From Archangium sp. (GTDB lineage: Bacteria > Myxococcota > Myxococcia > Myxococcales > Myxococcaceae), in NCBI GenBank assembly GCA_030695565.1, contig JAUYRZ010000027.1:124001-188000 (forward strand): DNA of 64,000 nt, in the 5' to 3' direction. The position numbers and the translations under genes were made by a program. Below the pieces are notes generated by a model. That model searched no databases. It was not told the DNA's origin and saw only the letters and a list, made by a program, of their open reading frames with translations. The stretch's first letter is position 1. The number at the start of each line of letters is the position of its first letter. This document shows, piece by piece, positions 1-64,000 of the stretch.

Positions 1-1189
1 CATCCACCACGGTGATGGGCCCGGTGGCGGTGACCTCCGCCTCGGCCCTGACGTGGAGCGCATCGCCGAGCACTCCGTCACGGTCGGCAGCCACCCTGGA
101 GATGGTGATGCCCGAGAGCGCCAGCGCGCCGTGCTTCACGAAGATGCCCAGGTCCTGCGCGGAAGAGATCTCCACGTCGGTGAGCCCCGCGTTCGAACCC
201 TGCAGAGAAACGGCGCCGCCCGCACCACATGTGTCGAGCGAGGAACGCGACAGGCTCAGCTTCACGTTGATGCCGCTGATGCAGCCTTCGAACGCGCCGC
301 GGGCCTTCACCCCGCTGAGCTTCGCGTCGACGCCGCGAGAGAGCTGCACCGAAAATTCGTGCCCGATGAGCTCAGCGCCCTGGAGGCTCACCGCACCGCC
401 AGCGAAGAACAGCGCGGGGCCACTGCCGAGCGTCGAGCGCAGCTTCTCCAGGGTGCACTTCGCGTCGATCGCGTGCAGCAAGGTCTTCGGGCCTTCCGCG
501 GCCACGTCGTTCAGCTCGAGCGTGCCGCCTTCGGTGGCGACCGCCCGGCGAAAGCCGCCCAGGAACTTCGTCTGCCGCAGCCTGAGCGTGGCGCCGCGCT
601 CGACCGAGATGCCCTCGATGCCTTCCACGCTCGCTTCGAGGGTGGCCTGAGACATCGTCAACGCGCCGTGCACCACCACCGCCTGCTTCCGCTGGCCGCT
701 GAAGTGAACGCGCGTCAGCGTCATGTTCGGCCCCGCTTCCACCCCGACGGCGCCGCCCTGCACGGAGAGCCGCTCGAGCGTCGCGCCGGTACCGCTCACC
801 ACCGTCTCGCCCGCTTCACCGGTGAGCACCACCTCGCCTGAACCTTCGAAGCGGGTGCCTTCTCCCAGCACGAACGGGCCCGGGTAGAGACCGGTGCGCA
901 GATGCACGGTGGCGCCCGGCGCCACGGGCCGCGGCACCGTCTTGAACGGATGCGCGGAAGAGCCATCACCACCGGCTGGGGAAAAGGCGTCGACCCAGAC
1001 CTCGGGCCGGTGTACTTCTGGCGCGGGGAGGGGGGCGGGGGCGCGGACACAGCCGGTCACCAGCAGCAGAACGACCACGCCCAGATCGGAAACACGCGTT
1101 CTCCGATCACGCTGGAGCCGATTTCCCGGCACGAATCGCGGCTTTGGCAGCGCCTGCTGATCGGCGCCCTGATCTCTCAGATCAGACAT
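1..1189 (-). CDS. Partial lipoprotein with right-handed beta-helix-like repeats
   Basis: The gene runs leftward and leaves the window, so its C-terminus is missing. The visible ~396 residues begin with a charged stretch, then a hydrophobic segment ending in the lipobox-like VTGC, so it is probably an outer-membrane or periplasmic lipoprotein. After VDAFSPAGGDGSSAHPFKTV, which resembles the start of parallel beta-helix proteins, there follow many short imperfect turns rich in G, V, L and T (for example GATLERLSVQGGAVGVEAG). This suggests a beta-solenoid. The start is uncertain: ATG at 1189 gives a 46-residue leader, while an in-frame GTG at 1132 gives a more usual signal peptide. It is divergent from the HU gene. 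Function is unknown. Confidence 0.72.
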   Translation of the reverse strand, partial: MSDLRDQGADQQALPKPRFVPGNRLQRDRRTRVSDLGVVVLLLVTGCVRAPAPLPAPEVHRPEVWVDAFSPAGGDGSSAHPFKTVPRPVAPGATVHLRTGLYPGPFVLGEGTRFEGSGEVVLTGEAGETVVSGTGATLERLSVQGGAVGVEAGPNMTLTRVHFSGQRKQAVVVHGALTMSQATLEASVEGIEGISVERGATLRLRQTKFLGGFRRAVATEGGTLELNDVAAEGPKTLLHAIDAKCTLEKLRSTLGSGPALFFAGGAVSLQGAELIGHEFSVQLSRGVDAKLSGVKARGAFEGCISGINVKLSLSRSSLDTCGAGGAVSLQGSNAGLTDVEISSAQDLGIFVKHGALALSGITISRVAADRDGVLGDALHVRAEAEVTATGPITVVD

Positions 1190-1219
1190 CGCGATGGGCA
1201 GAAATCTGTATGTATTACA

Positions 1220-1249
1220 TTGACTTGCCGCACTTCGCTGCGCTATTTC
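1220..1249 (+). promoter_or_regulatory. Candidate sigma-70-type promoter for the HU gene
   Basis: A TTGACT hexamer at 1220-1225 is followed after 18 bases by TATTTC at 1244-1249. The start codon lies 46 bases further on and is preceded by a GGAGGGAG ribosome binding site. The match is moderate, and the region also has to hold the promoter of the divergent lipoprotein gene. Confidence 0.35.
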
Positions 1250-1294
1250 CTGCCGCCTTCGCGGAGTGGACGCCGCGATCGGGAGGGAGCACAC

Positions 1295-1564
1295 ATGACC
1301 AAGGCAGAGCTCGTTGAGGCAGTTGCTGAGCAGACCCGGTTGACCAAGAAGTCGGCCGCGGAGCTCATCGATGTCGTTTTCGACAACATCGGCGGCGCCG
1401 TGAAGAAGGACAGCCGCTTCAGCTACCCGGGCTTCGGGACGTGGACCATCCGCACCCGCAAGGCCCGCAAGATCCGCAACCCGCAGACCAACGAGATCAT
1501 GAAGCTGAAGGCCACCAAGACCATCGGCTTCCGCCCCGCCAAGGAACTCAAGAACACGCTCTGA
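1295..1564 (+). CDS. HU-family DNA-binding protein
   Basis: An 89-residue histone-like protein that would bind and bend DNA as a dimer in the nucleoid. It starts MTKAELVEAVAEQTRLTKK and shows the HU/IHF signature around GFGTWTIRTRKARKIRNPQT, the beta-arm that inserts into the minor groove. The length matches the ~90 residues usual for HU. The ATG is chosen because it gives the conserved N-terminus and has a strong GGAGGGAG site 6-7 bases upstream. It is a single gene with its own candidate promoter and a terminator directly after it. HU versus IHF subunit cannot be separated by eye, but the lone gene favours HU. Confidence 0.95.
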   Translation: MTKAELVEAVAEQTRLTKKSAAELIDVVFDNIGGAVKKDSRFSYPGFGTWTIRTRKARKIRNPQTNEIMKLKATKTIGFRPAKELKNTL

Positions 1565-1589
1565 GCGTCGTTTCGGTTCTGTTTCCCTG

Positions 1590-1619
1590 AAGGCCTCGTG
1601 CTCCGGCACGGGGCCTTTT
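1590..1619 (+). terminator. Rho-independent terminator of the HU gene
   Basis: A stem of about ten pairs (GGCCTCGTGC with GCACGGGGCC, one G-T pair) closes on a TCCG loop. It is preceded by AA and followed by TTTT, 26 bases after the HU stop. It also lies just beyond the 3' end of the convergent minus-strand gene. Confidence 0.8.
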
Positions 1620-1635
1620 GCGTTGCGGGAGACCA

Positions 1636-2025
1636 TCAGCCGCCCAGGAGCGCCGGGTCTCCCTTGCCGTCGGAGCCGTAGCGGCGCACCACCTCGGCCA
1701 GGGTGAGCCCGCGCGCCTTCGCGAGCACCTCGACCATCGGGCCGGCCTCCAGAAAGAGCAGCCCGTCGGCGGTGAACAACGAGACGAACACCGCGCCGCT
1801 GGCGGGCACCTTCACCCCGCGGCAATCGAGGAAGTAGACGAGCTTCGGCAGCGCCCTGGTGGTGAGGAACTCGTCGGGCGCGAGCGCGGGCAGGGCGATC
1901 TCGTAGCTGACCGCGTCCTGGCTCTCGGAACGTGCGATGCGCACCTCTTCAATCGCCTCATTGGCGGCCAGGGGCGAGGCGCGGTGAAAAGCGAGCTGCT
2001 GGAGTTGTTCGAGGATCGGGCTCAT
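1636..2025 (-). CDS. Hypothetical protein coupled to the M23 peptidase gene
   Basis: A 129-residue cytoplasmic-looking protein with no signal peptide or membrane segment. I do not recognise a family. It has an acidic helical N-terminus (MSPILEQLQQLAFHRASP) and a central beta-rich stretch. Its ATG overlaps the stop of the upstream M23 peptidase gene in an ATGA arrangement, so the two are probably translationally coupled and functionally linked. The stop lies close to the HU terminator, which can also be read in this direction. Confidence 0.75.
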   Translation of the reverse strand: MSPILEQLQQLAFHRASPLAANEAIEEVRIARSESQDAVSYEIALPALAPDEFLTTRALPKLVYFLDCRGVKVPASGAVFVSLFTADGLLFLEAGPMVEVLAKARGLTLAEVVRRYGSDGKGDPALLGG

Positions 2026-2885
2026 GGCCGCTCCGAGATGAGTGCGGGGCCGGTGGCCGGCAACTGGAGGAAGACTTCAGGATCGAGCGCGTCGCCATCG
2101 CGGCGCAGCTCGAAGTGCACGTGGGGCCCGGTGGTGAGGCCGGTTTGTCCGGCGAGCCCGATGAGCTGGCCCTTCTTCACCACCGTACCCGGGCGCACCA
2201 GCAACGTGTCGAGGTGGCTGTAGCGGGTGGCCCAGTGCGCGTCGTGTTGCACTTCGATCTGTTTGCCGTGCGCGCCGTTCCACGCGGAGAACACCACGGT
2301 GCCCACCTCGGCTGCATGCACGGGCTGCGCGAGCGGCGCTTCGAGATCGATGCCGGCGTGGAACCTCGTCTCGCCTGCGATGGGGTGAATGCGCGAGCCG
2401 TACGGCGACGAGACGATCAGCGGCGAGACCGGCCAGCGAAAACGTTTGGGGTCGACCTGCCGGGTGCGGGTGGTGAGCGCGGTGATGCGGCGAGACAAGG
2501 CGCGCAAAATGCGCGGCACTCGTTCTGCGAGCGCGAGCGGCACGTCTCCGAAGGTGCGCGCGTCGGTCTGGAACTCGGTCTCCAACTGCAGCCGGGCGCG
2601 CATGGCTTCCTGCGTCCACTGCGCGTCGGACTTCTGGGCGACGAAGTGTTCGGTGTCATCGAGCAGCACGCTCCACGCCTCGGCCTGGCCAACGGGCATC
2701 GGCGCGCCCACGGTGGCGGCGAGCCGGGTCTTCCGGGCTGACTCCAGGAAGCGCGCGAAAGAAGTTTCCAGGCCGGTGTTCTCCGGGGTGGCCGTGCGGG
2801 TGACCTCGTCGAAGCTGATGCGCGGCGGAGGCGGCGTGATCGCGCACCCGGTCAGCAAGAGGGAAAACAGGAGCCCGCGCAGCAC
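2022..2885 (-). CDS. M23-family peptidoglycan endopeptidase (LytM-like lipoprotein)
   Basis: A 287-residue lipoprotein expected to cut peptide cross-links in peptidoglycan, or to activate an amidase, in the periplasm. It begins with a short signal peptide ending in the lipobox LLTGC. Residues ~30-170 are helical. The C-terminal third is the M23 beta-sheet domain with YGSRIHP, the zinc-binding H-x3-D in FHAGIDLEAP and the HVH motif in TGPHVHFELRRDG, so it looks catalytically intact. The GTG start at 2885 is chosen because the signal peptide begins there; no convincing Shine-Dalgarno precedes it. It overlaps the next gene by four bases. Confidence 0.88.
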   Translation of the reverse strand: MLRGLLFSLLLTGCAITPPPPRISFDEVTRTATPENTGLETSFARFLESARKTRLAATVGAPMPVGQAEAWSVLLDDTEHFVAQKSDAQWTQEAMRARLQLETEFQTDARTFGDVPLALAERVPRILRALSRRITALTTRTRQVDPKRFRWPVSPLIVSSPYGSRIHPIAGETRFHAGIDLEAPLAQPVHAAEVGTVVFSAWNGAHGKQIEVQHDAHWATRYSHLDTLLVRPGTVVKKGQLIGLAGQTGLTTGPHVHFELRRDGDALDPEVFLQLPATGPALISERP

Positions 2886-2951
2886 GTTCGGAGGGTACCA
2901 CGGGCTTCTTGTTTGCCTGCGCTGACGGCTCCGGGGTTGTAAGGGGGCGGG

Positions 2952-3635
2952 ATGCCAGCGTTGGGGATCATCAAGGGTAAGGAGCCGGCGCCGCAGAAGC
3001 GCGCTCGTGCGGTGGAGATCATCGAGCGGCTCGATCACGCCATGCCCGAGGCGAAGATCGAGCTCGATTACCGAAGCCCGTTGGAGCTCGTGGTGGCCGT
3101 CGCGCTGTCGGCGCAGACCACCGACAAACGGGTGAACCTCGTCACGCCCGCGTTGTTCCAGCGGTTCCCCACCGCGGCCGACTACGCGAAGGCAGCGCCG
3201 GCGGAGGTCGAGGGGTTCTTGAAGACCGTCGGGCTCTTTCGAAACAAGACGAAGAACCTGATCAAGCTGGGGCAGGTGTTGGTGGAGAAGCATGGCGGCG
3301 AAGTGCCGACCTCACGAGCGGCGTTGGCCGAGCTGCCGGGCGTGGGCAACAAGACTGCGGGGGTGGTGACCATTCACCTCGGGGCGGAGACGGCGTTCCC
3401 GGTGGATACGCACATTCTCCGGCTCTCCAGGCGTTTGGGGCTGACCAGCAAGACGGATCCCGATGACGTCGAGGCCGACTTACGGAAGGTGTTGCCCGAG
3501 CCGCTCTGGTTCAAGGCGCATCAGCTGATCATCTGGCACGGGCGGCGGTGTTGTGACGCGCTCCGGCCGGAGTGCCATCGTTGTGTGGTGGCTGATTTGT
3601 GCCCGAAGAAGGGCGTGAAGCTGAAGAAGAAGTAG
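2952..3635 (+). CDS. nth: Endonuclease III
   Basis: A 227-residue DNA glycosylase/AP lyase that removes oxidised pyrimidines in base excision repair. The helix-hairpin-helix LPGVGNKTAG carries the catalytic lysine (K134), and VDTH carries the catalytic aspartate (D152). The 18-residue spacing is the same as in E. coli Nth. The C-terminus has the Cys-x6-Cys-x2-Cys-x5-Cys set for the 4Fe-4S cluster. A basic tail (KKGVKLKKK) follows. The ATG has a GGGGGCGGG sequence just upstream. It is monocistronic and convergent with the deformylase gene, with only 12 bases between stops. Confidence 0.96.
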   Translation: MPALGIIKGKEPAPQKRARAVEIIERLDHAMPEAKIELDYRSPLELVVAVALSAQTTDKRVNLVTPALFQRFPTAADYAKAAPAEVEGFLKTVGLFRNKTKNLIKLGQVLVEKHGGEVPTSRAALAELPGVGNKTAGVVTIHLGAETAFPVDTHILRLSRRLGLTSKTDPDDVEADLRKVLPEPLWFKAHQLIIWHGRRCCDALRPECHRCVVADLCPKKGVKLKKK

Positions 3636-3647
3636 GCCCTCTCCCAG

Positions 3648-4217
3648 TTACCGAAGCTCGGCCTGAGACTTCCGAGCCGACTTGCTGCTGGTCGCCTCTT
3701 CTTCCCGGTCCTCATCCATCGATGCCTGGATCTTCTTCATGCGCTTGCGAATGATCTCCCGCTTCAGCGCGCTGATGTGGTCGACGAACATCACGCCCTT
3801 CAAGTGATCGCATTCGTGCTGAATGGCGATCGCCAGCAGGCCATCGGCCGTAATCGTCTGCTCTTTGCCGTCTTCGTCGAGGTAGCGGGCCGTGACGATC
3901 GCCGCGCGCTCCACGTCTTCAGCTTCGCCGGGCACCGAGAGGCAGCCCTCTTTGTAGAGGCACTTGCCCTCGAGCGTGAGGATCTCAGGGTTCACCATCG
4001 CCACGGGCTTCGACGTCGGCTGCCGGGGCGTCGTGTCGAGCACGATGATGTTCTTGAGCACACCAATTTGCGGAGCAGCCAGGCCGACGCCGTCTGCCGC
4101 ATACATCGACTCGAACATGTCCTTGATGAGCGTGCGAACGCTGTCGTCGACCTTCGCGACAGGATGCGCCTTCTGCTTCAGGACCGGGTTCGGCCACACC
4201 AGAATCTCGTGAACCAT
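3648..4217 (-). CDS. def: Peptide deformylase
   Basis: A 189-residue metalloenzyme that removes the formyl group from the initiator methionine of new proteins. All three family motifs are present: GVGLAAPQIG (residues ~43-52), EGCLS (metal-binding Cys92) and QHECDH (His134, Glu135, His138). The C-terminus carries a charged extension of about 35 residues rich in E, K, R and S that lies outside the fold. The gene is not beside fmt here. Start at ATG 4217 gives the conserved MVHEILVWPNPVL. Confidence 0.96.
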   Translation of the reverse strand: MVHEILVWPNPVLKQKAHPVAKVDDSVRTLIKDMFESMYAADGVGLAAPQIGVLKNIIVLDTTPRQPTSKPVAMVNPEILTLEGKCLYKEGCLSVPGEAEDVERAAIVTARYLDEDGKEQTITADGLLAIAIQHECDHLKGVMFVDHISALKREIIRKRMKKIQASMDEDREEEATSSKSARKSQAELR

Positions 4218-4312
4218 GACGCCCTTTCTCTAACGCCTCACGCTCCCGAGCGCAAACCGTGCAGCGGTCGGTAACCACCTTCTTTCAGCGGTTTGGAGGC
4301 GCTGAGACCGGC

Positions 4313-7300
4313 TCAGTCGAGCAGGTGGCGGGCGTACTCGACGCGGCGGCGGTCGTCTTCCAGGGCGCGGGCCGCCTCTTCCAGCAGGTTGGCCACCACC
4401 TGGGCGCGCTGCTGGATGGATGGATCAGGGTGACCCGAGAAGCGCAGGGGGTCGAACTCCTGGGTCAGGCGCTGGAAAGCGCGGCGTACGTCTTCGGTGC
4501 CGGCGGCGCGCGAGAGCCCCAGAATGGTGAAGTAGTCCGCGTCCTGCACCTCGTCGTACTTCGCCTCGAGACGGTGGAGATCGAGCTGACCTGAGCCGGG
4601 CTCGGTCTTCTTCTTCTGCCCGGGGCGCACCTCGATGATGCCCAGCAGTTGGGCCACCAGCAGCGCGCGGAACGCGAGGTCGGGCTTCAGACCCGAGGCG
4701 AGCGAGAGATCTTCGATGGTCGCTTCACCGTCGACCCAGGTGAGCATCTTGCGTTCGCGTTCGGAGAACCCCAGCGCGCGCAGATCGAGCTCGGAGTCGG
4801 TGGCCACGGGCACGGCTTCACCACCGCCCAGGCGCTCCAACATGATGTCGGGCGCGACGGCGCGGCGCAGCGACTCGGCCAGCATCGGCAGGGTGGGGCG
4901 GGGCACGGTGGCCAGCAACACCTCAGGCCTGGGCACCTCTTCCACCACCCGGTACAGCGTCTTCTCTTCGGTGAAGGCGTCGAGGGCGACCTGCTCGGTG
5001 TACCGCTGCACCAGCGGCACCGACTCGATGTCGCGAATGAAGCCGCGCGCCTTGAGGGCCTCCAGCTGTTCACGTGGCGTGGCGCCCTTGAGCATGCGCA
5101 GCTCGGAGTCCTGCCGGGCGTCGATGAGCCCGTCGCGCCGGGCGCGGGAGATGAGCCCTTCTTGCTCGAGCGAAGACTCGGCGGCGATGATCTGCCCGCG
5201 CTTGAACCAGAGGTTGCGGGTACCTCCGCTGACGCCCAGCTCCAGCCGCGCTTCTGCGTTGCCGATCACCAGCTGGCAGACCACGCGCGCGAGCCCTTCG
5301 AGTTCGACCGAGCCGTGACGGGCCACGCCCACCGAACGTTTGCCGGGCAGGGCGAGTGACATCACCTCGCGGGCCTCGAGCGACTTCACCTTCTCGCTGG
5401 CCATCACCGCTGTGGCTTCCATCGACTCTGCGCGGGTGCGGGTGGAGTCGAGCGCGCGTTTCGCGTCTTCCAGCTCGGCTTCCAGGCCCGTGCGGCGGTG
5501 CGTCTCTTCTTCCAGCTCGGCGGCCAGTTTTTCGGCGAGCGCCTGCTGAGGCTCGAGCGTGGCGATGCGGGCGCGCAGGGTGTCGCGTTCTTTCGCGGTG
5601 TCTTCCAGCAAGCCCGAGGCGCTGGTCACGTCGGCCTGCAGCGCCTCCAGCCGGCTGGTCGCTTCGGTCAGCTGGGCATGCAGCGTGTCGCGCGCGTCTT
5701 CGATGGCCAGCATCTCGGTCTGCGCGTCGTCGCGGGCCTGGCGCGCTTCGGCGAGGTGCTGCTCGGTGAGCTTGAGCTGAGCGCCACTCTCCTGCAGCTG
5801 CGCGTTGCTCGCTTGGAGTTGCGCGTTGTTCTCTTCCAGCTGCATGCGCGCGAGCTCGGCGTCATCGGCCAGCGGTCCGGCGGCCTCGACCTTCTGGGTG
5901 AGCTCCGCGATGAGCGCGTCACGCTCGGCGAGCTGGGTCTCCAGGATCTGGCGCTTCTGGTGTTCTTCAGCGGCGGTGCTGGCCACCATCTGCAGCCCGG
6001 AGACCTCGGCCTCCAGCGCGGCGATGCGCGCGTGCGCCTCTTCCAGCTTCTCTTCGAGCGCGGCGCGCTTGTTGGCCTCCGCGCGCGCGGTGGCCACCTG
6101 GGCCGAGGTGTCTTCCAGTTCTGCTGCGAGGGCGGCCCGCTGCTCTTTTTCTTCCTCGAGCGCGCGCTCGGCGTCGGCCAGCTTTCGGGCCTCGGTCTTC
6201 AAGAGCGCTTCGCTCACCTGCCGCGTCGCTTCGACGTCGGCCTTGATGGTCTCGAGCTCGTTCTCGTGCCGCACGCGGGTCAGCTCGCGTTCGTTGGCGG
6301 AGTCGGCCTTGAGGCGATCGAGCTCGTCGCGCAGGGTGAAGAGCTGCTCTTCGGAGCTGCTTCGCGCTTCGCGTTCCGTGCGCGCCGCTTCTTCGGCCTG
6401 CTCAGCGCGGCGGCTGTTGCTGGCGGCTTCTTCACGCAGCGCCTTCGCGTCGGTCTCTTCAGCGCGCTGCCGGGCCTCGCTCTTGGCGCGCCCATCGAGC
6501 ACCATCTGCTCGGCGCGGGAGAGCACCTCGGTGGCGCGAGAAGGCGGCGGCACCGGCTCTTCCGACATGCCCTCGAACGACTCGTCGCCTTCGGGCTGCG
6601 AGCTGGGCATCTCCATCGGCGGAGGCGGCTCGGCTGCGGGTTTGACGGTGACCGCCCGGGCTTCGCGCGACTGGCGGCGACGGTGGGCTTCGGCGCGCAC
6701 TTCGTCTTCGAGGCGGGTGAGCTCTTCGTCGTCGTCTTGCGGCTGGGGGAGAGAGGACTCGACCGACTGCATGGCCGAGGCTTCGACGTCGGCGGCGAGA
6801 TCTCCGAAGAGCTTCTCTTCGAGCGCGTCGGGCAGGTTGGGCGGGGTGGGATCAGCCACGATCGCCTGCGGCTCCGGCATGTCTTCCTGCGGAGCGTCTT
6901 GATCGACTTCGTGGGGGCTGGTGGCGCGCCAGTCGTCGGCTGGCTGGTTCGACGGCTCGACGGGCATCGGCGGCGTCTCGGCGGGCGCGGTCTCCAGCAC
7001 CGACCAGGAGCCGGCCTCGTCGGTGGTGCGCACGTTCTCGTCGAGCGCGGTGGCAAAGAAGTCCGGGTCGAGCGGGAGCGGGATCACCGGCCAGGCGAAC
7101 CCGGGAATGGTCTCGCCCAGCAACAGCACGCGCAGCAACTGGGCGTCGGGGTGGATTTGCAGTTCTTCGAGCAGCACGCCGCCGCGATCGCTCTCCACCG
7201 AGGGCTGCAGAATGATCAGCCCGGGCAGCAGATGCCCGAAGGCGATCACCGCATCGGCCGCGCTGGTCGCCAGCACACACTCGTACCCCTCGCGGGCCAG

Positions 7301-7366
7301 CACGCGCTTGACCGAGGCGATCACCGAGAGATCGTCAGCGACGAGGAGAATGGGAGGCGCGGCCAT
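4313..7366 (-). CDS. Pseudo-receiver / long coiled coil / DUF4388 / degenerate J-domain protein
   Basis: A 1017-residue protein of myxobacterial type. Residues ~1-115 fold like a response-regulator receiver (ILLVADDLSVIASVKRVLA), but the phospho-acceptor Asp is replaced (PGLIILQPSV) and the conserved Lys is lost, so it is probably not phosphorylated. Residues ~120-280 are acidic and proline-rich. Residues ~280-640 are heptad-like coiled coil rich in E, A, R and L. A DUF4388/PATAN-like domain follows (SVELEGLARVVCQLV... LWFKRGQIIAAES). The last ~75 residues resemble a J domain (YFTILGLSRAAGTEDVRRAF) but lack the HPD tripeptide. This recalls the receiver/coiled-coil polarity proteins FrzS and AglZ in plan. 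An alternative GTG start lies at 7378. Confidence 0.82.
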   Translation of the reverse strand: MAAPPILLVADDLSVIASVKRVLAREGYECVLATSAADAVIAFGHLLPGLIILQPSVESDRGGVLLEELQIHPDAQLLRVLLLGETIPGFAWPVIPLPLDPDFFATALDENVRTTDEAGSWSVLETAPAETPPMPVEPSNQPADDWRATSPHEVDQDAPQEDMPEPQAIVADPTPPNLPDALEEKLFGDLAADVEASAMQSVESSLPQPQDDDEELTRLEDEVRAEAHRRRQSREARAVTVKPAAEPPPPMEMPSSQPEGDESFEGMSEEPVPPPSRATEVLSRAEQMVLDGRAKSEARQRAEETDAKALREEAASNSRRAEQAEEAARTEREARSSSEEQLFTLRDELDRLKADSANERELTRVRHENELETIKADVEATRQVSEALLKTEARKLADAERALEEEKEQRAALAAELEDTSAQVATARAEANKRAALEEKLEEAHARIAALEAEVSGLQMVASTAAEEHQKRQILETQLAERDALIAELTQKVEAAGPLADDAELARMQLEENNAQLQASNAQLQESGAQLKLTEQHLAEARQARDDAQTEMLAIEDARDTLHAQLTEATSRLEALQADVTSASGLLEDTAKERDTLRARIATLEPQQALAEKLAAELEEETHRRTGLEAELEDAKRALDSTRTRAESMEATAVMASEKVKSLEAREVMSLALPGKRSVGVARHGSVELEGLARVVCQLVIGNAEARLELGVSGGTRNLWFKRGQIIAAESSLEQEGLISRARRDGLIDARQDSELRMLKGATPREQLEALKARGFIRDIESVPLVQRYTEQVALDAFTEEKTLYRVVEEVPRPEVLLATVPRPTLPMLAESLRRAVAPDIMLERLGGGEAVPVATDSELDLRALGFSERERKMLTWVDGEATIEDLSLASGLKPDLAFRALLVAQLLGIIEVRPGQKKKTEPGSGQLDLHRLEAKYDEVQDADYFTILGLSRAAGTEDVRRAFQRLTQEFDPLRFSGHPDPSIQQRAQVVANLLEEAARALEDDRRRVEYARHLLD

Positions 7367-7414
7367 TGCGGGTGCCACACGTTCCTACAGGGCCGCCACG
7401 AGGTCCAATTCCTG

Positions 7415-7445
7415 TCCCCCCTCTCCCCCGAAGGGAGAGGGAGAC
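7415..7445. repeat. Dispersed palindromic repeat, copy 1
   Basis: CCCTCTCCC at 7419-7427 and GGGAGAGGG at 7433-7441 form a perfect 9-bp stem with a 5-base loop. It lies directly after the priA stop codon and may act as a transcript-end hairpin. The GGGGTGAGGGG tail seen in other copies is absent. Confidence 0.75.
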
Positions 7446-9728
7446 TTAGAGCATTGCGGCCGGATCGACGTCGATCACCACTCGCACCGCCGACGGCAGG
7501 TCCTGCATCGCCAGTTCGATCGCGTCGAGCGTGCGGAACATCGCCGTATGCGTCGGCGCCTTCAGGATCAGCTGCCAGCGCGTCTTGCCCTTGATTCGTG
7601 CGATCGGCGCCGCGGCCGGCCCCAGCATGCGCACGCCTTGTGACGCCGGCGGCAGGTTCTTCTCGGCCACCTTCGCCAACTGCTTCGCCACGCGAATCGT
7701 GAGATCCGCCGACTCACTGTCGATGCGGATCGCCACCATGCGCGTGGTGGGCGGCCAGGCCAGTTGCTGCCGCCGCTTCAACTCTTCCGCCGAGAAGCGC
7801 GCGTAGTCGTTCTGCAACATGCGCTCGATGGGCGCCGCCTCGGGGTTGTAGCTCTGCACCAACACGCGGCCTGGATCCTTCCCGCGACCCGCGCGCCCCG
7901 CGACCTGGGTGAGCAGGTGAAACGTGCGCTCTCCCGCTCGGAAGTCCGGCAGCGTGAGCGCCGAGTCGGCCATCACCACGCACACCAACGTCACGCCGGG
8001 AAAGTCGTGGCCCTTCGCCACCATCTGCGTGCCCACCAGGATGTCGAGCTCACGCCGCGCGAACGACGCGAGCATCTCGGTCAGTTTCTCCGCCGAAGAC
8101 GCCGCGTCGCGATCGAGCCTCGCGATGCGCGCGGTGGGAAACGCATCAGCCACCTCCGCCTCGATGCGCTCGGTGCCCACGCCCAGCTCGAGCATCGGCC
8201 CCGAACACTCCGGACAGGAGCGCGGCACCGATCTCGCCTTGCCGCAGTAGTGACACTGCAGCTGCCGCGCCGACAGGTGGTGCGTCATGCACACGTCGCA
8301 GTCTTCGCACCGGATCGACTGCCCGCACACCTCACACACGATGAAGGTCGAGTGCCCGCGCCGGTTCAGAAACAGAATCACCTGCTGCTTCTTGTCGAGC
8401 GTCTCGCCGATCGCGGTGCGCAGCGTGGGCGAGAGCATCGGGGGCTCGGTGCCCTTGTTCTCCGCCGACTTCGGCCGCTCGATGCGCAGGTCCACCAACT
8501 GCAACGTGGGCATCGGGCGATCGTCGACGCGCTTGGTCAGGTTCACCAGGCCGTAGCGGCCTTTGCGTGCGTTCTCCCAGGTCTCCAGCGAAGGCGTCGC
8601 GCTGCCCAGCAGCACCATCGCGCCCGCCTGCTTCGCGCGCACCACCGCGAGATCGCGCGCCTGGTACCGCAGCTTCTCTTCCTGCTTGAACGAAGGGTCG
8701 TGCTCCTCGTCGACGACCACGATGCCCAGGTTGGGCACGGGCGCCCAGATCGCGCTGCGCACGCCGACCGCCAGCTTCACGGTGCCTGCGCGCAGCTCCT
8801 GCCAATGGCGCAGCCGTTCACGATCTTTGAGCGCCGAGTGGAGCAGCGCCACGTTCTGACCGAAGCGGCTGCGAAACCGGCCGACCAGCTGCGGCGTGAG
8901 CGCGATCTCCGGCACCAGGATGAGCGCGCCTTTGCCCAGCTCGAGGCAGCGCTCCACCAGGCGCAGGTAGACCTCGGTCTTGCCACTGCCCGTCACCCCG
9001 TGGAGCAGAAAGGGCGCGAAGCCCCCCGCGTCGAGTGACTTCGAGAGCGTGGCGACCGCGATCTCCTGCTCGGGGGTCAACGCGGCCGGCCGTGACTGCT
9101 GAAGGCCTTCACGAACGCCGTGCACCACCCGCTCTTCTTCGAGCTGCACGAAGCCGCGCGCGGCGAGCTTCTTGAGGTTCTCCTTGGCTCCCGGAATCGC
9201 GTGGGCGATTTCTTCGACGGGCGCGCGTCCACCGACGGCCAGCAGGTAACTGAGCGTCGCGTGCTGCGCGGGGGCTCTCGTGAGTGGATCGAGCGTGGCG
9301 GCCGAGAGCGCTCGCGCGAAGACGATCACGTCGGCCTTGGCGGTCTTGCCCTCATCGGCCTTGGTCAGGCCCGGAGGCAGGGCAGCGCGCAGGGCTTCAC
9401 CCAGCGGGTAGCGGTAGTGGTGCGCGGCGAACCGCACCAACTCGACGATGTCGGGCGGGAAGGCGGGCTCGAGATCGAGGATGCGTTCGATCGGGCGGAG
9501 CTTCTTCACCACGTCGGGCGGCGGCCGGGGCGCGGGCGCGAGGTAGAAACCCAGCGTGATCGACCGCCCAAAGGGCACCCGGATTCGTTGACCAGGTTTG
9601 AGCTGCGCGGCCATCTCGGGAGGGACTGAGTACGTGTACTCGCCTCGCACGGGCCGGCCGACGGCGACCCAGGCGTACGCCTTCTCTCCCTCGGGCGTGA
9701 GGGAGAGCTGAGCTTCAAGCTGGGACAC
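7446..9728 (-). CDS. priA: Primosomal protein N' (replication restart helicase PriA)
   Basis: A 760-residue superfamily 2 DNA helicase that reloads the replisome at stalled forks. It has an N-terminal DNA-binding domain (residues ~15-115), a Walker A motif in GVTGSGKTEVY, the DEEHD helicase box, and the zinc-binding insert with eight or more cysteines (CEVCGQSIRCEDC... CHYCGK... CPEC). The helicase C-terminal motifs are GTQMVAKGHDFPGV and QVAGRAGR. It starts with GTG directly against the TGA stop of the preceding gene (no spacing), so translation is probably coupled. It ends at a dispersed palindromic repeat. Confidence 0.95.
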   Translation of the reverse strand: MSQLEAQLSLTPEGEKAYAWVAVGRPVRGEYTYSVPPEMAAQLKPGQRIRVPFGRSITLGFYLAPAPRPPPDVVKKLRPIERILDLEPAFPPDIVELVRFAAHHYRYPLGEALRAALPPGLTKADEGKTAKADVIVFARALSAATLDPLTRAPAQHATLSYLLAVGGRAPVEEIAHAIPGAKENLKKLAARGFVQLEEERVVHGVREGLQQSRPAALTPEQEIAVATLSKSLDAGGFAPFLLHGVTGSGKTEVYLRLVERCLELGKGALILVPEIALTPQLVGRFRSRFGQNVALLHSALKDRERLRHWQELRAGTVKLAVGVRSAIWAPVPNLGIVVVDEEHDPSFKQEEKLRYQARDLAVVRAKQAGAMVLLGSATPSLETWENARKGRYGLVNLTKRVDDRPMPTLQLVDLRIERPKSAENKGTEPPMLSPTLRTAIGETLDKKQQVILFLNRRGHSTFIVCEVCGQSIRCEDCDVCMTHHLSARQLQCHYCGKARSVPRSCPECSGPMLELGVGTERIEAEVADAFPTARIARLDRDAASSAEKLTEMLASFARRELDILVGTQMVAKGHDFPGVTLVCVVMADSALTLPDFRAGERTFHLLTQVAGRAGRGKDPGRVLVQSYNPEAAPIERMLQNDYARFSAEELKRRQQLAWPPTTRMVAIRIDSESADLTIRVAKQLAKVAEKNLPPASQGVRMLGPAAAPIARIKGKTRWQLILKAPTHTAMFRTLDAIELAMQDLPSAVRVVIDVDPAAML

Positions 9729-10457
9729 TCAGAACTTCACTGCGTTGAGGTCGGCCTTCGCGTTGGCGTTGAGCACCATCACCCGCAGCTGCGGCTCGTT
9801 GCCTTTGTAGATCTCCAGCACGCGCGGCCAGATTTCGCCGGTCGCCTGCGAGCTGTAATCGGAGAAGCGCACGTCCCACGCGGTGCCCGAGGCGTCGTTG
9901 AACTTCACGCGCGAGGGGAGGAAACGCTCCTTGTAGATCCACACCTGCGACTGCCCCTCGGCCTTTTGCCCGATGAGGTAGCTCACGGTGCCGTTGAAGC
10001 GGGCCAACGAGACGGTCTTCAAGTCGACCTTCATCGAGCTGAGGTACTTCGTCACCGCTTCCCGCGTCGCGCCGTCTTCCGACGACTTGAGGGAAAGCAA
10101 CGCACACGCCTGCTCCAGACCCACCAGCAGCGCCTGCACGTCGCCGCCTTCGGTGCGGCTCTTGCCGCTGGTCGAGGCCGCGGCGAGCACCTTGGTGGAT
10201 TCGGGGGAGGAGAGCTCCAACCTGCAACGCCCCGGGAATCGCACGGCCAACGAGGCGTTGAGCATCAACTCCCCGCTGTTCCAGGTGATCCCCATCAGCG
10301 CTGAAACGTCTTTGGCCAGCACCGGCGAGACCGCCGCCACGCCTTCGGCCTTGAGGTTCACGACCGTCAACCCATCGCGCTCATTGGAGAAGCGCTTCAG
10401 CACGCCGTGCGACGGCATGATGTACGCCACGATCAACGCGAGAACGGCGGCCTTCAT
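9729..10457 (-). CDS. Secreted hypothetical protein upstream of priA
   Basis: A 242-residue protein with an N-terminal signal peptide (MKAAVLALIVAYIMPSHG) and no lipobox cysteine. The rest is beta-rich and would suit a periplasmic lipid-carrier-like fold of the LolA type (SYLIGQKAEGQSQVWIYKE... PSRVKFNDASG... WDVRFSDY), but this is a structural guess. The ATG at 10457 is preferred over 10475 because it begins the signal peptide. Its stop abuts the priA GTG. It is divergent from the outer-membrane barrel gene with about 98 bases between starts. Confidence 0.78.
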   Translation of the reverse strand: MKAAVLALIVAYIMPSHGVLKRFSNERDGLTVVNLKAEGVAAVSPVLAKDVSALMGITWNSGELMLNASLAVRFPGRCRLELSSPESTKVLAAASTSGKSRTEGGDVQALLVGLEQACALLSLKSSEDGATREAVTKYLSSMKVDLKTVSLARFNGTVSYLIGQKAEGQSQVWIYKERFLPSRVKFNDASGTAWDVRFSDYSSQATGEIWPRVLEIYKGNEPQLRVMVLNANAKADLNAVKF

Positions 10458-10555
10458 CGGCTCACCCTGGTGCACCCTTGTTGGAACTGGCCAGTCATGA
10501 CGCGCGGCACATTACTCAGAGGCATGCCCAAGCCGTAGTAGAGGTTTCCCCCACG

Positions 10556-11419
10556 GTGAGAAGAAACTTCGTCCTCCTGCTGTCTCTCGCGTCGTCGCTG
10601 GCCGCGGCTCAACAAGTCTCGGCCGTCAACGGGCCCGATCTGCGCGACCTGCAGAGTTCACGCAACATGGCGATGGGCGGGGCGTACGAGGCGCTGGGCT
10701 ACGGCGCTGAGACCATCGGTGGCAATCCCGCCGGGCTCACGCTCTACAAGCGCTACCAGATGGAAGCGACCGGCTCGTGGGACGTGCCGCAGGGCTATGG
10801 CTTCGGGTCGATCGCGCTGGCCGACTCCACCAACCCGCTGGCGATGGGCATCTCGTATCACTTCGCCACCTTCACCAAGGGCATGCCCGACGGTACGCAG
10901 GGCCGCGCGTTCGCCCACCTCACCACGGTGTCGCTCGGGTACGCCTTCGGCGATCTGATTCACCTCGGCCTCACCACCCGGCATCACGTGCTGGTCGGTG
11001 CGTCGAACTCGAACTCGATCAGCCTCAACGGCGGCATCATCGCCCGGCCCGCGCAGTGGCTCACCCTGGGGTTCTCGGGCCACAACCTGATTCACGTCTG
11101 GAACCCCGACATCACCCGCTACTTCGTGGCGTCCATCGGCTTTCAGATCCTCGGGCAGCTCACGCCGGCGTTCGACCTGCGCATGGACTTCAACCAGAAG
11201 GATCCCCGGCTCGCGTACCACGGCGGCATCGAGTGGCTGATCGCCCAGACCTTCCCTATTCGCGTCGGGTACCAGTTCGACGGCATCGCCAACCACCAGT
11301 ACCTCTCGGCCGGCATCGGCTGGTTCTCGGAAGGCAGCGGCATCGACTTCGCGTACCGCCATGAGCTCGGCGGCGCGCAGGGCCAGCTGCTCTCGTTGAC
11401 CTTGAAGCTGCAGCTCTAA
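10556..11419 (+). CDS. Outer-membrane beta-barrel protein, PorV/UPF0164-like
   Basis: A 287-residue exported protein. It starts with a signal peptide (VRRNFVLLLSLASSLAAAQQ). The mature N-terminus has RNMAMGGAYEALGYGAETIGGNPAGL, typical of FadL/PorV-type barrels where the mature end plugs the pore. Amphipathic beta strands alternate through to an aromatic/hydrophobic C-terminal strand ending LLSLTLKLQL. The GTG at 10556 is chosen because it begins the signal peptide; an upstream frame from 10478 adds 26 residues with no signal character. The cargo is unknown. No type IX secretion genes are nearby, so only the fold is claimed. Its stop overlaps the SCO1 stop by four bases. Confidence 0.78.
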   Translation: MRRNFVLLLSLASSLAAAQQVSAVNGPDLRDLQSSRNMAMGGAYEALGYGAETIGGNPAGLTLYKRYQMEATGSWDVPQGYGFGSIALADSTNPLAMGISYHFATFTKGMPDGTQGRAFAHLTTVSLGYAFGDLIHLGLTTRHHVLVGASNSNSISLNGGIIARPAQWLTLGFSGHNLIHVWNPDITRYFVASIGFQILGQLTPAFDLRMDFNQKDPRLAYHGGIEWLIAQTFPIRVGYQFDGIANHQYLSAGIGWFSEGSGIDFAYRHELGGAQGQLLSLTLKLQL

Positions 11420-12078
11420 GGCAGCAGGAGCCGCGCATCGCGCAGCACTTCATCGACCGAACCGGGCTCGGTGAAGCGATACACCCCGCGCACCTGCAGC
11501 TTCGAGTCGACCAACGCGAAGTAACTACCGTGCACCACGGTGTTCAGATCTTTGCCGTCGCCTGGATCCATCGGCTGCAGCATGCCCTGACGGATCACCT
11601 TCTCGAGCTCAGGCCGTTCACCGCGCACGAAATGCCAGCGGTCGAAGTCGGCCTTGAACTTCTGCCCATACGCCGCGAGCACCTCGGGCGTGTCGTTCTC
11701 GGGATCGACGGTGAAGCTGACCAGGCCCAGCGCGGGCAGCTCGGTCTTGCTGCGATCCTGCAGGGTGCCCATCTTCGCAGTGAACTTGGGGCACACGTTA
11801 GGGCAGCGGGTGAAGATGAAGTTCGCCACCCAGACCTTGCCGGTGAGCGCTTCAGAATTGAACGGCGCGCCCGACTGGTCGACGAACGCGAAGGCGGGCA
11901 CCGTGGAGAGCACCGGCAGCTCGACCTTGAGCGAAGGCCGCGCCGCGGTGGCCCGCCAGGCGATGAGCCCGATGAGCACCACGCCCAGCAAAGAGACCCA
12001 CAGCGCCGGCCGCTTGAGCAGCGGGGCCTTGAGCTTCTGCGGCGGGATGGGCCCGGTCGTCGGAGAAGCGATGCTCAC
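11416..12078 (-). CDS. SCO1/SenC family copper chaperone
   Basis: A 220-residue membrane-anchored thioredoxin-fold protein that would deliver copper to cytochrome oxidase or reduce its CuA site. It has one N-terminal membrane helix (ALWVSLLGVVLIGLIAW), the copper-binding CPNVC (Cys92, Cys96) and a downstream His in VVHGSYFALVD. It starts with GTG directly after the TAA of the upstream hydroxylase gene, so the two are probably co-translated. No cytochrome oxidase genes lie in the window. Confidence 0.92.
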   Translation of the reverse strand: MSIASPTTGPIPPQKLKAPLLKRPALWVSLLGVVLIGLIAWRATAARPSLKVELPVLSTVPAFAFVDQSGAPFNSEALTGKVWVANFIFTRCPNVCPKFTAKMGTLQDRSKTELPALGLVSFTVDPENDTPEVLAAYGQKFKADFDRWHFVRGERPELEKVIRQGMLQPMDPGDGKDLNTVVHGSYFALVDSKLQVRGVYRFTEPGSVDEVLRDARLLLP

Positions 12079-12678
12079 TTACTTCGACTCTCGCTTGATC
12101 AACGAGCCGAGGATCTTGTCCATCCACATGTGGCTGATGCCGAAGTTCTTGTCGGGATCGCCGAAGTGGTGCGCCAGGTGGTGCGCGCGCAGCTTCTTGC
12201 CCCACTCGGTGATCGGCTCGCGGTGGTGCGTCGACCAGTGGAGAAAGTCGTACCAGAGGTAACCCGCCACGATGCCCGCCCAGTAGGGGATGGTCACGTC
12301 GGGGCGCTGCAGCAGCGACAGGCCCAGCGCGATCAAGGTCGCCAGCCCGATGCTGACGGTGAGCGGCATCACCAGCCGGGTGTCGTCGTCAGGGTACGTG
12401 TGGTGGAAACCGTGGGCGGTGGGGCCGGGCCAGGTGTGGAAGATCTTCTTGTGAATCCAGTACTCGAGCAGCTGCCAGGTGAGGAACCCCAGCGGGAGCA
12501 CCACCACGGTCTCCAGCGGCGTGGTGAGGCCCTGGTAGAGCGAGTAGCCCAGCAGCGCGGTGGCCACGGGGATCCAGAAGACGAAGGGCGTGCGCGGGTG
12601 CACCTTGGAGAAGAATTCGAGGAAGTCGCTCTCGAACATCCGGCCGCGCGTATTCCTGACGTATTGCCGCAAGTCCAT
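12079..12678 (-). CDS. Fatty acid hydroxylase-superfamily membrane di-iron enzyme
   Basis: A 199-residue integral membrane protein with about four helices and the full set of histidine clusters for a di-iron centre: HKKIFH, HGFHH, HWSTHH and HHLAHH. This pattern fits the fatty acid hydroxylase/2-hydroxylase group (FA2H/Scs7-like), so it probably hydroxylates a lipid acyl chain in the membrane. ATG at 12678 gives MDLRQYVRNTRGRMF; an upstream frame to 12711 adds 11 unsupported residues. It is first in a two-gene unit with the SCO1 gene. Confidence 0.9.
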   Translation of the reverse strand: MDLRQYVRNTRGRMFESDFLEFFSKVHPRTPFVFWIPVATALLGYSLYQGLTTPLETVVVLPLGFLTWQLLEYWIHKKIFHTWPGPTAHGFHHTYPDDDTRLVMPLTVSIGLATLIALGLSLLQRPDVTIPYWAGIVAGYLWYDFLHWSTHHREPITEWGKKLRAHHLAHHFGDPDKNFGISHMWMDKILGSLIKRESK

Positions 12679-12747
12679 GGCCGAGGGCTCTAACCGAGCA
12701 CCGCACAGCAAGGCAACTGGGCGGTCAGGTGAAGAAGTGCCGCCGGC

Positions 12748-14049
12748 TTATGGAGGCGACGACACCACCGGCGCACCCGGCGACGGGGCGGGCACCCTGG
12801 CGAAGGTGCGGCGGGCCGCGAAGAGCGCCAGCACCAGCAGCCCGCTGCCCGCGAAGAAAGCCGCGCCAGGAATCTTCACCGGCGCTTTGTCGCTGATGAA
12901 GAAGCCGAACAGGTTGGTCGCGATGAGCGGCCCCAGCACGCTGGTGATGCTCGTCACGCTGGCCAGCCCGCCCTGGAGCATGCCTTGCTCGTTGGGCGGT
13001 ACCGACTTCGACATCAGCCCCTGCGCGGCCGGGCCGGCGATGCCGCCGAGCGAACCGAAGACCAGGAAGACGTAGAGCATCCACCCCGCGGAGGCGAGGC
13101 CGTAGAGCGCGAAGGCGATGCTCGAGACGATGATGCCCGTGGTGAGCGCCTTTCGTTCACCCAGCTTCGGGATGATCCGTCGCACCAGCCCGCCCTGAAC
13201 GATCGCGGCCGCCAGCCCCACCACGGCCAGCGAGATGCCGGTGTCTTTGATGTCCCAATGGAAGCGGTACTCGGTGAAGAGCACCCAGGTGCTCTCGAGG
13301 CTGCGCTGCGCCACGCCCACCAGGAACAACGTCAACGCGAGGCCGAGAACCACCGGGTACTTCGTCAACGCGCTCAAGGTGCCGATGGGGTTCGCGCGGG
13401 CCCACGAGAAGGCGCGGCGGTTCTCGAGCTTCAACGACTCGGGCAAGACGAACAGGCCGTACATCGCGTTGGTGAACGAGAGCAAGGCGGCGACCACGAA
13501 GGGGAACCGGATGCCGGGCAACACCGTGTAGCCGGTGAGCTCTGAGATGAAGTGCGGCAGGGGCATGGCGACGTCGCCCAGCAGCGCCGAGAGCAGCGGC
13601 CCCGCGATGAAACCCAGGCCGAAGGCCATGCCGATGAGGCCGAAGTTCTGCGCGCGTTTTTCGGGGGGGCTCACGTCGGCGATGTACGCCGCCGCGGTGC
13701 CGATCGACGCGCCACACAGGCCCGACACCACCCGCCCCAGGAAGAACCACGCCAACGAAGGCGCGAAGGCCAGCAAGACGTAGTCGAAACCGGTGCCGAA
13801 CAAGGAGACCAGCAACACCGGCCGCCGGCCGAACCGATCCGACAGGCTGCCCATGATGGGGGAGAAGATGAACTGCATCAGCGCGTAGGCCGACGCGAGC
13901 GCGCCCACGTAGAAGGCGCCGCGCCCGGGATCGTTGCCGACGAAGCTCTCCACCAGCCGCGGGAGGATGGGGATGATCAGCCCCAGCCCGAGGATGTCGA
14001 TGAAGAGCGTGACGACGATGAACCCCAGCCCTGCTTTGCGTGACGCCAT
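12748..14049 (-). CDS. MFS transporter, tetracycline-resistance (TetA) type
   Basis: A 433-residue inner-membrane proton-coupled exporter with 12 predicted helices. The signature loop 2-3 motif GSLSDRFGRRPVLL is present, along with GLGLIIPILPRL near the start, the DHA1/TCR drug:proton antiporter type. A repeat of the loop motif at mid-protein is weaker (RRIIPKLGERKAL). The substrate cannot be inferred from sequence. The C-terminus is short, proline-rich and cytoplasmic. It is separated from the preceding small lipoprotein gene by about 46 bases that contain a 35-bp duplicated gene end. Confidence 0.9.
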   Translation of the reverse strand: MASRKAGLGFIVVTLFIDILGLGLIIPILPRLVESFVGNDPGRGAFYVGALASAYALMQFIFSPIMGSLSDRFGRRPVLLVSLFGTGFDYVLLAFAPSLAWFFLGRVVSGLCGASIGTAAAYIADVSPPEKRAQNFGLIGMAFGLGFIAGPLLSALLGDVAMPLPHFISELTGYTVLPGIRFPFVVAALLSFTNAMYGLFVLPESLKLENRRAFSWARANPIGTLSALTKYPVVLGLALTLFLVGVAQRSLESTWVLFTEYRFHWDIKDTGISLAVVGLAAAIVQGGLVRRIIPKLGERKALTTGIIVSSIAFALYGLASAGWMLYVFLVFGSLGGIAGPAAQGLMSKSVPPNEQGMLQGGLASVTSITSVLGPLIATNLFGFFISDKAPVKIPGAAFFAGSGLLVLALFAARRTFARVPAPSPGAPVVSSPP

Positions 14050-14060
14050 CGGATGATGAG

Positions 14061-14095
14061 CCCTACTTCAACTGCGACTTGAACGTCTCGACGAC
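14061..14095 (-). pseudogene. Remnant of a duplicated lipoprotein 3' end
   Basis: These 35 bases match 14742-14776 at 32 of 35 positions. In the minus direction they read VVETFKSQLK-stop, nearly the same as the VVETFKWQVK-stop that ends the lipoprotein gene at 14744-15421. The remnant begins exactly after the TAA of the gene at 14096-14638, in the same frame. It looks like the surviving tail of a second gene copy. Confidence 0.65.
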
Positions 14096-14638
14096 TTACG
14101 GACAGCTCAGCCCCTCGGCAGGGCCGTCGGGCGCTTGAATGACCGTGCTGGCACGCGCGAGGGCCTGCTGCCGGTCGACCGAGACCAGTCTGAAGGTACT
14201 CAGTTGCCGGGTGAGCGGTCGCAGCTGCGCGTAGCACTGCCGCGCGACCGGCGGGCCCGAAGGGTACGACGTGTCGAACAGCTGGCAGGAAGCGGCGAAC
14301 TCGACGTTGGAGGGTTCGCCCCAGAACGCCACCAGAGCGTCTGCGAAGGCGTCGTAAGCGATGGCGTCGCCGCGTCGCCAGGTCGGGTGCGGGAATTGGT
14401 TCACGCTCACCCAGTGAAAGTCGCGTTCAAGTGGCCCGACCGCGTCGACCGCGATGTTCCAGCGTCGGAGCAGCTCCTCATCTGCGCCGGCGCAGAGCCC
14501 GGCGGCACTTCCCATCGAGGTGGGCTCGACGGCCTCGCGATCGGCATCGCTCGAGCCATCGGCGTCGACCAGCAGCTCGCTGCGGCCACAGGCCACGAGG
14601 GTGAGGACCATGAAAAGCATCGGGCCGTATGTCTTCAT
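14096..14638 (-). CDS. Small lipoprotein of unknown function
   Basis: A 180-residue protein with a lipoprotein signal peptide (MKTYGPMLFMVLTLVACGRSE). The first mature residue would be Cys, followed by an acidic linker (DADGSSDADREAVE). The body is helical with several cysteines (GLCAGADE, ASCQLFD, RQCYAQL, GLSCP). No family is recognised. ATG 14638 is preferred to 14671 because it begins the signal peptide. The gene is flanked by 35-bp imperfect direct repeats (14061-14095 and 14742-14776), so it may have been inserted into a duplicated locus. Confidence 0.7.
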   Translation of the reverse strand: MKTYGPMLFMVLTLVACGRSELLVDADGSSDADREAVEPTSMGSAAGLCAGADEELLRRWNIAVDAVGPLERDFHWVSVNQFPHPTWRRGDAIAYDAFADALVAFWGEPSNVEFAASCQLFDTSYPSGPPVARQCYAQLRPLTRQLSTFRLVSVDRQQALARASTVIQAPDGPAEGLSCP

Positions 14639-14743
14639 GGGGGGCGTCGTGTGCAATCTGGCGGCCGTCAACCTGCTCCGTGAATTCGTGCCACTGGCAA
14701 CGTGCGGTGTGAAGCCCGTTGCACACGTAGGACGCGGTTGCCC

Positions 14744-15421
14744 CTATTTCACCTGCCACTTGAACGTCTCGACGACCGTCATGTCGCCGGTCGGAAAGTG
14801 CACCGTCTGGTTTCGCTGGAGCGGCAGCCCATTCGCATCGGCGATGCACAACGAGGCTTCGCCCCTGTTCTGCCCGTCGACCTGAACGACGTACTCCACC
14901 CGTCGGCAGACCTCGCCGTTGATGCTCTCGGCGGCGCCGTCTTTCATCTCCAGCGTCTTGACCCAGTCGGGGAACCCACCGCCGGTCTTCTCGAGGTTCT
15001 GATCCATCGAGACCAACGCCAGGTTGTGCAGCAGGCCCATGCGCGAGATGCCCAGCGCGACCGCTTCGCGCAGCCTGGCGGCGGGCGGGTCGCGGTGTGA
15101 GGAGACCGAAGGGCCCTTGGTGCTGGTGCGCAGGATGCCGGTGGGATCGCGGCTGTCGACCTCGAGCTGCACGGGGTCAGACTTGAAGTTGCCTTCAGCC
15201 ACCAGGTGCAGCGCGTTGCCTTCGACGAACTCGATGGTGCCGGTCATGTGCGCGGCGTTCTCGCCCTTGGAGTCGATCTCGAAGGTGCCGGTGAGGTGCC
15301 TGCCGTCGAGCAACGCGCGTTCGGTCAATTCGAACCGTTGCGTGGCGGTGGCAGAGGAAGGCACGGGGCGCGGGCCAGAAGCGCAGCCAGCGAGGAGGGC
15401 GAGCAGGGCGAATTTCTTCAT
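14744..15421 (-). CDS. Lipoprotein of unknown function
   Basis: A 225-residue lipoprotein with signal peptide MKKFALLALLAGCASG (lipobox LAGC). The mature part looks like an all-beta domain with GTFEIDSKGENAAHMTG and a middle helical part, and ends VVETFKWQVK. No family is recognised; repeated phrases such as VDGQNRGEASLCIADANGLP suggest a lipid- or sugar-binding beta fold. The start ATG at 15421 overlaps the stop of the upstream TPR gene (ATGA), so the two are co-translated. A 3'-end duplicate of this gene lies at 14061-14095. Confidence 0.75.
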   Translation of the reverse strand: MKKFALLALLAGCASGPRPVPSSATATQRFELTERALLDGRHLTGTFEIDSKGENAAHMTGTIEFVEGNALHLVAEGNFKSDPVQLEVDSRDPTGILRTSTKGPSVSSHRDPPAARLREAVALGISRMGLLHNLALVSMDQNLEKTGGGFPDWVKTLEMKDGAAESINGEVCRRVEYVVQVDGQNRGEASLCIADANGLPLQRNQTVHFPTGDMTVVETFKWQVK

Positions 15422-16074
15422 GAGGGCGTGATGACCATGGCAGTCGTGAGGGTCTTGAGCAGACGTTCCGCTTCCATCGCGGTCGGACCTTTGGGGTCGA
15501 GATCGCGGCACCGCTCCAGCGCGGTGCGGGCGGCAGGGTGATCGCCTTTGAGCTTGAGGGCAATGCCCAGGTTGAGGTGCACCGCAGGATTCTCGTCGTC
15601 CATGTCTTGCGCCTCGCGGAAGGCGGCCAGCGCCTCGTCGAGATCGCCCGAGAGCAGCGCTTCTTTGCCCTTCGCAAGTCGCTTCTCGGAGTCGTTGACC
15701 AGCTCGACGTCGATCAACGTACGGCCGGCCAGGGTGAAGACGAGCGCGCGCAAGATACCCGCCCAGTAAAACGTGGCGCCTTCGACGGCGACCACTGCAG
15801 CCAGGGGGATGTCGGGCAGCAGCTGCTTGCCGCGAAACTTGAAGCGCACCTTGGTGTAGCGGCCCTTCTTGGCCAGGGTGACGACCTGGTCTTTCAGCTT
15901 GTTGAGCGAGGCCTCGATCTTCCGCGGATCGATCTCGAAAGGGAGGGTGGGCGAGGTGCTCTCCTCCACGATTCGGCCCACTTTGGGCTTCGGCTTGACC
16001 TCGGTCACCGGGGTTTTGACCACCTTGACTGCTGATTTCGACTTCCTGGGCCCTCTGGCCTTCTTCGTCGCCAT
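15418..16074 (-). CDS. TPR-containing protein with basic N-terminus
   Basis: A 218-residue protein. Residues 1-40 are Lys/Arg-rich (MATKKARGPRKSKSAVKVV). The middle (EIDPRKIEASLNKLKDQVVTLAKKGRYTKVRFKFRGKQL) is an unrecognised alpha/beta region. The C-terminal third holds at least two tetratricopeptide repeats (EALLSGDLDEALAAFREAQ and NPAVHLNLGIALKLKGDHP), a protein-protein interaction module. The ATG at 16074 is preferred over an upstream frame. It is divergent from the CpaF gene, with only 28 bases between starts, and coupled to the downstream lipoprotein. Confidence 0.8.
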   Translation of the reverse strand: MATKKARGPRKSKSAVKVVKTPVTEVKPKPKVGRIVEESTSPTLPFEIDPRKIEASLNKLKDQVVTLAKKGRYTKVRFKFRGKQLLPDIPLAAVVAVEGATFYWAGILRALVFTLAGRTLIDVELVNDSEKRLAKGKEALLSGDLDEALAAFREAQDMDDENPAVHLNLGIALKLKGDHPAARTALERCRDLDPKGPTAMEAERLLKTLTTAMVITPS

Positions 16075-16102
16075 GAAAAGCACGGTAGCATCCACCACAG
16101 CC

Positions 16103-17719
16103 ATGGCTGCTGCTTCGATGTACACAGAGTCGCTGCGGGCGTTTCTCAAGCCCGTGCTCCCCTACCTCGACGACGAGGCCGTCTCCGAGATCATGATCAA
16201 TGGTCCGACGGACATCTGGATCGAAAAGAAGGGCAAGTTGACCAAGGTCGACGCCTTCTTCTCGGAAGAAGGGCTGCTCGGCGCCGCGCGCAACATGGCG
16301 CAGTTCGTCGGCCGCATGCTCACCGACGAGCGGCCCCGCCTCGACGCCCGCCTCCCCGATGGCAGCCGCATTCACGTGGTGCTCCCGCCCATCGCGCGCA
16401 AGGGCACCACCATCGCCATTCGGAAGTTCTTCAAGGACAAGCTCACCCCGCAGAGCCTGGTGAACTTCGGGTCGATCACCACGCCGATGGTGCGGCTGAT
16501 CGAAGCGGCGGTCATGGTGAAGCTGAACATGCTGGTGTCCGGCGGTACGGGCTCGGGCAAGACCACGCTGCTCAACATTCTCTCCAGCCTCATCCCCGAC
16601 GAAGAGCGCATCCTCACCATCGAAGACTCGGCCGAGCTTCAGCTGCAGCAGAGCCACCTGGTGCCGTTCGAATCGCGCCCGCCCGACAAGTTCGGCAAGG
16701 GCGAGGTGACCATGGGGCACTTGCTCATGTCGGCCCTGCGTCTTCGCCCCGATCGCATCGTGGTCGGCGAAGTGCGCGGTGGTGAAGCGTTCGACTTGAT
16801 GCAGGCGATGAACACCGGCCACGGCGGTTCGATGGCCACGGTGCACGCGAACACGCCCACCGACTCGCTGCGCCGCCTCGAGTCTCTGTGCCTGATGTCG
16901 GGCGTCGAGCTGCCCATGGTCGCGGTGCGCGCGCAGGTGGCCTCGGCGATCAACTTCGTCGTGTGTTGTGAACGTTTGCAGGACGGTAGCCGCAAGACGA
17001 TCGCGGTCTCCGAGGTGCAGCCGCTCAACGAGAAGGGCGACTACCGCACGCAGGATCTCTGGTTGTTCATTCCCGTCACCAAGGACGAAGACGGGCGCAT
17101 CCTCGGGTACCACGCGCCGACGGGCGTGCTGCCGTCGTTCCTCGCCAAGGCGCGCGCGTACGGCTTCGAGGATCTCACCGATGAGTTCTTCGACCCGCGC
17201 ACGTACGGGTTGCCCCCGCCGCCGTTGATTCACGGCCTGGGTGAGAGCGTGACCACGCACTGGGCGCCTTCGCTGAAGTACCGCGAGAAGCACCTGCCTG
17301 ATCCCGACTCCGTTCACGAGGAGGCCAAGGCGTTCGAGGCGAAGCTCAAGAGCGAAGCGAAGGCGAAGAACGAGAAGAAGGTTCAGGTGCAGGTGCCCGC
17401 GGGGCCTACGCCTCAGGCGCGCACGGCCCAGGCGCCTTCGCGGCCGGTGCGCACTGCGGTCAATCCTGCCAATCGTGACGACGCCACGCCTCCACCCACG
17501 CGCAACCCGTTGTTGGCGCGCAAGCCGGCGCCCGAGTCGGCGCGAGAGACGGGGGATGAAGAGGCCCAGGCGCCTTCCGAAGAGAACAGCGTCGAGGTGA
17601 GCGACTCGGTGATGGACGTCGACGGCAACTCGACGGCGATCAAGCCGAACCCGCTGAATGCGGGACGACCGGCCAGTGGTGGGCGCCCGCCCGTGAAGCC
17701 GCCTCCGCCCCGCCGCTGA
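16103..17719 (+). CDS. CpaF/TadA-type secretion ATPase
   Basis: A 538-residue cytoplasmic hexameric ATPase of the type that powers Tad pilus or type II/IV secretion machines. Residues ~5-120 form the N-terminal domain; Walker A is GGTGSGKTT, the Walker B region is RPDRIVVGEVRGGEAFD, and the His box is MATVHANTPTDSLRRLE. The last ~110 residues are a Pro/Ala-rich disordered tail (LLARKPAPESARE to KPPPPRR), longer than in standard CpaF. No other tad/cpa genes are in the window. ATG 16103 is chosen; ATG 16118 is possible. Confidence 0.9.
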   Translation: MAAASMYTESLRAFLKPVLPYLDDEAVSEIMINGPTDIWIEKKGKLTKVDAFFSEEGLLGAARNMAQFVGRMLTDERPRLDARLPDGSRIHVVLPPIARKGTTIAIRKFFKDKLTPQSLVNFGSITTPMVRLIEAAVMVKLNMLVSGGTGSGKTTLLNILSSLIPDEERILTIEDSAELQLQQSHLVPFESRPPDKFGKGEVTMGHLLMSALRLRPDRIVVGEVRGGEAFDLMQAMNTGHGGSMATVHANTPTDSLRRLESLCLMSGVELPMVAVRAQVASAINFVVCCERLQDGSRKTIAVSEVQPLNEKGDYRTQDLWLFIPVTKDEDGRILGYHAPTGVLPSFLAKARAYGFEDLTDEFFDPRTYGLPPPPLIHGLGESVTTHWAPSLKYREKHLPDPDSVHEEAKAFEAKLKSEAKAKNEKKVQVQVPAGPTPQARTAQAPSRPVRTAVNPANRDDATPPPTRNPLLARKPAPESARETGDEEAQAPSEENSVEVSDSVMDVDGNSTAIKPNPLNAGRPASGGRPPVKPPPPRR

Positions 17720-17738
17720 CGGGCTATGAGGCGGTCGC

Positions 17739-18155
17739 ATGGAAGAAGAAATTGCCCGCATGGCCGCTGAGGCCGTCGCCATCGCCGCCGCGATGAAGCT
17801 GTCGCTCGACTACTCCGAGAAGAGCATTCCGCGGGTGGAGTCCGCGCTCGCGGCGGTCGCCGAACACTTCGACAGCCTCGACGACGCCGGGAAGGCGCTC
17901 ACCGCGCAGCGCTTCGGCTGCTACCTGCTCGTGGTCGGTCAGCGCACCTACGGCGGTCGTTACCAGTGGAACGAGGAGCGCAATCAGCCCGTGCTGGTGG
18001 TCGGCGAGCCGAACTACCGCGTGGCGATCATCACCTGGGACAAGGTGACCGAGCGGCTCGAGGGTGACCAGACCGACGACATCACCTTCTTCTGGGCGGG
18101 CTTCGCCATGCGCGCGAAGGCGAAGACCGCGGGCAGCGATTTCCTCTTCGTCTAA
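17739..18155 (+). CDS. Hypothetical protein downstream of the CpaF-like gene
   Basis: A 138-residue soluble protein with helical N-terminus (MEEEIARMAAEAVAIAAAM) and a sheet-like second half including FGCYLLVVGQRTYGGRYQWNE. The family is not recognised; the YGGRYQW phrase recalls small DUF3806-like proteins, but that is weak. A GAGG ribosome binding site precedes the ATG, which lies 19 bases after the ATPase stop, so the two probably form one transcript. A dispersed palindromic repeat follows. Confidence 0.78.
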   Translation: MEEEIARMAAEAVAIAAAMKLSLDYSEKSIPRVESALAAVAEHFDSLDDAGKALTAQRFGCYLLVVGQRTYGGRYQWNEERNQPVLVVGEPNYRVAIITWDKVTERLEGDQTDDITFFWAGFAMRAKAKTAGSDFLFV

Positions 18156-18160
18156 TTGAT

Positions 18161-18204
18161 CCCCTCTCCCTTCGGGCCCTTCGGGAGAGGGTCAGGGTGA
18201 GGGC
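18161..18204. repeat. Dispersed palindromic repeat, copy 2
   Basis: CCCTCTCCC (18162-18170) and GGGAGAGGG (18183-18191) are a 9-bp perfect stem around a TTCGGGCCCTTC loop, followed by the tail TCAGGGTGAGGG. It sits between two convergent genes. Confidence 0.8.
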
Positions 18205-18215
18205 GGCGAATCAGT

Positions 18216-21200
18216 TCACGGAACCGTGAGTGAACCCATGAAGCCGAACTCGAAGCTGAGCCCGGCATTGCTGCCGGCGCCGCCGTCGCCGCTGTTCTGA
18301 TCGCAATAGGTCCAGCTGACACCCTGGTTGAGGCTGAACCGATACACGTACCGGTAGCTGCCTGCGCTCGGAGCGATGAACGACGCCTGGTACTCGTCGT
18401 TGTTTCCTGACTGCACGTTGAAGGTCGCGTTGGTCCAGGTCCAGCCCGCTTCGTATTGCGGGTTCGAAGTGGGTAAACCCCAGCCCAGCTGAGCGCGGAC
18501 GTTGGGATTGCCTCCCGCGGCCTCGGTGACGCCGACCTCGAAGAGCTGTCCAAAGACGAGTGGAGTCGCCGCGCCCGCGGCAACGCTCAAGGTGAGCGGG
18601 AACTGGATGGTGCAGTAGTCGGCCTCGAGCGCGGCGTTCGACTCATTCTGCGCCGTACAGGCGCAAGCCACCGCCGCTGATGCGCTGTTGCGTGCAGAGG
18701 GAGTGGCCGTGGCGAAGTCTGCCCCGTTGTTGTTCACGTCAGCGCAGCCACTTTGTGCGCGCACAGCGGCGGTGCTCGAGGTCAGAGCGGGCACTGCCGC
18801 GACACCTTCGAAGCAGTTGGCCGTTCCGTAGCCCACGAAGTCGAGCACGGTCGGCCCCAGGGGGCAGGCGCCGCTCAGCGTGACGGTGTTGCTGTTGACG
18901 AGCGCGAGTTTGCCGTTCGCGCCCGCGATGTCCGTAGCCGCAGTGAGATCCGGCGTGGGCAACGACGCGCCCACGGCTCCGCCGCTGAACAGTTGAATCA
19001 AGTAGTACCCCCCCGGCTGAATCGAGCCGGTGAGGTTCAGCTTCGTCCAGGTGGTGCCGGCGGTGCTGGCGTACTGAAGCGACATGGCTGCCAGGCTGAC
19101 GGCGGTCGTGCCGCGGTTGTGCAACTCGACGAAGTCATTCTTGTAGGTCGCGCCGGTAAGTCCGCCTCCGCCGTTGAACTGGCTGATGACCACCGATCCG
19201 CTGCACGTGTTGGGGCTCGTCGTGGTGAACCCCGTCGGCTGGGTGAACTGCGCCGCCAACGCCGTGCCGCTCGCACCCTGCGCCGCCGTGGTGACCCGAA
19301 TCCTATAGCTCCGGTTCACCAGCAGACCCGGCGCCGCGGTCAACGTCGCGACGGTGTTGCCCCCCGACATCGTGGGCGCAGCCGACGAGAAGGCGATGCA
19401 GCTGGCGAAGTTGTCCTGGGAGACCTGAATCGAGCCACTGCACGCACCCGCCGCCGTCTGGCCGGTGAGCGTCGCGGCATTCATTGCGGTGCTGAACGTC
19501 ACCACGATCGTCGGGCCCGCGGTCGGCGTGCTGCCATCAGCAGGCGTGGTGCTTGCCACCTGGGGCGGGCTGATGCACGCGCCGGCGCCGTCGCACACCG
19601 AGCCACCGTTCTGACTGCACGCCGTGCCTGCCGCAGCGGGCGGGTTCGACGGCACACCTGCGTTGCACACGTCGAAGGTGCACTGATTCCCATCGATCGG
19701 GGCATCGGTATTGTCATTTGCAGCGGCGACGTTGCCGACCCCGTCGCACTGGTTCACCTTGCAGTCGCCCGCGTTCTGCGACGAGACGGCAGTTCCCGCC
19801 GCCGTGAAGTTGGAGCCACACGAATTGCCGTTGCACGTGCGCGCCCGGCACTCGGTGTCCTGGCCCGGGCATTCGCTGGGCGAGTTGCACTCCACGCACT
19901 GGCCGGCCGAGCACATCGTGCCGCCACCCTGATTACACGCTGTGCCGTTTGCCCTGGCCGGGTGCGAAGGGACGCTGCCGCTGCAGACGTCATCGGTGCA
20001 CTGGTTGCCGTCATCGGGCGGGACATCGGCGCTCGAGGTCACCGAGACGATGCTGCCCGCGCCGTCGCACTCGTTGGTCTTGCAGTCGCCCGCAGTCTGC
20101 GAGCTGACCGGCGTACCTGCAGAGGTGTTGCTGAAGCCGCACGATCCGCCATTGCAGGTCCGCGTCTGACACTCGGTATCGCTGCCGGCGCACTGGGCGG
20201 GGGCATTGCACTCGGAGCACGCGCCGGAGCCGTTGCAGTACGCGCCACCGTTCTGGTTGCACGCCGTGTTCACCGGCTGGCTGGGGAAGTTGGGCACGCC
20301 CGCGCTGCAGGCCTGCGCCGTGCACTGGTTTCCATCATCCGCAGGAACGTCGGAGTTCGCGTTCACCGCGACGATGCCGCCCGCGCCGTCGCACTCGTTC
20401 TGCTTGCAGTCGCCCGCGGTCTGAGTCGTGACCGGCGTACCCGCGGCAGTGAACGAGAAGCCACACGAATTGCCAGCGCAGCTCCGCACGCTGCACTCGG
20501 TGTCGGTGCCCGGGCACTGCGCGGGGGCGTTGCACCCGACGCAGGTGCTCGCGCTGCTGCAGTAGCTGCCGCCGTTCTGATTGCATGCGGTGTTGGCCGC
20601 AGCAGGCGGGAAGCTGGGCACGCCCGCGGTGCAGACCTGGTTGGTGCACTGATTCCCGTCATCGGCGGGGAGATCGCCGTCGTCGTTCGTCGACACCACG
20701 TTGCCTGCGCCGTCACACTGGTTGCGCTTGCAGTCGTTCGTGGTCTGTGAGGCCGTGGTCGTGCCCGCCGCGGTGTTGTTCACGCCGCAGGTGTTCGCGG
20801 TGCAGGTGCGCACCTGACACTCGGTGTCGGTGCCGGCGCATTGCGTGCCCACGTTGCAGCTGACGCAGGTGCCAGCGCCGTTGCAGAAGCTGCCACCGCC
20901 CGGACCACACGCGGTGTTGATGGCGGTGGGCGGAAAGCTGGGTACACCCGCGTTGCAAGTCTGCGCGGTGCAGAGGTTGCCGTCGTCGGCGGGCAGATCC
21001 GAGTTCAACGCGACCGAGACGATCCCACCCGCGCCGTTGCAGCGGTTCTGCTGGCAGTCACCCGCCGTCTGACTCGCCGTCACCACGGTGTTGGCCGCGA
21101 AGGCGACGCCGCAGACGTTGTTGGTGCAGGTGCGCGTCTGGCACTCCGTGTCGCTGCCGGGGCACTGGCTGGCCGCCGTACACGCCACGCAGTTGCCGCC

Positions 21201-22547
21201 CGCGCTGCAGAAGGCGCCGCCGTTCTGGGTACACACCGTGTTCACCGGCACCGTGGGGAAGCTCGCCACGCCAGCGGTGCAGACCTGCGAGGTGCACTGG
21301 TTGCCGTCATCGAGGGGCAAGTCGGTGTTGTCGTTCTGGTTCACCACGTTGCCGCTGCCGTCGCAGACGTTCTTCTTGCAGTCGTTGGCCGCCTGCGCCG
21401 CGACCGCGGTGTTCGCCGCGGTGAAGGTGACGCCGCAGACGTTGGCCACGCACGTGCGCGCCGTGCACTCGGTGTCGCTGCCGGGGCAATCGCTGGGCGC
21501 GTTGCATCCGACGCACTGGCCGCCGCTGCACACGCCCGCGGTGCCGCAGGCGGTACCGGCGGTGACGTTGGTGAAGGTGGGCGCGCCCGCAGCGCAGCTG
21601 TCGGTGGTGCAGCTGTTGTTGTCGTTGGGGAGATCGGTGTCGTCGTTCGCGGGCGTGATCGCGCCCGCTCCGTCGCAGACGTTCTTCTTGCAGTCGTTCG
21701 CGGTCTGCGAGGCGACCGGCGTGTTCTGCGCGGCGTAGCCGAAGCCGCAGACGCCGGCCGTGCAGGTGCGCTGCTGGCATTCGGTGTCGCTGCCGGGGCA
21801 GTCGGTGAAGGAGACGCAGGTCACGCAGGCGCCGGCACCGTCACACAACGCGCCGTTGTTCTCGGTGCACGCCGTGCGCGCGGTGACGGGCGGGTTCGAC
21901 GGCACACCGGCGGTGCACACGTCGTTGGTGCAGCTGGTGACGTCGACGAGCAGGTCGGCGTCGTCGTTCGCGACCGCGGGGGCGCCGTTGCCGTCGCACT
22001 GGTTCACCTTGCAGTCGCCGGCGATCTGCATCGCGAGCGCCGTACCGGCCGCGACGTTGTTCACGCCGCAGGTGCCGGCCACGCAGGTGCGGGTCTGGCA
22101 TTCGGTGGAAGCGCCGCAATCGGCAGCCGCGATGCAGGTCACGCAGCTGCCGAGGCCATCACACTTGAGCAGGCCGGCGGTGCCGCAGGCCGACTCGGCG
22201 GCGCGGGGCGGGTGCGAAGGCACGCCGGCGGTGCAGAGGTCGTCGGTGCAGTCCTGCGCGTCGTTGGGAACGTCCGTGTCATCGTTCACCACGACGGCGC
22301 TTCCGGTGCCGTCGCACTGGGTGGCCTTGCAGTCGCCAGCCGTCGCAACGCCGGTGGCCGTACCGCTGGCGACGTTCGCCGTGCCGCAGACCTTGTTCAC
22401 GCAGGTGTTTTCCACGCAGGGGCCCGGAGCGGCGCCGCAATCAGAGGCGGTCGCGCACGGCGTGCCCATCGGTTCCGGAGTGCAGCCAAGGCCGCTGAAG
22501 GTGAATGCGGTGAACATCACGACGACGGCGGCATGGGTACGAAACAT
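18216..22547 (-). CDS. Giant cysteine-rich lipoprotein with nine ~107-aa repeats, Ig-like and lamin-tail domains
   Basis: A 1443-residue exported lipoprotein (signal peptide with lipobox GLGC). Residues ~30-990 contain nine cysteine-rich repeats of about 104-109 residues. Each has a motif like CPGSDTECQTRTC, a GDCK..xCDG segment, a DLPADDGNQCT segment and a GAGTCVxC segment. Next comes a bacterial Ig-like/SbsA-type domain (STTPADGSTPTAGPTIVVTF), then a lamin-tail domain (VVISQFNGGGGLTG... NDFVELHNRG) and a beta-rich C-terminal domain. Probably a surface-exposed adhesin or matrix protein rigidified by disulfides. Faces the MopE-like gene across pabAB. Confidence 0.85.
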   Translation of the reverse strand: MFRTHAAVVVMFTAFTFSGLGCTPEPMGTPCATASDCGAAPGPCVENTCVNKVCGTANVASGTATGVATAGDCKATQCDGTGSAVVVNDDTDVPNDAQDCTDDLCTAGVPSHPPRAAESACGTAGLLKCDGLGSCVTCIAAADCGASTECQTRTCVAGTCGVNNVAAGTALAMQIAGDCKVNQCDGNGAPAVANDDADLLVDVTSCTNDVCTAGVPSNPPVTARTACTENNGALCDGAGACVTCVSFTDCPGSDTECQQRTCTAGVCGFGYAAQNTPVASQTANDCKKNVCDGAGAITPANDDTDLPNDNNSCTTDSCAAGAPTFTNVTAGTACGTAGVCSGGQCVGCNAPSDCPGSDTECTARTCVANVCGVTFTAANTAVAAQAANDCKKNVCDGSGNVVNQNDNTDLPLDDGNQCTSQVCTAGVASFPTVPVNTVCTQNGGAFCSAGGNCVACTAASQCPGSDTECQTRTCTNNVCGVAFAANTVVTASQTAGDCQQNRCNGAGGIVSVALNSDLPADDGNLCTAQTCNAGVPSFPPTAINTACGPGGGSFCNGAGTCVSCNVGTQCAGTDTECQVRTCTANTCGVNNTAAGTTTASQTTNDCKRNQCDGAGNVVSTNDDGDLPADDGNQCTNQVCTAGVPSFPPAAANTACNQNGGSYCSSASTCVGCNAPAQCPGTDTECSVRSCAGNSCGFSFTAAGTPVTTQTAGDCKQNECDGAGGIVAVNANSDVPADDGNQCTAQACSAGVPNFPSQPVNTACNQNGGAYCNGSGACSECNAPAQCAGSDTECQTRTCNGGSCGFSNTSAGTPVSSQTAGDCKTNECDGAGSIVSVTSSADVPPDDGNQCTDDVCSGSVPSHPARANGTACNQGGGTMCSAGQCVECNSPSECPGQDTECRARTCNGNSCGSNFTAAGTAVSSQNAGDCKVNQCDGVGNVAAANDNTDAPIDGNQCTFDVCNAGVPSNPPAAAGTACSQNGGSVCDGAGACISPPQVASTTPADGSTPTAGPTIVVTFSTAMNAATLTGQTAAGACSGSIQVSQDNFASCIAFSSAAPTMSGGNTVATLTAAPGLLVNRSYRIRVTTAAQGASGTALAAQFTQPTGFTTTSPNTCSGSVVISQFNGGGGLTGATYKNDFVELHNRGTTAVSLAAMSLQYASTAGTTWTKLNLTGSIQPGGYYLIQLFSGGAVGASLPTPDLTAATDIAGANGKLALVNSNTVTLSGACPLGPTVLDFVGYGTANCFEGVAAVPALTSSTAAVRAQSGCADVNNNGADFATATPSARNSASAAVACACTAQNESNAALEADYCTIQFPLTLSVAAGAATPLVFGQLFEVGVTEAAGGNPNVRAQLGWGLPTSNPQYEAGWTWTNATFNVQSGNNDEYQASFIAPSAGSYRYVYRFSLNQGVSWTYCDQNSGDGGAGSNAGLSFEFGFMGSLTVP
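19560..22480 (-). repeat. Coding tandem repeats, about 0.32 kb each, nine units
   Basis: Inside the giant gene, the DNA for the TDTEC motif recurs at about 19.85, 20.17, 20.50, 20.82, 21.15, 21.47 and 21.78 kb, with intervals of 312-326 bases. The two upstream units are more divergent. The copies are not identical, so the array looks old and degenerated. Confidence 0.75.
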
Positions 22548-22604
22548 GCGCCCTGATTCGCTTGCTCTCTGGGGTGGCGCAAGTGGGTCAATGCTGACTG
22601 ATTT

Positions 22605-24182
22605 TCAACGCAGTGCGCCGAGCTTGAGACGCACTTCTTCCAACTCCGCGTGGGGATCGGAGTCCCAGGTGATGCCGCTGCCGACGCCGTAGCGCCAGGC
22701 GGATCCAATGCGCTCGGCGGTGCGGATCAGCAGCGCCACGCGCGCGCTGGAATTTTCCTCCAGACCGAGTGCTCCGCAGTAGGCGCCGCGGGCGGTCGGC
22801 TCCAGGGCCGCGATGTGTTGCAGCGCGGCTTCTCTCGGCGCGCCCGTCACCGAGCCCCCCGGGTGCACGGCGGCGAGGACTTGCTCGAGCGTGGTTTGCG
22901 CTGGCAGTTCACCTTCCACGTCGGCCACCGCCTGCACCACGTAGGGCAGCTCGATCATTCGCCGGTCGTTGACCACGTGCACCGAGTTCGGCTCGCAGAG
23001 GCGGTGCAGATCGTCGCGCAGGAGATCGGTGATCATCGCCAGCTCGGCGCGATCTTTTTCACTGCGCTCCAACCAGAGGCGCTCAGAAGGCGGGGCGGTG
23101 CCCTTCATCGGCTCGACGTGGATCAACCGATCATTCGTTTCGACGAGCAGCTCGGGGCTGGCGGAGACCAACTCCAGCTGCGGCGACTTCACCCAGGCGG
23201 CGAAACGGGGCACGGCCTTGCGGCAGAAGGCGCTGAGGAGGTGGGCTCCGCTTTCGCAGGTCAGGGTCGCTCGCAGCGTGAGGTTCACCTGGTAGACGTC
23301 GCCGGCCGCGATGTGCTCGCGGATCTTCGTCACGCCTTCGAGGAAACCTGTTTCGTCGAGGTCGACTTTCAAGGGCGTGAACGGGACGTCGAAGATCAGA
23401 TCGACTGCACGCGCTCGGCCGGTGAGGCGCTGGGGCTTGCCTTCGGCGGTCGCGTACCAGAGGGCGGTTTGCTGATCAGGGGACTCTTCGAAGAGTGTCC
23501 AGTGTCCGTGCTTGGAGAAGCCCGGGGCGAGGAGGGCGAAGGTGTCCTGGGTTTGAAGGCTCGAGAGTTTGAGGGGTGATGGTGCAGGTGTTGGCCCCTC
23601 ACCCAGACCCTCACCCCCCTGGCGCAGGGAGAGGGGATCTCGGTTGAAGAAGGCGGCGATGAGTTCGCGGCCCCTGGGCGTTCCGAAGGAATCAGCGTGG
23701 AACTGGATGCCGGCCATCGGCAACGACTCGTGCTCCACCGCCATCACCGTTCCATCGCTCAAACGGGCGACCACCTTCAGGGGGGCGGTGACGTCCGTGA
23801 GCGAGAGCGAGTGGTAGCGCATCACCTCGAAGTCACCGGCCGGGAAGCTGCGGCTTTCGGTGAAGTGGGCGGTGGCTCGTTTGCCGTGCGACGGCGTGGA
23901 GCGGACGAGCGTGCTCCCGAACGCCAGCCCCAGTGCCTGATGCCCCAGACACACGCCGAGAAACGGCAAGCGGCGCCTCGCCACCTCGCCCACCAGCTCG
24001 ACCAATCCGGCCCTGATCGGGTCCGTCGGGCCCGGGCCCATCACCACCACGTCGGCGCGATCCAGCGCGCTGAGGGCCTGCGACGCGCTGATCAGCTCAA
24101 TCTCAGATCGTGAGAAAGGCAGCGCATCCACGACGTTCCACGAGAAAGAATCGTGGTTTTCGATGAAGAGCACACGGGCCAC
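22605..24182 (-). CDS. Fused aminodeoxychorismate synthase (PabA glutaminase + PabB)
   Basis: A 525-residue fusion that would make 4-amino-4-deoxychorismate from chorismate and glutamine for folate. Residues ~1-190 are a class I glutaminase (nucleophile Cys in GVCLGHQALG; HADS where the family has HPES). Residues ~240-525 are the chorismate-binding domain with MKGTAPP (the Lys favours PabB over the Ala of TrpE), HPGGSVTGAPREAALQ, YCGALG and SGITWDSDP. The linker QGGEGLGEGPTPAPSP is translated from a dispersed repeat. The GTG at 24182 begins the glutaminase domain. Confidence 0.88.
   Translation of the reverse strand: MARVLFIENHDSFSWNVVDALPFSRSEIELISASQALSALDRADVVVMGPGPTDPIRAGLVELVGEVARRRLPFLGVCLGHQALGLAFGSTLVRSTPSHGKRATAHFTESRSFPAGDFEVMRYHSLSLTDVTAPLKVVARLSDGTVMAVEHESLPMAGIQFHADSFGTPRGRELIAAFFNRDPLSLRQGGEGLGEGPTPAPSPLKLSSLQTQDTFALLAPGFSKHGHWTLFEESPDQQTALWYATAEGKPQRLTGRARAVDLIFDVPFTPLKVDLDETGFLEGVTKIREHIAAGDVYQVNLTLRATLTCESGAHLLSAFCRKAVPRFAAWVKSPQLELVSASPELLVETNDRLIHVEPMKGTAPPSERLWLERSEKDRAELAMITDLLRDDLHRLCEPNSVHVVNDRRMIELPYVVQAVADVEGELPAQTTLEQVLAAVHPGGSVTGAPREAALQHIAALEPTARGAYCGALGLEENSSARVALLIRTAERIGSAWRYGVGSGITWDSDPHAELEEVRLKLGALR
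23594..23639. repeat. Dispersed palindromic repeat, copy 3 (inside pabAB)
   Basis: An inverted copy of the family lies within the coding sequence between the glutaminase and PabB domains: GCCCCTCACCC, then CCCTCACCC and CAGGGAGAGGG. It is read in frame as a Gly/Pro-rich linker. Confidence 0.75.
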
Positions 24183-24278
24183 GTGGGGCTTGTAACCCCG
24201 GCGACGCGAAAACCCGAGTAGCGGGTTTGCCCACACGTCATGCCATCGGCTACAGGGTCCGTCTCCCCGGGGATCCTG

Positions 24279-27200
24279 ATGACTCGCAGTCTGATCGTGT
24301 TGGCCGCACTCGCGCTCAGCGCATGCGGTGGAAAAGAAGAGCCACTGACTCCGGTGGTCGACGCGGGTTACCTGCTGCCCACCAGCGTGTGTCTCGACAA
24401 CGACGGTGACGGCTTCTCCGGCACGGGCGACTGCACGGGTGAGGCGTTGATCGACTGCAACGATCGCGAGCCCAGCGCCTTCCCCGGCGCGCTCGAGCTG
24501 TGCAACGGCATCGATGACAGCTGCAACGGTCTGATCGACGAAGGCCTGCCGGTGGTCGCGTACTACAGCGATGAAGACGGCGATGGCGTCGGCGCGGTGA
24601 AGACCGGCGAAGGCTGCAAGAGCCCTCCGACCGGCAGCGTCACGCAGTCAGGTGACTGCAACGATCGAGACGCCACCATCCGCCCCGGGCAGGCCGAGAC
24701 CTGCAACGGCATCGATGACGACTGTGACGGCACGCGCGACAACGGGCTTCCGTTTCAAGACTTCTACGTCGACGCAGACGGCGACGGCTTCGGCGCTTCG
24801 ACCTCGACGCCGGTGAACTCGTGTCAGACCGCCGTGATGGGCCGGGTGAGCAACCCCGGTGATTGCAACGACGCGAACCCCACCATCAAGCCGGGCGCGG
24901 TCGAGCTCTGCAACAAGATCGACGACAACTGCGATGGCCAGATGGACAACGGGATCGCCTTCGTCAGCTACTACCCCGACGTCGACGGTGACGGCTTCGG
25001 TGACGCTTCCGCGCAGTCCGAGAGCAGCTGCGCGCCGATGCCCGGCAAGGTCGACAACAACAGCGATTGCAACGACGCGATCGCCACGGTGAAGCCGGGT
25101 GCTCCCGAGACGTGCAACGGGGCCGATGACGACTGCGACACCCAGACCGACGAAGGCCTCACCTTCATCTCCTACTACGTCGATGGTGATGGCGACGGCT
25201 TCGGGGCCGCGGGCTCCACGGCGCAGTCTTCGTGCATGCCGGTGCCGGGCAAGGTCACGAATGCGAACGACTGCAACGACACCTCGGCGATGGTGAAGCC
25301 GGGCGCGACCGAGACGTGCAACGGCGTCGACGACGACTGCGCGGGCGGCATCGACAACGGGCTGACCTTCGTCTCGTACTTCACCGATGCTGACGGAGAT
25401 GGGTTCGGCGCCTCGACCGCGTCAGCGCAGTCTGCGTGCGCGCCCGTCGCCGGCAAGGTGACCAACAACCAGGACTGCAACGACGCCAACCCGTCGGTGA
25501 AGCCGATGGCCCCCGAGAGCTGCAACGCGGTCGACGACGACTGCGACGGGCAGGTCGATGAAGGACTCACCTTCGTCGACTACTACCCCGATGCAGACGG
25601 CGACACCTTCGGCTCTGCCATCGCCGCCGCGCAGAGCAGCTGCACGCCCATCGCCGGCCGGGTGACCAACCGCACCGACTGCAACGACGCGAACGCCGCC
25701 GTCGCCCCCGGCCGCCCGGAGATCTGCAATCAGCTCGACGACAACTGCGTGGGCGGCATCGACGAAGGCCTGCCGACGCAGAACTATTACGTCGACGCCG
25801 ACCTGGACGGCCGCGGCCGCCAGGGTTCGACGCCGCTCGCCTCGTGCGGCCCGGTCAGCGGGCGGGTCACCTCGAACGACGACTGCAACGACTCGAACGC
25901 CTCGGTGTTCCCGGGCGCGGCCGAGATGTGCAACGGCATCGACGACAACTGCGACAACCTCATCGACAACGGCGTCGCCACGCAGAACTACTACGTCGAC
26001 GGCGACTCCGACGGCTTCGGCGCGACGGGCTCGGTGGCCGTGGCTTCCTGCAGCGCGGTGGCGGGGCGGGTGACCAACAGCCTCGACTGCAACGACATGA
26101 ACTCGGCCATCAAGCCGACGGCCACCGAGATCTGCAACCAGATCGACGACGACTGCGACCTGGCGATCGACGAAGGCCTCACGGTGCTCTCGTACTATCC
26201 AGACCTCGACTCCGATGGTTTTGGGGCCAGCGGCGCGGTGGCGCAGACCTCGTGCGCGGCGGTCAGCGGCAAGGTGACCAACAACACCGACTGCAACGAC
26301 GGCAACGTGAACATTCGCCCGGGCGCCACCGAGATCTGCAACGGCATCGACGACAACTGCGTCAACGGCATCGACGAAGGGCTGCCCACGCAGAGCTACT
26401 ACGTCGATGCTGACAGCGACGGTTTCGGGGCCGCTGGCTCGACGCCGGTGGTGTCGTGCGGCGCGCAGGCGGGCCGGGTGACCAACAACACCGACTGCAA
26501 CGACGCCAACTCGTCCATCAAGCCGACCGCGACTGAGCTGTGCAACGGCGTCGACGACAACTGCGCGGGCGGGGTGGACGAAGGCAACCCCGGCGGTGGC
26601 GGGGCGTGCAGCACCGGCCAGTCGGGCATCTGCGCGACGGGCACGTTGCGGTGCCAGTCGGCCACGATCTCCTGTGTGCGCAACGTCGCCGCGCCGGGCA
26701 CCGAGAGCTGCAACGGTCTCGACGACGATTGCGACGGCATCACCGACGAGGGCTACGCCGGGTTGGGCACCACCTGCTCTGCCGGCGTGGGCGCGTGCGC
26801 GCGTTCGGGCACCCAGGTGTGCAACGCGGGCGGCACCGGCGTGGTGTGCAACGCCACCGCGGGCAACCCCACCGCGGCGGCCTGTGACGGTTCAGACAAC
26901 GACTGCGACGGCATCGTCGATGAGCCGGTGCTCAGCAGCACCACCAACGTCAGCACCACCGCCTTCCAGGATGTCGAAGTGCGCCCCTTCTTCTATGGCA
27001 CGTGCGGCGGCGGGGTGACCGGTACGGGCACCGACCCGCTGTACGCCGGCGCGCTCCTGATGGGCGGGAGCACCACGGGCATCACCCTGCAGCGGCTCGA
27101 CACCGCGGGCCTCCCGAACGGGGGGAGCACCTCAATCACCTCGCTCAGCTACACCGACGTCGACTTCGCGCAGGTGGGCGATGGCTGGCTGGTGGCGGGC

Positions 27201-28175
27201 ATCTGGGCGAACAACAACGCCGAGATCGACCTCTACCTGACCGACATCAACGGCGCGCAGCGGGCGCTCAAGTACACCCAGTTCGTCGGCACGGGCGCGC
27301 CCCTCCTCGACTCGTTGCGCGTGGTGCGGGGCAACGGCCGCCGGGTCACCTTGCTGTGGAGAGAGAACGGCGTGGGCATCAAGATGGCCCAGGTCGAAGG
27401 CTGCAACACCACCGGCACCACCTGGGAGATCCGCCCCCCGGGCTGCGGTACCGGGCCGCTCACCTCGATGACCATCGCCGCGTCGACCACCGCCGTGCCG
27501 GGCCTCGCGGCTGACTCGGCGCACGTCGACTGGGATGTTCAGACCTGCGTGCCCGTGGCCACCCAGCGGCGCATCGCCGTCTCGTACCTCACCACCGCGA
27601 CCAGCCTGAACTTCTTCCGGGTCAACGAGAACGGCACCACCAAGGACACGGAGATCGTCGCCCGCACCGAGACCGCGCCGCGGGTGGTGGGCGAGCCCGA
27701 CCTCACGTACTTCAAGGACTCGTCGGGCGCGGATCAGTACTTCCTCGCCTACGTGATGCGCGATTCGGGAGCGAGCACGCCGCAGGCCGACCTGCAGTAC
27801 TGGCTCACCAACGATCCGTTCTACAACTTCGCGTACTTCGAGTTCGCCACGCAGAACGGGGTGAACTCGATCTCCCGGCCGCGGACGAGCGCGACGGCCA
27901 CCGGCATCTGGATGTCGGCGGTGCGCTACGTGGCCGATGCGTCGACGTTCAAGAAGCAGGTAATGACGCGCACGACCAACCTGCTCGGCGTGCGCACCCC
28001 GGCGGGTTCGGCCGTGGAGCTCTCGGCGACCTCGGGTGCGTGCGCAGCAGACCCCGCGTGCCGGCCGGGCGACAAGAGCGCGTTCACCAACTGGGCGCCG
28101 TTCTCGAAGCTGTACTACGCGGGCAGCGGGTCGACGCCTGCGGGCACGTTCTCGAGCACGTTGACCTGCAACTAA
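24279..28175 (+). CDS. Giant MopE-like metal-binding-repeat lipoprotein
   Basis: A 1298-residue lipoprotein (signal peptide MTRSLIVLAALALSACGG). Residues ~60-770 hold eleven repeats of 68 residues built on CNDxNxxIKPGAxExCNGIDDNCDGxxDEG, each followed by a DxDxDGFG calcium-type loop; two shorter copies follow. These match the metal-binding motif family first described from MopE. The C-terminal ~430 residues form a probable beta-propeller-like or adhesive domain with no clear family (TFQ/FYGTCGGGV... to SSTLTCN). Probably a calcium- and disulfide-stabilised outer-surface protein. The ATG at 24279 begins the signal peptide. It ends beside repeat copy 4. Confidence 0.88.
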   Translation: MTRSLIVLAALALSACGGKEEPLTPVVDAGYLLPTSVCLDNDGDGFSGTGDCTGEALIDCNDREPSAFPGALELCNGIDDSCNGLIDEGLPVVAYYSDEDGDGVGAVKTGEGCKSPPTGSVTQSGDCNDRDATIRPGQAETCNGIDDDCDGTRDNGLPFQDFYVDADGDGFGASTSTPVNSCQTAVMGRVSNPGDCNDANPTIKPGAVELCNKIDDNCDGQMDNGIAFVSYYPDVDGDGFGDASAQSESSCAPMPGKVDNNSDCNDAIATVKPGAPETCNGADDDCDTQTDEGLTFISYYVDGDGDGFGAAGSTAQSSCMPVPGKVTNANDCNDTSAMVKPGATETCNGVDDDCAGGIDNGLTFVSYFTDADGDGFGASTASAQSACAPVAGKVTNNQDCNDANPSVKPMAPESCNAVDDDCDGQVDEGLTFVDYYPDADGDTFGSAIAAAQSSCTPIAGRVTNRTDCNDANAAVAPGRPEICNQLDDNCVGGIDEGLPTQNYYVDADLDGRGRQGSTPLASCGPVSGRVTSNDDCNDSNASVFPGAAEMCNGIDDNCDNLIDNGVATQNYYVDGDSDGFGATGSVAVASCSAVAGRVTNSLDCNDMNSAIKPTATEICNQIDDDCDLAIDEGLTVLSYYPDLDSDGFGASGAVAQTSCAAVSGKVTNNTDCNDGNVNIRPGATEICNGIDDNCVNGIDEGLPTQSYYVDADSDGFGAAGSTPVVSCGAQAGRVTNNTDCNDANSSIKPTATELCNGVDDNCAGGVDEGNPGGGGACSTGQSGICATGTLRCQSATISCVRNVAAPGTESCNGLDDDCDGITDEGYAGLGTTCSAGVGACARSGTQVCNAGGTGVVCNATAGNPTAAACDGSDNDCDGIVDEPVLSSTTNVSTTAFQDVEVRPFFYGTCGGGVTGTGTDPLYAGALLMGGSTTGITLQRLDTAGLPNGGSTSITSLSYTDVDFAQVGDGWLVAGIWANNNAEIDLYLTDINGAQRALKYTQFVGTGAPLLDSLRVVRGNGRRVTLLWRENGVGIKMAQVEGCNTTGTTWEIRPPGCGTGPLTSMTIAASTTAVPGLAADSAHVDWDVQTCVPVATQRRIAVSYLTTATSLNFFRVNENGTTKDTEIVARTETAPRVVGEPDLTYFKDSSGADQYFLAYVMRDSGASTPQADLQYWLTNDPFYNFAYFEFATQNGVNSISRPRTSATATGIWMSAVRYVADASTFKKQVMTRTTNLLGVRTPAGSAVELSATSGACAADPACRPGDKSAFTNWAPFSKLYYAGSGSTPAGTFSSTLTCN
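24456..26590 (+). repeat. Coding tandem array, 204-bp period, eleven units
   Basis: The TGC of each CND motif falls at 24456, 24657, 24864, 25068, 25272, 25476, 25680, 25884, 26088, 26292 and 26496. From the third copy on, spacing is exactly 204 bases. The units differ in sequence, so the constant length is maintained by selection or recent conversion, not by recent duplication alone. Confidence 0.9.
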
Positions 28176-28180
28176 CTGTG

Positions 28181-28217
28181 TCTCCCTCTCCCTTCGGGAG
28201 AGGCTTGGGGTGAGGGC
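28181..28217. repeat. Dispersed palindromic repeat, copy 4
   Basis: CCTCTCCC (28185-28192) pairs with GGGAGAGG (28196-28203) across a TTC loop, and the tail CTTGGGGTGAGGG follows. The tail ends four bases before the GTG start of the 2OG oxygenase gene. Confidence 0.8.
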
Positions 28218-28220
28218 TTC

Positions 28221-29120
28221 GTGAGGTTGTTAGTCGTCGACAAGTTCGCTGCTGAAGCGCGCGCGCTGCGTGATCACTTCGACGCCCGTTTCGCAGATCC
28301 GCGCCGAGCCACCACGGACCGCTTCGTCTGGGATCTCTGGAACGTGCCCGGCCAGTACACCGCGCTGCGAACCCCGGCCTGGCAGTACTTCCCCCCAAAA
28401 ACCTACGACGCCTTTCACCAGCGCCTGGTGTGGTGGGGCCGGCGCACGCTGGGCTGTCACGACGTCTCCCCGCCCTGGCTCAGCTGCTACGTGAACGGGT
28501 GCGAGCAGCGGCTGCACGGCGATCTCCCGCACGGTCCGGTGGCCTTCGTCTTCTCGCTGACCAACTGGGCCACCCGGAACTTCCGCGGCGGCGAGACGCT
28601 GGTGCTGCGCGACGAGGTGCTCGACTTCTGGCGCGGCTTCGTGAGCGCCCGCGCGGTGGAAGAGCCCGAGGTGCTCGACGAGGTGCCGGCAAAGTTCAAC
28701 CGGCTGGTCGCGTTCGATCCCCGGCTGCCCCACGGCGTACGGCGGGTCGACGGCTCGATGGACCCCACCGAAGGCCGGCTGGTGATCCACGGCTGGTTCG
28801 TGCAGCCCCGCCCGTTCATCGAGGGGCCGCTGCCTGAAAAGGCGCTCTCGTTCGCGATCGAAGCGGTCACCGCCGCCATCTCCCCGGAGCTCGAGGCGGG
28901 GCTCCCGTTGGCCGGGCTGCTCTCATTGGGGTTTCAGGTGACCGCGGCGGGTCAGGTCACGGGCCTCAAGACCCTGGCCGACACCACGCGCACCGTTCCA
29001 GAGGCGGCGGCGGGTCGGCGGCGACTCCTTTCGCTTGCTCGTAAGGCCCTGGAAAAACACGCCTTCCCCAAACGCTCGCTGCCCAGCCGGGTGACGTTGC
29101 CGCTGCTTTTCGAGCGCTGA
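28221..29120 (+). CDS. 2-oxoglutarate/Fe(II)-dependent oxygenase
   Basis: A 299-residue protein with the cupin-fold dioxygenase signature: HGD (iron ligands) in [24 protein letters not shown], then a distal His and Arg in [12 protein letters not shown] and GRLVIHGWF. This suggests hydroxylation of a protein side chain or small molecule, with 2-oxoglutarate as co-substrate. The C-terminal ~90 residues are extra and helical, with a basic end. The start is GTG at 28221, and the only Shine-Dalgarno-like sequence, GTGAGGG, lies in the tail of repeat copy 4. The neighbour upstream is the MopE-like protein, but a substrate link is only a guess. Confidence 0.82.
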
Positions 29121-29367
29121 ATCCCCCGCCTCTGAAAGCTTGCGATCGCACGGAACGGTCTGTTACACGCGACCGCGTCTTCACTCCGCGCTTGGGTCAG
29201 GCGAGGTTCAGACGGCAGCAAAAATACTCACACGTGCCACGCCGGCCACGGTGCTCCTGACATGGGGTCAGGGGTCGATGCCGGAGGCTTCTTCTTCAAC
29301 GAAGAGCCAGGAGTGGAAACGGGCACGTGGCGGATCACAACCAAAGCCACACGTAAGGACAGCAGTC
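29121..29367 (+). promoter_or_regulatory. Leader region of the rpsB-tsf-pyrH-frr operon
   Basis: This 247-base gap should contain the operon promoter and an S2 leader. One weak candidate promoter is TTGCGA at 29140-29145 with TACACG at 29164-29169. A hairpin at 29286-29308 (GGCTTCTTC and GAAGAGCC, one bulged T, six-base loop) lies about 60 bases before the start codon. It could be the S2 autoregulatory structure, but this is not proven. Confidence 0.35.
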
Positions 29368-30327
29368 ATGAGCGAGAACGAGCAGCAGCAGCAGATGGCC
29401 CCCGCCGGCGGCATCACGATGCGCCAGATGCTGGAGGCCGGGGTGCACTTCGGTCACCAGACCAAGCGCTGGAACCCCAAGATGAAGCCGTACATCTTCG
29501 GCGCCCGCAACGGCATCTACATCATCGACCTTCAGAAGACCGTCGTGCTCGCCCGTGCGGCGCTGCGCTTCGTCTCCGACGTCACCGCGCGCGGTGGGTC
29601 GGTGCTCTTCGTCGGCACCAAGAAGCAGGCGCAGGACGTGGTTCGTGAAGAGGCCTCGCGTTCGGCCCAGTACCACGTGACCAACCGTTGGCTGGGCGGC
29701 ACGCTCACCAACTTCAAGACCATCAAGCAGGGCATCGACCGCCTCAAGTCGATCGAGACCATGTCGGAAGACGGCACGTACGCGCGCCTCCCGAAGAAGG
29801 AAGTCGCGGGCCTCGAGCGTGAGCGCGAGAAGCTCGAGAAGAACCTGGGCGGCATCAAGAACACCAGCCGTCTCCCCGGCGCGGTGTTCGTGATCGACCC
29901 CAAGAAGGAAGCGCTCGCCGTGCACGAGGCCAACCGCCTCGGCATTCCGGTGATTGGCCTCGTCGACACCAACTGCGATCCCGAAGGCATCGACTACGTG
30001 ATTCCCGGCAACGACGACGCGATCCGTTCGATCAAGCTCTTCACGGGCAAGATTGCCGACGCCGCCATCGAAGGCGCCGCTCGTTACCGCGCTTCTGGCG
30101 CCGCTGATCGCGACGCGCAGGAAGAGCGCCGCCGCAGCGAAGGCCGCTCGGGTGCGGGTGATGACTCCCGCCGCCGCGCGCCCCGCCGTGAAGGCCGTGG
30201 CCCCGTCGTCGAGCACAAGGGCGGAACCTCGCTCGAGCCCGTCGAAGCCGCCACCGAGGGCGAGGCTGTTGCTGCCGCCGCCACCGAGGCGCCTGCCGCT
30301 GCCGCCACCGAGGCGAAGGCCGAGTAA
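29368..30327 (+). CDS. rpsB: 30S ribosomal protein S2
   Basis: A 319-residue small-subunit protein. The conserved part runs from the start to about residue 240 ([54 protein letters not shown]). The remaining ~75 residues are an unusual Arg/Glu then Ala/Glu/Thr-rich low-complexity tail (E. coli S2 has 241 residues in all). It leads the classical operon with EF-Ts, UMP kinase and ribosome recycling factor. The ATG at 29368, with AAGGA 9-10 bases upstream, is preferred over the longer frame. Confidence 0.97.
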
Positions 30328-30446
30328 GCACGACGACCGGCTACCCGTTTCAAAGGGAGCGTCGGCTCGTCCATCAGGGCGAACCGGCGCTTTCTTCGTT
30401 TTCGAACCAACCCCTTTTTTCCAACTGAAGTTTTGAGGAGCACGAC

Positions 30447-31508
30447 ATGGCTGAGATCAGCGCTGCGATGGTGAAGGAACTCCGCGAGAAGACCGGCGCG
30501 GGCATGATGGATTGCAAGAAGGCGCTGACCGAGTCTGCGGGCGACTTCGTGAAGGCCGAGGAGTGGCTGCGCAAGAAGGGCGTCGCCTCTGCCGCCAAGA
30601 AGGGTGGCCGCGTGGCCGCCGAAGGTCTGGTCGGTCTGCAGGTCTCTGACGACGGCCAGCTGGGGGCGATCGTCGAGGTCAACTCCGAGACCGACTTCGT
30701 GGCGCGCAACGCCGACTTCGTCGCGCTCACCGCGAGCCTGGTCAAGCACGTCTCGCAGCACAACGCGGCCGACGTGGACGCGCTGCTCGCGCAGCCCCAC
30801 GAGAGCGGCAAGTCGGTGAAGGAAGTGATCACCGAGAAGATCGCCACCATCGGCGAGAACCTCACCCTGCGCCGCTTCGCCCGCTTCCAGGTCGACGGCA
30901 GCGGCGTGGTGGGCAGCTACCTGCACTCCAACAACCGCATCGCCGCGCTCGTCGAGGTGCTGGGCAGCAACAGCCCTGACGCGAAGGCGCTGGCCACCGA
31001 GCTGGCCATGCAGTCGGCCGCGATGAAGCCTGCCTTCGTCACCCGCGACCAGGTTCCGGCCGAGCTGCTGGAGACCGAGAAGGCCTCGTACAAGTACGAG
31101 CTGGCCAACAGCTGGAAGATCACCATCAAGGACGGCCCGGCGCGCACCGGCGTGCTCCGCTCGGAAGACGCGGAGAAGCTGATGGTCGAGATCTCCGGCA
31201 AGCTCGAGAAGGTGCCGCTCACGCAGATCATCAAGCGCGAGCAGGTCACCAAGCCCGAAGCGATGTGGGACAAGATCATCGCGGGCAAGCTCGAGAAGTA
31301 CTTCGAGAACAACTGCCTCGTCGATCAGGTCTGGGTGAAGGACGACAACCAGAAGATCAAGGACGTCATCGCGGCGGCGGGCAAGAAGCTCGGCACCACC
31401 CTCACCGTGGGCCGGGTCTCGCGCATCGAAGTGGGCGAGGGCATCGAGAAGGTGAAGGGCGACCTGGCCGCTGACGTGGCCGCGACGCTGGGCACCGGCA
31501 AGGCCTAA
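30447..31508 (+). CDS. tsf: Elongation factor Ts
   Basis: A 353-residue guanine-nucleotide exchange factor for EF-Tu. The N-terminal UBA-like domain reads MVKELREKTGAGMMDCKKALTE, and the family motif SETDFVARNADF is intact. A strong GAGGAG site lies 7-8 bases before the ATG. At 353 residues it is longer than E. coli EF-Ts (283). The extra length is in the second half of the core and the C-terminal region (KYELANSWKITIKDGPAR onward). It is the second gene of the rpsB operon. Confidence 0.96.
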   Translation: MAEISAAMVKELREKTGAGMMDCKKALTESAGDFVKAEEWLRKKGVASAAKKGGRVAAEGLVGLQVSDDGQLGAIVEVNSETDFVARNADFVALTASLVKHVSQHNAADVDALLAQPHESGKSVKEVITEKIATIGENLTLRRFARFQVDGSGVVGSYLHSNNRIAALVEVLGSNSPDAKALATELAMQSAAMKPAFVTRDQVPAELLETEKASYKYELANSWKITIKDGPARTGVLRSEDAEKLMVEISGKLEKVPLTQIIKREQVTKPEAMWDKIIAGKLEKYFENNCLVDQVWVKDDNQKIKDVIAAAGKKLGTTLTVGRVSRIEVGEGIEKVKGDLAADVAATLGTGKA

Positions 31509-31589
31509 GCGTTTCAGATTTGAAGCATCTGGAGGTGGGTCGGTTAATTCCGGCCTGCCTCTTGGCTTTTTGGTAAGCCGTCTTCCGTC

Positions 31590-32342
31590 ATGGGCACCCC
31601 AGCGAAGAACACGGGCGGCTACAAGCGGATCCTCCTGAAGCTGTCGGGCGAGGCGCTGATGGGGGACCAGACGTATGGCATTCACCCCCTCACGCTCTCC
31701 CGCATCGCCGAAGAGGTGATGGAGCTGCGTGCGGCCGGAGTGGAGGTCGCCATCGTCATCGGCGGCGGCAACATCTTCCGCGGCGTGCAAGGCGCCACCA
31801 CCGGCATGGATCGCGCGAGCGCCGACTACATGGGCATGCTCGCCACCTGCATCAACTGCCTCGCGCTGCAGGACGCGCTCGAGAAGCTCAACGGCAGCAC
31901 CCGGGTGCTCTCGGCCATCAAGATGGAGCAGATCGCCGAGCCCTACATTCGAAGGCGCGCCGTGCGGCACCTGGAGAAGGGCCGCATCGTGATCTTCGCG
32001 GCGGGTACGGGTAACCCGTACTTCACCACCGACACGGCGGCCTCGCTGCGCGCGATGGAGATCAACGCCGAGGTCATCTTGAAGGCGACCAAGGTCGATG
32101 GCGTCTACGACTCCGACCCGAAGAAGAACAAAGACGCGCGCCGCTACCGCACGGTCACGTACATGGACGTGCTCAAGAAGCAGCTCAACGTGATGGACTC
32201 GACGGCCATCTCGCTGTGCATGGACAACAAGCTCCCCATCGTGGTGTTCGACATGACGGCGCGCGGCAACATCGGGCGTGCGGTGCTCCACCCCGGCGAC
32301 CTCGGTACATTGGTCGGCGCGGACGAGACGGTGATGGCCTGA
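31590..32342 (+). CDS. pyrH: UMP kinase
   Basis: A 250-residue amino-acid-kinase-fold enzyme that phosphorylates UMP to UDP in pyrimidine nucleotide synthesis. Conserved motifs: [41 protein letters not shown] (nucleotide binding) and [14 protein letters not shown]. Position after tsf and before frr is the usual bacterial order. The 81-base gap after tsf contains no clear Shine-Dalgarno near the ATG, so expression may rely on coupling or a weak site. Confidence 0.97.
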
Positions 32343-32375
32343 AGTTTTTCTTTCGATTCAACCTGGAGGACTCAC

Positions 32376-32939
32376 ATGGCGGCCCATGACGATGCAGTGA
32401 AAGAGCTGACCGAGCAGATCAAACGCTCGATCGAAGCGCTCAAGCAGTCGATGACCAAGATCCGCACCGGCCGCGCGAACGCCGCGATGCTCGATGGCGT
32501 GCGCGTCAGCTACTACGGCACCCCGACCCCGCTGCCGCAGTGCGCCGCGGTGGCCGTGCCCGAGCCCCGGCTCATCACGGTCAAGCCGTGGGACAAGGGC
32601 ATCTTGAAGGACATCGAGAAGGCGCTCCTCGAGGCCAACCTGGGGCTCACGCCGCAGAACGACGGCGAGATCATCCGCCTGCCGATTCCTCCGCTGACCG
32701 AGCAGCGCCGCAAGGAGATCGCCAAGCAGGTGAAGGCGACCGGCGAAGAGCACAAGGTGGCCATTCGCAACGATCGCCGCGACGCCAACGAGAAGCTCAA
32801 GGTGCTGCTGAAGGACAAGGTCATCACCGAAGACGACAGCAAGCGCTCGACCGAGAAGGTTCAGAAAGAGACCGACGCGGGCATCACCCAGGTCGACGAC
32901 GTGGTGGCCAAGAAGGAAAAGGAAGTGCTCGAGGTATGA
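32376..32939 (+). CDS. frr: Ribosome recycling factor
   Basis: A 187-residue protein that splits post-termination ribosomes together with EF-G. It has the two-domain RRF pattern: helical domain I (KRSIEALKQSMTKIRTGRANAAMLDGV), domain II (YYGTPTPLPQCAAVAVPEPRLI) and C-terminal helices (EEHKVAIRNDRRDANEKLK). A GGAGG site lies before the ATG. It closes the conserved operon, although the next gene starts after only one base and may share the transcript. Confidence 0.97.
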   Translation: MAAHDDAVKELTEQIKRSIEALKQSMTKIRTGRANAAMLDGVRVSYYGTPTPLPQCAAVAVPEPRLITVKPWDKGILKDIEKALLEANLGLTPQNDGEIIRLPIPPLTEQRRKEIAKQVKATGEEHKVAIRNDRRDANEKLKVLLKDKVITEDDSKRSTEKVQKETDAGITQVDDVVAKKEKEVLEV

Positions 32940-32940
32940 G

Positions 32941-33924
32941 TTGAGCCTTCCACGTATCTTGATCGCTGAACCCAGCCTGCCCATCGCCAACGCGTTGAGG
33001 AAGTTCCTCGATGGGTGGGCCGAGGTGCAGGTGGTCACGTACGTGGATGAAGCCGTGCAACTGGTCAGAGCGCGGGCGCCGGAGGTGTTGATCGCCGCGG
33101 TGTCCGACGCTTTCGACGGTGAGATCCTCGCGCCGCAGGTGCGCAAGCAGGCGCCGGAGACGGCGATCATCCTGACCTACCCGCCTTCTGAAGTGGAGCG
33201 AGCGCCTGAGCGTGCACGCCAGGCCGGGGTCGAGGGCTTCATGGTGGGCCCGCTCAAGCAGCATCACGTGCTGGCGATGGTGCAGGCGGTGACGCGGCTC
33301 AACGGTCTGGCGGCGCAGCTGCGCGGGCTGCAAGCGAAGTTCGCCGAACTCAAGAGCGTGCCGGCCAAACCCGGCGTGCGCATCAAGGTCTCGCCGGTCG
33401 GGCTGAACGCGCCCGACGAGGCCTTCTTCAAGAAGTACATGCTGCTCGAGGTCAAACGCAGCAAGCGCTACCAGTACCCGGTGGCCCTGATGCTGGTCTC
33501 CCTCGACAAGCTGGGCGAGTCACTGGGCGAGAGCGCGCCCGAGTTTCAGCGCGCGGCGATTCGGTCTGAGGCGCTGGAAGGTCTGTCGGTGCTGCTGCGC
33601 GACATCGACGTGGCCATGCCGTTCGCCGAAGACAAGTACCTGCTGTTTCTCCCGCACACGCCGCTCAAGGGCTGCACGGTGGTGGCGGGGCGCGTGGTGG
33701 AGCGTCTGAGAAAGCTCGACTCGTTTCAGAACGGCACCGTCTCGGTGGGCGTGGCCAGCTTCGATCCATCGGTCAATCCGAAGGAGCAGGTGAGCTTCGG
33801 AGGCCTGGTGCGCGAGGCGACCGAAGCGCTCAAGAAGGCGCAGGCCGCGGGAGGCAACCGCTTCTCGGCGCCTGAGCTGCCTGCGCCTCCGAAGAAGAAG
33901 AAAGACCGCATCTCGATGGGTTGA
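32941..33924 (+). CDS. Degenerate receiver plus degenerate GGDEF protein
   Basis: A 327-residue two-domain signalling-like protein. Residues ~1-120 resemble a receiver (ILIAEPSLPIANALRKFL) but the phospho-acceptor position reads PEVLIAAVSD, so the Asp is missing. Residues ~155-320 resemble a GGDEF domain (YPVALMLVSLDKLGE... VSVGVASF) with AEDKYLLFLPH in place of the GGDEF signature. Neither catalysis nor phosphotransfer is expected; an effector or scaffold role is possible. It starts with TTG one base after the frr stop. The C-terminus is Pro/Lys-rich. Confidence 0.75.
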   Translation: MSLPRILIAEPSLPIANALRKFLDGWAEVQVVTYVDEAVQLVRARAPEVLIAAVSDAFDGEILAPQVRKQAPETAIILTYPPSEVERAPERARQAGVEGFMVGPLKQHHVLAMVQAVTRLNGLAAQLRGLQAKFAELKSVPAKPGVRIKVSPVGLNAPDEAFFKKYMLLEVKRSKRYQYPVALMLVSLDKLGESLGESAPEFQRAAIRSEALEGLSVLLRDIDVAMPFAEDKYLLFLPHTPLKGCTVVAGRVVERLRKLDSFQNGTVSVGVASFDPSVNPKEQVSFGGLVREATEALKKAQAAGGNRFSAPELPAPPKKKKDRISMG

Positions 33925-33942
33925 CGGTTAGTCGAGTGGGCC

Positions 33943-34593
33943 ATGGCTTCACTCTTTCGCTACGTCGCGCTGGGCGATTCGTCGGGCGTCGGCGTGGGTT
34001 CGGGCAACGACGGCGGGTATCCCGAGCGGCTCTACAGGAGGCTCAAGGCGCACGGCGTCCCGGCCGGCATCCTCAATCTCGCGCAGAGCGGCGCGCAGTC
34101 ACGCGACGTCTTGCGGCTCCACGTGCAGCGCGCCGCGGAGAAGCAGCCTGCGCTCGTCACGGTGGGCATCGGCGCCAACGATCTGTGGCGCCTCGTGTCG
34201 GCTGAGGAGTTCAGCGACAACCTTCAAGCCATCGCCGAGGTCCTGCAGCGCAGCGGCGCGCGGGTGGTGGTGAGCAACCTGGTCGATCTCGGCCGGGCGC
34301 CGGCGGCGAAGATGGCGCAGTCGTGGCTGGGCATCACGCCGCAGATGATCACCGAGCGGGTGCTGCTCTTCAACGCGCGCATCGCGAAGCTCGGCGAGCG
34401 GCCTGGCTTCGAGGTGGTCGACCTCTTCGGCCCCTCACACGCAGAGCTGAGCGGCCCCACCGGCTACTTCAGCGGTGACGGCTTTCATCCCTCGGCGCAC
34501 GGCTACGATCGATGGGCCGAGCTGGCCTGGCCGGCAGTGCAGCGAGCCTCTGGTCTCCCTCTCCCTGCGCCAGCGGGGAGAGGGTCGGGGTGA
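33943..34593 (+). CDS. SGNH/GDSL-family hydrolase with repeat-encoded C-terminus
   Basis: A 216-residue esterase or lipase-like hydrolase with all four blocks: ALGDSSGVG (nucleophile Ser), LAQSGA (Gly), GIGANDL (Asn) and DGFHPSAHGY (Asp and His). No signal peptide is evident, so it is probably cytoplasmic. The final ~12 residues (LPLPAPAGRGSG) and the stop codon come from the first half of the composite repeat at 34549-34672, so the true ancestral end probably lay near VQRASG. A good terminator follows at 34641. Confidence 0.88.
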   Translation: MASLFRYVALGDSSGVGVGSGNDGGYPERLYRRLKAHGVPAGILNLAQSGAQSRDVLRLHVQRAAEKQPALVTVGIGANDLWRLVSAEEFSDNLQAIAEVLQRSGARVVVSNLVDLGRAPAAKMAQSWLGITPQMITERVLLFNARIAKLGERPGFEVVDLFGPSHAELSGPTGYFSGDGFHPSAHGYDRWAELAWPAVQRASGLPLPAPAGRGSG

Positions 34594-34672
34594 GGGGCCC
34601 GACTTCGAACTCCGAGAGCCCCTCACCCGGCCTGCGGCCGACCTCTCCCCGCGTCGCAGGGAGAGGTTTTTT
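34549..34672. repeat. Composite dispersed repeat, copy 5 (about 124 bp)
   Basis: Two inverted half-units. The first (34549-34598) is CTCCCTCTCCCTGCGCCAGC with GGGGAGAGGG and tail TCGGGGTGAGGGG. After a ~20-base spacer the second (34618-34672) is CCCCTCACCCGGCC, CGACCTCTCCCC and CAGGGAGAGG. A very similar composite lies at 48394-48521. Confidence 0.85.
34641..34672 (+). terminator. Rho-independent terminator within the composite repeat
   Basis: ACCTCTCCC (34641-34649) pairs with GGGAGAGGT (34659-34667), followed by six Ts at 34667-34672. It ends the transcript of the SGNH hydrolase and lies next to the convergent stop codon of the FAD gene. Confidence 0.8.
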
Positions 34673-36051
34673 CACAGCACCTTGCCGGGATTGAGCAACC
34701 CCTTCGGATCCAACGCGGCCTTCAAGTGCCGCATCAGATCGATCTCCATCGGGCTGCGCGTGTACTCGAGCCATTCCTTCTTCAGCAGGCCGATGCCGTG
34801 CTCCGCGCTGACGCTGCCCTTGTGGCTGCGCACCAGCCCGAACATGTCGCGATCGACGTCATGCGTGCGGGCGAAGAAGTCCTCCTTCGACATCTCCTCC
34901 GGCTTCATGATGTTCACGTGCAGGTTGCCGTCGCCGATGTGACCGAACAAGCACAGCTCCCAATCTGGATACCGCGAAGCGAGCAGCGTCTCGAGCTCAC
35001 CGCAGAACACCGACAGCTTCGCCACCGGCAACGCGATGTCGTTCTTGTGAGGCAGGCCGGTGGCCGAGAGTGACTCACTGATGCCTTCCCGCAGAGCCCA
35101 CAGCGCCTTCTGCTGACCCACGTCGGCCGCGAGCGTGCCGTCGAGCACCAGGCCCCGCTCGAACAACGACGCCAGCCAGCCATCGAGCGCGCCCGGCTTC
35201 GCGTCTTCCACTTCGAGCAGCACGCAGTGTGACGGCAGCTTCTCGAACGGAGGCCGCAGGCCCCTGTGTTTTTCCAGCCGCCGGCTGCACGCCTCGGTGA
35301 AGAACTCGTAGGCCATCATCGTGAAGGGCCCCCTGCGGGCCTCTTCGAAGAGCTTCAGCACGCCCTGCAGCGAGTCGAGCGCGAACAAGAACACGTCGAC
35401 CTTGCCGGGCTGCCGGGTGAGCTTGAGCGTCGCTTCGGTGATGACCCCGAGGATGCCTTCGCTGCCGATGAAGAGCTGGCGCAGATCGACGCCGGTGTTG
35501 TTCTTCTCGAGCGCGCCGTTGAGCTCCATGCGTTCGCCCGCCATGGTCACCACGGTCAGGCCGAGCACCCACTGTCGGGTGAGCCCGTAGCGGATGACGC
35601 GCACGCCGCCTGCGTTGGTGGCGATGTTGCCGCCCACCTGGCTGGAGCCTTTGGAGGCGAAGTCGACCGGCCAGAACAGCCCATGCTCCGCGCACGCGTG
35701 GTGCACCGCTTCGGTGATGGCGCCGGCCTCGACGTGCACGGTCAGCGCGAGGGGGTCGACCGCGTGAATGGCCCGCATGCGCTCCAGGGAAAGAACGATC
35801 TCACCTTTGGCAGCGACGGCTCCACCGGCAAGCCCCGTGCGTCCACCGGAGGGCACCACGGGCAGCCCGTGGTCCGAAGCGAGCTTCAAGAAGCGGGAGA
35901 CCTCGTCGGTCGTTCGCGGTCGCACCAACAAGGAAGGGGCGGGGGAGAAGACCTTCGTCCAATCCTTGCCGTAGGTGGCCAGCTCGGTCGGGTCCTTCGA
36001 GGAAAAATCCGCCGGAAATTCACGGGCGAGGGCGTCGAGGAAGGCCTGCAT
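34672..36051 (-). CDS. FAD-binding oxidoreductase (GlcD / D-2-hydroxyacid dehydrogenase-like)
   Basis: A 459-residue flavoenzyme of the VAO/PCMH family. It has the FAD motif PSGGRTGLAGGA (residues ~75-90), VGGNIATNAGGVRVIRYG, and the C-terminal FGHIGDGNLHVNI and SAEHGIGLLKKEW. The set matches D-lactate, glycolate (GlcD) or D-2-hydroxyglutarate dehydrogenases; the exact substrate cannot be told. The ATG at 36051 gives a normal N-terminus (MQAFLDALAREFP). It is monocistronic and divergent from the membrane protein at 36120. Confidence 0.9.
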   Translation of the reverse strand: MQAFLDALAREFPADFSSKDPTELATYGKDWTKVFSPAPSLLVRPRTTDEVSRFLKLASDHGLPVVPSGGRTGLAGGAVAAKGEIVLSLERMRAIHAVDPLALTVHVEAGAITEAVHHACAEHGLFWPVDFASKGSSQVGGNIATNAGGVRVIRYGLTRQWVLGLTVVTMAGERMELNGALEKNNTGVDLRQLFIGSEGILGVITEATLKLTRQPGKVDVFLFALDSLQGVLKLFEEARRGPFTMMAYEFFTEACSRRLEKHRGLRPPFEKLPSHCVLLEVEDAKPGALDGWLASLFERGLVLDGTLAADVGQQKALWALREGISESLSATGLPHKNDIALPVAKLSVFCGELETLLASRYPDWELCLFGHIGDGNLHVNIMKPEEMSKEDFFARTHDVDRDMFGLVRSHKGSVSAEHGIGLLKKEWLEYTRSPMEIDLMRHLKAALDPKGLLNPGKVL

Positions 36052-36119
36052 GGGGCTGTTGTACACCGACCCAGCCAAAGTGCTGCACGCGACGGGCAGG
36101 GCGTGGTGTCTTCACCGGC

Positions 36120-36959
36120 ATGAACGCTGATCAGCGGGCCTCTTCCGCCTCGACGCTGGTGCTCGGGGGCCTCGCCGCCAACCTGGGCCTGACCTTCCTC
36201 TCGCTGGTCATCGGCAAGCTGGTGCCCGGCAGCTACGAAGGCCCCTGGCCGATGATCGAGGAGCTGTTGTGGCTGGGCGCGGTGGGCACGCTGGCGGTGG
36301 GGTTGTTTCAGCTCTCCGCGGTGGTGATGGACGGTCTGCTGTTGCGTGCGGCCGCGGGCGCCTTGCTGGTGCAGGCGGTGGTGGACCTGGCCATGACCCT
36401 GGCCAAAGACAAGATCGGCGGCCCGATCGTCTACGACGGCTCGATGCTGCTCTCCCTGGTGACCCGGGGGCTGCTGATCGTCGCGCTGGTGCAGGCGACC
36501 TTGAAGACGCACGCGTGGGTCTTGCCGTTACTGGGCACCGTCGCCGTGCTCACCCTGGCTCGCACGGGAATGACCATCGCGTTTCAGCACCAGCTGCTGA
36601 GCTACGAGATCTACCGGAACCCGATGTTCTCCGTCGCGATGCCCCTGGCCAGCTTGTTCAACGCGGGGGCATTCGTGGTGGCGGCGATCGCGCTCAAGGG
36701 CGCGGCGGTGGGCTCGCCGAACAACACGCCGGCGCTGGTGGCGGCGGCGGGGCTGCGACCTGCGGAGCCTGAGCCGGTTGCTCCCGCCGCGGATTTTCTG
36801 GTCGGCGGCATTCTGCTGGCAGTCGGCGTGGGCGTAACGGCGATCTCGCTTTCGACGGCGTCGAACGGCGGGAGATATGTGGTGGCGACCGGTGCGATCG
36901 GCGTGGGGCTTGGGAGAATTATTCGCGGGTTTGTTCGGTTGGCGAAGAGCCAGGCGTGA
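36120..36959 (+). CDS. Multi-pass membrane protein of unknown function
   Basis: A 279-residue integral membrane protein with about seven hydrophobic segments (for example TLVLGGLAANLGLTFLSLVI, LLSLVTRGLLIVALVQ, FLVGGILLAVGVGVTAIS). A cytoplasmic-looking linker at ~195-225 (GSPNNTPALVAAAGLRPAEPEP) precedes the last helices. No family is recognised; there are no charged clusters typical of transporters. It is followed by repeat copy 6. Confidence 0.8.
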   Translation: MNADQRASSASTLVLGGLAANLGLTFLSLVIGKLVPGSYEGPWPMIEELLWLGAVGTLAVGLFQLSAVVMDGLLLRAAAGALLVQAVVDLAMTLAKDKIGGPIVYDGSMLLSLVTRGLLIVALVQATLKTHAWVLPLLGTVAVLTLARTGMTIAFQHQLLSYEIYRNPMFSVAMPLASLFNAGAFVVAAIALKGAAVGSPNNTPALVAAAGLRPAEPEPVAPAADFLVGGILLAVGVGVTAISLSTASNGGRYVVATGAIGVGLGRIIRGFVRLAKSQA

Positions 36960-36962
36960 TTT

Positions 36963-37011
36963 GCCCCTCACCCTCACCCTGACCCTCTCCCGAACGAAGG
37001 GAGAGGGAGAC
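36963..37011. repeat. Dispersed palindromic repeat, copy 6
   Basis: CCCTCTCCC (36983-36991) and GGGAGAGGG (36999-37007) with a GAACGAA loop, preceded by CCCCTCACCCTCACCCTGA, the reverse complement of the usual tail. It lies between two convergent genes. Confidence 0.8.
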
Positions 37012-37016
37012 AGTGA

Positions 37017-38582
37017 TCAGAAGCGGAAGAGGATCAGGCCCTCGGGCGCGGGCGGCTTCTTGGCTTTCACGTCGGGCTCGCCGTACGCATCGACGGGAAA
37101 CAGGCTCGCTTCACGCGGCAGGAACGATGGCCGGGGCACTGCGGTGCCGGCATCTCTGATCACATCGGCGCGTTCCACCTCCTGCACCAGCGCTGCGAGG
37201 CTCGGGTCGAGCTCCTTGAATCGGTAGCCCGTCTGCATCGACGCTCGCAGCGCCTCCTTGGCAGCGTCTTTGCGGCCTTTCTTCGCCTCGACCAGCGCGA
37301 GATCGTACGAAGCGCGGCCGCGAGTTCGCCACTCACCGGGCGCGGTCGACACATCGAGGGCCCGCTGGAAATACGCCTGCGCAGGTTCGATCTCCGACTG
37401 CAGCCAGTGCGCCCAGCCCAGCCGCAGCAGGTGTTCACCACGCGGAGGCGTGTTGCGGGAGAGCGGCTCGAGGATCTCTTCGGCCTCCGCCGGCTTGCTC
37501 GCGTCGATCAACCGGCTGCCGAGTTCCAAGCGCGCTTCGGGGCTGGTGGGCGAGAGCGCGAAGCCCTTCTTCGCCGCGAGCACCGCTTCGTCGTGCCGGT
37601 TCTGCCGGGCCAGCGACTTGCTCAACCGGCCCCACGCCCAGGCTGATTTCGGAGCGAGCTCCACGTACGCCCTGAAGGTCTTCTCGGCCTCCGCCCACGC
37701 GCCGATCGCAAACTGCGTGTCGCCCAGGTAGCTGCGCGCCATCAGCTCGCCGGGGTGCTTCTTCACCACCTCGGAGAGGAAGGCGATGCCCGCTTCGTTC
37801 GACTGGTAGCGGGTCAACAACCAGAAGCGCGCCAGGGTGTAGATCTCGAGCATGTCGTCGGTCTCGCCGAGCGAGGCGAGTGACTTCGCAGCGGCCGCGT
37901 CACCACCGATGATCGCCAGCGCGAGCGCTCCGCTGGCCTGGGCAAAACGCAGCGTGGGGTCGAGCTCGACGGCGCGCTTGCATGCGGTGGAAGCGCGCTC
38001 GAGCTCGGCCTGGTCGACCAGCGACGGCGTGTCGACGCTCAGCGGCTGCCGCATCACCACCGGGTAGCAGGCGCCGAGTTGCTTGAGCGCCTCATCGCTG
38101 GAGGAAGCGGGCTGGGCGCCGGTCTTCTTCGGAAACGCGATGCCAGGGAGCAACGCCTTCGCGAGCACCGGAGCACCGGCCTCGAGCGCCGCGCTCCACC
38201 CCTTCGGCAACTTCGCCGTGAACGGCTTCTGCTTCTTTCCGTCGACCATCACGCCCGCGAGCACCAGCCCGTCACCGGAGGTCTCCAACGAGAACGACAC
38301 GGCCACATCGGCGCCCAGCGCCTGCCGGAGCGCGTTGGCGTTCTTCGGATCAGCCAGGTCGCCGGAGAACCCTTCTTCGGTGATGGCGCGCAGCGTCTGC
38401 TTGAGGTGCACCTCGTTGACCTTGTTCGTCTCCTCCACCAGCTCCGACGCGCGCGCTTCCAGCAGCAGCGCCAGCTGGGCCAGCTCCGCATCCTTGGAAG
38501 ACGGGGGAAGGAAGGCGACGACAGGGGGGGCGGCGAAGGAAGCAGCGGCTCCACACAGCACGGCCAGCAGGACGGATCGCAT
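37017..38582 (-). CDS. Secreted TPR-repeat protein
   Basis: A 521-residue exported protein with a cleavable signal peptide (MRSVLLAVLCGAAASFAAPP). Residues ~30-130 hold an alpha/beta domain (PPVVAFLPPSSKDAEL... TLRAITEEGF). Residues ~200-480 contain tetratricopeptide repeats such as PGELMARSYLGDTQFAIGAWAEAEK and AWAWGRLSKSLARQNRHDEAV. Probably a periplasmic scaffold. The ATG at 38582 is chosen since it begins the signal peptide. It is divergent from the DUF4286 gene. Confidence 0.85.
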   Translation of the reverse strand: MRSVLLAVLCGAAASFAAPPVVAFLPPSSKDAELAQLALLLEARASELVEETNKVNEVHLKQTLRAITEEGFSGDLADPKNANALRQALGADVAVSFSLETSGDGLVLAGVMVDGKKQKPFTAKLPKGWSAALEAGAPVLAKALLPGIAFPKKTGAQPASSSDEALKQLGACYPVVMRQPLSVDTPSLVDQAELERASTACKRAVELDPTLRFAQASGALALAIIGGDAAAAKSLASLGETDDMLEIYTLARFWLLTRYQSNEAGIAFLSEVVKKHPGELMARSYLGDTQFAIGAWAEAEKTFRAYVELAPKSAWAWGRLSKSLARQNRHDEAVLAAKKGFALSPTSPEARLELGSRLIDASKPAEAEEILEPLSRNTPPRGEHLLRLGWAHWLQSEIEPAQAYFQRALDVSTAPGEWRTRGRASYDLALVEAKKGRKDAAKEALRASMQTGYRFKELDPSLAALVQEVERADVIRDAGTAVPRPSFLPREASLFPVDAYGEPDVKAKKPPAPEGLILFRF

Positions 38583-38625
38583 GACGCAGAACCATGTCAC
38601 AGCCGCTCGGGTGTACGGTTTGAGA

Positions 38626-38937
38626 ATGATGACCTTCGAGTACACGGTGACGGCCGAGTTCGACCATGCCGCGGTGGCCGCGGAGTGGGCTGCGTGGCTG
38701 CGTGACGGTCACCTCCAGGAGGTGCTCGACGGGGGCGCGCGCGAGGCGGTGTTGGTGCAGTTGGCGCCGCTTCGGTTCCAGGCCCGCTACGCGTTCGCAG
38801 ATGCGGCGGCCTTCGCGAAGTACGAGCAGGAGAGCGCGCCGAAGCTCAGGGCCGAGGGCCTCGCGAAGTTTCCCCCGTCACGAGGGGTGAGCATGAGCCG
38901 TTCGACCGGCGAGGTACACGCCCGTTTGAGCAGATGA
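38626..38937 (+). CDS. DUF4286-family protein
   Basis: A 103-residue ferredoxin-like-fold small protein. The pattern FEYTVTAEFDHAAVAAEWAAWLRDGHLQEVLDGGA, then RYAFADAAAFAKYEQESAPKLRAEGLAKFP, fits DUF4286 closely. Function is unknown in that family. Two ATG codons in a row begin at 38626. The gene is only 20 bases upstream of the serine dehydratase gene on the same strand, so they are probably co-transcribed. Confidence 0.88.
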   Translation: MMTFEYTVTAEFDHAAVAAEWAAWLRDGHLQEVLDGGAREAVLVQLAPLRFQARYAFADAAAFAKYEQESAPKLRAEGLAKFPPSRGVSMSRSTGEVHARLSR

Positions 38938-38957
38938 GGTTATGAAGTCGGTGCCCC

Positions 38958-40334
38958 ATGCACATCAGCGTCTTCGACTTGTTCAAGATTGGCATCGGTC
39001 CCTCGAGTTCTCACACCGTGGGCCCGATGAACGCGGCGCGCCGTTTTGCGTTCGGCCTGCGTGATGGGGGCCTGCTCGCGCGGGTGACCGGCGTGAGGGC
39101 CGAGCTGTTCGGCTCGCTCGGTTTCACCGGCAAAGGCCACGGCAGCGATCTCGCCGTGATGCTGGGCCTCGAAGGCAATGAGCCACGCACCGTCGACATC
39201 GACGCGGCGCCGAAGCGGGTGGAGAAGATCATCGTGTGCGGCAAGTTGTCGCTGCTGGGCGAGAAGGAGATCACCTTTCGCCCCGCCGACTCGCTCACCT
39301 TTCACCGCCGCGAGAAGCTGCCGCTGCACAGCAATGGCATGCGCTTCTCCGCCTTCGCGGGCGACGAACTCATCTTTCAGCGCGTGTACTACTCGGTGGG
39401 TGGCGGCTTCGTGGTCGATGACAAGGGCACGCCGCAGAACGACGGGGTGACGCAGGCGGCCTCCGACATTCCGTACCCGTTCTCGAGCGGCGACACCTTG
39501 CTCAGCCAGTGCAACCTGCACGGGCTGTCGATCTCCACCCTGATGCTGGAGAACGAGAAGGCGCAGCGGCCGCTCGCTGACGTGCGCTCGGGTCTGTTGG
39601 AGATCGCCGCCGCGATGGATGCCTGCGTGAAGCGCGGGTGCGAGCGCGAAGGCATTCTTCCCGGCGGCCTCAAGGTGAAACGCCGTGCGGCCACGCTCTC
39701 CCGGCGGCTCAAGGCCGAAGCGCACGGCAACGCGGATCCCCTGGTGATCATCGACTGGGTGAACCTCTGGGCGCTGGCGGTCAACGAAGAGAACGCCGCG
39801 GGTGGCCGCGTGGTCACCGCCCCGACCAACGGTGCGGCCGGCATCATCCCCGCGGTGCTGCAGTACTACCGGCGCTTCGTGCCCAACGCCGATGAAGAAG
39901 GCGTGCAGCGGTTCCTGCTCACCGCCGGGGCGATCGGCGCGCTGTACAAAAAGAACGCGTCGATCTCCGGCGCTGAAGTCGGCTGCCAGGGTGAAGTGGG
40001 CGTGGCCTGCTCGATGGCGGCCGGTGCGTTGACCGAGGTGATGGGTGGAACTCCGGAGCAGGTGGAGAACGCCGCGGAGATCGGCATGGAGCACAACCTC
40101 GGCCTGACCTGCGACCCCATCGGCGGCCTGGTGCAGGTGCCCTGCATCGAGCGCAACGCGATGGGCAGCGTGAAGGCCATCAACGCCGCGCGCCTGGCGC
40201 TCTCCGGTGACGGGAAGCACAAGGTCTCACTCGACAAGGTGATCGCCACCATGGTCTCCACCGGCGCGGACATGTCGGTGAAGTACAAAGAGACGGCCCG
40301 GGGCGGGTTGGCGGTCAACATCGTCGAGTGTTGA
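38958..40334 (+). CDS. sdaA: L-serine ammonia-lyase, iron-sulfur type (single chain)
   Basis: A 458-residue 4Fe-4S enzyme that deaminates L-serine to pyruvate and ammonia. Both halves are fused: the N-terminal part has [11 protein letters not shown] and the C-terminal catalytic part has [12 protein letters not shown] and [18 protein letters not shown] (cluster cysteines). The last residue is Cys458; in the related Legionella enzyme a C-terminal Cys inserts into the active site as a fourth cluster ligand. Start ATG gives [14 protein letters not shown]. Downstream is ilvE, 108 bases away. Confidence 0.95.
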
Positions 40335-40442
40335 GTCTCGAATGGGTGACGCGGTGCGGCTGGGGCCCGCCTGTACCGGTGTACTGGGGCCTTGGTCTGT
40401 CTGGAGGCGCGTAGTAGCTGCCGACCCAAGGAGTTCCAGTCC

Positions 40443-41510
40443 ATGGACATTCGCATCACGAAGACGACCACGCCGAAAGTGAAGCCGCCGGAAGCCGAGC
40501 TGGGCTTCGGGAAGTTCTTCTCGGATCACCTCTTCGCCATGGATTACTCGCCCGAGACGGGCTGGTCCGATGCGCGCATTCAGCCGTACGCCCCGTTCCA
40601 GATCGACCCGGCGGCAGGGGTCTTTCACTACGGCCAGGCGATGTTCGAGGGCTCGAAGGCCTTCCGCGGTGACGACGGCCACATTCGCCTGTTCCGCGCC
40701 GAGCAGCACGCCCGCCGCATGGCGATCGGTGCGCCCCGCCTGTGCATGCCCACCCCCACCGAAGCGCAGATGCACGAGGCGGTGAAGGCGCTGGTGAAGG
40801 TGGATGCCGACTGGGTGCCGAAGTCGGAGGGCACCTCGCTCTACCTGCGCCCCACGCTCATCGCGACCGAGGGTTTCCTCGGGGTGCGGCCGGCCACGAA
40901 GTACCTCTACTTCGTGATCGCTTCGCCCGCGGGCAACTACTTCGGCGGCAAGGGCCTCAAGGCCGTGCGCATCTGGGTCGAGACCCACGACGTGCGCGCG
41001 CCCCGCGGTGGCCTGGGGGCGACCAAGGCCGGCGCGAACTACGCGGCCTCGCTGCTGTCGGCGATGAAGGCGAAGAAGGAAGGGTTCGACCAGGTGCTCT
41101 GGCTCGACGGCAAGGATCACGAGTTCGTCGAGGAGGTCGGCACGATGAACGTGTGCTTCATCATCGGCAATTCGCTGGTGACTCCGCCGCTGACCGACTC
41201 GATCCTCGCGGGTGTGACGCGCGACTCGGTGCTGGTGTTGGCGAAGGAGCAGGGCCTCACCGTGGAAGAGCGGCCGATCTCGATCAAGGAGATCAAGGCG
41301 GCGCACCAGAGCGGCACCTTGAAGGAAGTCTTCGGCACGGGCACCGCGGCGGTGATCAGCCCGGTCGGTGAGCTCGCGTTCGCAGGCGAGAAGCTGAGCA
41401 TCAACGGCGGCAAGCCTGGGCCCGTCGCCGAGAAGCTGTACGCCGAGGTCGGCGCGATTCAGCGCGGCACCAAGCCCGACACGTACGGCTGGTTGCAGAC
41501 CATCGACTGA
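40443..41510 (+). CDS. ilvE: Branched-chain amino acid aminotransferase
   Basis: A 355-residue class IV PLP aminotransferase for leucine, isoleucine and valine. Key features: catalytic PLP lysine K195 in GATKAGANYAAS, FHYGQAMFEGSKAFR near the start, YLRPTLIATE, and VEEVGTMNVCFII. This is the longer bacterial BCAT form (~355 residues). AAGGAG lies 8-9 bases before the ATG. The small gene at 41510 overlaps the stop by one base (TGATG). Confidence 0.95.
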   Translation: MDIRITKTTTPKVKPPEAELGFGKFFSDHLFAMDYSPETGWSDARIQPYAPFQIDPAAGVFHYGQAMFEGSKAFRGDDGHIRLFRAEQHARRMAIGAPRLCMPTPTEAQMHEAVKALVKVDADWVPKSEGTSLYLRPTLIATEGFLGVRPATKYLYFVIASPAGNYFGGKGLKAVRIWVETHDVRAPRGGLGATKAGANYAASLLSAMKAKKEGFDQVLWLDGKDHEFVEEVGTMNVCFIIGNSLVTPPLTDSILAGVTRDSVLVLAKEQGLTVEERPISIKEIKAAHQSGTLKEVFGTGTAAVISPVGELAFAGEKLSINGGKPGPVAEKLYAEVGAIQRGTKPDTYGWLQTID

Positions 41511-41887
41511 TGTTCTCCCTCTCCATGCGAAGCGGGGAGAGGGCCGGGGTGAGGGGCGCGGCTCTGGTGCTCGTCATGAGCACCGCTGGCCTGGCCTGCA
41601 GCGGGCCAGGCGCTCTGGACGCGATGCGACTTGCAGATCGTATTGGGTGGGCGTGCTTTCTCGTCTCAGTGGTGGTGACCGGAGCAGCCATCATCAAGGG
41701 CTTGCCGTTCCGATCGTCGCTCGCCTGGGTCGCAGCACTGGTCGGCGTGGTCGTGCTGCTCGGGCACCCAGCGGTTTGGGTGAGCGCGTACATCGGCGAT
41801 TGCGGGAGCACGAGACAAACACTCGCGCCAATCGCCACCGTGCTGCACGCATTGGCGGTGGGCTTCGTGATTTCTCGGAAGCCGTGA
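41510..41887 (+). CDS. Small membrane protein with repeat-derived N-terminus
   Basis: A ~125-residue protein with three hydrophobic segments (IGWACFLVSVVVTGAAII, SLAWVAALVGVVVLLGHPAV, APIATVLHALAVGFVIS). The N-terminus MFSLSMRSGERAGVRGAAL is coded by repeat copy 7. The next residues (ALVLVMSTAGLACSG) could be a lipoprotein signal with a LAC box, so the repeat would supply the charged n-region. The start is uncertain: ATG 41510 overlaps the ilvE stop, ATG 41525 lies in the repeat, and ATG 41576 gives a shorter form. No Shine-Dalgarno is seen at any of them. Function is unknown. Confidence 0.6.
   Translation: MFSLSMRSGERAGVRGAALVLVMSTAGLACSGPGALDAMRLADRIGWACFLVSVVVTGAAIIKGLPFRSSLAWVAALVGVVVLLGHPAVWVSAYIGDCGSTRQTLAPIATVLHALAVGFVISRKP
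41512..41558. repeat. Dispersed palindromic repeat, copy 7
   Basis: CTCCCTCTCC, ATGCGAAGC loop, GGGGAGAGGG and the tail CCGGGGTGAGGGGC. It overlaps the start of the small membrane-protein gene. Confidence 0.8.
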
Positions 41888-41932
41888 GGCCCTCACCCTG
41901 ACCCTCTCCCAGAGGGCCCAGAGGGAGAGGGA
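41888..41932. repeat. Dispersed palindromic repeat, copy 8
   Basis: Inverse orientation: CCCTCACCCTGACCCTCTCCC then AGAGGGCCC and AGAGGGAGAGGG. It lies between two convergent genes, right after the stop of the small membrane-protein gene. Confidence 0.8.
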
Positions 41933-41951
41933 AAGAGTTGGTTTTACTTCC

Positions 41952-43373
41952 TCACTTCCTCACTTCAGTCACCAGCGCATCGACCGACTTCTTCGCGTCG
42001 CCGAACAGCATGCGCGTGCCGTCGAGATAGAAGAGCGGGTTCTCCACGCCGGCGTAGCCCGCCGCCATGCCGCGCTTGAACACCACGGTCAGCTTCGCCT
42101 TCCACACCTCGAGCACCGGCATGCCGTAGATGCTCGACGTGGGATCATCGAGCGCACCTGGATTGACGATGTCGTTCGCGCCGATCACCAGCACCACGTC
42201 GGTGTTGGGCAGATCCGGGTTGATGTGCTCCATCTCGAGCACGGTGTCGTACGGCACGCCCGCTTCGGCGAGCAGCACGTTCATGTGACCGGGCAGACGG
42301 CCGGCCACCGGGTGAATGGCAAACCGCACGTTCACGCCCTTCTCCCGCAGCACGGTGGTGAGCTCTTTCACAGTGGCCTGCGCGCGGGAGACCGCCATGC
42401 CGTAGCCCGGCACGATCACCACGCTGCGCGCCTCGAGCAACCGCCGGCCCACTTCATCGGCCTTCATCTCGCGCACTTCACCGGTGGGCAGCGCGGCGGG
42501 AGCACCGGGCTTGGCTTCACCCGTACCGAAGCCGCCGAACACCACGTTCAGGATCGAGCGGTTCATCGCCCGGCACATGATGATGGAGAGGATGGTGCCC
42601 GACGCACCGACCAGCGCGCCGGTGACGATGAGCAGATCGTTGCTGAGCATGAAGCCCGCCGCGGCAGCCGCCCAGCCCGAGTAGCTGTTGAGCAACGAGA
42701 CCACCACCGGCATGTCCGCGCCGCCGATGGCCATCACCAGGTGCACGCCGAGCAACGAGGCCAGCACCGTCATGATGCACAGCACCAGCAACCCGTCGGT
42801 ACCGGGCGCCTGAATGAAGGGCACCGCGAGGCCGATGATCGCCATCGCCACGATCGCGTTGAGCGCGTGGCGGCCGGGCAGCAGCAACGGCTTGCCCGAC
42901 AAGGTGCCCTTGAGCTTGGCCCACGCCACGATGCTGCCGGTCAGCGTGATCGCGCCCACCGCGATGCCCACCCAGATCTCGATCTGGTGAACGGTGTGGC
43001 GTAGCGAGTCAGCCGCGGGTGCAGCGGGGTGCAGGTACGACGAGAAGCCCACCAGCACCGCGGCCAGGCCCACGAAGCTGTGCAGCACGGCGACCAGCTC
43101 GGGCATGCCGGTCATCTCGACCTTGCGCGCCAGGCTCCCGCCGATGATGCCGCCCACCACCGCCGAGCCCACCATCAGCCCCAGCCCCTGAACGCGCGAG
43201 GCGAGATCGCCCGACATCACCCAGGCGACCGAGGTCACCGCGATGGCCAGCAACATGCCCAGCACGCCGAAGATGTTGCCTTGGGAGGCGGTCTCCTGCT
43301 TCGAGAGCCCACCCAACGAGCGGATGAACAACACGCCCGCCGTCAGATACGCCACGACCAGAAAGCCGCTCAT
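41952..43373 (-). CDS. pntB: NAD(P) transhydrogenase subunit beta
   Basis: A 473-residue inner-membrane subunit. It combines about eight or nine membrane helices (residues ~1-280, forming the proton channel) with a C-terminal NADP-binding domain ([45 protein letters not shown]). With PntA it couples proton entry to hydride transfer from NADH to NADP. Its ATG overlaps the stop of pntA by four bases (ATGA). A DNA stretch CTTCCTCACTTCCTCACTTC lies at its stop codon. Confidence 0.94.
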
Positions 43374-44941
43374 CGACCGTGCCCCCCGCCCGAAGCGGAT
43401 TTCGAAGAAGGCGCACCCTGCTGGAACATCTTGAGCATGCGCTGCGTGACGAGGAAGCCGCCGGAGATGTTGATCGCCGCGAAGAGCACCGCCAGCGCGC
43501 CGAGAATCGAGGCGACGTCGAAGCCGCCGCCGACCTGCAGCATGCCGCCGATGATGATGATGCCCGAGATGGCGTTGGTGACGCTCATCAGCGGGGTGTG
43601 CAGCGCAGGTGAGACCGACCAGACCACCTGCCAGCCCACGAAGCAGGCGAGCACGAAGACGGTGGAGTGCTGCAGGAACTCAGAAGGCGCGAAGCGGCTG
43701 AGCGTGAAGAGCAGGCCCATCACCAGCAGGCCACCCACCGTGCTGCCCCACGCGCGGCGGGTCGGCGAGGTGAGCTGCAGCTGCGCAGGCTTGGCCGTCG
43801 AAGGCGGCGGTTTCGGCGCGGGCGCGGGCTCCTTCACCGGCGCAGGCGGGAGCACCTCGCCCTGGTGGAGAACCAGCGAAGGCCGCACCACGTCGTTCTC
43901 GAGATCGATGGTGATGGTGTCGGCTTTCCCGAACTCGCCCAGCAGGTGCCACAGGTTCATCGAGAAGAAGCGGCTGGCGGTGGCGGCCATGCGGCTGGTG
44001 AGATCGGTGAAGCCGATGATCTGCACGCCGTTGTGCAGCGCGACTTCACCGGGCCGGGTCAGCTCGCAGTTGCCGCCTTGTTCAGCGGCCATGTCCACGA
44101 TCACCGAGCCGGGCTTGAGGCACTCGACCACGTCACGCGGCACCAGGATGGGCGCCCTGGTACCGGGCACCAGCGCGGTGGTGACGATCACGTCGCACTC
44201 TTTGGCCTGGTTGCGGAACAGCTCCATCTCGGCCGCGATGAACTCGGGCGACATCGTCTTGGCGTAGCCACCCTGGCCTTCGCCGCTTTCTTTCAGCTTC
44301 ACCTCGAGAAAACGGGCACCCAGGCTCTCGACCTGTTCGCGGGCCGCGGCACGGGTGTCGAAGGCGCGCACGTCGGCGCCCAGGGCGCGGGCTGCTCCGA
44401 TGGCGGCGAGGCCGGCCACGCCGGCGCCGATGATCAACACCTTCGCCGGGGGCGATGCACCGGCCGCCGTGATTTGCGGGCTGAAGAAGCCCTGGTAGTG
44501 GGTGGCCGCTTCGATCACCGCGCGGTAGCCGGAGAGATTCGCCATCGACGACAGCACGTCCATCTTCTGGGCGCGGGTGATGCGGGGCACTTTCTCCAGC
44601 GCCAGGGCCGAGACCTTGCGGGCCTTGAGCGCGTCGAGCAGGCCGGGGTTGCGATCGGCCTGCATGATCGAGATGACCAACGCGCCTTCTTTGATGCGCG
44701 CGCACTCGTCGACCGAAGGCGGGCGCACCTTGAAGATCACGTCTGCATCGAAGGGCGCGTCGGTCAGCTCGGCGCCCGCGGTGACGTAGAGCTCGTCGGC
44801 GATGCCCGAGGCGAGGCCGGCGCCGCGCTCGACTCGCACGGCGAGGCCCCGCTCTCGGATCTTCTTGATGGATTCAGGTGTGGCCGCCACCCGCTTCTCG
44901 CCGGGCAGCGTTTCCTTCGGAACTCCGATGATGATCGTCAC
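43370..44941 (-). CDS. pntA: NAD(P) transhydrogenase subunit alpha
   Basis: A 523-residue unsplit alpha subunit: NAD-binding domain I (residues ~1-370, with [22 protein letters not shown] and [15 protein letters not shown]) and about four C-terminal helices (residues ~395-500). A Pro/Ala-rich linker ([20 protein letters not shown]) separates them. In many bacteria this gene is split into pntAA and pntAB; here it is one piece, as in E. coli. The next gene upstream is a small membrane protein on the same strand. Confidence 0.95.
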
Positions 44942-45016
44942 AGGCGGGCAATATGGACCTCCTCACCCTGCGCCTCAACGAAATGCGCGAGTCGGCCCCA
45001 GCAGACGGATTGCCCC

Positions 45017-45301
45017 TCAGAAGAGGAGGTCGAGCCCGACCCTCACGATGCCAAAGGGCATCACCTTCGGCACGAGCTGGAGCGCCAGGAGCGTGGCGCC
45101 GTGCACCCCGACCGCCGCGAGCGGGCCCTTGAACTGGTTCGAGAGAAAGCTGGTGAAGGCCGCGTAGCCCGCGAACCACGCCCAGAACAGCACGACGGGC
45201 AGCAGCGCCGGCAGAAACAGCGTCTTCAAGCTGAACAACACTCCGAGGACGACCCAGATGGCGAGGACAGCGAGGTGGGCGGCGTTCTTCATGGCGGTCA
45301 T
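45017..45301 (-). CDS. Small membrane protein upstream of pntAB
   Basis: A 94-residue protein with three hydrophobic segments (AAHLAVLAIWVVLGVLF, ALLPVVLFWAWFAGYAAF and AAVGVHGATLLALQLV). No family is recognised. The ATG at 45301 is chosen because AGGAG lies seven bases upstream. It ends 75 bases before pntA on the same strand, so it may be co-transcribed. It is divergent from the LysR gene at 45398, which suggests it is a regulated target. Confidence 0.72.
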   Translation of the reverse strand: MTAMKNAAHLAVLAIWVVLGVLFSLKTLFLPALLPVVLFWAWFAGYAAFTSFLSNQFKGPLAAVGVHGATLLALQLVPKVMPFGIVRVGLDLLF

Positions 45302-45397
45302 GTGCGGCTCCTGTTCGGCGGGTGTGAACATCAAACGCCCCGGCGTCGAAAAGGGTGAGGAACAAGAAAAGAACTCATTGATAAGCTGGCGGATGTG

Positions 45398-46273
45398 ATG
45401 AACCTCCAACGGCTCGAGGGCTTTTATTGGGTGGCGAAGACGCAGGGCTACGCCCGGGCGGCGCGCGCCTTTCCGTACCCCATCACCCAACCCGGGGTTC
45501 ACCAGCAGGTGCGCCGGCTCGAAGAGGAGCTGGGGGTCAAGCTGTTCGAGCGGGTGGGGAAAGATCGGGTGGTGCTCACGCCGCGCGGGCAGGTGTTGTT
45601 CGACGCGGTGGTGGGCTTCTTCGAGCAGCTGCCGGTGATCGAAGCGCGGGTGCGGGGCGGGGTGATCGGCGGCACGTTGAAGATGCACGCGGCAGGTCAC
45701 CTGCTGCGCCACCTGGTGCCCGAGTGGTTGCGGCGGCTGCAGCTCAAGCGGCCCGACATCACGGTGGCCCTCACCGACGTGCAAACGGCCGATCTGTCAC
45801 TGCTTCGTTCGGGAGAGACCGACGTGCTCATCGACTGGTTGCCGGAGATCCCCGCGGACATCTCCACCAAGGAGATCGGCCGCACCGAGGGGTGGATCGT
45901 CGCGCCTTCGCACGGGCCGTTCGCGCAGAAGGGCAAGCTGCACCTGGGCAGCCTCGCGAAGGTGCCGTTCATCGCGTACCACAGCGATCGCACGCTCAAG
46001 GGCCTGCAGCTCGAGGCGCTGCGGCAACACGAGGTGACGCCGCGGGAAGGTTTTGCCGCTGACTCCTCCGACACCATTCTGGGCTTCGTCGCCGCGGGGC
46101 TGGGGTTCTCCCTGGTGCCCTGGTTGACCGCCGCGGGGCCGAAGGTGGCGGGCGTGGTGGCGCAGAAGCTCGAGCGGCCGGCGGCCTCCTTCCCCATCTA
46201 CGCGGCGTGGCGAAAGGGCAGTGGGCTGCACCCGTTGGTGGAAGCCGCGCTCGAGGTCGCGCCGTCGCGGTGA
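45398..46273 (+). CDS. LysR-family transcriptional regulator
   Basis: A 291-residue regulator. Residues ~1-65 are the winged helix-turn-helix (NLQRLEGFYWVAKTQGYARAARAF... ITQPGVHQQVRRLEEELG), and residues ~90-290 the effector-binding domain (GGTLKMHAAGHLLRHLVPEW). The divergent layout with the small membrane gene and pntAB at 45301 is typical of LysR control of its neighbours; the shared 96-base gap would carry the operator. GTG 45395 precedes the ATG used here. Confidence 0.93.
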   Translation: MNLQRLEGFYWVAKTQGYARAARAFPYPITQPGVHQQVRRLEEELGVKLFERVGKDRVVLTPRGQVLFDAVVGFFEQLPVIEARVRGGVIGGTLKMHAAGHLLRHLVPEWLRRLQLKRPDITVALTDVQTADLSLLRSGETDVLIDWLPEIPADISTKEIGRTEGWIVAPSHGPFAQKGKLHLGSLAKVPFIAYHSDRTLKGLQLEALRQHEVTPREGFAADSSDTILGFVAAGLGFSLVPWLTAAGPKVAGVVAQKLERPAASFPIYAAWRKGSGLHPLVEAALEVAPSR

Positions 46274-46335
46274 GTCTTGATAAGAGTCCGGCAGGAGCTC
46301 GCGCCTCTTGCGCTGAGCTCACCCAGGGGGAATGC

Positions 46336-47064
46336 ATGAACCGGATGGCGTGGGTGGTGTTGGTGGCGGCGGGCGGGGTGGGGTGTGCGACGTCGAAGGG
46401 GGCCATGTCGCTGGCCGAGGAGAACTTCCCTCGCCGCGCTGAGCTGCAGCAGGTGGCGCTGCGAGTGCCGAAGCTCGACACCGCGAAACACGACGCCGTG
46501 GCGGTCGACAGCTGGACGCTTCAAGGGCCGTTCCCCGCCGAGGTGGTGTTGACCCCGGTGAAGCCAGCCACGCCCTGGGAGCTGGAGCTCGCTGCGTCCG
46601 TCCCCTCGCTGGGCAACGCGCTCACGGCTGATCAGCAGTGCATCGCCCGCGAGGTCGCCCGCTTCATGCTCGTGCACAAGGGCAACCCGGGCAATTCGCT
46701 GCAGGCGTTCATCGATCGTCGCTGCGGCACCACCGCGGTGCATGTTCGTGTGAGCAGCCTGAGCGGAGAAGTGCCCGAGCAGGTGTCTGAGGCAGAGTGG
46801 CTCGCGCAGTGGAAGGCCGGGCTCGTTCAGCGGGCGAAGGCGCTCAACACCTCGGCTGAGGTCACGCAGGGGCGGGTCTCGGGGTACGTGCAGTTGGTCG
46901 ATGACCTGCAGAACTTTCAGTTTCCTCCCGAGGTGCTCACGCGGCCCGACGTCGACGTGTTCGTCAACGTGAGCGTCTACCGCGGCGAGGACTGGGCACA
47001 CTCGCGGTACGTGGTCTGCTTCGTGATCGCCGACGGCAGGGCCGTGCAGACCGCCGCACGTTGA
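46336..47064 (+). CDS. Lipoprotein of unknown function
   Basis: A 242-residue lipoprotein (signal peptide MNRMAWVVLVAAGGVGCATS; lipobox GVGC). The middle (NALTADQQCIAREVARFMLVHKGNPGNSLQAFIDRRCG) resembles a short helical domain; the two cysteines could form a disulfide. The C-terminal half is beta-rich. No family is recognised. ATG 46336 is chosen because it begins the signal peptide. It is 62 bases after the LysR gene and 32 bases before the next gene on the same strand. Confidence 0.76.
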   Translation: MNRMAWVVLVAAGGVGCATSKGAMSLAEENFPRRAELQQVALRVPKLDTAKHDAVAVDSWTLQGPFPAEVVLTPVKPATPWELELAASVPSLGNALTADQQCIAREVARFMLVHKGNPGNSLQAFIDRRCGTTAVHVRVSSLSGEVPEQVSEAEWLAQWKAGLVQRAKALNTSAEVTQGRVSGYVQLVDDLQNFQFPPEVLTRPDVDVFVNVSVYRGEDWAHSRYVVCFVIADGRAVQTAAR

Positions 47065-47096
47065 CTGAAGGCGGTGGGGCGGCGAGAACACGCCCC

Positions 47097-48392
47097 ATGA
47101 ATGACGCCGTTCGCCGCCAGAAGGATCGTGCGACCCAGCTGCTCACCAAGGGCAAGCTGCAGCCCGCGCTCGAGGAGTTCCGTCGCATCGCCGCTGCCGT
47201 ACCCGGAGAGCTGGGGGCCAGGCAGAAGATCGCCGAGATCCTCGTTCGGCTGGGCGAGGTGAGCGCCGCGGTGACGGAGTACGCCGAGGTGGTGCGGCGG
47301 TATGCCGAGCAAGGCCAGTTCTTCAAGGCGACCGCGTTGTGCCGGGTGATTCTCACGCTCGACCCGCGGCACGTGGCCACCCAGCAGCGGCTCGCCGAGC
47401 TGTACGCGTCACGGCGGGCGTCGTCGCCCAGCACGCTTCAGGCGGCTGCGCCTTTGGAGACCGCTTCGATTCCCCGCGTGCACGCCGCACCCGCCCAGGT
47501 GGAAGAAGAAGTGTTCGCGATCGACATCGAGCTGGAGGATCTCGCGTTCGAGGCCGAAGCCCCACCGCCGCCGCGTGATTCGTTGCCGAGCATTCCGCTG
47601 TTCTCTTCGTTGAGCGCCGCTGAGGTCCTCGCGGTGCTCAACGGCGCGATGGAGGCGCGGGCCTTCAGCGCCGGTGAGACGATCGTCACCGAAGGCGAGC
47701 CGGGCGATGCGATGTACGCGATCGCGCAAGGCTCGGTGGTGGTGCTGCGGCAGGCGCAGCAGGTGGCCACCATGCAGGAGGGTGACTTCTTCGGCGAGAT
47801 GGCGCTGCTCTCGGGCGCGCCGCGGCTGGCGACGGTGATGGCCCAGACCGACGTGGTGACCCTCGCGTTTCCGCGTGACGCGATGGGTAGGCTCATCGCG
47901 AAACACCCGGGCGTGAAGACCGCGCTGGAGCAGTTCTACCGCGAGCGGCTGCTGGCCAACCTGATGCGGGCGAACGCCTTGCTGCAGCCGCTGAGCGAGG
48001 CGCAACGGGTCGCGCTCGCCGCGGCGTTTCAGTCGTGCACCTTCGAGCCGAAGGAGATCATTCTCGAAGAGGGCGGCACGGGCGTGGCGGTGTTCCTGTT
48101 GCTGCGCGGGCGTTGCGCGGTGTTCCATCGTGACCCGGCGCTCGGTGCGTATCCCGACCTGGTGGAAGGCGACGCGATGGGGGAGATCTCGGTGGCCGCG
48201 CAGTTGCCCATCTCTGCGACGGTGATGGCAAAGGAGCCGGTGGTGGCGTTGCGCGTTCCGGCCGAAGCGTTCCGGGAGATCGTGCTGGGAAATCCCGACA
48301 CGCGGAAGCATGTCTTGTTGCTCGCCAGTCAGCGGCTCACCAGAACCGCAAAACAGGGCCTGCTCGCGCAAACAGGTGATCAGCGCGTGTAG
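47097..48392 (+). CDS. TPR protein with two cyclic-nucleotide-binding domains
   Basis: A 431-residue protein: residues ~1-110 are TPR-like helices (DRATQLLTKGKLQPALEEF... YAEVVRRYAEQGQF), then an acidic linker, and two cNMP-binding domains (residues ~165-285 and ~295-420). The first has FGEMALLSGAPRLATV, with the phosphate-binding Glu and Arg expected for real cNMP binding. The second has MGEISVAAQLPISATV, where the Arg is missing. There is no DNA-binding domain, so it is not a CRP regulator; it may be a signal sensor-scaffold. Confidence 0.85.
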   Translation: MNDAVRRQKDRATQLLTKGKLQPALEEFRRIAAAVPGELGARQKIAEILVRLGEVSAAVTEYAEVVRRYAEQGQFFKATALCRVILTLDPRHVATQQRLAELYASRRASSPSTLQAAAPLETASIPRVHAAPAQVEEEVFAIDIELEDLAFEAEAPPPPRDSLPSIPLFSSLSAAEVLAVLNGAMEARAFSAGETIVTEGEPGDAMYAIAQGSVVVLRQAQQVATMQEGDFFGEMALLSGAPRLATVMAQTDVVTLAFPRDAMGRLIAKHPGVKTALEQFYRERLLANLMRANALLQPLSEAQRVALAAAFQSCTFEPKEIILEEGGTGVAVFLLLRGRCAVFHRDPALGAYPDLVEGDAMGEISVAAQLPISATVMAKEPVVALRVPAEAFREIVLGNPDTRKHVLLLASQRLTRTAKQGLLAQTGDQRV

Positions 48393-48393
48393 C

Positions 48394-48521
48394 TCTGGTC
48401 TCCCTCGCCCTGCGAAGCGGGGAGAGGGTCGGGGTGAGGGGCCGTCGAAGCTCCGGAGTCGGGCCCTTACCCGGCCTCCGGCCGACCTCTCCCCCTCGCG
48501 CCCCTCGCGCAGGGCGAGGTC
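48394..48521. repeat. Composite dispersed repeat, copy 9 (about 128 bp)
   Basis: The same two-part composite as 34549-34672: CTGGTCTCCCTCGCCCTGCG, AGCGGGGAGAGGGTCGGGG and TGAGGGG, a ~20-base spacer, then an inverted half ending GCAGGGCGAGGTCT. It lies between convergent genes and touches the stop of the minus-strand gene. Confidence 0.85.
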
Positions 48522-48911
48522 TCAGAACTCGGCAGCCTCAGAGCACACGTGCTTCACGATCGCCCGAAGCTGCGCATCTCGGCTCGCCCCACCCGCCTTC
48601 ACCGACACACTGCCGAGCAGCTTCTTGTCGGCGTTGCGCATGCCGATCATGTCGAGCTTGAGCCCCTGGGGCAGCACCTCGAGGGTCGGCCGCAGAACGA
48701 TCGCCGTGCGTGCATCTTTGCGGTCGGTCACCGTTGCGCCGCGACGGAGCAGTTCTGCGCGCAGCTGCCGATCGCACTTCTCGATGAGCGCACGATCTTC
48801 GGCCGAGAGCTCGTGGGTCGTTCCCCAGTTCACCACGTAGGTCCTTCGGGGGCTGGCGGCGGCGAACGTGCCGCTGAGCAGAAGCGCACAAAGAGTCAGG
48901 CGGGTGCGCAT
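48522..48911 (-). CDS. Secreted hypothetical protein
   Basis: A 129-residue protein with signal peptide MRTRLTLCALLLSGTFAAASP. The mature part reads as one alpha/beta domain (VVNWGTTHELSAEDRALIEKCDRQLRAELLRRG) with hints of an ATPase-independent binding fold. Two Cys could pair (EKCDRQL and KHVCSEA). No family is recognised. Its stop lies directly beside the composite repeat, and it is convergent with the TPR/cNMP gene. Confidence 0.68.
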   Translation of the reverse strand: MRTRLTLCALLLSGTFAAASPRRTYVVNWGTTHELSAEDRALIEKCDRQLRAELLRRGATVTDRKDARTAIVLRPTLEVLPQGLKLDMIGMRNADKKLLGSVSVKAGGASRDAQLRAIVKHVCSEAAEF

Positions 48912-49080
48912 GGTGGATCCCCTCGGAGCGGCTGTGGCGCCCAGTCACTTCGACCGGGCTTGCAAGCCACTCTGTGCAGGAAGGGGACCAGCGCTCAGCA
49001 CGCTCGACAGGAGCGCGCGAGACTTGCGTCAAGAGCGACGATTGCTGCGTCGCGATGGCATCAGAGTGATGGAGCTGAAC

Positions 49081-51036
49081 TCACTCCTCCATCACCACGA
49101 GGATCTGCCCGGCGGTGACCTGATCGCCTTCGCGCACCAGCACCTTCTTCACCACGCCGTCGGCGGGGCTGCGCGTCGTCTGCTCCATTTTCATCGCTTC
49201 GAGCACCAGCAGGGTCTGACCGCTCTTCACGGTCTCCCCGTCTTTCACCAGCACCTTGACCACCTTGCCGGGCATGGGGGCCATGAAGCCGCCCTTCACG
49301 GCGGCATCGGCGGGCGCCGGAAATCGCTCCTTCTCCACCAACACTTCGCTGCCCAGCCGCGAGTGAACGAAGAGCTTTCCGTCGGCGGCCACCACGCGCA
49401 CGTGTTGGCGCAGGCCTTCCGGTGACTCGAGCGTGAGCGCAGGCGCGTCCCAGGCGATGACCTTCCACGGCGCGCCGTTCACCTGAAATCGGCCCTCGCC
49501 CAGCGCGCGGTATTCCACCCGCGAACCCGAGACGTACTCGGCGAACTGATCGGAGAAGCGGTTGTTGCGAAAGCCGGTGAGCACCCCGGGCAGGAACGGG
49601 TCGGCCGCGCGGCGAGCGAGGTGCTGCGCCAACGTGGCGGCGATCGCGCACAACATGCTGCGCTCCGCATCGACCGGTTCCCTCAGCGCGTCCTGCAGCT
49701 TCTCCTCGATGAACGCGGTGTGCAGCTTGCCCGCCACGTAGTCGGGGTGACGCAGCAGCCGGGTGAGAAACCCGCGGTTGGTGGTGACGCCCTGCACCGA
49801 GAGACCCTGCAGCGCGCGCACCATGCGCGAGGCCGAGTCGTGCCGATCTTCGCCCCAGGCGATCAACTTCGCGGCCATGGGGTCGTAGTGCATCGAGACC
49901 TCGCCGCCGGTCTCCACGCCCGAGTCGACCAGCAGGCCACCCACCGGATGCACGTGGAAGTCGTGCACCGGGCCCACGCTGGGAAGAAACCCGTTCGCGG
50001 GATCCTCCGCGTAGAGCCGCACCTGCACGGCGTGACCCTTCTGCTTCAGGTCTTCCTGCTTGAAGGGCAACTTCTCACCCCGCGCGATGCGGAGCTGGAG
50101 CTCGACCAGATCGACGCCCACCACCAGCTCCGTCACGCGGTGCTCGACCTGCAGGCGCGTATTCATCTCGGAGAAGTAGAAGCGGCCATCGGAGTCCATG
50201 ATGAACTCGACGGTGCCCGCGTTGCTGTAGCCGATGGCCTTGGCCACCTCGACCGCCGCCGCGCCCATCTTCGCGCGCGACTCGGCGTTGAGCGCCATCG
50301 ACGGCGTCTCTTCCACCACCTTCTGGTGCCGACGCTGAATGCTGCACTCGCGCTCGAAGAGGTGCACCACGTTGCCGTGCTCGTCACCCAGCAGCTGGAT
50401 CTCGAGGTGCCGCGGTCGCTCGAGGTACTTCTCGATGATCAGCGTGGGATCACCGAAGGCGTTCTGCGCCTCGCGCCGACCTGATTCGATCGCGTCTTGG
50501 AGCTCACCGGGAGCCCGCGCGATCTTCATGCCCTTGCCGCCACCGCCAGCCGACGGTTTGAAGATCACCGGCAGGCCCAGCTCGAGCGCCTTTTTCTCCA
50601 GCGTGGCCGTCGATTGATCGCCGCCGTCGAAGCCAGGCACCAGGGGCACGCCCCGCGCACCCACCAACGCCTTGGCCTCGCGCTTGAGGCCCATCGCGCG
50701 AATGGCCGCGGGTTTCGGGCCCACGAAGGTGAGCCCCGCGTCGATCACCGCCTGCGCGAAGTCGGGGTTCTCCGAAAGAAAGCCGTAGCCGGGGTGCAGG
50801 CAGTCGGCCCCCGTCAGCTTCGCGGCGCGCAGGATCGCGGCCTGGTTCAGGTACGACTCGGAAGAAGGCGCGGGGCCCAGGCGCACTGCTTCATCTGCGA
50901 AGCGCACGTGCGGCGTATTCGCGTCGGCGTCCGAATAGACGGCGACGGTGGCGAGGCCCATCGATCGGGCCGTGCGCATCACCCGCAGGGCGATCTCCCC
51001 ACGGTTGGCGACCAGCAGCTTCGAGAGGGTTTTCAT
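49081..51036 (-). CDS. Biotin carboxylase/carboxyl carrier (alpha) subunit of acyl-CoA carboxylase
   Basis: A 651-residue fused subunit of a propionyl- or 3-methylcrotonyl-type CoA carboxylase. Residues ~1-450 are the biotin carboxylase with LLVANRGEIALRVMRTA, an ATP-grasp loop GGGGKGMK and RRHQKVVEETPS. Residues ~575-651 are the biotinyl domain with EAMKMEQ: K616 lies 35 residues from the end, the usual spacing. It overlaps or abuts the carboxyltransferase gene: the ATG at 51036 is chosen, since an in-frame TTG at 51051 would overlap that gene's stop. Confidence 0.94.
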   Translation of the reverse strand: MKTLSKLLVANRGEIALRVMRTARSMGLATVAVYSDADANTPHVRFADEAVRLGPAPSSESYLNQAAILRAAKLTGADCLHPGYGFLSENPDFAQAVIDAGLTFVGPKPAAIRAMGLKREAKALVGARGVPLVPGFDGGDQSTATLEKKALELGLPVIFKPSAGGGGKGMKIARAPGELQDAIESGRREAQNAFGDPTLIIEKYLERPRHLEIQLLGDEHGNVVHLFERECSIQRRHQKVVEETPSMALNAESRAKMGAAAVEVAKAIGYSNAGTVEFIMDSDGRFYFSEMNTRLQVEHRVTELVVGVDLVELQLRIARGEKLPFKQEDLKQKGHAVQVRLYAEDPANGFLPSVGPVHDFHVHPVGGLLVDSGVETGGEVSMHYDPMAAKLIAWGEDRHDSASRMVRALQGLSVQGVTTNRGFLTRLLRHPDYVAGKLHTAFIEEKLQDALREPVDAERSMLCAIAATLAQHLARRAADPFLPGVLTGFRNNRFSDQFAEYVSGSRVEYRALGEGRFQVNGAPWKVIAWDAPALTLESPEGLRQHVRVVAADGKLFVHSRLGSEVLVEKERFPAPADAAVKGGFMAPMPGKVVKVLVKDGETVKSGQTLLVLEAMKMEQTTRSPADGVVKKVLVREGDQVTAGQILVVMEE

Positions 51037-51047
51037 GGGTGTCCGGA

Positions 51048-52667
51048 TCAATGGCGGAAGACGCCCCAGCTGGTGGTGCCCTCGACGATGCGTGAATACG
51101 CAGCCGAGAGTGAGAGCGCGAGCACCGTACGGGTGTCACGCGGGTCGATGATGCCGTCGTCCCACAAGCGCGCGGTCGCATAGAGCGCGCTCGACTGCTG
51201 ATCGATGGCGTACTCGACCATCTGCTTCATGCCGCTGAGCGTCTCTTCGTCGACGGCCTCGCCGCGTTTGATCATCGCGTTGCGCTGAATGATGTCGAGC
51301 ACGCCGGCCGCCTGCTTGCCGCCCATCACGGCGATCTTGTGACAGGGCCAGGTGAAGACGAAGCGCGGCTCGTATGCCCGGCCCGACATGGCGTAGTTCC
51401 CCGCGCCGTAGCTGGCGCCCATCATGATGGTGATGGCCGGCACCGTGCTGTTCGACACCGCGTTGATCAGCTTCGCGCCATTCTTGATGATGCCGCCCTC
51501 TTCGTACGAACGGCCCACCATGAAGCCGGTGATGTTCTGCAGGAAGAGGATGGGAATGTTCGACTGGTTGCACAGCGCGATGAACTGCGCGCCCTTGTTG
51601 GCCGACTCGGAGAACAAGATGCCGTGGTTCGCGAGGATGCCCACCGGAAAGCCGTGAAGGTGGGCCCAGCCGGTGACCAGGGTGTTGCCGTACAGCGGCT
51701 TGAACTCGGAGAAGCGGCTGCCATCGACCAGCCGCGCGATCACCTCACGTGGATCGTACGGAATGCGCGAGTCGGGCGAGACGATGCCCAGGATCTCTTC
51801 GGGGTCGTACTTCGGCGGCTCCACCACGCGGGGCAGGGGGACGGCGGGTTTTCTCCAGTCGAGGTGCGCCACCACTTCACGCGCCAGGCGAATCGCGTCG
51901 CGTTCATCTTCAGCGAGGTAGTCGGAGACGCCCGAGATGCGGCTGTGCATCTCGGCGCCGCCCAACGACTCTTCGTCGGTCTCTTCACCGGTGGCCATCT
52001 TCACCAGCGGAGGCCCGCCCAGGTACACCGTGGCCGCCTTCTTCACGAAGATGGCGTAGTCGCTCATGCCCGGCACGTACGCGCCGCCGGCCGTCGACGA
52101 GCCGCACACCACGTTGATGGTGGGCAGCTTGAGCTCACTGCGCCGGGTGAGATCGCGAAACGCCGCGCCGCCCGGCACGAAGATCTTGTCCTGGTTGGGG
52201 AGATCGGCGCCGCCCGACTCCGTGAAGGAAATGGAGGGCAACCGGTTGGCCCGGCCGATCTCTCCGAGGCGCATCGACTTCACCACCGAGAGCTCGCTCA
52301 TCGCGCCGCCCTTCACCGTCGACTCGTTGCCCGACACCAGGCACTCCACGCCCGACACCCGGCCAATGCCTCCGATGACGGATGCGCCCGGGGCGTGACC
52401 GTCGACGCCGTGGCCCGCGAGCGGGCACAGCTCGAGGAAAGGCGAGTCGCGATCCAGCAGCAGCTCGATGCGCTCGCGGGGCAGCAGCTTGCCGCGCGAC
52501 TTGTGGCGCTCGGTGTAGCGGGCCCCACCGCCTTCGCGTGATTTGGCCAGCGCTTCCAGCACCGGCTCCATCAGCTTCAAGTTCTGCTCACGGTTGCTCT
52601 CGAACGTCGGGCCGCGCACTTCGAGGTGCGACGACAGCACCGGGTACGGCTGCTCGTTGACGCGCAT
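51048..52667 (-). CDS. Carboxyltransferase (beta) subunit of acyl-CoA carboxylase
   Basis: A 539-residue crotonase-fold carboxyltransferase that accepts CO2 from the biotin subunit and loads it onto an acyl-CoA. Typical motifs: [40 protein letters not shown] and [13 protein letters not shown]. This pattern is nearest to methylcrotonyl- or propionyl-CoA carboxylase beta subunits. The start is uncertain among ATG 52679, GTG 52676 and ATG 52667. It is upstream of the biotin subunit gene and separated from it by 11 bases. Confidence 0.93.
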
Positions 52668-52802
52668 GGGCGGCACCATTCGGAATCAGGCCGCACGCGT
52701 CAACGGGAAATTGACTCAGGAATCAAGCATCGGGCCGTCTGGTGACTGGTCTTCCGCGTTCGGCTGACCCCACAATGCGGCGCTGTGAGGGCGCGGACGG
52801 AC

Positions 52803-54845
52803 ATGGTGAAGCTGCTGTTGGTGGATGACGCGGTGTTTGCGCGGGACTTTCTGCTCGCGATCCTGGCGGAGGTCGACTCGCGCATCGAGCTGACCTGGCG
52901 CTCCGACTACGCCACGGGGCTCGACGGCTTGGTGCACGGCGGCTTCGACGTGTGCCTGCTCGACTATCAACTGGCTGATCGCAGCGGCCTCGATCTGCTG
53001 CGCGAAGCGAAGGCGCGCGGCGTGCGCTTGCCGATCATCATGCTCACCGGCCACGGGAGCAAAGAGCTCGATCACGAAGCGATGCACGCGGGCGCGGCCG
53101 ACTACCTGGTGAAGGGCGACTTCACCGCGCAGTCGCTCGAGCGCGTGGTTCGCTACCTGCTCGAGCGCACCCGGGCCGACGAGGCGCGGCGCGACTCCGA
53201 AGAGCGCTACGCGCTGGCGATGGAAGGCAGCAACGACGGCCTGTGGGACTGGCGGGTGGGTGAGGCGCAGGTGCACTTCTCCTCGAGGTGGAAGCGCATT
53301 CTGGGCTTCGAGCCCGACGAGCTGCCCGACCTCATCGAGAGCTGGTGGGAGCGGGTTCACGCAGACGATCGGTTTCGCCTGCGGCAAGACTTCGACGGGC
53401 ATCTGCGCGGCTCCACCACCCCGCACTTCGAGAACGAGCACCGGCTGCGCCACCAGGACGGCACCTGGCGGCACGTGCTGGTGCGCGGCAAGGCGGTGCG
53501 TGACGAACAGGGCCAGGCCACCCGCATGGCGGGTTCGCTCACCGACGTGACGATGGCGCGCAGCCGCGACCCCCTCACCGGGCTCGCCAACCGGGTGCTC
53601 TATCTCGATCGGCTTGAGCACGCGTTTCACCGCGCCGCGCGCGATCCCACGTATCGCTTCGCGCTGCTGTTCATCGATCTCGACAGGTTCAAGAACATCA
53701 ACGACAGCCTGGGTCACGACGCGGGTGACGAGCTGCTGGTGGCCATCGCGCGAAGGCTCGAAGGCTGCGTGCGCCTGGTGGACACCGTCGCGCGCCTGGG
53801 TGGCGACGAGTTCGTCATTTTGCTCGACGAGAGCCGCGAGCCCGACGGCGCCACCCGGGTGGCCAACCGCATCATCGAAGAGCTGGGCCGTGCCTTCCTG
53901 GTCGCCTCGCGCGAGCTCTTCACCGGCGCCAGCATCGGCATCGCGCTGTTTGACTCGCACTACAAGACGCCGGGCGAGCTGCTGCGCGACGCAGACACCG
54001 CGATGTACCGGGCGAAGGCCGATGGCCGCGGCCGCTTCGTCATCTTCGACGCGGCGATGCACGCCCGCGCCCTGCACGTGCTCTCGGTGGAGTCAGGCCT
54101 GCGCCGCGCGCTCGAGTCGAAAGAGCTCGAGGTCTTCTACCAACCGGTGATCGCGATGGGCTCGGGTCAGCCGCTGGGCTTCGAAGCGCTGGTGCGCTGG
54201 CGTCACCCGGAGCGTGGCCTGGTCTCGCCCGCTGACTTCATTCCCGTCGCGGAAGACTCGAGCTTGATCGTGTTGCTCGATTTGCACGTGCTGCGAACGG
54301 CGGCCGCGCAGCTGAAGGCCTGGCGTGACGAGTTCAAGCTCGACCTGCACATCTCGGTGAACGCGTCGCGTCGGCACTTCTCGCGCAACGAGTACGCCTC
54401 TGACGTGCAGCAAGCGCTCGATGGCGCGGGCTTGCAGGCCAGCGCCCTGCGGCTCGAGGTGACCGAGAGCGTGACGATGGATCTTCCCAGCCTCGCACGT
54501 GCCCAGCTGCAGCAGCTGCACGCGCTGGGAGTGCAGCTCTACGTCGACGACTTCGGCGTGGGGTATTCGTCGTTGTCGATGCTGCACACCTATCCGTTCA
54601 GCGGTCTCAAGCTCGATCGCAGCTTCGTCGCGGGCCTCGATGGGGCGTCGGCGTCGACGGAGATCGTGCGCGCGATTCTTGCGATCGCCCAGGCCCTGCG
54701 GCTCGACGTGGTGGCCGAAGGCGTCGAGACGCTCGGTCAGCATGAGGCGTTGATGGCGCTTGGTTGCACGCGCGCCCAGGGGTTCCGTTACGCGAGGCCG
54801 ATGCCGGCAGCCGACGCAGCGCAGTGGCTCGCTTCGAAGCGCTGA
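52803..54845 (+). CDS. Receiver-PAS-GGDEF-EAL cyclic-di-GMP signalling protein
   Basis: A 680-residue hybrid signalling protein. Residues ~1-115 are an intact receiver (LLLVDD, CLLDYQLADRSG with phospho-acceptor Asp, MLTGHGSK). Residues ~135-255 are a PAS domain (ALAMEGSNDGLWDWRVG). Residues ~260-425 are a GGDEF domain with a complete LGGDEFVILLD, so a diguanylate cyclase is possible. Residues ~440-680 are an EAL phosphodiesterase domain (FEALVRW, VNASRR, DDFGVGYSSL, EGVET). Both catalytic signatures are kept. GTG 52785 is an alternative start. Confidence 0.93.
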   Translation: MVKLLLVDDAVFARDFLLAILAEVDSRIELTWRSDYATGLDGLVHGGFDVCLLDYQLADRSGLDLLREAKARGVRLPIIMLTGHGSKELDHEAMHAGAADYLVKGDFTAQSLERVVRYLLERTRADEARRDSEERYALAMEGSNDGLWDWRVGEAQVHFSSRWKRILGFEPDELPDLIESWWERVHADDRFRLRQDFDGHLRGSTTPHFENEHRLRHQDGTWRHVLVRGKAVRDEQGQATRMAGSLTDVTMARSRDPLTGLANRVLYLDRLEHAFHRAARDPTYRFALLFIDLDRFKNINDSLGHDAGDELLVAIARRLEGCVRLVDTVARLGGDEFVILLDESREPDGATRVANRIIEELGRAFLVASRELFTGASIGIALFDSHYKTPGELLRDADTAMYRAKADGRGRFVIFDAAMHARALHVLSVESGLRRALESKELEVFYQPVIAMGSGQPLGFEALVRWRHPERGLVSPADFIPVAEDSSLIVLLDLHVLRTAAAQLKAWRDEFKLDLHISVNASRRHFSRNEYASDVQQALDGAGLQASALRLEVTESVTMDLPSLARAQLQQLHALGVQLYVDDFGVGYSSLSMLHTYPFSGLKLDRSFVAGLDGASASTEIVRAILAIAQALRLDVVAEGVETLGQHEALMALGCTRAQGFRYARPMPAADAAQWLASKR

Positions 54846-54938
54846 GCGCTGCAAACGCCGTGCGTCGCGTGCGGATTTTGCGGAGCCGCGCGCCCCGGTC
54901 CTCTTCTTGCTGCCGGTCAGGCTCATAGGAGCCCCACC

Positions 54939-56483
54939 ATGCGCATGTACCGCCTCGGAGCGTTTTTCGTTTCGCTGCTTCTCATTCCAACCACCGCTTT
55001 CGCGTTCGTCGTCGAGTTCAGCCGTGTTCGCGGCAACACCAACTGGGTCGAGACGGACGCGAGGCCGGTGGACAACGACGGCGCCATCAGCAGCGTCGAC
55101 GCGCGCATCAACGGTGGCACCTGGCAGAACCTGCCACGCACGACGTGGGGTTCGTACGCGCGAAACATGCCGGCCTCGACGGGGAGCACCGTGGAGTTTC
55201 GGGCCCGAAGCGCCTCGGGGGCCGTCTCCCTGTCGGGCGGCTACCGCTGGTCTTCGAGCCCGACGCTGATTTCGCCCAACGCCTTCGCCGCCACCTTCGC
55301 GCCGACCGCCGGCAGCTTGAGCTTCATCGGAACGCGGGTCAGCGCGAACAAGCCGATCATCCGCGTCGAGGCGCGCCTCAACGCCGGGTCCTGGTTCGTT
55401 CTGCCTCAGACGGGCACCAGCTCGTGGGGGCAGTCGCGCACCGTGGCCAGCGGAACGATCGTCGAGTTTCGCGCCACGGCGAACACCAATGAGGTCGTGG
55501 TCTCTGCGCGCTACAGCTGGCAGGCGGGCTCGACCGGTGGCGGCTTCGTCGCCACGTTCTCCAACGTGCACGGCAACGCCTGGTGGCTCGAGACGGCGAT
55601 CAGCGCCAACCAGGCCGTGGCGGGCGCCGACGTGCGCATCAACAGCGGGCTGTGGCGCGTCATGACCCGGCAAGCGGGGGGAACGTGGGCCGCCTCGTAT
55701 CAAGTGGGCCGCGGCGCGATCGTCGAGTTCCGGGCTCGCACGTCGACGGGCGCGCTGGCGATGTCCTCTGGGTATCTGTGGCCCGATGCCACACGGTTGG
55801 GCGCACCGGGCGATCGGTGCTCGGCGGGGTGCGCGAGTGGCCGGTTGTGCTGCCAGGTCTCACCGCTGAACAACGTCGCCGACTCGAGCAAACGCTTCGC
55901 GTGTCTGTCCCCGGTCAACAGCCGATGCCCCGCTCCCGACTTGGAGGTCGACGCTGACAATCTGACCAACTGGTACGTCGAGACGCGCACCTTCGGCACG
56001 GCGTCGTGCGCGGTCTCTGAAGGCTGCGTGAATGTCTCAGGCGTGCGCCGGTTGCTTCGCTTCCCCACGCTCACCGAGAACACCGGCACGCGTGACCTGG
56101 TGCTCGGTGACCCCTCGGTCTCACCGAACCTCTTCGAGTACGGCGAATGCCACGGGCACTATCACTTCGAAGGCTACGCCACGTATCGGCTGGTGCGCGG
56201 CGACGGCAGCGTGGTCGGCACCGGGCGAAAGCAGTCGTTCTGCCTGGGTGACAACCTGCGCTTTTCGGGGCCGCACTACGATCCGCAGTACCACTGCAAC
56301 TACCAGGGCATCACCGCGGGCTGGGGCGACGAGTACATCGCGGCGCTCGATTGCCAGTGGATCGACGTGACCAACGTGGCGCCGGGCTCGTACTTCCTCG
56401 AGGTCATCGTCAACCCGACCCGGGACTTGTTCGAGAGCAACTTCACGAACAACACGGCGCGGGTGCCGGTGACGCTCCGGTAG
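54939..56483 (+). CDS. Secreted lysyl oxidase homologue with N-terminal beta repeats
   Basis: A 514-residue exported protein with signal peptide MRMYRLGAFFVSLLLIPTTAFA. Residues ~24-300 hold three beta-rich repeats of ~90 residues (each with a phrase like VEFRARSASGAVSLSGGYRW). Residues ~345-514 match the copper amine-oxidase lysyl oxidase domain: HGHYH copper ligands (His405, 407, 409), the quinone-forming Lys431 in GRKQSFCL and Tyr466 in WGDEYIAALDCQWID, 35 residues apart as in human LOX (K320, Y355). A Cys-rich segment (CSAGCASGRLCC) sits between. It would oxidise lysines extracellularly. Confidence 0.88.
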   Translation: MRMYRLGAFFVSLLLIPTTAFAFVVEFSRVRGNTNWVETDARPVDNDGAISSVDARINGGTWQNLPRTTWGSYARNMPASTGSTVEFRARSASGAVSLSGGYRWSSSPTLISPNAFAATFAPTAGSLSFIGTRVSANKPIIRVEARLNAGSWFVLPQTGTSSWGQSRTVASGTIVEFRATANTNEVVVSARYSWQAGSTGGGFVATFSNVHGNAWWLETAISANQAVAGADVRINSGLWRVMTRQAGGTWAASYQVGRGAIVEFRARTSTGALAMSSGYLWPDATRLGAPGDRCSAGCASGRLCCQVSPLNNVADSSKRFACLSPVNSRCPAPDLEVDADNLTNWYVETRTFGTASCAVSEGCVNVSGVRRLLRFPTLTENTGTRDLVLGDPSVSPNLFEYGECHGHYHFEGYATYRLVRGDGSVVGTGRKQSFCLGDNLRFSGPHYDPQYHCNYQGITAGWGDEYIAALDCQWIDVTNVAPGSYFLEVIVNPTRDLFESNFTNNTARVPVTLR

Positions 56484-56572
56484 AAAATGGGTCGGGAAAT
56501 GGCCGGAAACTGCCAACCTCTTTGACAGCTGAGGTGGCAAACGCAGCGGGGGAGGGGTCCGATAACCCCTTC

Positions 56573-57295
56573 ATGCGACCCATCGCCGGCTTCTCCAGTG
56601 CGCTCCCCCAGTTCAACCTCGTCGGCGGCCCGAAGCACAAGCCTGCGGCCAAGCGCGAGAAGCTGACGATCGCCACGGTCAACGACGACTTCACCGACGA
56701 CAAGAGCCGGCTGAAGCGCCTCAACAAGGTCACCGACGTGATGCTGGTGCAGGAGGCCAAGGGCACCCACATCCGCAAGGTGATGAAGGGCACGGACAGC
56801 GGCGTTCACCAGGATCGTTCATCCGAAGATCGCGCCGGCTCGGCCGTGGTGTGGGATCGCAAAGACGCCCGCTCCACCGACCGCGGGTTGAAGCTCGCGT
56901 CGACCAAGGGCTCGGGCGTGCTCAACCGCTGGGTCACCTGGGTCGACCTCAAGGTGGGCGACAAGAAGGTGCGCATGGTCTCGGTGCACCGCCCGCCGGG
57001 GTACGCGAGCAAGCTGTGGCCGCAGTTCGATCGCAACCTGCGCGCCTTCATCAAGCAGACCCGCCACGCGAAGATGCCCCTGGTGATCGGCATGGACGCG
57101 AACACTGAGAGCTACGGCCGCTTCGCGCGCGCCGCCGGCATGAAGTGGCACGCGCCCAAGGGCCCCACCGCGCACGGCAAGGTGATCGACGGCTTCCTCG
57201 CTTCGCCCGGCATCAAGTTCCAGAACCTGCGCCGGCTCGACAAGGGCCCCAGCGATCACACGCCGGTCGTGGCCGACATCGTGCTGCCCCGCTGA
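56573..57295 (+). CDS. Endonuclease/exonuclease/phosphatase (EEP) family protein
   Basis: A 240-residue DNase I-like-fold phosphodiesterase. Recognisable motifs: TIATVNDDF near the start, MLVQEAK (Glu), MVSVHRPP, GMDANTES (Asp and Asn) and PSDHTPVVADIVL (Asp-His). No signal peptide is seen. It could cut DNA, inositol phosphates or sphingolipids; the substrate is not determinable. ATG 56573 is chosen because the upstream extension has low-complexity sequence typical of another frame. A 9-bp hairpin with one bulge precedes it at 56511-56539. Confidence 0.86.
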   Translation: MRPIAGFSSALPQFNLVGGPKHKPAAKREKLTIATVNDDFTDDKSRLKRLNKVTDVMLVQEAKGTHIRKVMKGTDSGVHQDRSSEDRAGSAVVWDRKDARSTDRGLKLASTKGSGVLNRWVTWVDLKVGDKKVRMVSVHRPPGYASKLWPQFDRNLRAFIKQTRHAKMPLVIGMDANTESYGRFARAAGMKWHAPKGPTAHGKVIDGFLASPGIKFQNLRRLDKGPSDHTPVVADIVLPR

Positions 57296-57301
57296 TCAGC
57301 T

Positions 57302-58156
57302 TCAGCTCTCAGCTCTGAAGGCACTGACCCATTCGAGACTCTTGTCCCACAGGGCCTTCGCTGCCGCCGGGTCGTCCGCCAACACGTTGCAGGGGCGCTC
57401 TTCACCGTCCTGGCCGTAGTAGCGGCCGTTGTGCTCGGCGAGCTCGGGCGCGGTTGCGCAATGCAGGCTCGCGGTCGCGCCTCGAGCGGGCGTGCGCATG
57501 AACCACATCGCGATGGTGCGCAGCGGCCAGGCGGTGGTGCGCCAGATGTCAGAGGCGATCACCCCCGGATGCAGCGCGTAGCTGTGCACACCCTGGTTGC
57601 CCCAGCGCCGCGCGAGCTCCTTGCTGAAGAGCACGTTGGCCAGCTTGCTCGCCTGGTACTCGGGCCAGCCGGTGGCCGAGCGCGTCGGCTGTTGCACGGT
57701 CGAGAGCTCGAGCGGCGTGTGGGTGCGCTCATGGGCACGGCTGGCCACCACCACCACGCGCGAAGGAGCGGCGAGCGAACGTTGAAGCTCGAGCGTGAGC
57801 AGGAAGTGGCCGAGGTGATTGACGCCGAAGGTGGTCTCGAAGCCCTGCTTCGTCACGCCCTTCACGCGCGCGAGCCCGGCGTTGAGAATCAGCACGTCGA
57901 GCTTCACGTTCTTCGCGTTGAAGGCCGCAGCGCAGCGTTGCACCGACGCGAGATCGTCGAGCGCCAATTCGAGGAAGTGCAGGTTTGAGTTGCCTGTCTC
58001 CTTCGTGATCGCCTCCATCACGGGGCGCGTCTTCTCTTCACTGCGGCAGGCGAAGAAGACGGTGGCGCCGCGACGCGCGAGTTCCTTCGCGGTCTCAGCG
58101 CCGATGCCGGTGTTGGCGCCCGTGATGAGCACGTTTTTTTGGAAGGGAGCCGTCAT
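57302..58156 (-). CDS. Short-chain dehydrogenase/reductase (retinol dehydrogenase-like)
   Basis: A 284-residue NAD(P)-dependent oxidoreductase with a Rossmann fold: nucleotide motif GANTGIG, LNAG, catalytic YQASK and a nearby Ser in VVVASRAH. The overall pattern is that of retinol-dehydrogenase/WW-oxidoreductase-type SDRs, which resemble the gene at 62319. It is the last gene of a six-gene overlapping operon and overlaps the ModC stop by four bases (ATGA). Confidence 0.92.
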   Translation of the reverse strand: MTAPFQKNVLITGANTGIGAETAKELARRGATVFFACRSEEKTRPVMEAITKETGNSNLHFLELALDDLASVQRCAAAFNAKNVKLDVLILNAGLARVKGVTKQGFETTFGVNHLGHFLLTLELQRSLAAPSRVVVVASRAHERTHTPLELSTVQQPTRSATGWPEYQASKLANVLFSKELARRWGNQGVHSYALHPGVIASDIWRTTAWPLRTIAMWFMRTPARGATASLHCATAPELAEHNGRYYGQDGEERPCNVLADDPAAAKALWDKSLEWVSAFRAES

Positions 58157-58776
58157 GGGATCCTGCCATCCACCAGATGTAAAAACCGCCCGCCCAGCCG
58201 CTCGGCTTCTTCTCGAGCGTGCGTGACCAACAACGTCACCAACTGCTCCGCTTCGACCAACTCTCTGAGCTCACGGACCAGCTCATCCCTCAGCCCGGAG
58301 TCGAGCGAAGAGAACGGCTCATCGAGCAGCAACACGCGAGGCGCGCGCGCCAACGCACGGGCCAGCGCGACACGTTGCGCCTCGCCGCCTGACAGCGTCG
58401 AAGGTTTGCGCTGCGCCGCGCCCTGCAGCCGAAGGCGCTCCATCCACCGCGACACGTCGTGCGGAGTCCGCGCGCCGAACGCCACGTTCTGCTCCACCGT
58501 GAGATGCGGAAACAGCGCGGACGACTGGAACACGTAGCCGACCTCGCGCCGCTCCGGAGGCAGCGAATACCGCTCATCGCTCCACACCGTCTGATTGAGA
58601 CGAACGAAACCCGCGTCGAGGGTCATCAGCCCGGAGATCGCCCGCAGGGTCGAAGTCTTGCCGCTCCCCGACGGCCCGAACAACGTGGTGACGCCGACGC
58701 CGGCCTCCAGCGAGAGATCGAGCGTGAAGGTGCCGAACTGAGCGAGCAGCTTCGCCTGCAGCACGTCACCGCGCAT
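58153..58776 (-). CDS. Molybdate-type ABC transporter ATP-binding protein (short ModC)
   Basis: A 207-residue ATPase with Walker A GPSGSGKTS, ABC signature LSGGEAQRVALARALA, Walker B VLLLDEPFSSLDS and the switch His in VTHAREEAE. It lacks the C-terminal molybdate-binding TOBE/Mop domain found in full-length ModC (~350 residues). It would power the neighbouring ModB-like permease. It overlaps modB by 11 bases and the following SDR by four. Confidence 0.86.
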   Translation of the reverse strand: MRGDVLQAKLLAQFGTFTLDLSLEAGVGVTTLFGPSGSGKTSTLRAISGLMTLDAGFVRLNQTVWSDERYSLPPERREVGYVFQSSALFPHLTVEQNVAFGARTPHDVSRWMERLRLQGAAQRKPSTLSGGEAQRVALARALARAPRVLLLDEPFSSLDSGLRDELVRELRELVEAEQLVTLLVTHAREEAERLGGRFLHLVDGRIP

Positions 58777-59446
58777 GAGGTCGCCTCCCCAGCCACTGCA
58801 CCGACGCGATCAACACCACCGCGAGCACGGTCAACGCGACGGCGAGCGAACGTGCATCGGCTTCACGACCGGCGAGCACGGCGTCATAGAGCGCGAGGGC
58901 GGCGGTCTGGGTCTCACCGGGAATGTTGCCGGCGATCATCAAGGTCACTCCGAAGTCACCACACGCGCGGGCAAAACCCAGCAGCAGCCCCGCGGCCACG
59001 CCCCGCGACGCGAGCGGAAGCGCGACGCGGCTGAGCGCGCCGAGCCGCGACGCGCCGAGTGTGCGGGCGGCGTCGAGCAGGGTGGGGTCGACCGCGTCGA
59101 TGGCCGCGCGCGCGCTCTGCAGCACCAACGGCAACGCGGTGATGGTGGCGGCGATCACCGCGCCGGTGCGGGTGAAGACGAAGGAGCTGCCGGTGAGCCA
59201 CTCCCACGCAGCACCCAGCGCACTGCGCCTTCCCAGCAGGGTGAGCAGGTAATACCCGAGCACGGTGGGGGGCAGCACCAGCGGAGCGGTGAGCACCGCG
59301 TCGACCACGCCTGCGATCCTCTTTCCATGCGTCAGGGCGATCAACGCCAGCGCCGAAGTGCCCGCGAGCAACGTCGCCAGCACCGCGATCTGCAGCGACA
59401 GCGCGAGCGGCTCGAGCAACACGGCGGTCAGGAGGTGAACAGCCAT
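58766..59446 (-). CDS. Molybdate-type ABC transporter permease (ModB-like)
   Basis: A 226-residue inner-membrane permease with five or six helices. The EAA-loop region ARACGDFGVTLMIAGNIPGETQT resembles ModB (GEFGATxxxxxNIPGET). It would form the channel for molybdate or tungstate with the ATPase above. No substrate-binding protein (modA) lies in the window. ATG 59446 is chosen since it begins the hydrophobic first helix; it overlaps the DoxX-like gene by 19 bases. Confidence 0.85.
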   Translation of the reverse strand: MAVHLLTAVLLEPLALSLQIAVLATLLAGTSALALIALTHGKRIAGVVDAVLTAPLVLPPTVLGYYLLTLLGRRSALGAAWEWLTGSSFVFTRTGAVIAATITALPLVLQSARAAIDAVDPTLLDAARTLGASRLGALSRVALPLASRGVAAGLLLGFARACGDFGVTLMIAGNIPGETQTAALALYDAVLAGREADARSLAVALTVLAVVLIASVQWLGRRPHAR

Positions 59447-59790
59447 GCCCAGGCGATGAACACGGCCTGCAGCGGGAGCCGCGCCCACAACGCCCACGTC
59501 GGCATGGGCTTCTTGCCCAGCGGGATGCGGTTGATGGCCATGTTCACGTTCGCCGGGAACACCGCGATGAAGAGCGCGACCAACCCCCACGCGGCGAGGT
59601 GCTGGGTGGCGGGGATCAGCAGGCCGACCCCGCCCATGATCTCGAAGACGCCCGAGATGGCCACCAGCGCTGCAGGGGCCGGCAGCCACTTCGGCACGAT
59701 CTTCACGAAGCCGCGCGGTGAGACGAAGTGCATCACGCCCGCGAAGGTCATGATGCCGGCGAGCAACCACTTCAGAATGATCAGGATCAT
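59428..59790 (-). CDS. DoxX-like small membrane protein
   Basis: A 120-residue protein with four hydrophobic helices (LIILKWLLAGIMTFAGVMHF, ALVAISGVFEIMGGVGLLI, HLAAWGLVALFIAVFPANV, ALWARLPLQAVFIAWAWLF). The order and a conserved PANVNMAINR phrase fit the DoxX/MauE-like family. Role is unknown. It overlaps the methyltransferase gene upstream by four bases and ModB downstream by 19. Confidence 0.82.
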   Translation of the reverse strand: MILIILKWLLAGIMTFAGVMHFVSPRGFVKIVPKWLPAPAALVAISGVFEIMGGVGLLIPATQHLAAWGLVALFIAVFPANVNMAINRIPLGKKPMPTWALWARLPLQAVFIAWAWLFTS

Positions 59791-60389
59791 CGGCGGGTGT
59801 CTCGCGGCGCTTCGAGCGCGAAGAAGGGGAGGTTGGCGCGACGGGCGGCATAGAGGCCGCCACCGACTTCGCGGAAGTGCGGCAGGAGGCGCTTGCGATA
59901 CCAGGCGGCGGGCCGCAGCTCGACGCGCAGATCGGTGCGGTGCGCGTCGATGGCGTCCTTCATGTCGTCTTGGGTGATCGCCTCGAGATACAGAAACCCA
60001 CCGCACATCGCGGCCAGGTTCTCGATCGCCGCAGAGGCGCCCGTCGCATCGGTGATGTACGGCAGCACGCCCTGGCAGATCACCAGCTCGAACTGCTTTT
60101 CCAGGCGAAAGGTCGAGATGTCGGCCTGCTGATGGCCGTACTTGCGGCAGATCTCCCGGTCGAGCTCGGTGGAGATCACCGTCGTGCCCTTGCGGTTCTT
60201 CTTGAGCCACTGGCCCCACCAACCCAGGCCCGCGCCGACGTCGAGCACGTCGATCAGGTCGACCCCGAACCACTCGATGAGACCCACCACGCCCGAGATC
60301 AAATGGGCGTGGCGCTTCTGGTCGTACACCCGCGTCGAGGGATCTTTGTAGAAGCGGCGGTAGTAGGCCTCGTCGAACTGCAGCGTCAC
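59787..60389 (-). CDS. Class I SAM-dependent methyltransferase
   Basis: A 200-residue methyltransferase: the SAM-binding motif VLDVGAGLGWWGQWL (residues ~47-60), followed by an acidic motif II (ISTELDREIC) and ICQGVLPYITDA. The substrate is unknown. It starts with GTG, and the GTGA overlaps the stop of the upstream SRPBCC gene. It ends over the start of the DoxX-like gene (ATGA). Confidence 0.85.
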   Translation of the reverse strand: MTLQFDEAYYRRFYKDPSTRVYDQKRHAHLISGVVGLIEWFGVDLIDVLDVGAGLGWWGQWLKKNRKGTTVISTELDREICRKYGHQQADISTFRLEKQFELVICQGVLPYITDATGASAAIENLAAMCGGFLYLEAITQDDMKDAIDAHRTDLRVELRPAAWYRKRLLPHFREVGGGLYAARRANLPFFALEAPRDTRR

Positions 60390-60997
60390 GGCGTGCCGGC
60401 GTCCACGGCGGCTTCGACCGGGGCAGGAGGCGCAGCAGCAGCAGCAACGTCGGCGGCCTGTTTGGCGGCCGCTTCTTCGGAGACCTTCTTCATGCTGGCC
60501 AGACCCTTCTCGAAGTCGGGGCCGACCATCTTGTCCATGTCGATGAACAGGCTCATCGCCTTGCTCACGAAGTTGTTGGTGCCGCTCATGGTCCAGGTGA
60601 CCGTGGTGCCTTCGCCCGTCTTCGCGAAGTCGAAGTCGGTGCGGTTGTTGGCGGCGAAGGGCGCGGTGAAGTTGAGGTCGAGGCCCAGGTGCTCGGCGGG
60701 CTTCGCGTCGGTGATCTTCATGTTGCCTTCACCGACGTCTTTGTTGCCCACCCAGGCGTAGCCAGCGCCGACGCCTGAAGGCACTTCGTTGAAGGTGCGC
60801 TTCATCGTGGGGTCCATCTGGTCCCACGGACTCCAGGCGTTCCACGACTTGAAGTCGTCGACCTGGTCGTAGACCACCTCGGCAGGCGCGTTGATCAGCA
60901 GCGAGCGTTTGATCTCGAAGGTGCCCGGCCGGGTGGCGACCACGACGAGGAAGATGACGATCAACACGGCGACGGCGCCGAGGATTTTCTTGGCCAT
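60386..60997 (-). CDS. SRPBCC-family (polyketide cyclase-like) membrane-anchored protein
   Basis: A 203-residue protein with one N-terminal membrane helix (MAKKILGAVAVLIVIFLVVVA). Then a START/SRPBCC fold (FEIKRSLLINAPAEVVYDQVDDFKSWNAWSPWDQM) with a hydrophobic ligand pocket. The C-terminus is Ala/Pro-rich (KQAADVAAAAAPPAPVEA). It is first in the six-gene minus-strand operon. Ligand is unknown. ATG 60997 begins the membrane helix. Confidence 0.85.
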   Translation of the reverse strand: MAKKILGAVAVLIVIFLVVVATRPGTFEIKRSLLINAPAEVVYDQVDDFKSWNAWSPWDQMDPTMKRTFNEVPSGVGAGYAWVGNKDVGEGNMKITDAKPAEHLGLDLNFTAPFAANNRTDFDFAKTGEGTTVTWTMSGTNNFVSKAMSLFIDMDKMVGPDFEKGLASMKKVSEEAAAKQAADVAAAAAPPAPVEAAVDAGTP

Positions 60998-61057
60998 GGG
61001 GCCGGTTCGTAGCGCAAGGCGCGCCAGTAGAAAGCGCAAACAGCTACGGTGCCGCGC

Positions 61058-61423
61058 ATGAAATCAGCCCCCCGGCCCCTGGTGCTTTCGTACTCCGGCT
61101 GCTCGACCTGCAAGAAGGCGCTGAAGTGGCTCGCCTCGAAGGGGGTCGACGCCCAGGTACGCGCGATCGTCGAGGAGCCGCCCACCAGGGCCGAGCTGGA
61201 GCAGTGGATCCCCAAGAGCGGCAAACCGGTGAAGAAGTGGCTCAATACCTCGGGTCTCAGCTACCGCGCCCTGGGCAAGGAGAAGCTCGATGCGGCCAGC
61301 GAGACCGAGGTGAAGAAGCTGCTCGCGGCCGACGGCAAGCTGGTGAAGCGGCCCGTGCTGGTGGCGGGCTCCACCGTGCTGGTGGGCTTCAAGGAAGACG
61401 AGTGGGCAGCTGCGTTCCGTTGA
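61058..61423 (+). CDS. ArsC/Spx-family thioredoxin-fold protein
   Basis: A 121-residue protein with the CxxC of the Spx/arsenate-reductase-like family near the N-terminus (SYSGCSTCKKALKWLASKG), then TSGLSYRALGKEKL and a C-terminal RPVLVAGSTVLVGFKEDEW. Spx-like proteins act as redox-sensitive regulators or arsenate reductases, and both remain possible. ATG 61058 is chosen. The 3' end overlaps the convergent AlkB-like gene by 35 bases. Confidence 0.85.
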   Translation: MKSAPRPLVLSYSGCSTCKKALKWLASKGVDAQVRAIVEEPPTRAELEQWIPKSGKPVKKWLNTSGLSYRALGKEKLDAASETEVKKLLAADGKLVKRPVLVAGSTVLVGFKEDEWAAAFR

Positions 61424-62258
61424 GCTCGGCCTCGAAGTGCGGCGATGACGCGGCGAGCTGCGCCACGTAGCCGCGCACCTGCGCCTGGGCATCAGCGCTG
61501 AACTCCCGCAGCGACTTGATGTGCTCTTCCGGCACGAAGCGAAACGACACGCTGATCCTGCGCAAGCGGAAGTCATCCAACACGGTGGGCATCACCGGGC
61601 TGTCGCCGTGCCGCACGCGCACCACGCGATGGTAGAGCGAGTCTTTGTAGTGAGGCCCGCTCAGGATCACGACCGAACGATTGGCGAGCCACACCGAGAG
61701 CTCCGGAGTCTCGGGCTTCGCGCCATCGACGAACTCGAACAGCGCAGGCTGGCCCAGCGAGAACATCACCACGGGCCCCGGCTCTCCATCGCGGTGCATC
61801 TTGAGGCGGGCCAGGTCGACCGGCTGCACGCGGCCCTTCGCGTCTCTGGTCAGCTCGCTGCCGTAGTAGTTGATGAGGCAGGTGTTGGGCTGTTGGCCGC
61901 GCTCTTCTGCGGTCTGGTGTTCGGCGAGCTTCGGGGCGAGCCGCTCGAGAATGCTCACCAACCCGGGGGCCATCGGCTCAGCACGCAGGCACTTCTCCTC
62001 CAGGTGATTCGGAGCGGAGTAGTAGCCCAGGCACGCGAACTGCCACGCGCCCAGCCAGTACACGGGCCGGGTCAACCGGCGCGAGCCCTGGCCTTCCCGG
62101 GTGGCGCGATCGCCCACGTAGCGCGACTCCCAGAGCGGCTTGAGCGAGCCGAAGTACTGCAGGAGCGCCTCGCTCTCGGCCTCGGTGATGAAACGCGGCA
62201 GATACGAGAAGCCCGGGTTCTCGATCGGCTCTGTGCCTCGGAGGGGTTCCACGGCCAT
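61389..62258 (-). CDS. AlkB-like 2-oxoglutarate/Fe(II) dioxygenase
   Basis: A 289-residue dioxygenase. The iron ligands and 2OG-binding Arg can be read in order: LKMHRDGEPG (HxD), LYHRVVRV (His) and RRISVSFRF (Arg). The N-terminal PGFSYLPRFITEAESEALLQYF is typical of AlkB-type nucleic acid demethylases, and YYGSEL fits the AlkB family. It may repair alkylated bases. ATG 62258 is preferred over GTG 62267. The 3' end overlaps the ArsC-like gene by 35 bases. Confidence 0.84.
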   Translation of the reverse strand: MAVEPLRGTEPIENPGFSYLPRFITEAESEALLQYFGSLKPLWESRYVGDRATREGQGSRRLTRPVYWLGAWQFACLGYYSAPNHLEEKCLRAEPMAPGLVSILERLAPKLAEHQTAEERGQQPNTCLINYYGSELTRDAKGRVQPVDLARLKMHRDGEPGPVVMFSLGQPALFEFVDGAKPETPELSVWLANRSVVILSGPHYKDSLYHRVVRVRHGDSPVMPTVLDDFRLRRISVSFRFVPEEHIKSLREFSADAQAQVRGYVAQLAASSPHFEAELNGTQLPTRLP

Positions 62259-62318
62259 GCGGTGCACCTACTCCATCAGCAGCGAGACAGTCGCGGCCTT
62301 CCCTGACACAAACGCGGC

Positions 62319-63143
62319 ATGCACGGGAAGGTCGCCATCGTCACGGGGGCAAACACGGGTCTGGGGTTCGAGACGGCTCGCGGCCTGCTCGAAAAGGGTG
62401 CCACGGTCGTTCTCGGCTGCCGTGATCTCGAGAAGGGCGAGAAGGCACGCGCGGAGCTCGTCGCGAGCACGGGCAATCAGGCCGCAACCGTGATGCTGGT
62501 CGATTTGGCCAACCTCGCGCGGCTGCGAAACTTCGCTGCGAAGTTCGAGGCCCAGTTTCAGCGGCTCGATCTGCTCGTTCACAACGCCGGGGTCTGGCCG
62601 CGCACCCGCCGCAAGACGGTGGATGGTTTCGAGCTGACCCTGGGCGTCAATCACCTGGGGCCGTTCTTCCTCACGCACCTGCTGCGCCCGATGCTCGAGC
62701 GCAGTGCGCCTTCGCGCGTGGTGGTGGTGACCTCGTCGTTGCACATCAGCGCCGCGATCGACTTCGAGGATCTGCAGTTCAAGGTGCGCAAACACCAGGG
62801 CGGCATCGCGTACGGCCAGTCGAAGCTGTGCAACGTGATGTTCACCCACGCGCTGGCGCGCCGCCTCGAAGGCAAGGGTGTCACGGTCAACTCGGTGCAC
62901 CCGGGTGTGGTGGCGACCGAGCTCACGAGAGAAGCGCCCGCACGTGCAGCCCCGGTGCGCGGGCTGCTCACGCCTCGAGAAGGTGCGGTCGGCTCGCTCC
63001 ACCTGGCGACCTCGCCCGAGCTCGACGGCGTCAGTGGCCGCTACTTCGAAGGTACGGTGGAGAAGACGCCTTCGAACTTCAGCCAGGATGTCGAGGCGCA
63101 AGAGCGCCTTTGGGCGATGTCGCTGGCGCTGCTCAAGCTCTAA
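62319..63143 (+). CDS. Short-chain dehydrogenase/reductase
   Basis: A 274-residue Rossmann-fold oxidoreductase with TGANTGLGFETARGL, HNAG, a Ser in VVVVTSSLH, catalytic YGQSK and a substrate-binding loop. It is of the retinol dehydrogenase/Oxr type, similar in plan to the SDR at 57302-58156; the two may be paralogues. It starts 60 bases from the divergent AlkB-like gene and ends convergent with the methyltransferase, overlapping by four bases. Confidence 0.92.
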   Translation: MHGKVAIVTGANTGLGFETARGLLEKGATVVLGCRDLEKGEKARAELVASTGNQAATVMLVDLANLARLRNFAAKFEAQFQRLDLLVHNAGVWPRTRRKTVDGFELTLGVNHLGPFFLTHLLRPMLERSAPSRVVVVTSSLHISAAIDFEDLQFKVRKHQGGIAYGQSKLCNVMFTHALARRLEGKGVTVNSVHPGVVATELTREAPARAAPVRGLLTPREGAVGSLHLATSPELDGVSGRYFEGTVEKTPSNFSQDVEAQERLWAMSLALLKL

Positions 63144-63910
63144 GTGTCCCCCTCTCCCTTCAGGCCCTTCAGGAGAGGGTTGGGGTGAGGGCCGAGCAGC
63201 CTGTGTCGCTGCATCGAAGCCCCCGCCATGCGCCTGGGCTCCTTCAGCCGGCGAGCCCTGAAGAGCAAATTGTGCGGAGTCACCGTGGGAGCGACGAACG
63301 GAACCACCGTCGTCTCCCAGCCGGCAGCTTCGAGCCGCAGCGTGCGTTCACCGTCGACGAAGGCGTGAAGGAAACGTTTCTGCACCTCGGAGTGGCCGGG
63401 CATTCCCAGCTCGTCAGCGCGTTGTTTCGCGGTCGCCCACGAAGGAATCGTCGCGCCGTAACAACACGGCACCAGCAGCAGCCACTTCGCCTCGCACGCC
63501 AGCGCAGCGTCGATGACCGCGTCTGAAGCAGGCCCGCACGCGTGGAGCGCAGTGACGATCGCCGGGCTCCTCGGCCAGAACGAAGGCTCCGCCACGTCGC
63601 CGTGATGCAGCTCGATCTTCGCAGCGCGGGTGAGCTTGCGCATCGCGTGCCTCACATCAGCCAGGCGCTTCTCTTCGCGCTCGATGACCACCAGGTTCTC
63701 GAACCCCAGCAACTCGACGGCCAGCAGGCCCAGGTACGACTTGCCGGCGGCGACGTCGACCAGCGTTCCTTCGCGGCCGAGCCGCGCGAGCTCATTGAGC
63801 AACGCCGCGACCTCGACCGCCTTCTTCAAATCTTCCCGGCGCAGTGACGTGCCTGAGGCGTCGATGAACATCGACTGCAGTTTTGCTTCGACGTCGGCGG
63901 GCGTGACCAC
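63140..63910 (-). CDS. SAM-dependent methyltransferase with repeat-encoded C-terminus
   Basis: A 256-residue methyltransferase-like protein: the SAM motif LVDVAAGKSYLGLLAVELLG, then an acidic residue in VVIEREEKRLADV and VTALHACGPASDAVI. A GC-rich LVPCCYGATIPSW is typical of the class. The last ~19 residues (LLGPHPNPLLKGLKGEGDT) are encoded by repeat copy 10; the older end was probably near ASMQRHR. The start at 63910 is GTG. Substrate is unknown; a related family modifies tRNA or other RNA. Confidence 0.84.
   Translation of the reverse strand: MVTPADVEAKLQSMFIDASGTSLRREDLKKAVEVAALLNELARLGREGTLVDVAAGKSYLGLLAVELLGFENLVVIEREEKRLADVRHAMRKLTRAAKIELHHGDVAEPSFWPRSPAIVTALHACGPASDAVIDAALACEAKWLLLVPCCYGATIPSWATAKQRADELGMPGHSEVQKRFLHAFVDGERTLRLEAAGWETTVVPFVAPTVTPHNLLFRARRLKEPRRMAGASMQRHRLLGPHPNPLLKGLKGEGDT
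63145..63193. repeat. Dispersed palindromic repeat, copy 10
   Basis: CCCTCTCCC, TTCAGGCCCTTCA loop, GGAGAGGG and the tail TTGGGGTGAGGGC. It lies inside the C-terminal coding region of the minus-strand methyltransferase and follows the stop of the SDR gene. Confidence 0.82.
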
Positions 63911-63927
63911 GAACCGTCATGTACCCC

Positions 63928-63980
63928 AAAACGGATTGCCCAAATCCGCCCTTGCAGGGCCAATTCGGGCAATCCGTTTT
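63928..63980. terminator. 53-bp near-perfect palindrome, probable bidirectional terminator
   Basis: AAAACGGATTGCCC (63928-63941) pairs perfectly with GGGCAATCCGTTTT (63967-63980). Inside, GCCCT-TGC-AGGGC forms an inner hairpin. The outer arms end in A and T runs, as expected of an intrinsic terminator that could work in both directions. It lies upstream of the minus-strand methyltransferase and may end a gene that enters from the right edge. Confidence 0.6.
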
Positions 63981-64000
63981 TCGGCTCAGCGGGTTCGGCC

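What the first reader, a model, noticed from the sequence alone, without database searches (positions are those of the whole stretch)
23590..23645. Repeat inserted in frame as the linker of a PabA-PabB fusion
An inverted copy of the dispersed repeat lies exactly between the glutaminase and chorismate-binding domains. It is read as a Gly/Pro-rich stretch (QGGEGLGEGPTPAPSP). This shows the element being used as protein-coding linker sequence at a domain boundary.
Basis: partly seen in the sequence, partly recalled or inferred. Interest (0 to 1): 0.5.

Follow-up and report, generated by a model that had tools for sequence, protein, structure and literature searches.

The report
Dispersed DNA repeat as enzyme linker
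A short DNA repeat present in hundreds of copies in this bacterium lies in frame as the predicted flexible linker between the two halves of a folate-pathway enzyme, and related species carry the same repeat in loops and linkers of other conserved proteins; it is a new, well-documented case of a known phenomenon.

Summary
Window 23593-23635 is a copy of a ~43-nt palindromic repeat (618 genome sites with at most 1 mismatch; 2 for the reversed pattern), in frame as PLSLRQGGEGLGEG between the GATase and chorismate-binding domains of a PabA-PabB fusion. Five of six genomes of the genus carry it at this junction, in one orientation but several reading frames. The sixth, G001, is fused without it and has no exact core copy in its genome, but its gene has a TAG near the start. 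Outside the genus 15 of 16 distinct close loci have separate pabA and pabB; the other, G018, is fused without the repeat. So the fusion probably came first and the repeat colonised its linker. The repeat usually sits just behind stop codons (28 of 43 within 12 nt; null mean 9.5). In-frame copies also occur in an EpmA loop (3 of 18 aligned genomes), the RecG linker, and a PabB hairpin of one relative. At the shared EpmA site the repeat DNA is more alike than silent sites allow, so copies are renewed, homogenised or constrained. In-frame palindromic repeats are known (Rickettsia RPEs; GTAG/CGTC REPs); this family lacks those tags and its genome has no detected Y1 transposase. Translation is inferred.

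The parts
22605..24173 (-). pabAB fusion gene (GTG start called at 24173; frame open to 24236)
   Evidence: ORF, Pfam and NCBIfam, codon-model gene call
23646..24167 (-). PabA-like glutamine amidotransferase domain (GATase)
   Evidence: Pfam PF00117 residues 24-197 of P0001
23593..23635 (-). dispersed palindromic repeat copy, in frame as PLSLRQGGEGLGEG; interdomain linker
   Evidence: the repeat finder I2; place in the gene; the only pLDDT<50 segment of the model is residues 180-194
22623..23351 (-). PabB-like chorismate-binding domain
   Evidence: Pfam PF00425 residues 296-538 of P0001
34552..34599 (+). repeat copy at the 3' end of GDSL-lipase-like gene 33943-34593, which ends on the TGA inside the repeat (tail LPLPAPAGRGSG)
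   Evidence: Pfam PF13472
18162..18204 (+). repeat copy
28182..28217 (+). repeat copy behind the stop of 24240-28175
   Evidence: outer end approximate
36971..37010 (-). repeat copy
   Evidence: outer end approximate
41511..41557 (+). repeat copy
41889..41931 (-). repeat copy
48396..48443 (+). repeat copy
63151..63192 (+). repeat copy overlapping the 3' end of a predicted minus-strand gene 63140-63910 (tail GPHPNPLLKGLKGEGDT)
   Evidence: outer end approximate

Best explanation
The linker of this PabA-PabB (aminodeoxychorismate synthase type) fusion is made from a copy of a REP-like palindromic repeat that is multiplied in the genome. The repeat most often lies directly behind stop codons, 5' arm first. 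Its consensus has no stop in the three reverse frames and in two of three forward frames, so when it lies in or is read into a coding sequence it yields short Gly/Pro/Ser/Arg-rich peptides, probably disordered, that loops and linkers tolerate. pabA and pabB are adjacent or overlapping separate genes in most close homologs; in this genus they were most likely already fused when the repeat colonised the junction, and the frame was kept by selection on the PabB domain downstream. Shown: position, frame, recurrence in five species, absence in G001, similar in-frame copies in other genes. Inferred: translation, disorder, order of events, and that copies at such sites are renewed or homogenised.
For: Same element, same orientation, at the junction in G000, G002, G003, G004, G005 (0 of 300 dinucleotide shuffles reach the score, for each); G001 and G018 linkers are at shuffle level. 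Linkers of 57, 78, 60, 72 and 96 nt, all in frame, although the 5' arm is read in three frames and the 3' arm in two. Outside the genus 15 of 16 distinct close loci have separate genes, the pabA stop ending 9-24 nt past the matched PabA end. In G000 no in-frame ATG/GTG/TTG lies from 60 nt before the linker to 198 nt into PabB. G001 is sister to the other five in two trees (ultrafast bootstrap 86, SH-aLRT 87; 78 and 96.1) and has 0 exact core copies. Presence/absence elsewhere: EpmA loop insert in G000, G003, G004 and not in the 15 other aligned rows; a reverse copy in the PabB hairpin of G004, not in G000, G003, G005. The only pLDDT<50 segment of the model is 180-194; element residues are 180-193. 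Stop proximity 28 of 43 against null mean 9.5, largest 18 in 2000 placements.
Against: No expression or protein data. The pabAB flanks cannot be aligned across species, so insertion versus gradual takeover is open. G001's gene, the key to the order of events, has an in-frame TAG in its N-terminal motif (locus L035, base 1537; sequence error or decay not resolved), although its linker and PabB frame are open; G001 is 79% complete in 1100 contigs, and neither tree branch reaches the strong-support mark. With 3 mismatches G001 still has 37 sites against 10 for the reversed pattern, as do repeat-poor G018 (50 to 15) and G009 (58 to 15). G005 and G002 have an in-frame GTG inside the linker and G003 a TTG 15 nt into PabB, so separate initiation is not excluded there. 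G002's gene is split over two contigs. TIGR00553 (pabB) is the best NCBIfam match but below its cut-off (228 against 328 bits). Low pLDDT may partly reflect the unalignable linker.
Confidence: 0.75

Rival explanations
1. The repeat made the fusion: it landed behind the pabA stop in the unfused operon, the stop was lost, and reading through the repeat in an open frame joined pabA to pabB.
For: Repeats sit just behind stops in the same orientation. Five genes of the sampled 788 kb end on a TGA inside the repeat; for the two of these with an ortholog on the one G003 contig held, the G003 gene still stops 0 and 7 nt before its own copy. The junction copies lie near where outgroup pabA genes stop.
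Against: G001 is fused with a repeat-free linker and has no exact core copy; G018 of another genus is fused without it too; G001 branches outside the other five. The TAG in G001's gene weakens this somewhat.
Confidence: 0.19
2. One old insertion is kept because its DNA, RNA hairpin or peptide is functional, rather than renewed. (This rival concerns the age of the copies, not the order of fusion, so the odds are not exclusive.)
For: The 3' arm is read in one frame in G000/G003/G004 and in another in G005/G002, which fits descent. EpmA element codons in G000 and G003 share A/T third bases at 4 of 9 four-fold sites against 1.46% over 174 ortholog pairs, as strong DNA constraint would also give.
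Against: The pabAB copy folds no better than shuffles (z +0.32); loops differ between species and the 5' arm frame shifts by compensating length changes.
Confidence: 0.2
3. The similarity is chance low complexity in a GC-rich genome, or the gene is not translated through.
For: GC-rich simple composition; Gly/Pro linkers are common (recalled).
Against: 618 genome sites against 2 for the reversed control; shuffles 0 of 300; overall frame kept in all five genomes with unequal linkers.
Confidence: 0.03

Closest known systems
GTAG- and CGTC-tagged REPs, including intragenic REPs (Di Nocera et al. 2013, PMC3733652)
   Same: Short high-copy palindromes near the 3' ends of ORFs, supplying stop codons, some in frame inside ORFs including DNA repair and tRNA synthetase genes; once at about the same site in two species (Xanthomonas recB). 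The paper itself suggests flexible linkers or loops (section 15 read whole, other passages).
   Different: This family has no GTAG or CGTC excess at its ends, no Y1 transposase found in its genome, and lies in Myxococcota; 'myxococc' and 'sorangium' do not occur in that paper's main text (its supplements were not seen).
Rickettsia palindromic elements (RPE; Ogata et al. 2000, known here only through PMC10969869 and PMC3733652)
   Same: Palindromic repeats inserted in frame in genes of conserved proteins.
   Different: RPEs are about 150 bp by PMC10969869 (passage) and CGTC-tagged by PMC3733652 (passage); this repeat is about 43 nt and untagged.
4-amino-4-deoxychorismate synthase, PDB 8hx6 (702 aa)
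   Same: Its chorismate-binding part is the best PDB match of the window protein (E 1.7e-54).
   Different: That it is a natural PabA-PabB fusion is recalled; its linker was not compared here.

Membership tests
REP (GTAG/CGTC-tagged) | short palindromic repeat in high copy | tested here: met
   618 sites in 8.5 Mb; arms CCCTCTCCC and GGGAGAGGG; RNA fold z -2.04, -1.73 and -0.86 for three other window copies, +0.32 for the pabAB copy
REP (GTAG/CGTC-tagged) | GTAG or CGTC tetranucleotide at one end | tested here: not met
   GTAG 1, CTAC 0, CGTC 4, GACG 0 of 54 copies; random places 1.1, 1.3, 5.1, 5.9
REP (GTAG/CGTC-tagged) | RAYT (Y1 tyrosine transposase) in the genome | tested here: not met
   PF01797: none in G000. 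In 4 of 10 other genomes 13 hits; the 4 of these held as loci (2-3 kb each) contain no element
REP (GTAG/CGTC-tagged) | predominantly extragenic, close to 3' ends | tested here: met
   43 of 54 good copies intergenic with two called neighbours, 28 of these within 12 nt behind a same-direction stop
Rickettsia palindromic element | in-frame insertion into ORFs of conserved proteins | tested here: met
   pabAB, epmA, recG
Rickettsia palindromic element | about 150 bp length and CGTC end | tested here: not met
   about 43 nt; no CGTC excess
MITE | target site duplication flanking the element | tested here: not met
   direct matches between the 10-nt flanks of 54 copies are no longer than at random places
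PabA-PabB fusion (aminodeoxychorismate synthase) | GATase plus chorismate-binding domain in one ORF | tested here: met
   Pfam, both over cut-off
PabA-PabB fusion (aminodeoxychorismate synthase) | PabB equivalog score | tested here: inconclusive
   TIGR00553 is the best match but 228 bits against a cut-off of 328
PabA-PabB fusion (aminodeoxychorismate synthase) | ADC synthase activity | not testable with these tools
   needs an assay

The most novel reading that the evidence does not exclude
Certain protein loops and linkers are permanent landing sites: repeat copies there are repeatedly replaced or overwritten at DNA level (re-insertion or gene conversion from the hundreds of genomic copies), so that the linker sequence of enzymes such as PabAB, EpmA and RecG is renewed by a DNA process instead of evolving by point mutation.
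Probability: 0.35. Interest if true: 0.7.

Novelty: new member of a known kind. Interest (0 to 1): 0.45.

Why it matters
It gives a repeat family with natural presence/absence sets in conserved genes, including a genus member without exact copies of the repeat, so it can be tested whether selfish repeats supply usable linkers, how genes survive them, and whether copies in coding sites are renewed. It also warns that PHPNPLP- or GEGRGEG-like peptides in predicted proteins of such genomes are repeat-derived.

Tried and rejected
Rfam scan of 23400-23800: one match, below the family's cut-off and of a kind that makes no sense here. A RAYT as the mover: none in G000; 13 Y1_Tnp hits in 4 of 10 relatives, of which the 4 loci held contain no element. 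MITE with target duplication: not seen. REPIN-like inverted second unit: only 7 of 54 copies have one within 60 nt. Literature, search listings only unless said otherwise: the core sequence with repeat and palindrome (6 papers, none on this family by title), REP with gene fusion and stop codon (1, a Pseudomonas genome paper), the peptide NPLPEGEG (0), Myxococcus with interspersed palindromic repeats (1, a CRISPR review), RPE, REP in coding with RAYT (18, 10 listed), REP with linker (1,445, 10 listed), PabAB fusions (5). That peptides like these are common in predicted proteins of other bacteria is recalled; only touched it. Variant diagnosis (GAGGGTC against GAGGGCC): G000 T 37, C 2; G003 C 13, T 6; in G005 78 of the 98 listed sites with at most 1 mismatch have C (counted by hand). 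The G005 junction copy is of C type, which alone is weak evidence for independent insertion. Synteny with one G003 contig: 187 orthologs, element near or in the gene in both 7, G000 only 15, G003 only 18, neither 147 (p 0.014); neighbouring genes share elements, so this p is too small. A RecG remnant in G003 is degenerate and was not counted. Phylum scan: 10 of 97 genomes have the exact 20-mer, G000, G013 and G132 with more than 6 copies.

Full report
WHAT IS THERE. The minus-strand ORF 22605-24236 encodes a PabA-like glutamine amidotransferase (residues 24-197) and a PabB-like chorismate-binding domain (296-538) in one frame. Between them, 23593-23635 is a copy of a dispersed repeat, 93% complementary to 34557-34599. 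The consensus, drawn by eye, is CTCCCTCTCCC-loop-GGGAGAGGGTCGGGGTGAGGGGCC with variable loops. The window has 10 core matches with up to 2 mismatches against 0.30 expected; the genome (G000, 8.5 Mb, 134 contigs) has 618 with up to 1, against 2 for the reversed pattern. The element encodes PLSLRQGGEGLGEG; TPAPSP follows it.

RELATIVES. Of 60 relatives searched with the protein, 56 match; of 96 family genomes including the own one, 16 match at E 1e-60 or better. All six genus genomes held are fused (G002 on two contigs), and so is G018 of another genus, with a 213-nt linker. Of 16 distinct close loci outside the genus, the other 15 (G006, G007, G009, G022, G030, G115, G116, G117, G119; G041, G043, G056; L085, L087, L088) have separate genes, the pabA stop ending 9-24 nt past the matched PabA end. 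Seven further loci are the same records again (one search checks L079-L084 and L086); more distant homologs with the other gene order or gaps over 400 nt were dropped. The element is at the junction of G000, G002, G003, G004 and G005 in one orientation, with linkers of 57-96 nt, all multiples of three, the 5' arm read in three frames and the 3' arm in two. G001 and G018 linkers score like shuffles.

ORDER OF EVENTS. G001 is the outer branch of the genus in the PabAB tree (ultrafast bootstrap 86, SH-aLRT 87) and in an EpmA+RecG tree (78 and 96.1). It has no exact core copy in 4.8 Mb (79% complete); with 3 mismatches in a 20-mer it has 37 sites against 10 reversed, like the repeat-poor G018 (50 to 15) and G009 (58 to 15). 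Its pabAB reads open through linker and PabB but has an in-frame TAG in the N-terminal motif. Exact copies elsewhere in the genus: G000 332, G002 222, G003 133, G004 135, G005 19; in G005 a one-base variant prevails. The simplest history is fusion first, repeat later. The alternative, that a repeat behind the pabA stop made the fusion after stop loss, is not excluded.

WHERE THE REPEAT USUALLY SITS. In 788 kb of G000 with genes called by a codon model, 75 sites (up to 2 mismatches) were found; 43 of the 56 intergenic ones have a same-direction gene upstream. Of 54 good copies (up to 1 mismatch, 5' arm found) 43 are intergenic with two called neighbours; the other 11 were left out of this test. 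In 28 of the 43 the 5' arm begins within 12 nt behind a stop of the same direction, against 9.5 on average and at most 18 in 2000 random placements in the same spacers; the 3' end lies within 12 nt of a convergent stop in 9. Five genes end on a TGA inside the repeat. For the two with an ortholog on the G003 contig held, the G003 gene stops 0 and 7 nt before its own copy: stop loss with read-in, seen before and after.

OTHER CODING COPIES. Of 8 sites inside called genes, four are well-formed copies (up to 1 mismatch with a 5' arm) in three genes: pabAB, epmA and recG, the last with two; the other four lack an arm or have 2 mismatches and may be chance. EpmA (TIGR00462, 357 bits, cut-off 287) and RecG (NF008168, 972 bits, cut-off 718) are identified. 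EpmA: 26 of 26 genomes match; I aligned 18, and 3 (G000, G003, G004) have the insert, in a loop whose length also varies without it in others. RecG: 26 of 26 match; I aligned 14 and scanned the DNA of 7: copies lie in the linker of G000 (2), G002, G012 and G013, at different places, none well-formed in G003, G004 or G005. G012 and G013 belong to other genera. In G004 the pabAB gene carries a second, reverse copy in a hairpin of the PabB domain, absent from G000, G003 and G005.

AGE OF THE COPIES. Over 174 ortholog pairs of G000 and G003, 65.1% of 30105 four-fold sites with the same residue share the third base, and 1.46% share an A or T; within epmA it is 92 of 160. At the shared EpmA element 4 of 9 such sites (hand-aligned, chosen after seeing them) share an A or T (binomial P 5.5e-6). 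So the element DNA there does not age like its surroundings: parallel insertion, gene conversion, or constraint on the DNA. This is the most interesting open point.

STRUCTURE. An AlphaFold2 model from 25 aligned rows has mean pLDDT 88.1 and pTM 0.63; the only stretch below 50 is residues 180-194, and the element residues are 180-193. A flexible linker is the natural reading, though unaligned linkers get low confidence anyway.

KNOWN OR NEW. PMC3733652 (section 15 read, other passages) reports REPs near 3' ends, giving stop codons, and inside ORFs; PMC10969869 (passages) summarises Rickettsia RPEs. The phenomenon is therefore known. The family tested here fails the GTAG/CGTC tag and the transposase criteria, so I do not file it as such a REP, though it behaves like one. 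No paper on this family was noticed in the listings, some of them capped; the library holds only openly licensed papers.

Noticed in passing
window 33943-34593: GDSL-lipase-like gene (PF13472) whose last residues LPLPAPAGRGSG and stop codon come from the repeat.
   Followed up: partly
window 63140-63910 (-): Predicted methyltransferase-like gene (PF13679) that reads through a repeat copy of the opposite strand near its end (GPHPNPLLKGLKGEGDT).
   Followed up: partly
window 18216-22547 and 24240-28175: Two large Cys-rich tandem-repeat proteins (mostly 324-nt and 204-nt periods) flank pabAB on both sides.
   Followed up: no
G000:C114:110534-111499 and L240, L241: EpmA with a repeat-encoded loop in three species of the genus, absent from the 15 other rows aligned.
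   Followed up: yes
G000:C16:6440-9031: RecG with two repeat copies in its linker; copies at other places in RecG of two other genera (L223, L224).
   Followed up: yes
L076 4069-4152: Second, reverse repeat copy inside the PabB hairpin of G004.
   Followed up: yes
L035 base 1537: In-frame TAG in the N-terminal motif of the G001 pabAB gene; error or decay not resolved.
   Followed up: partly
genome G132 (same phylum, family f21): The 20-mer core occurs 33 times, often as inverted pairs about 90-190 bases apart, REPIN-like.
   Followed up: no
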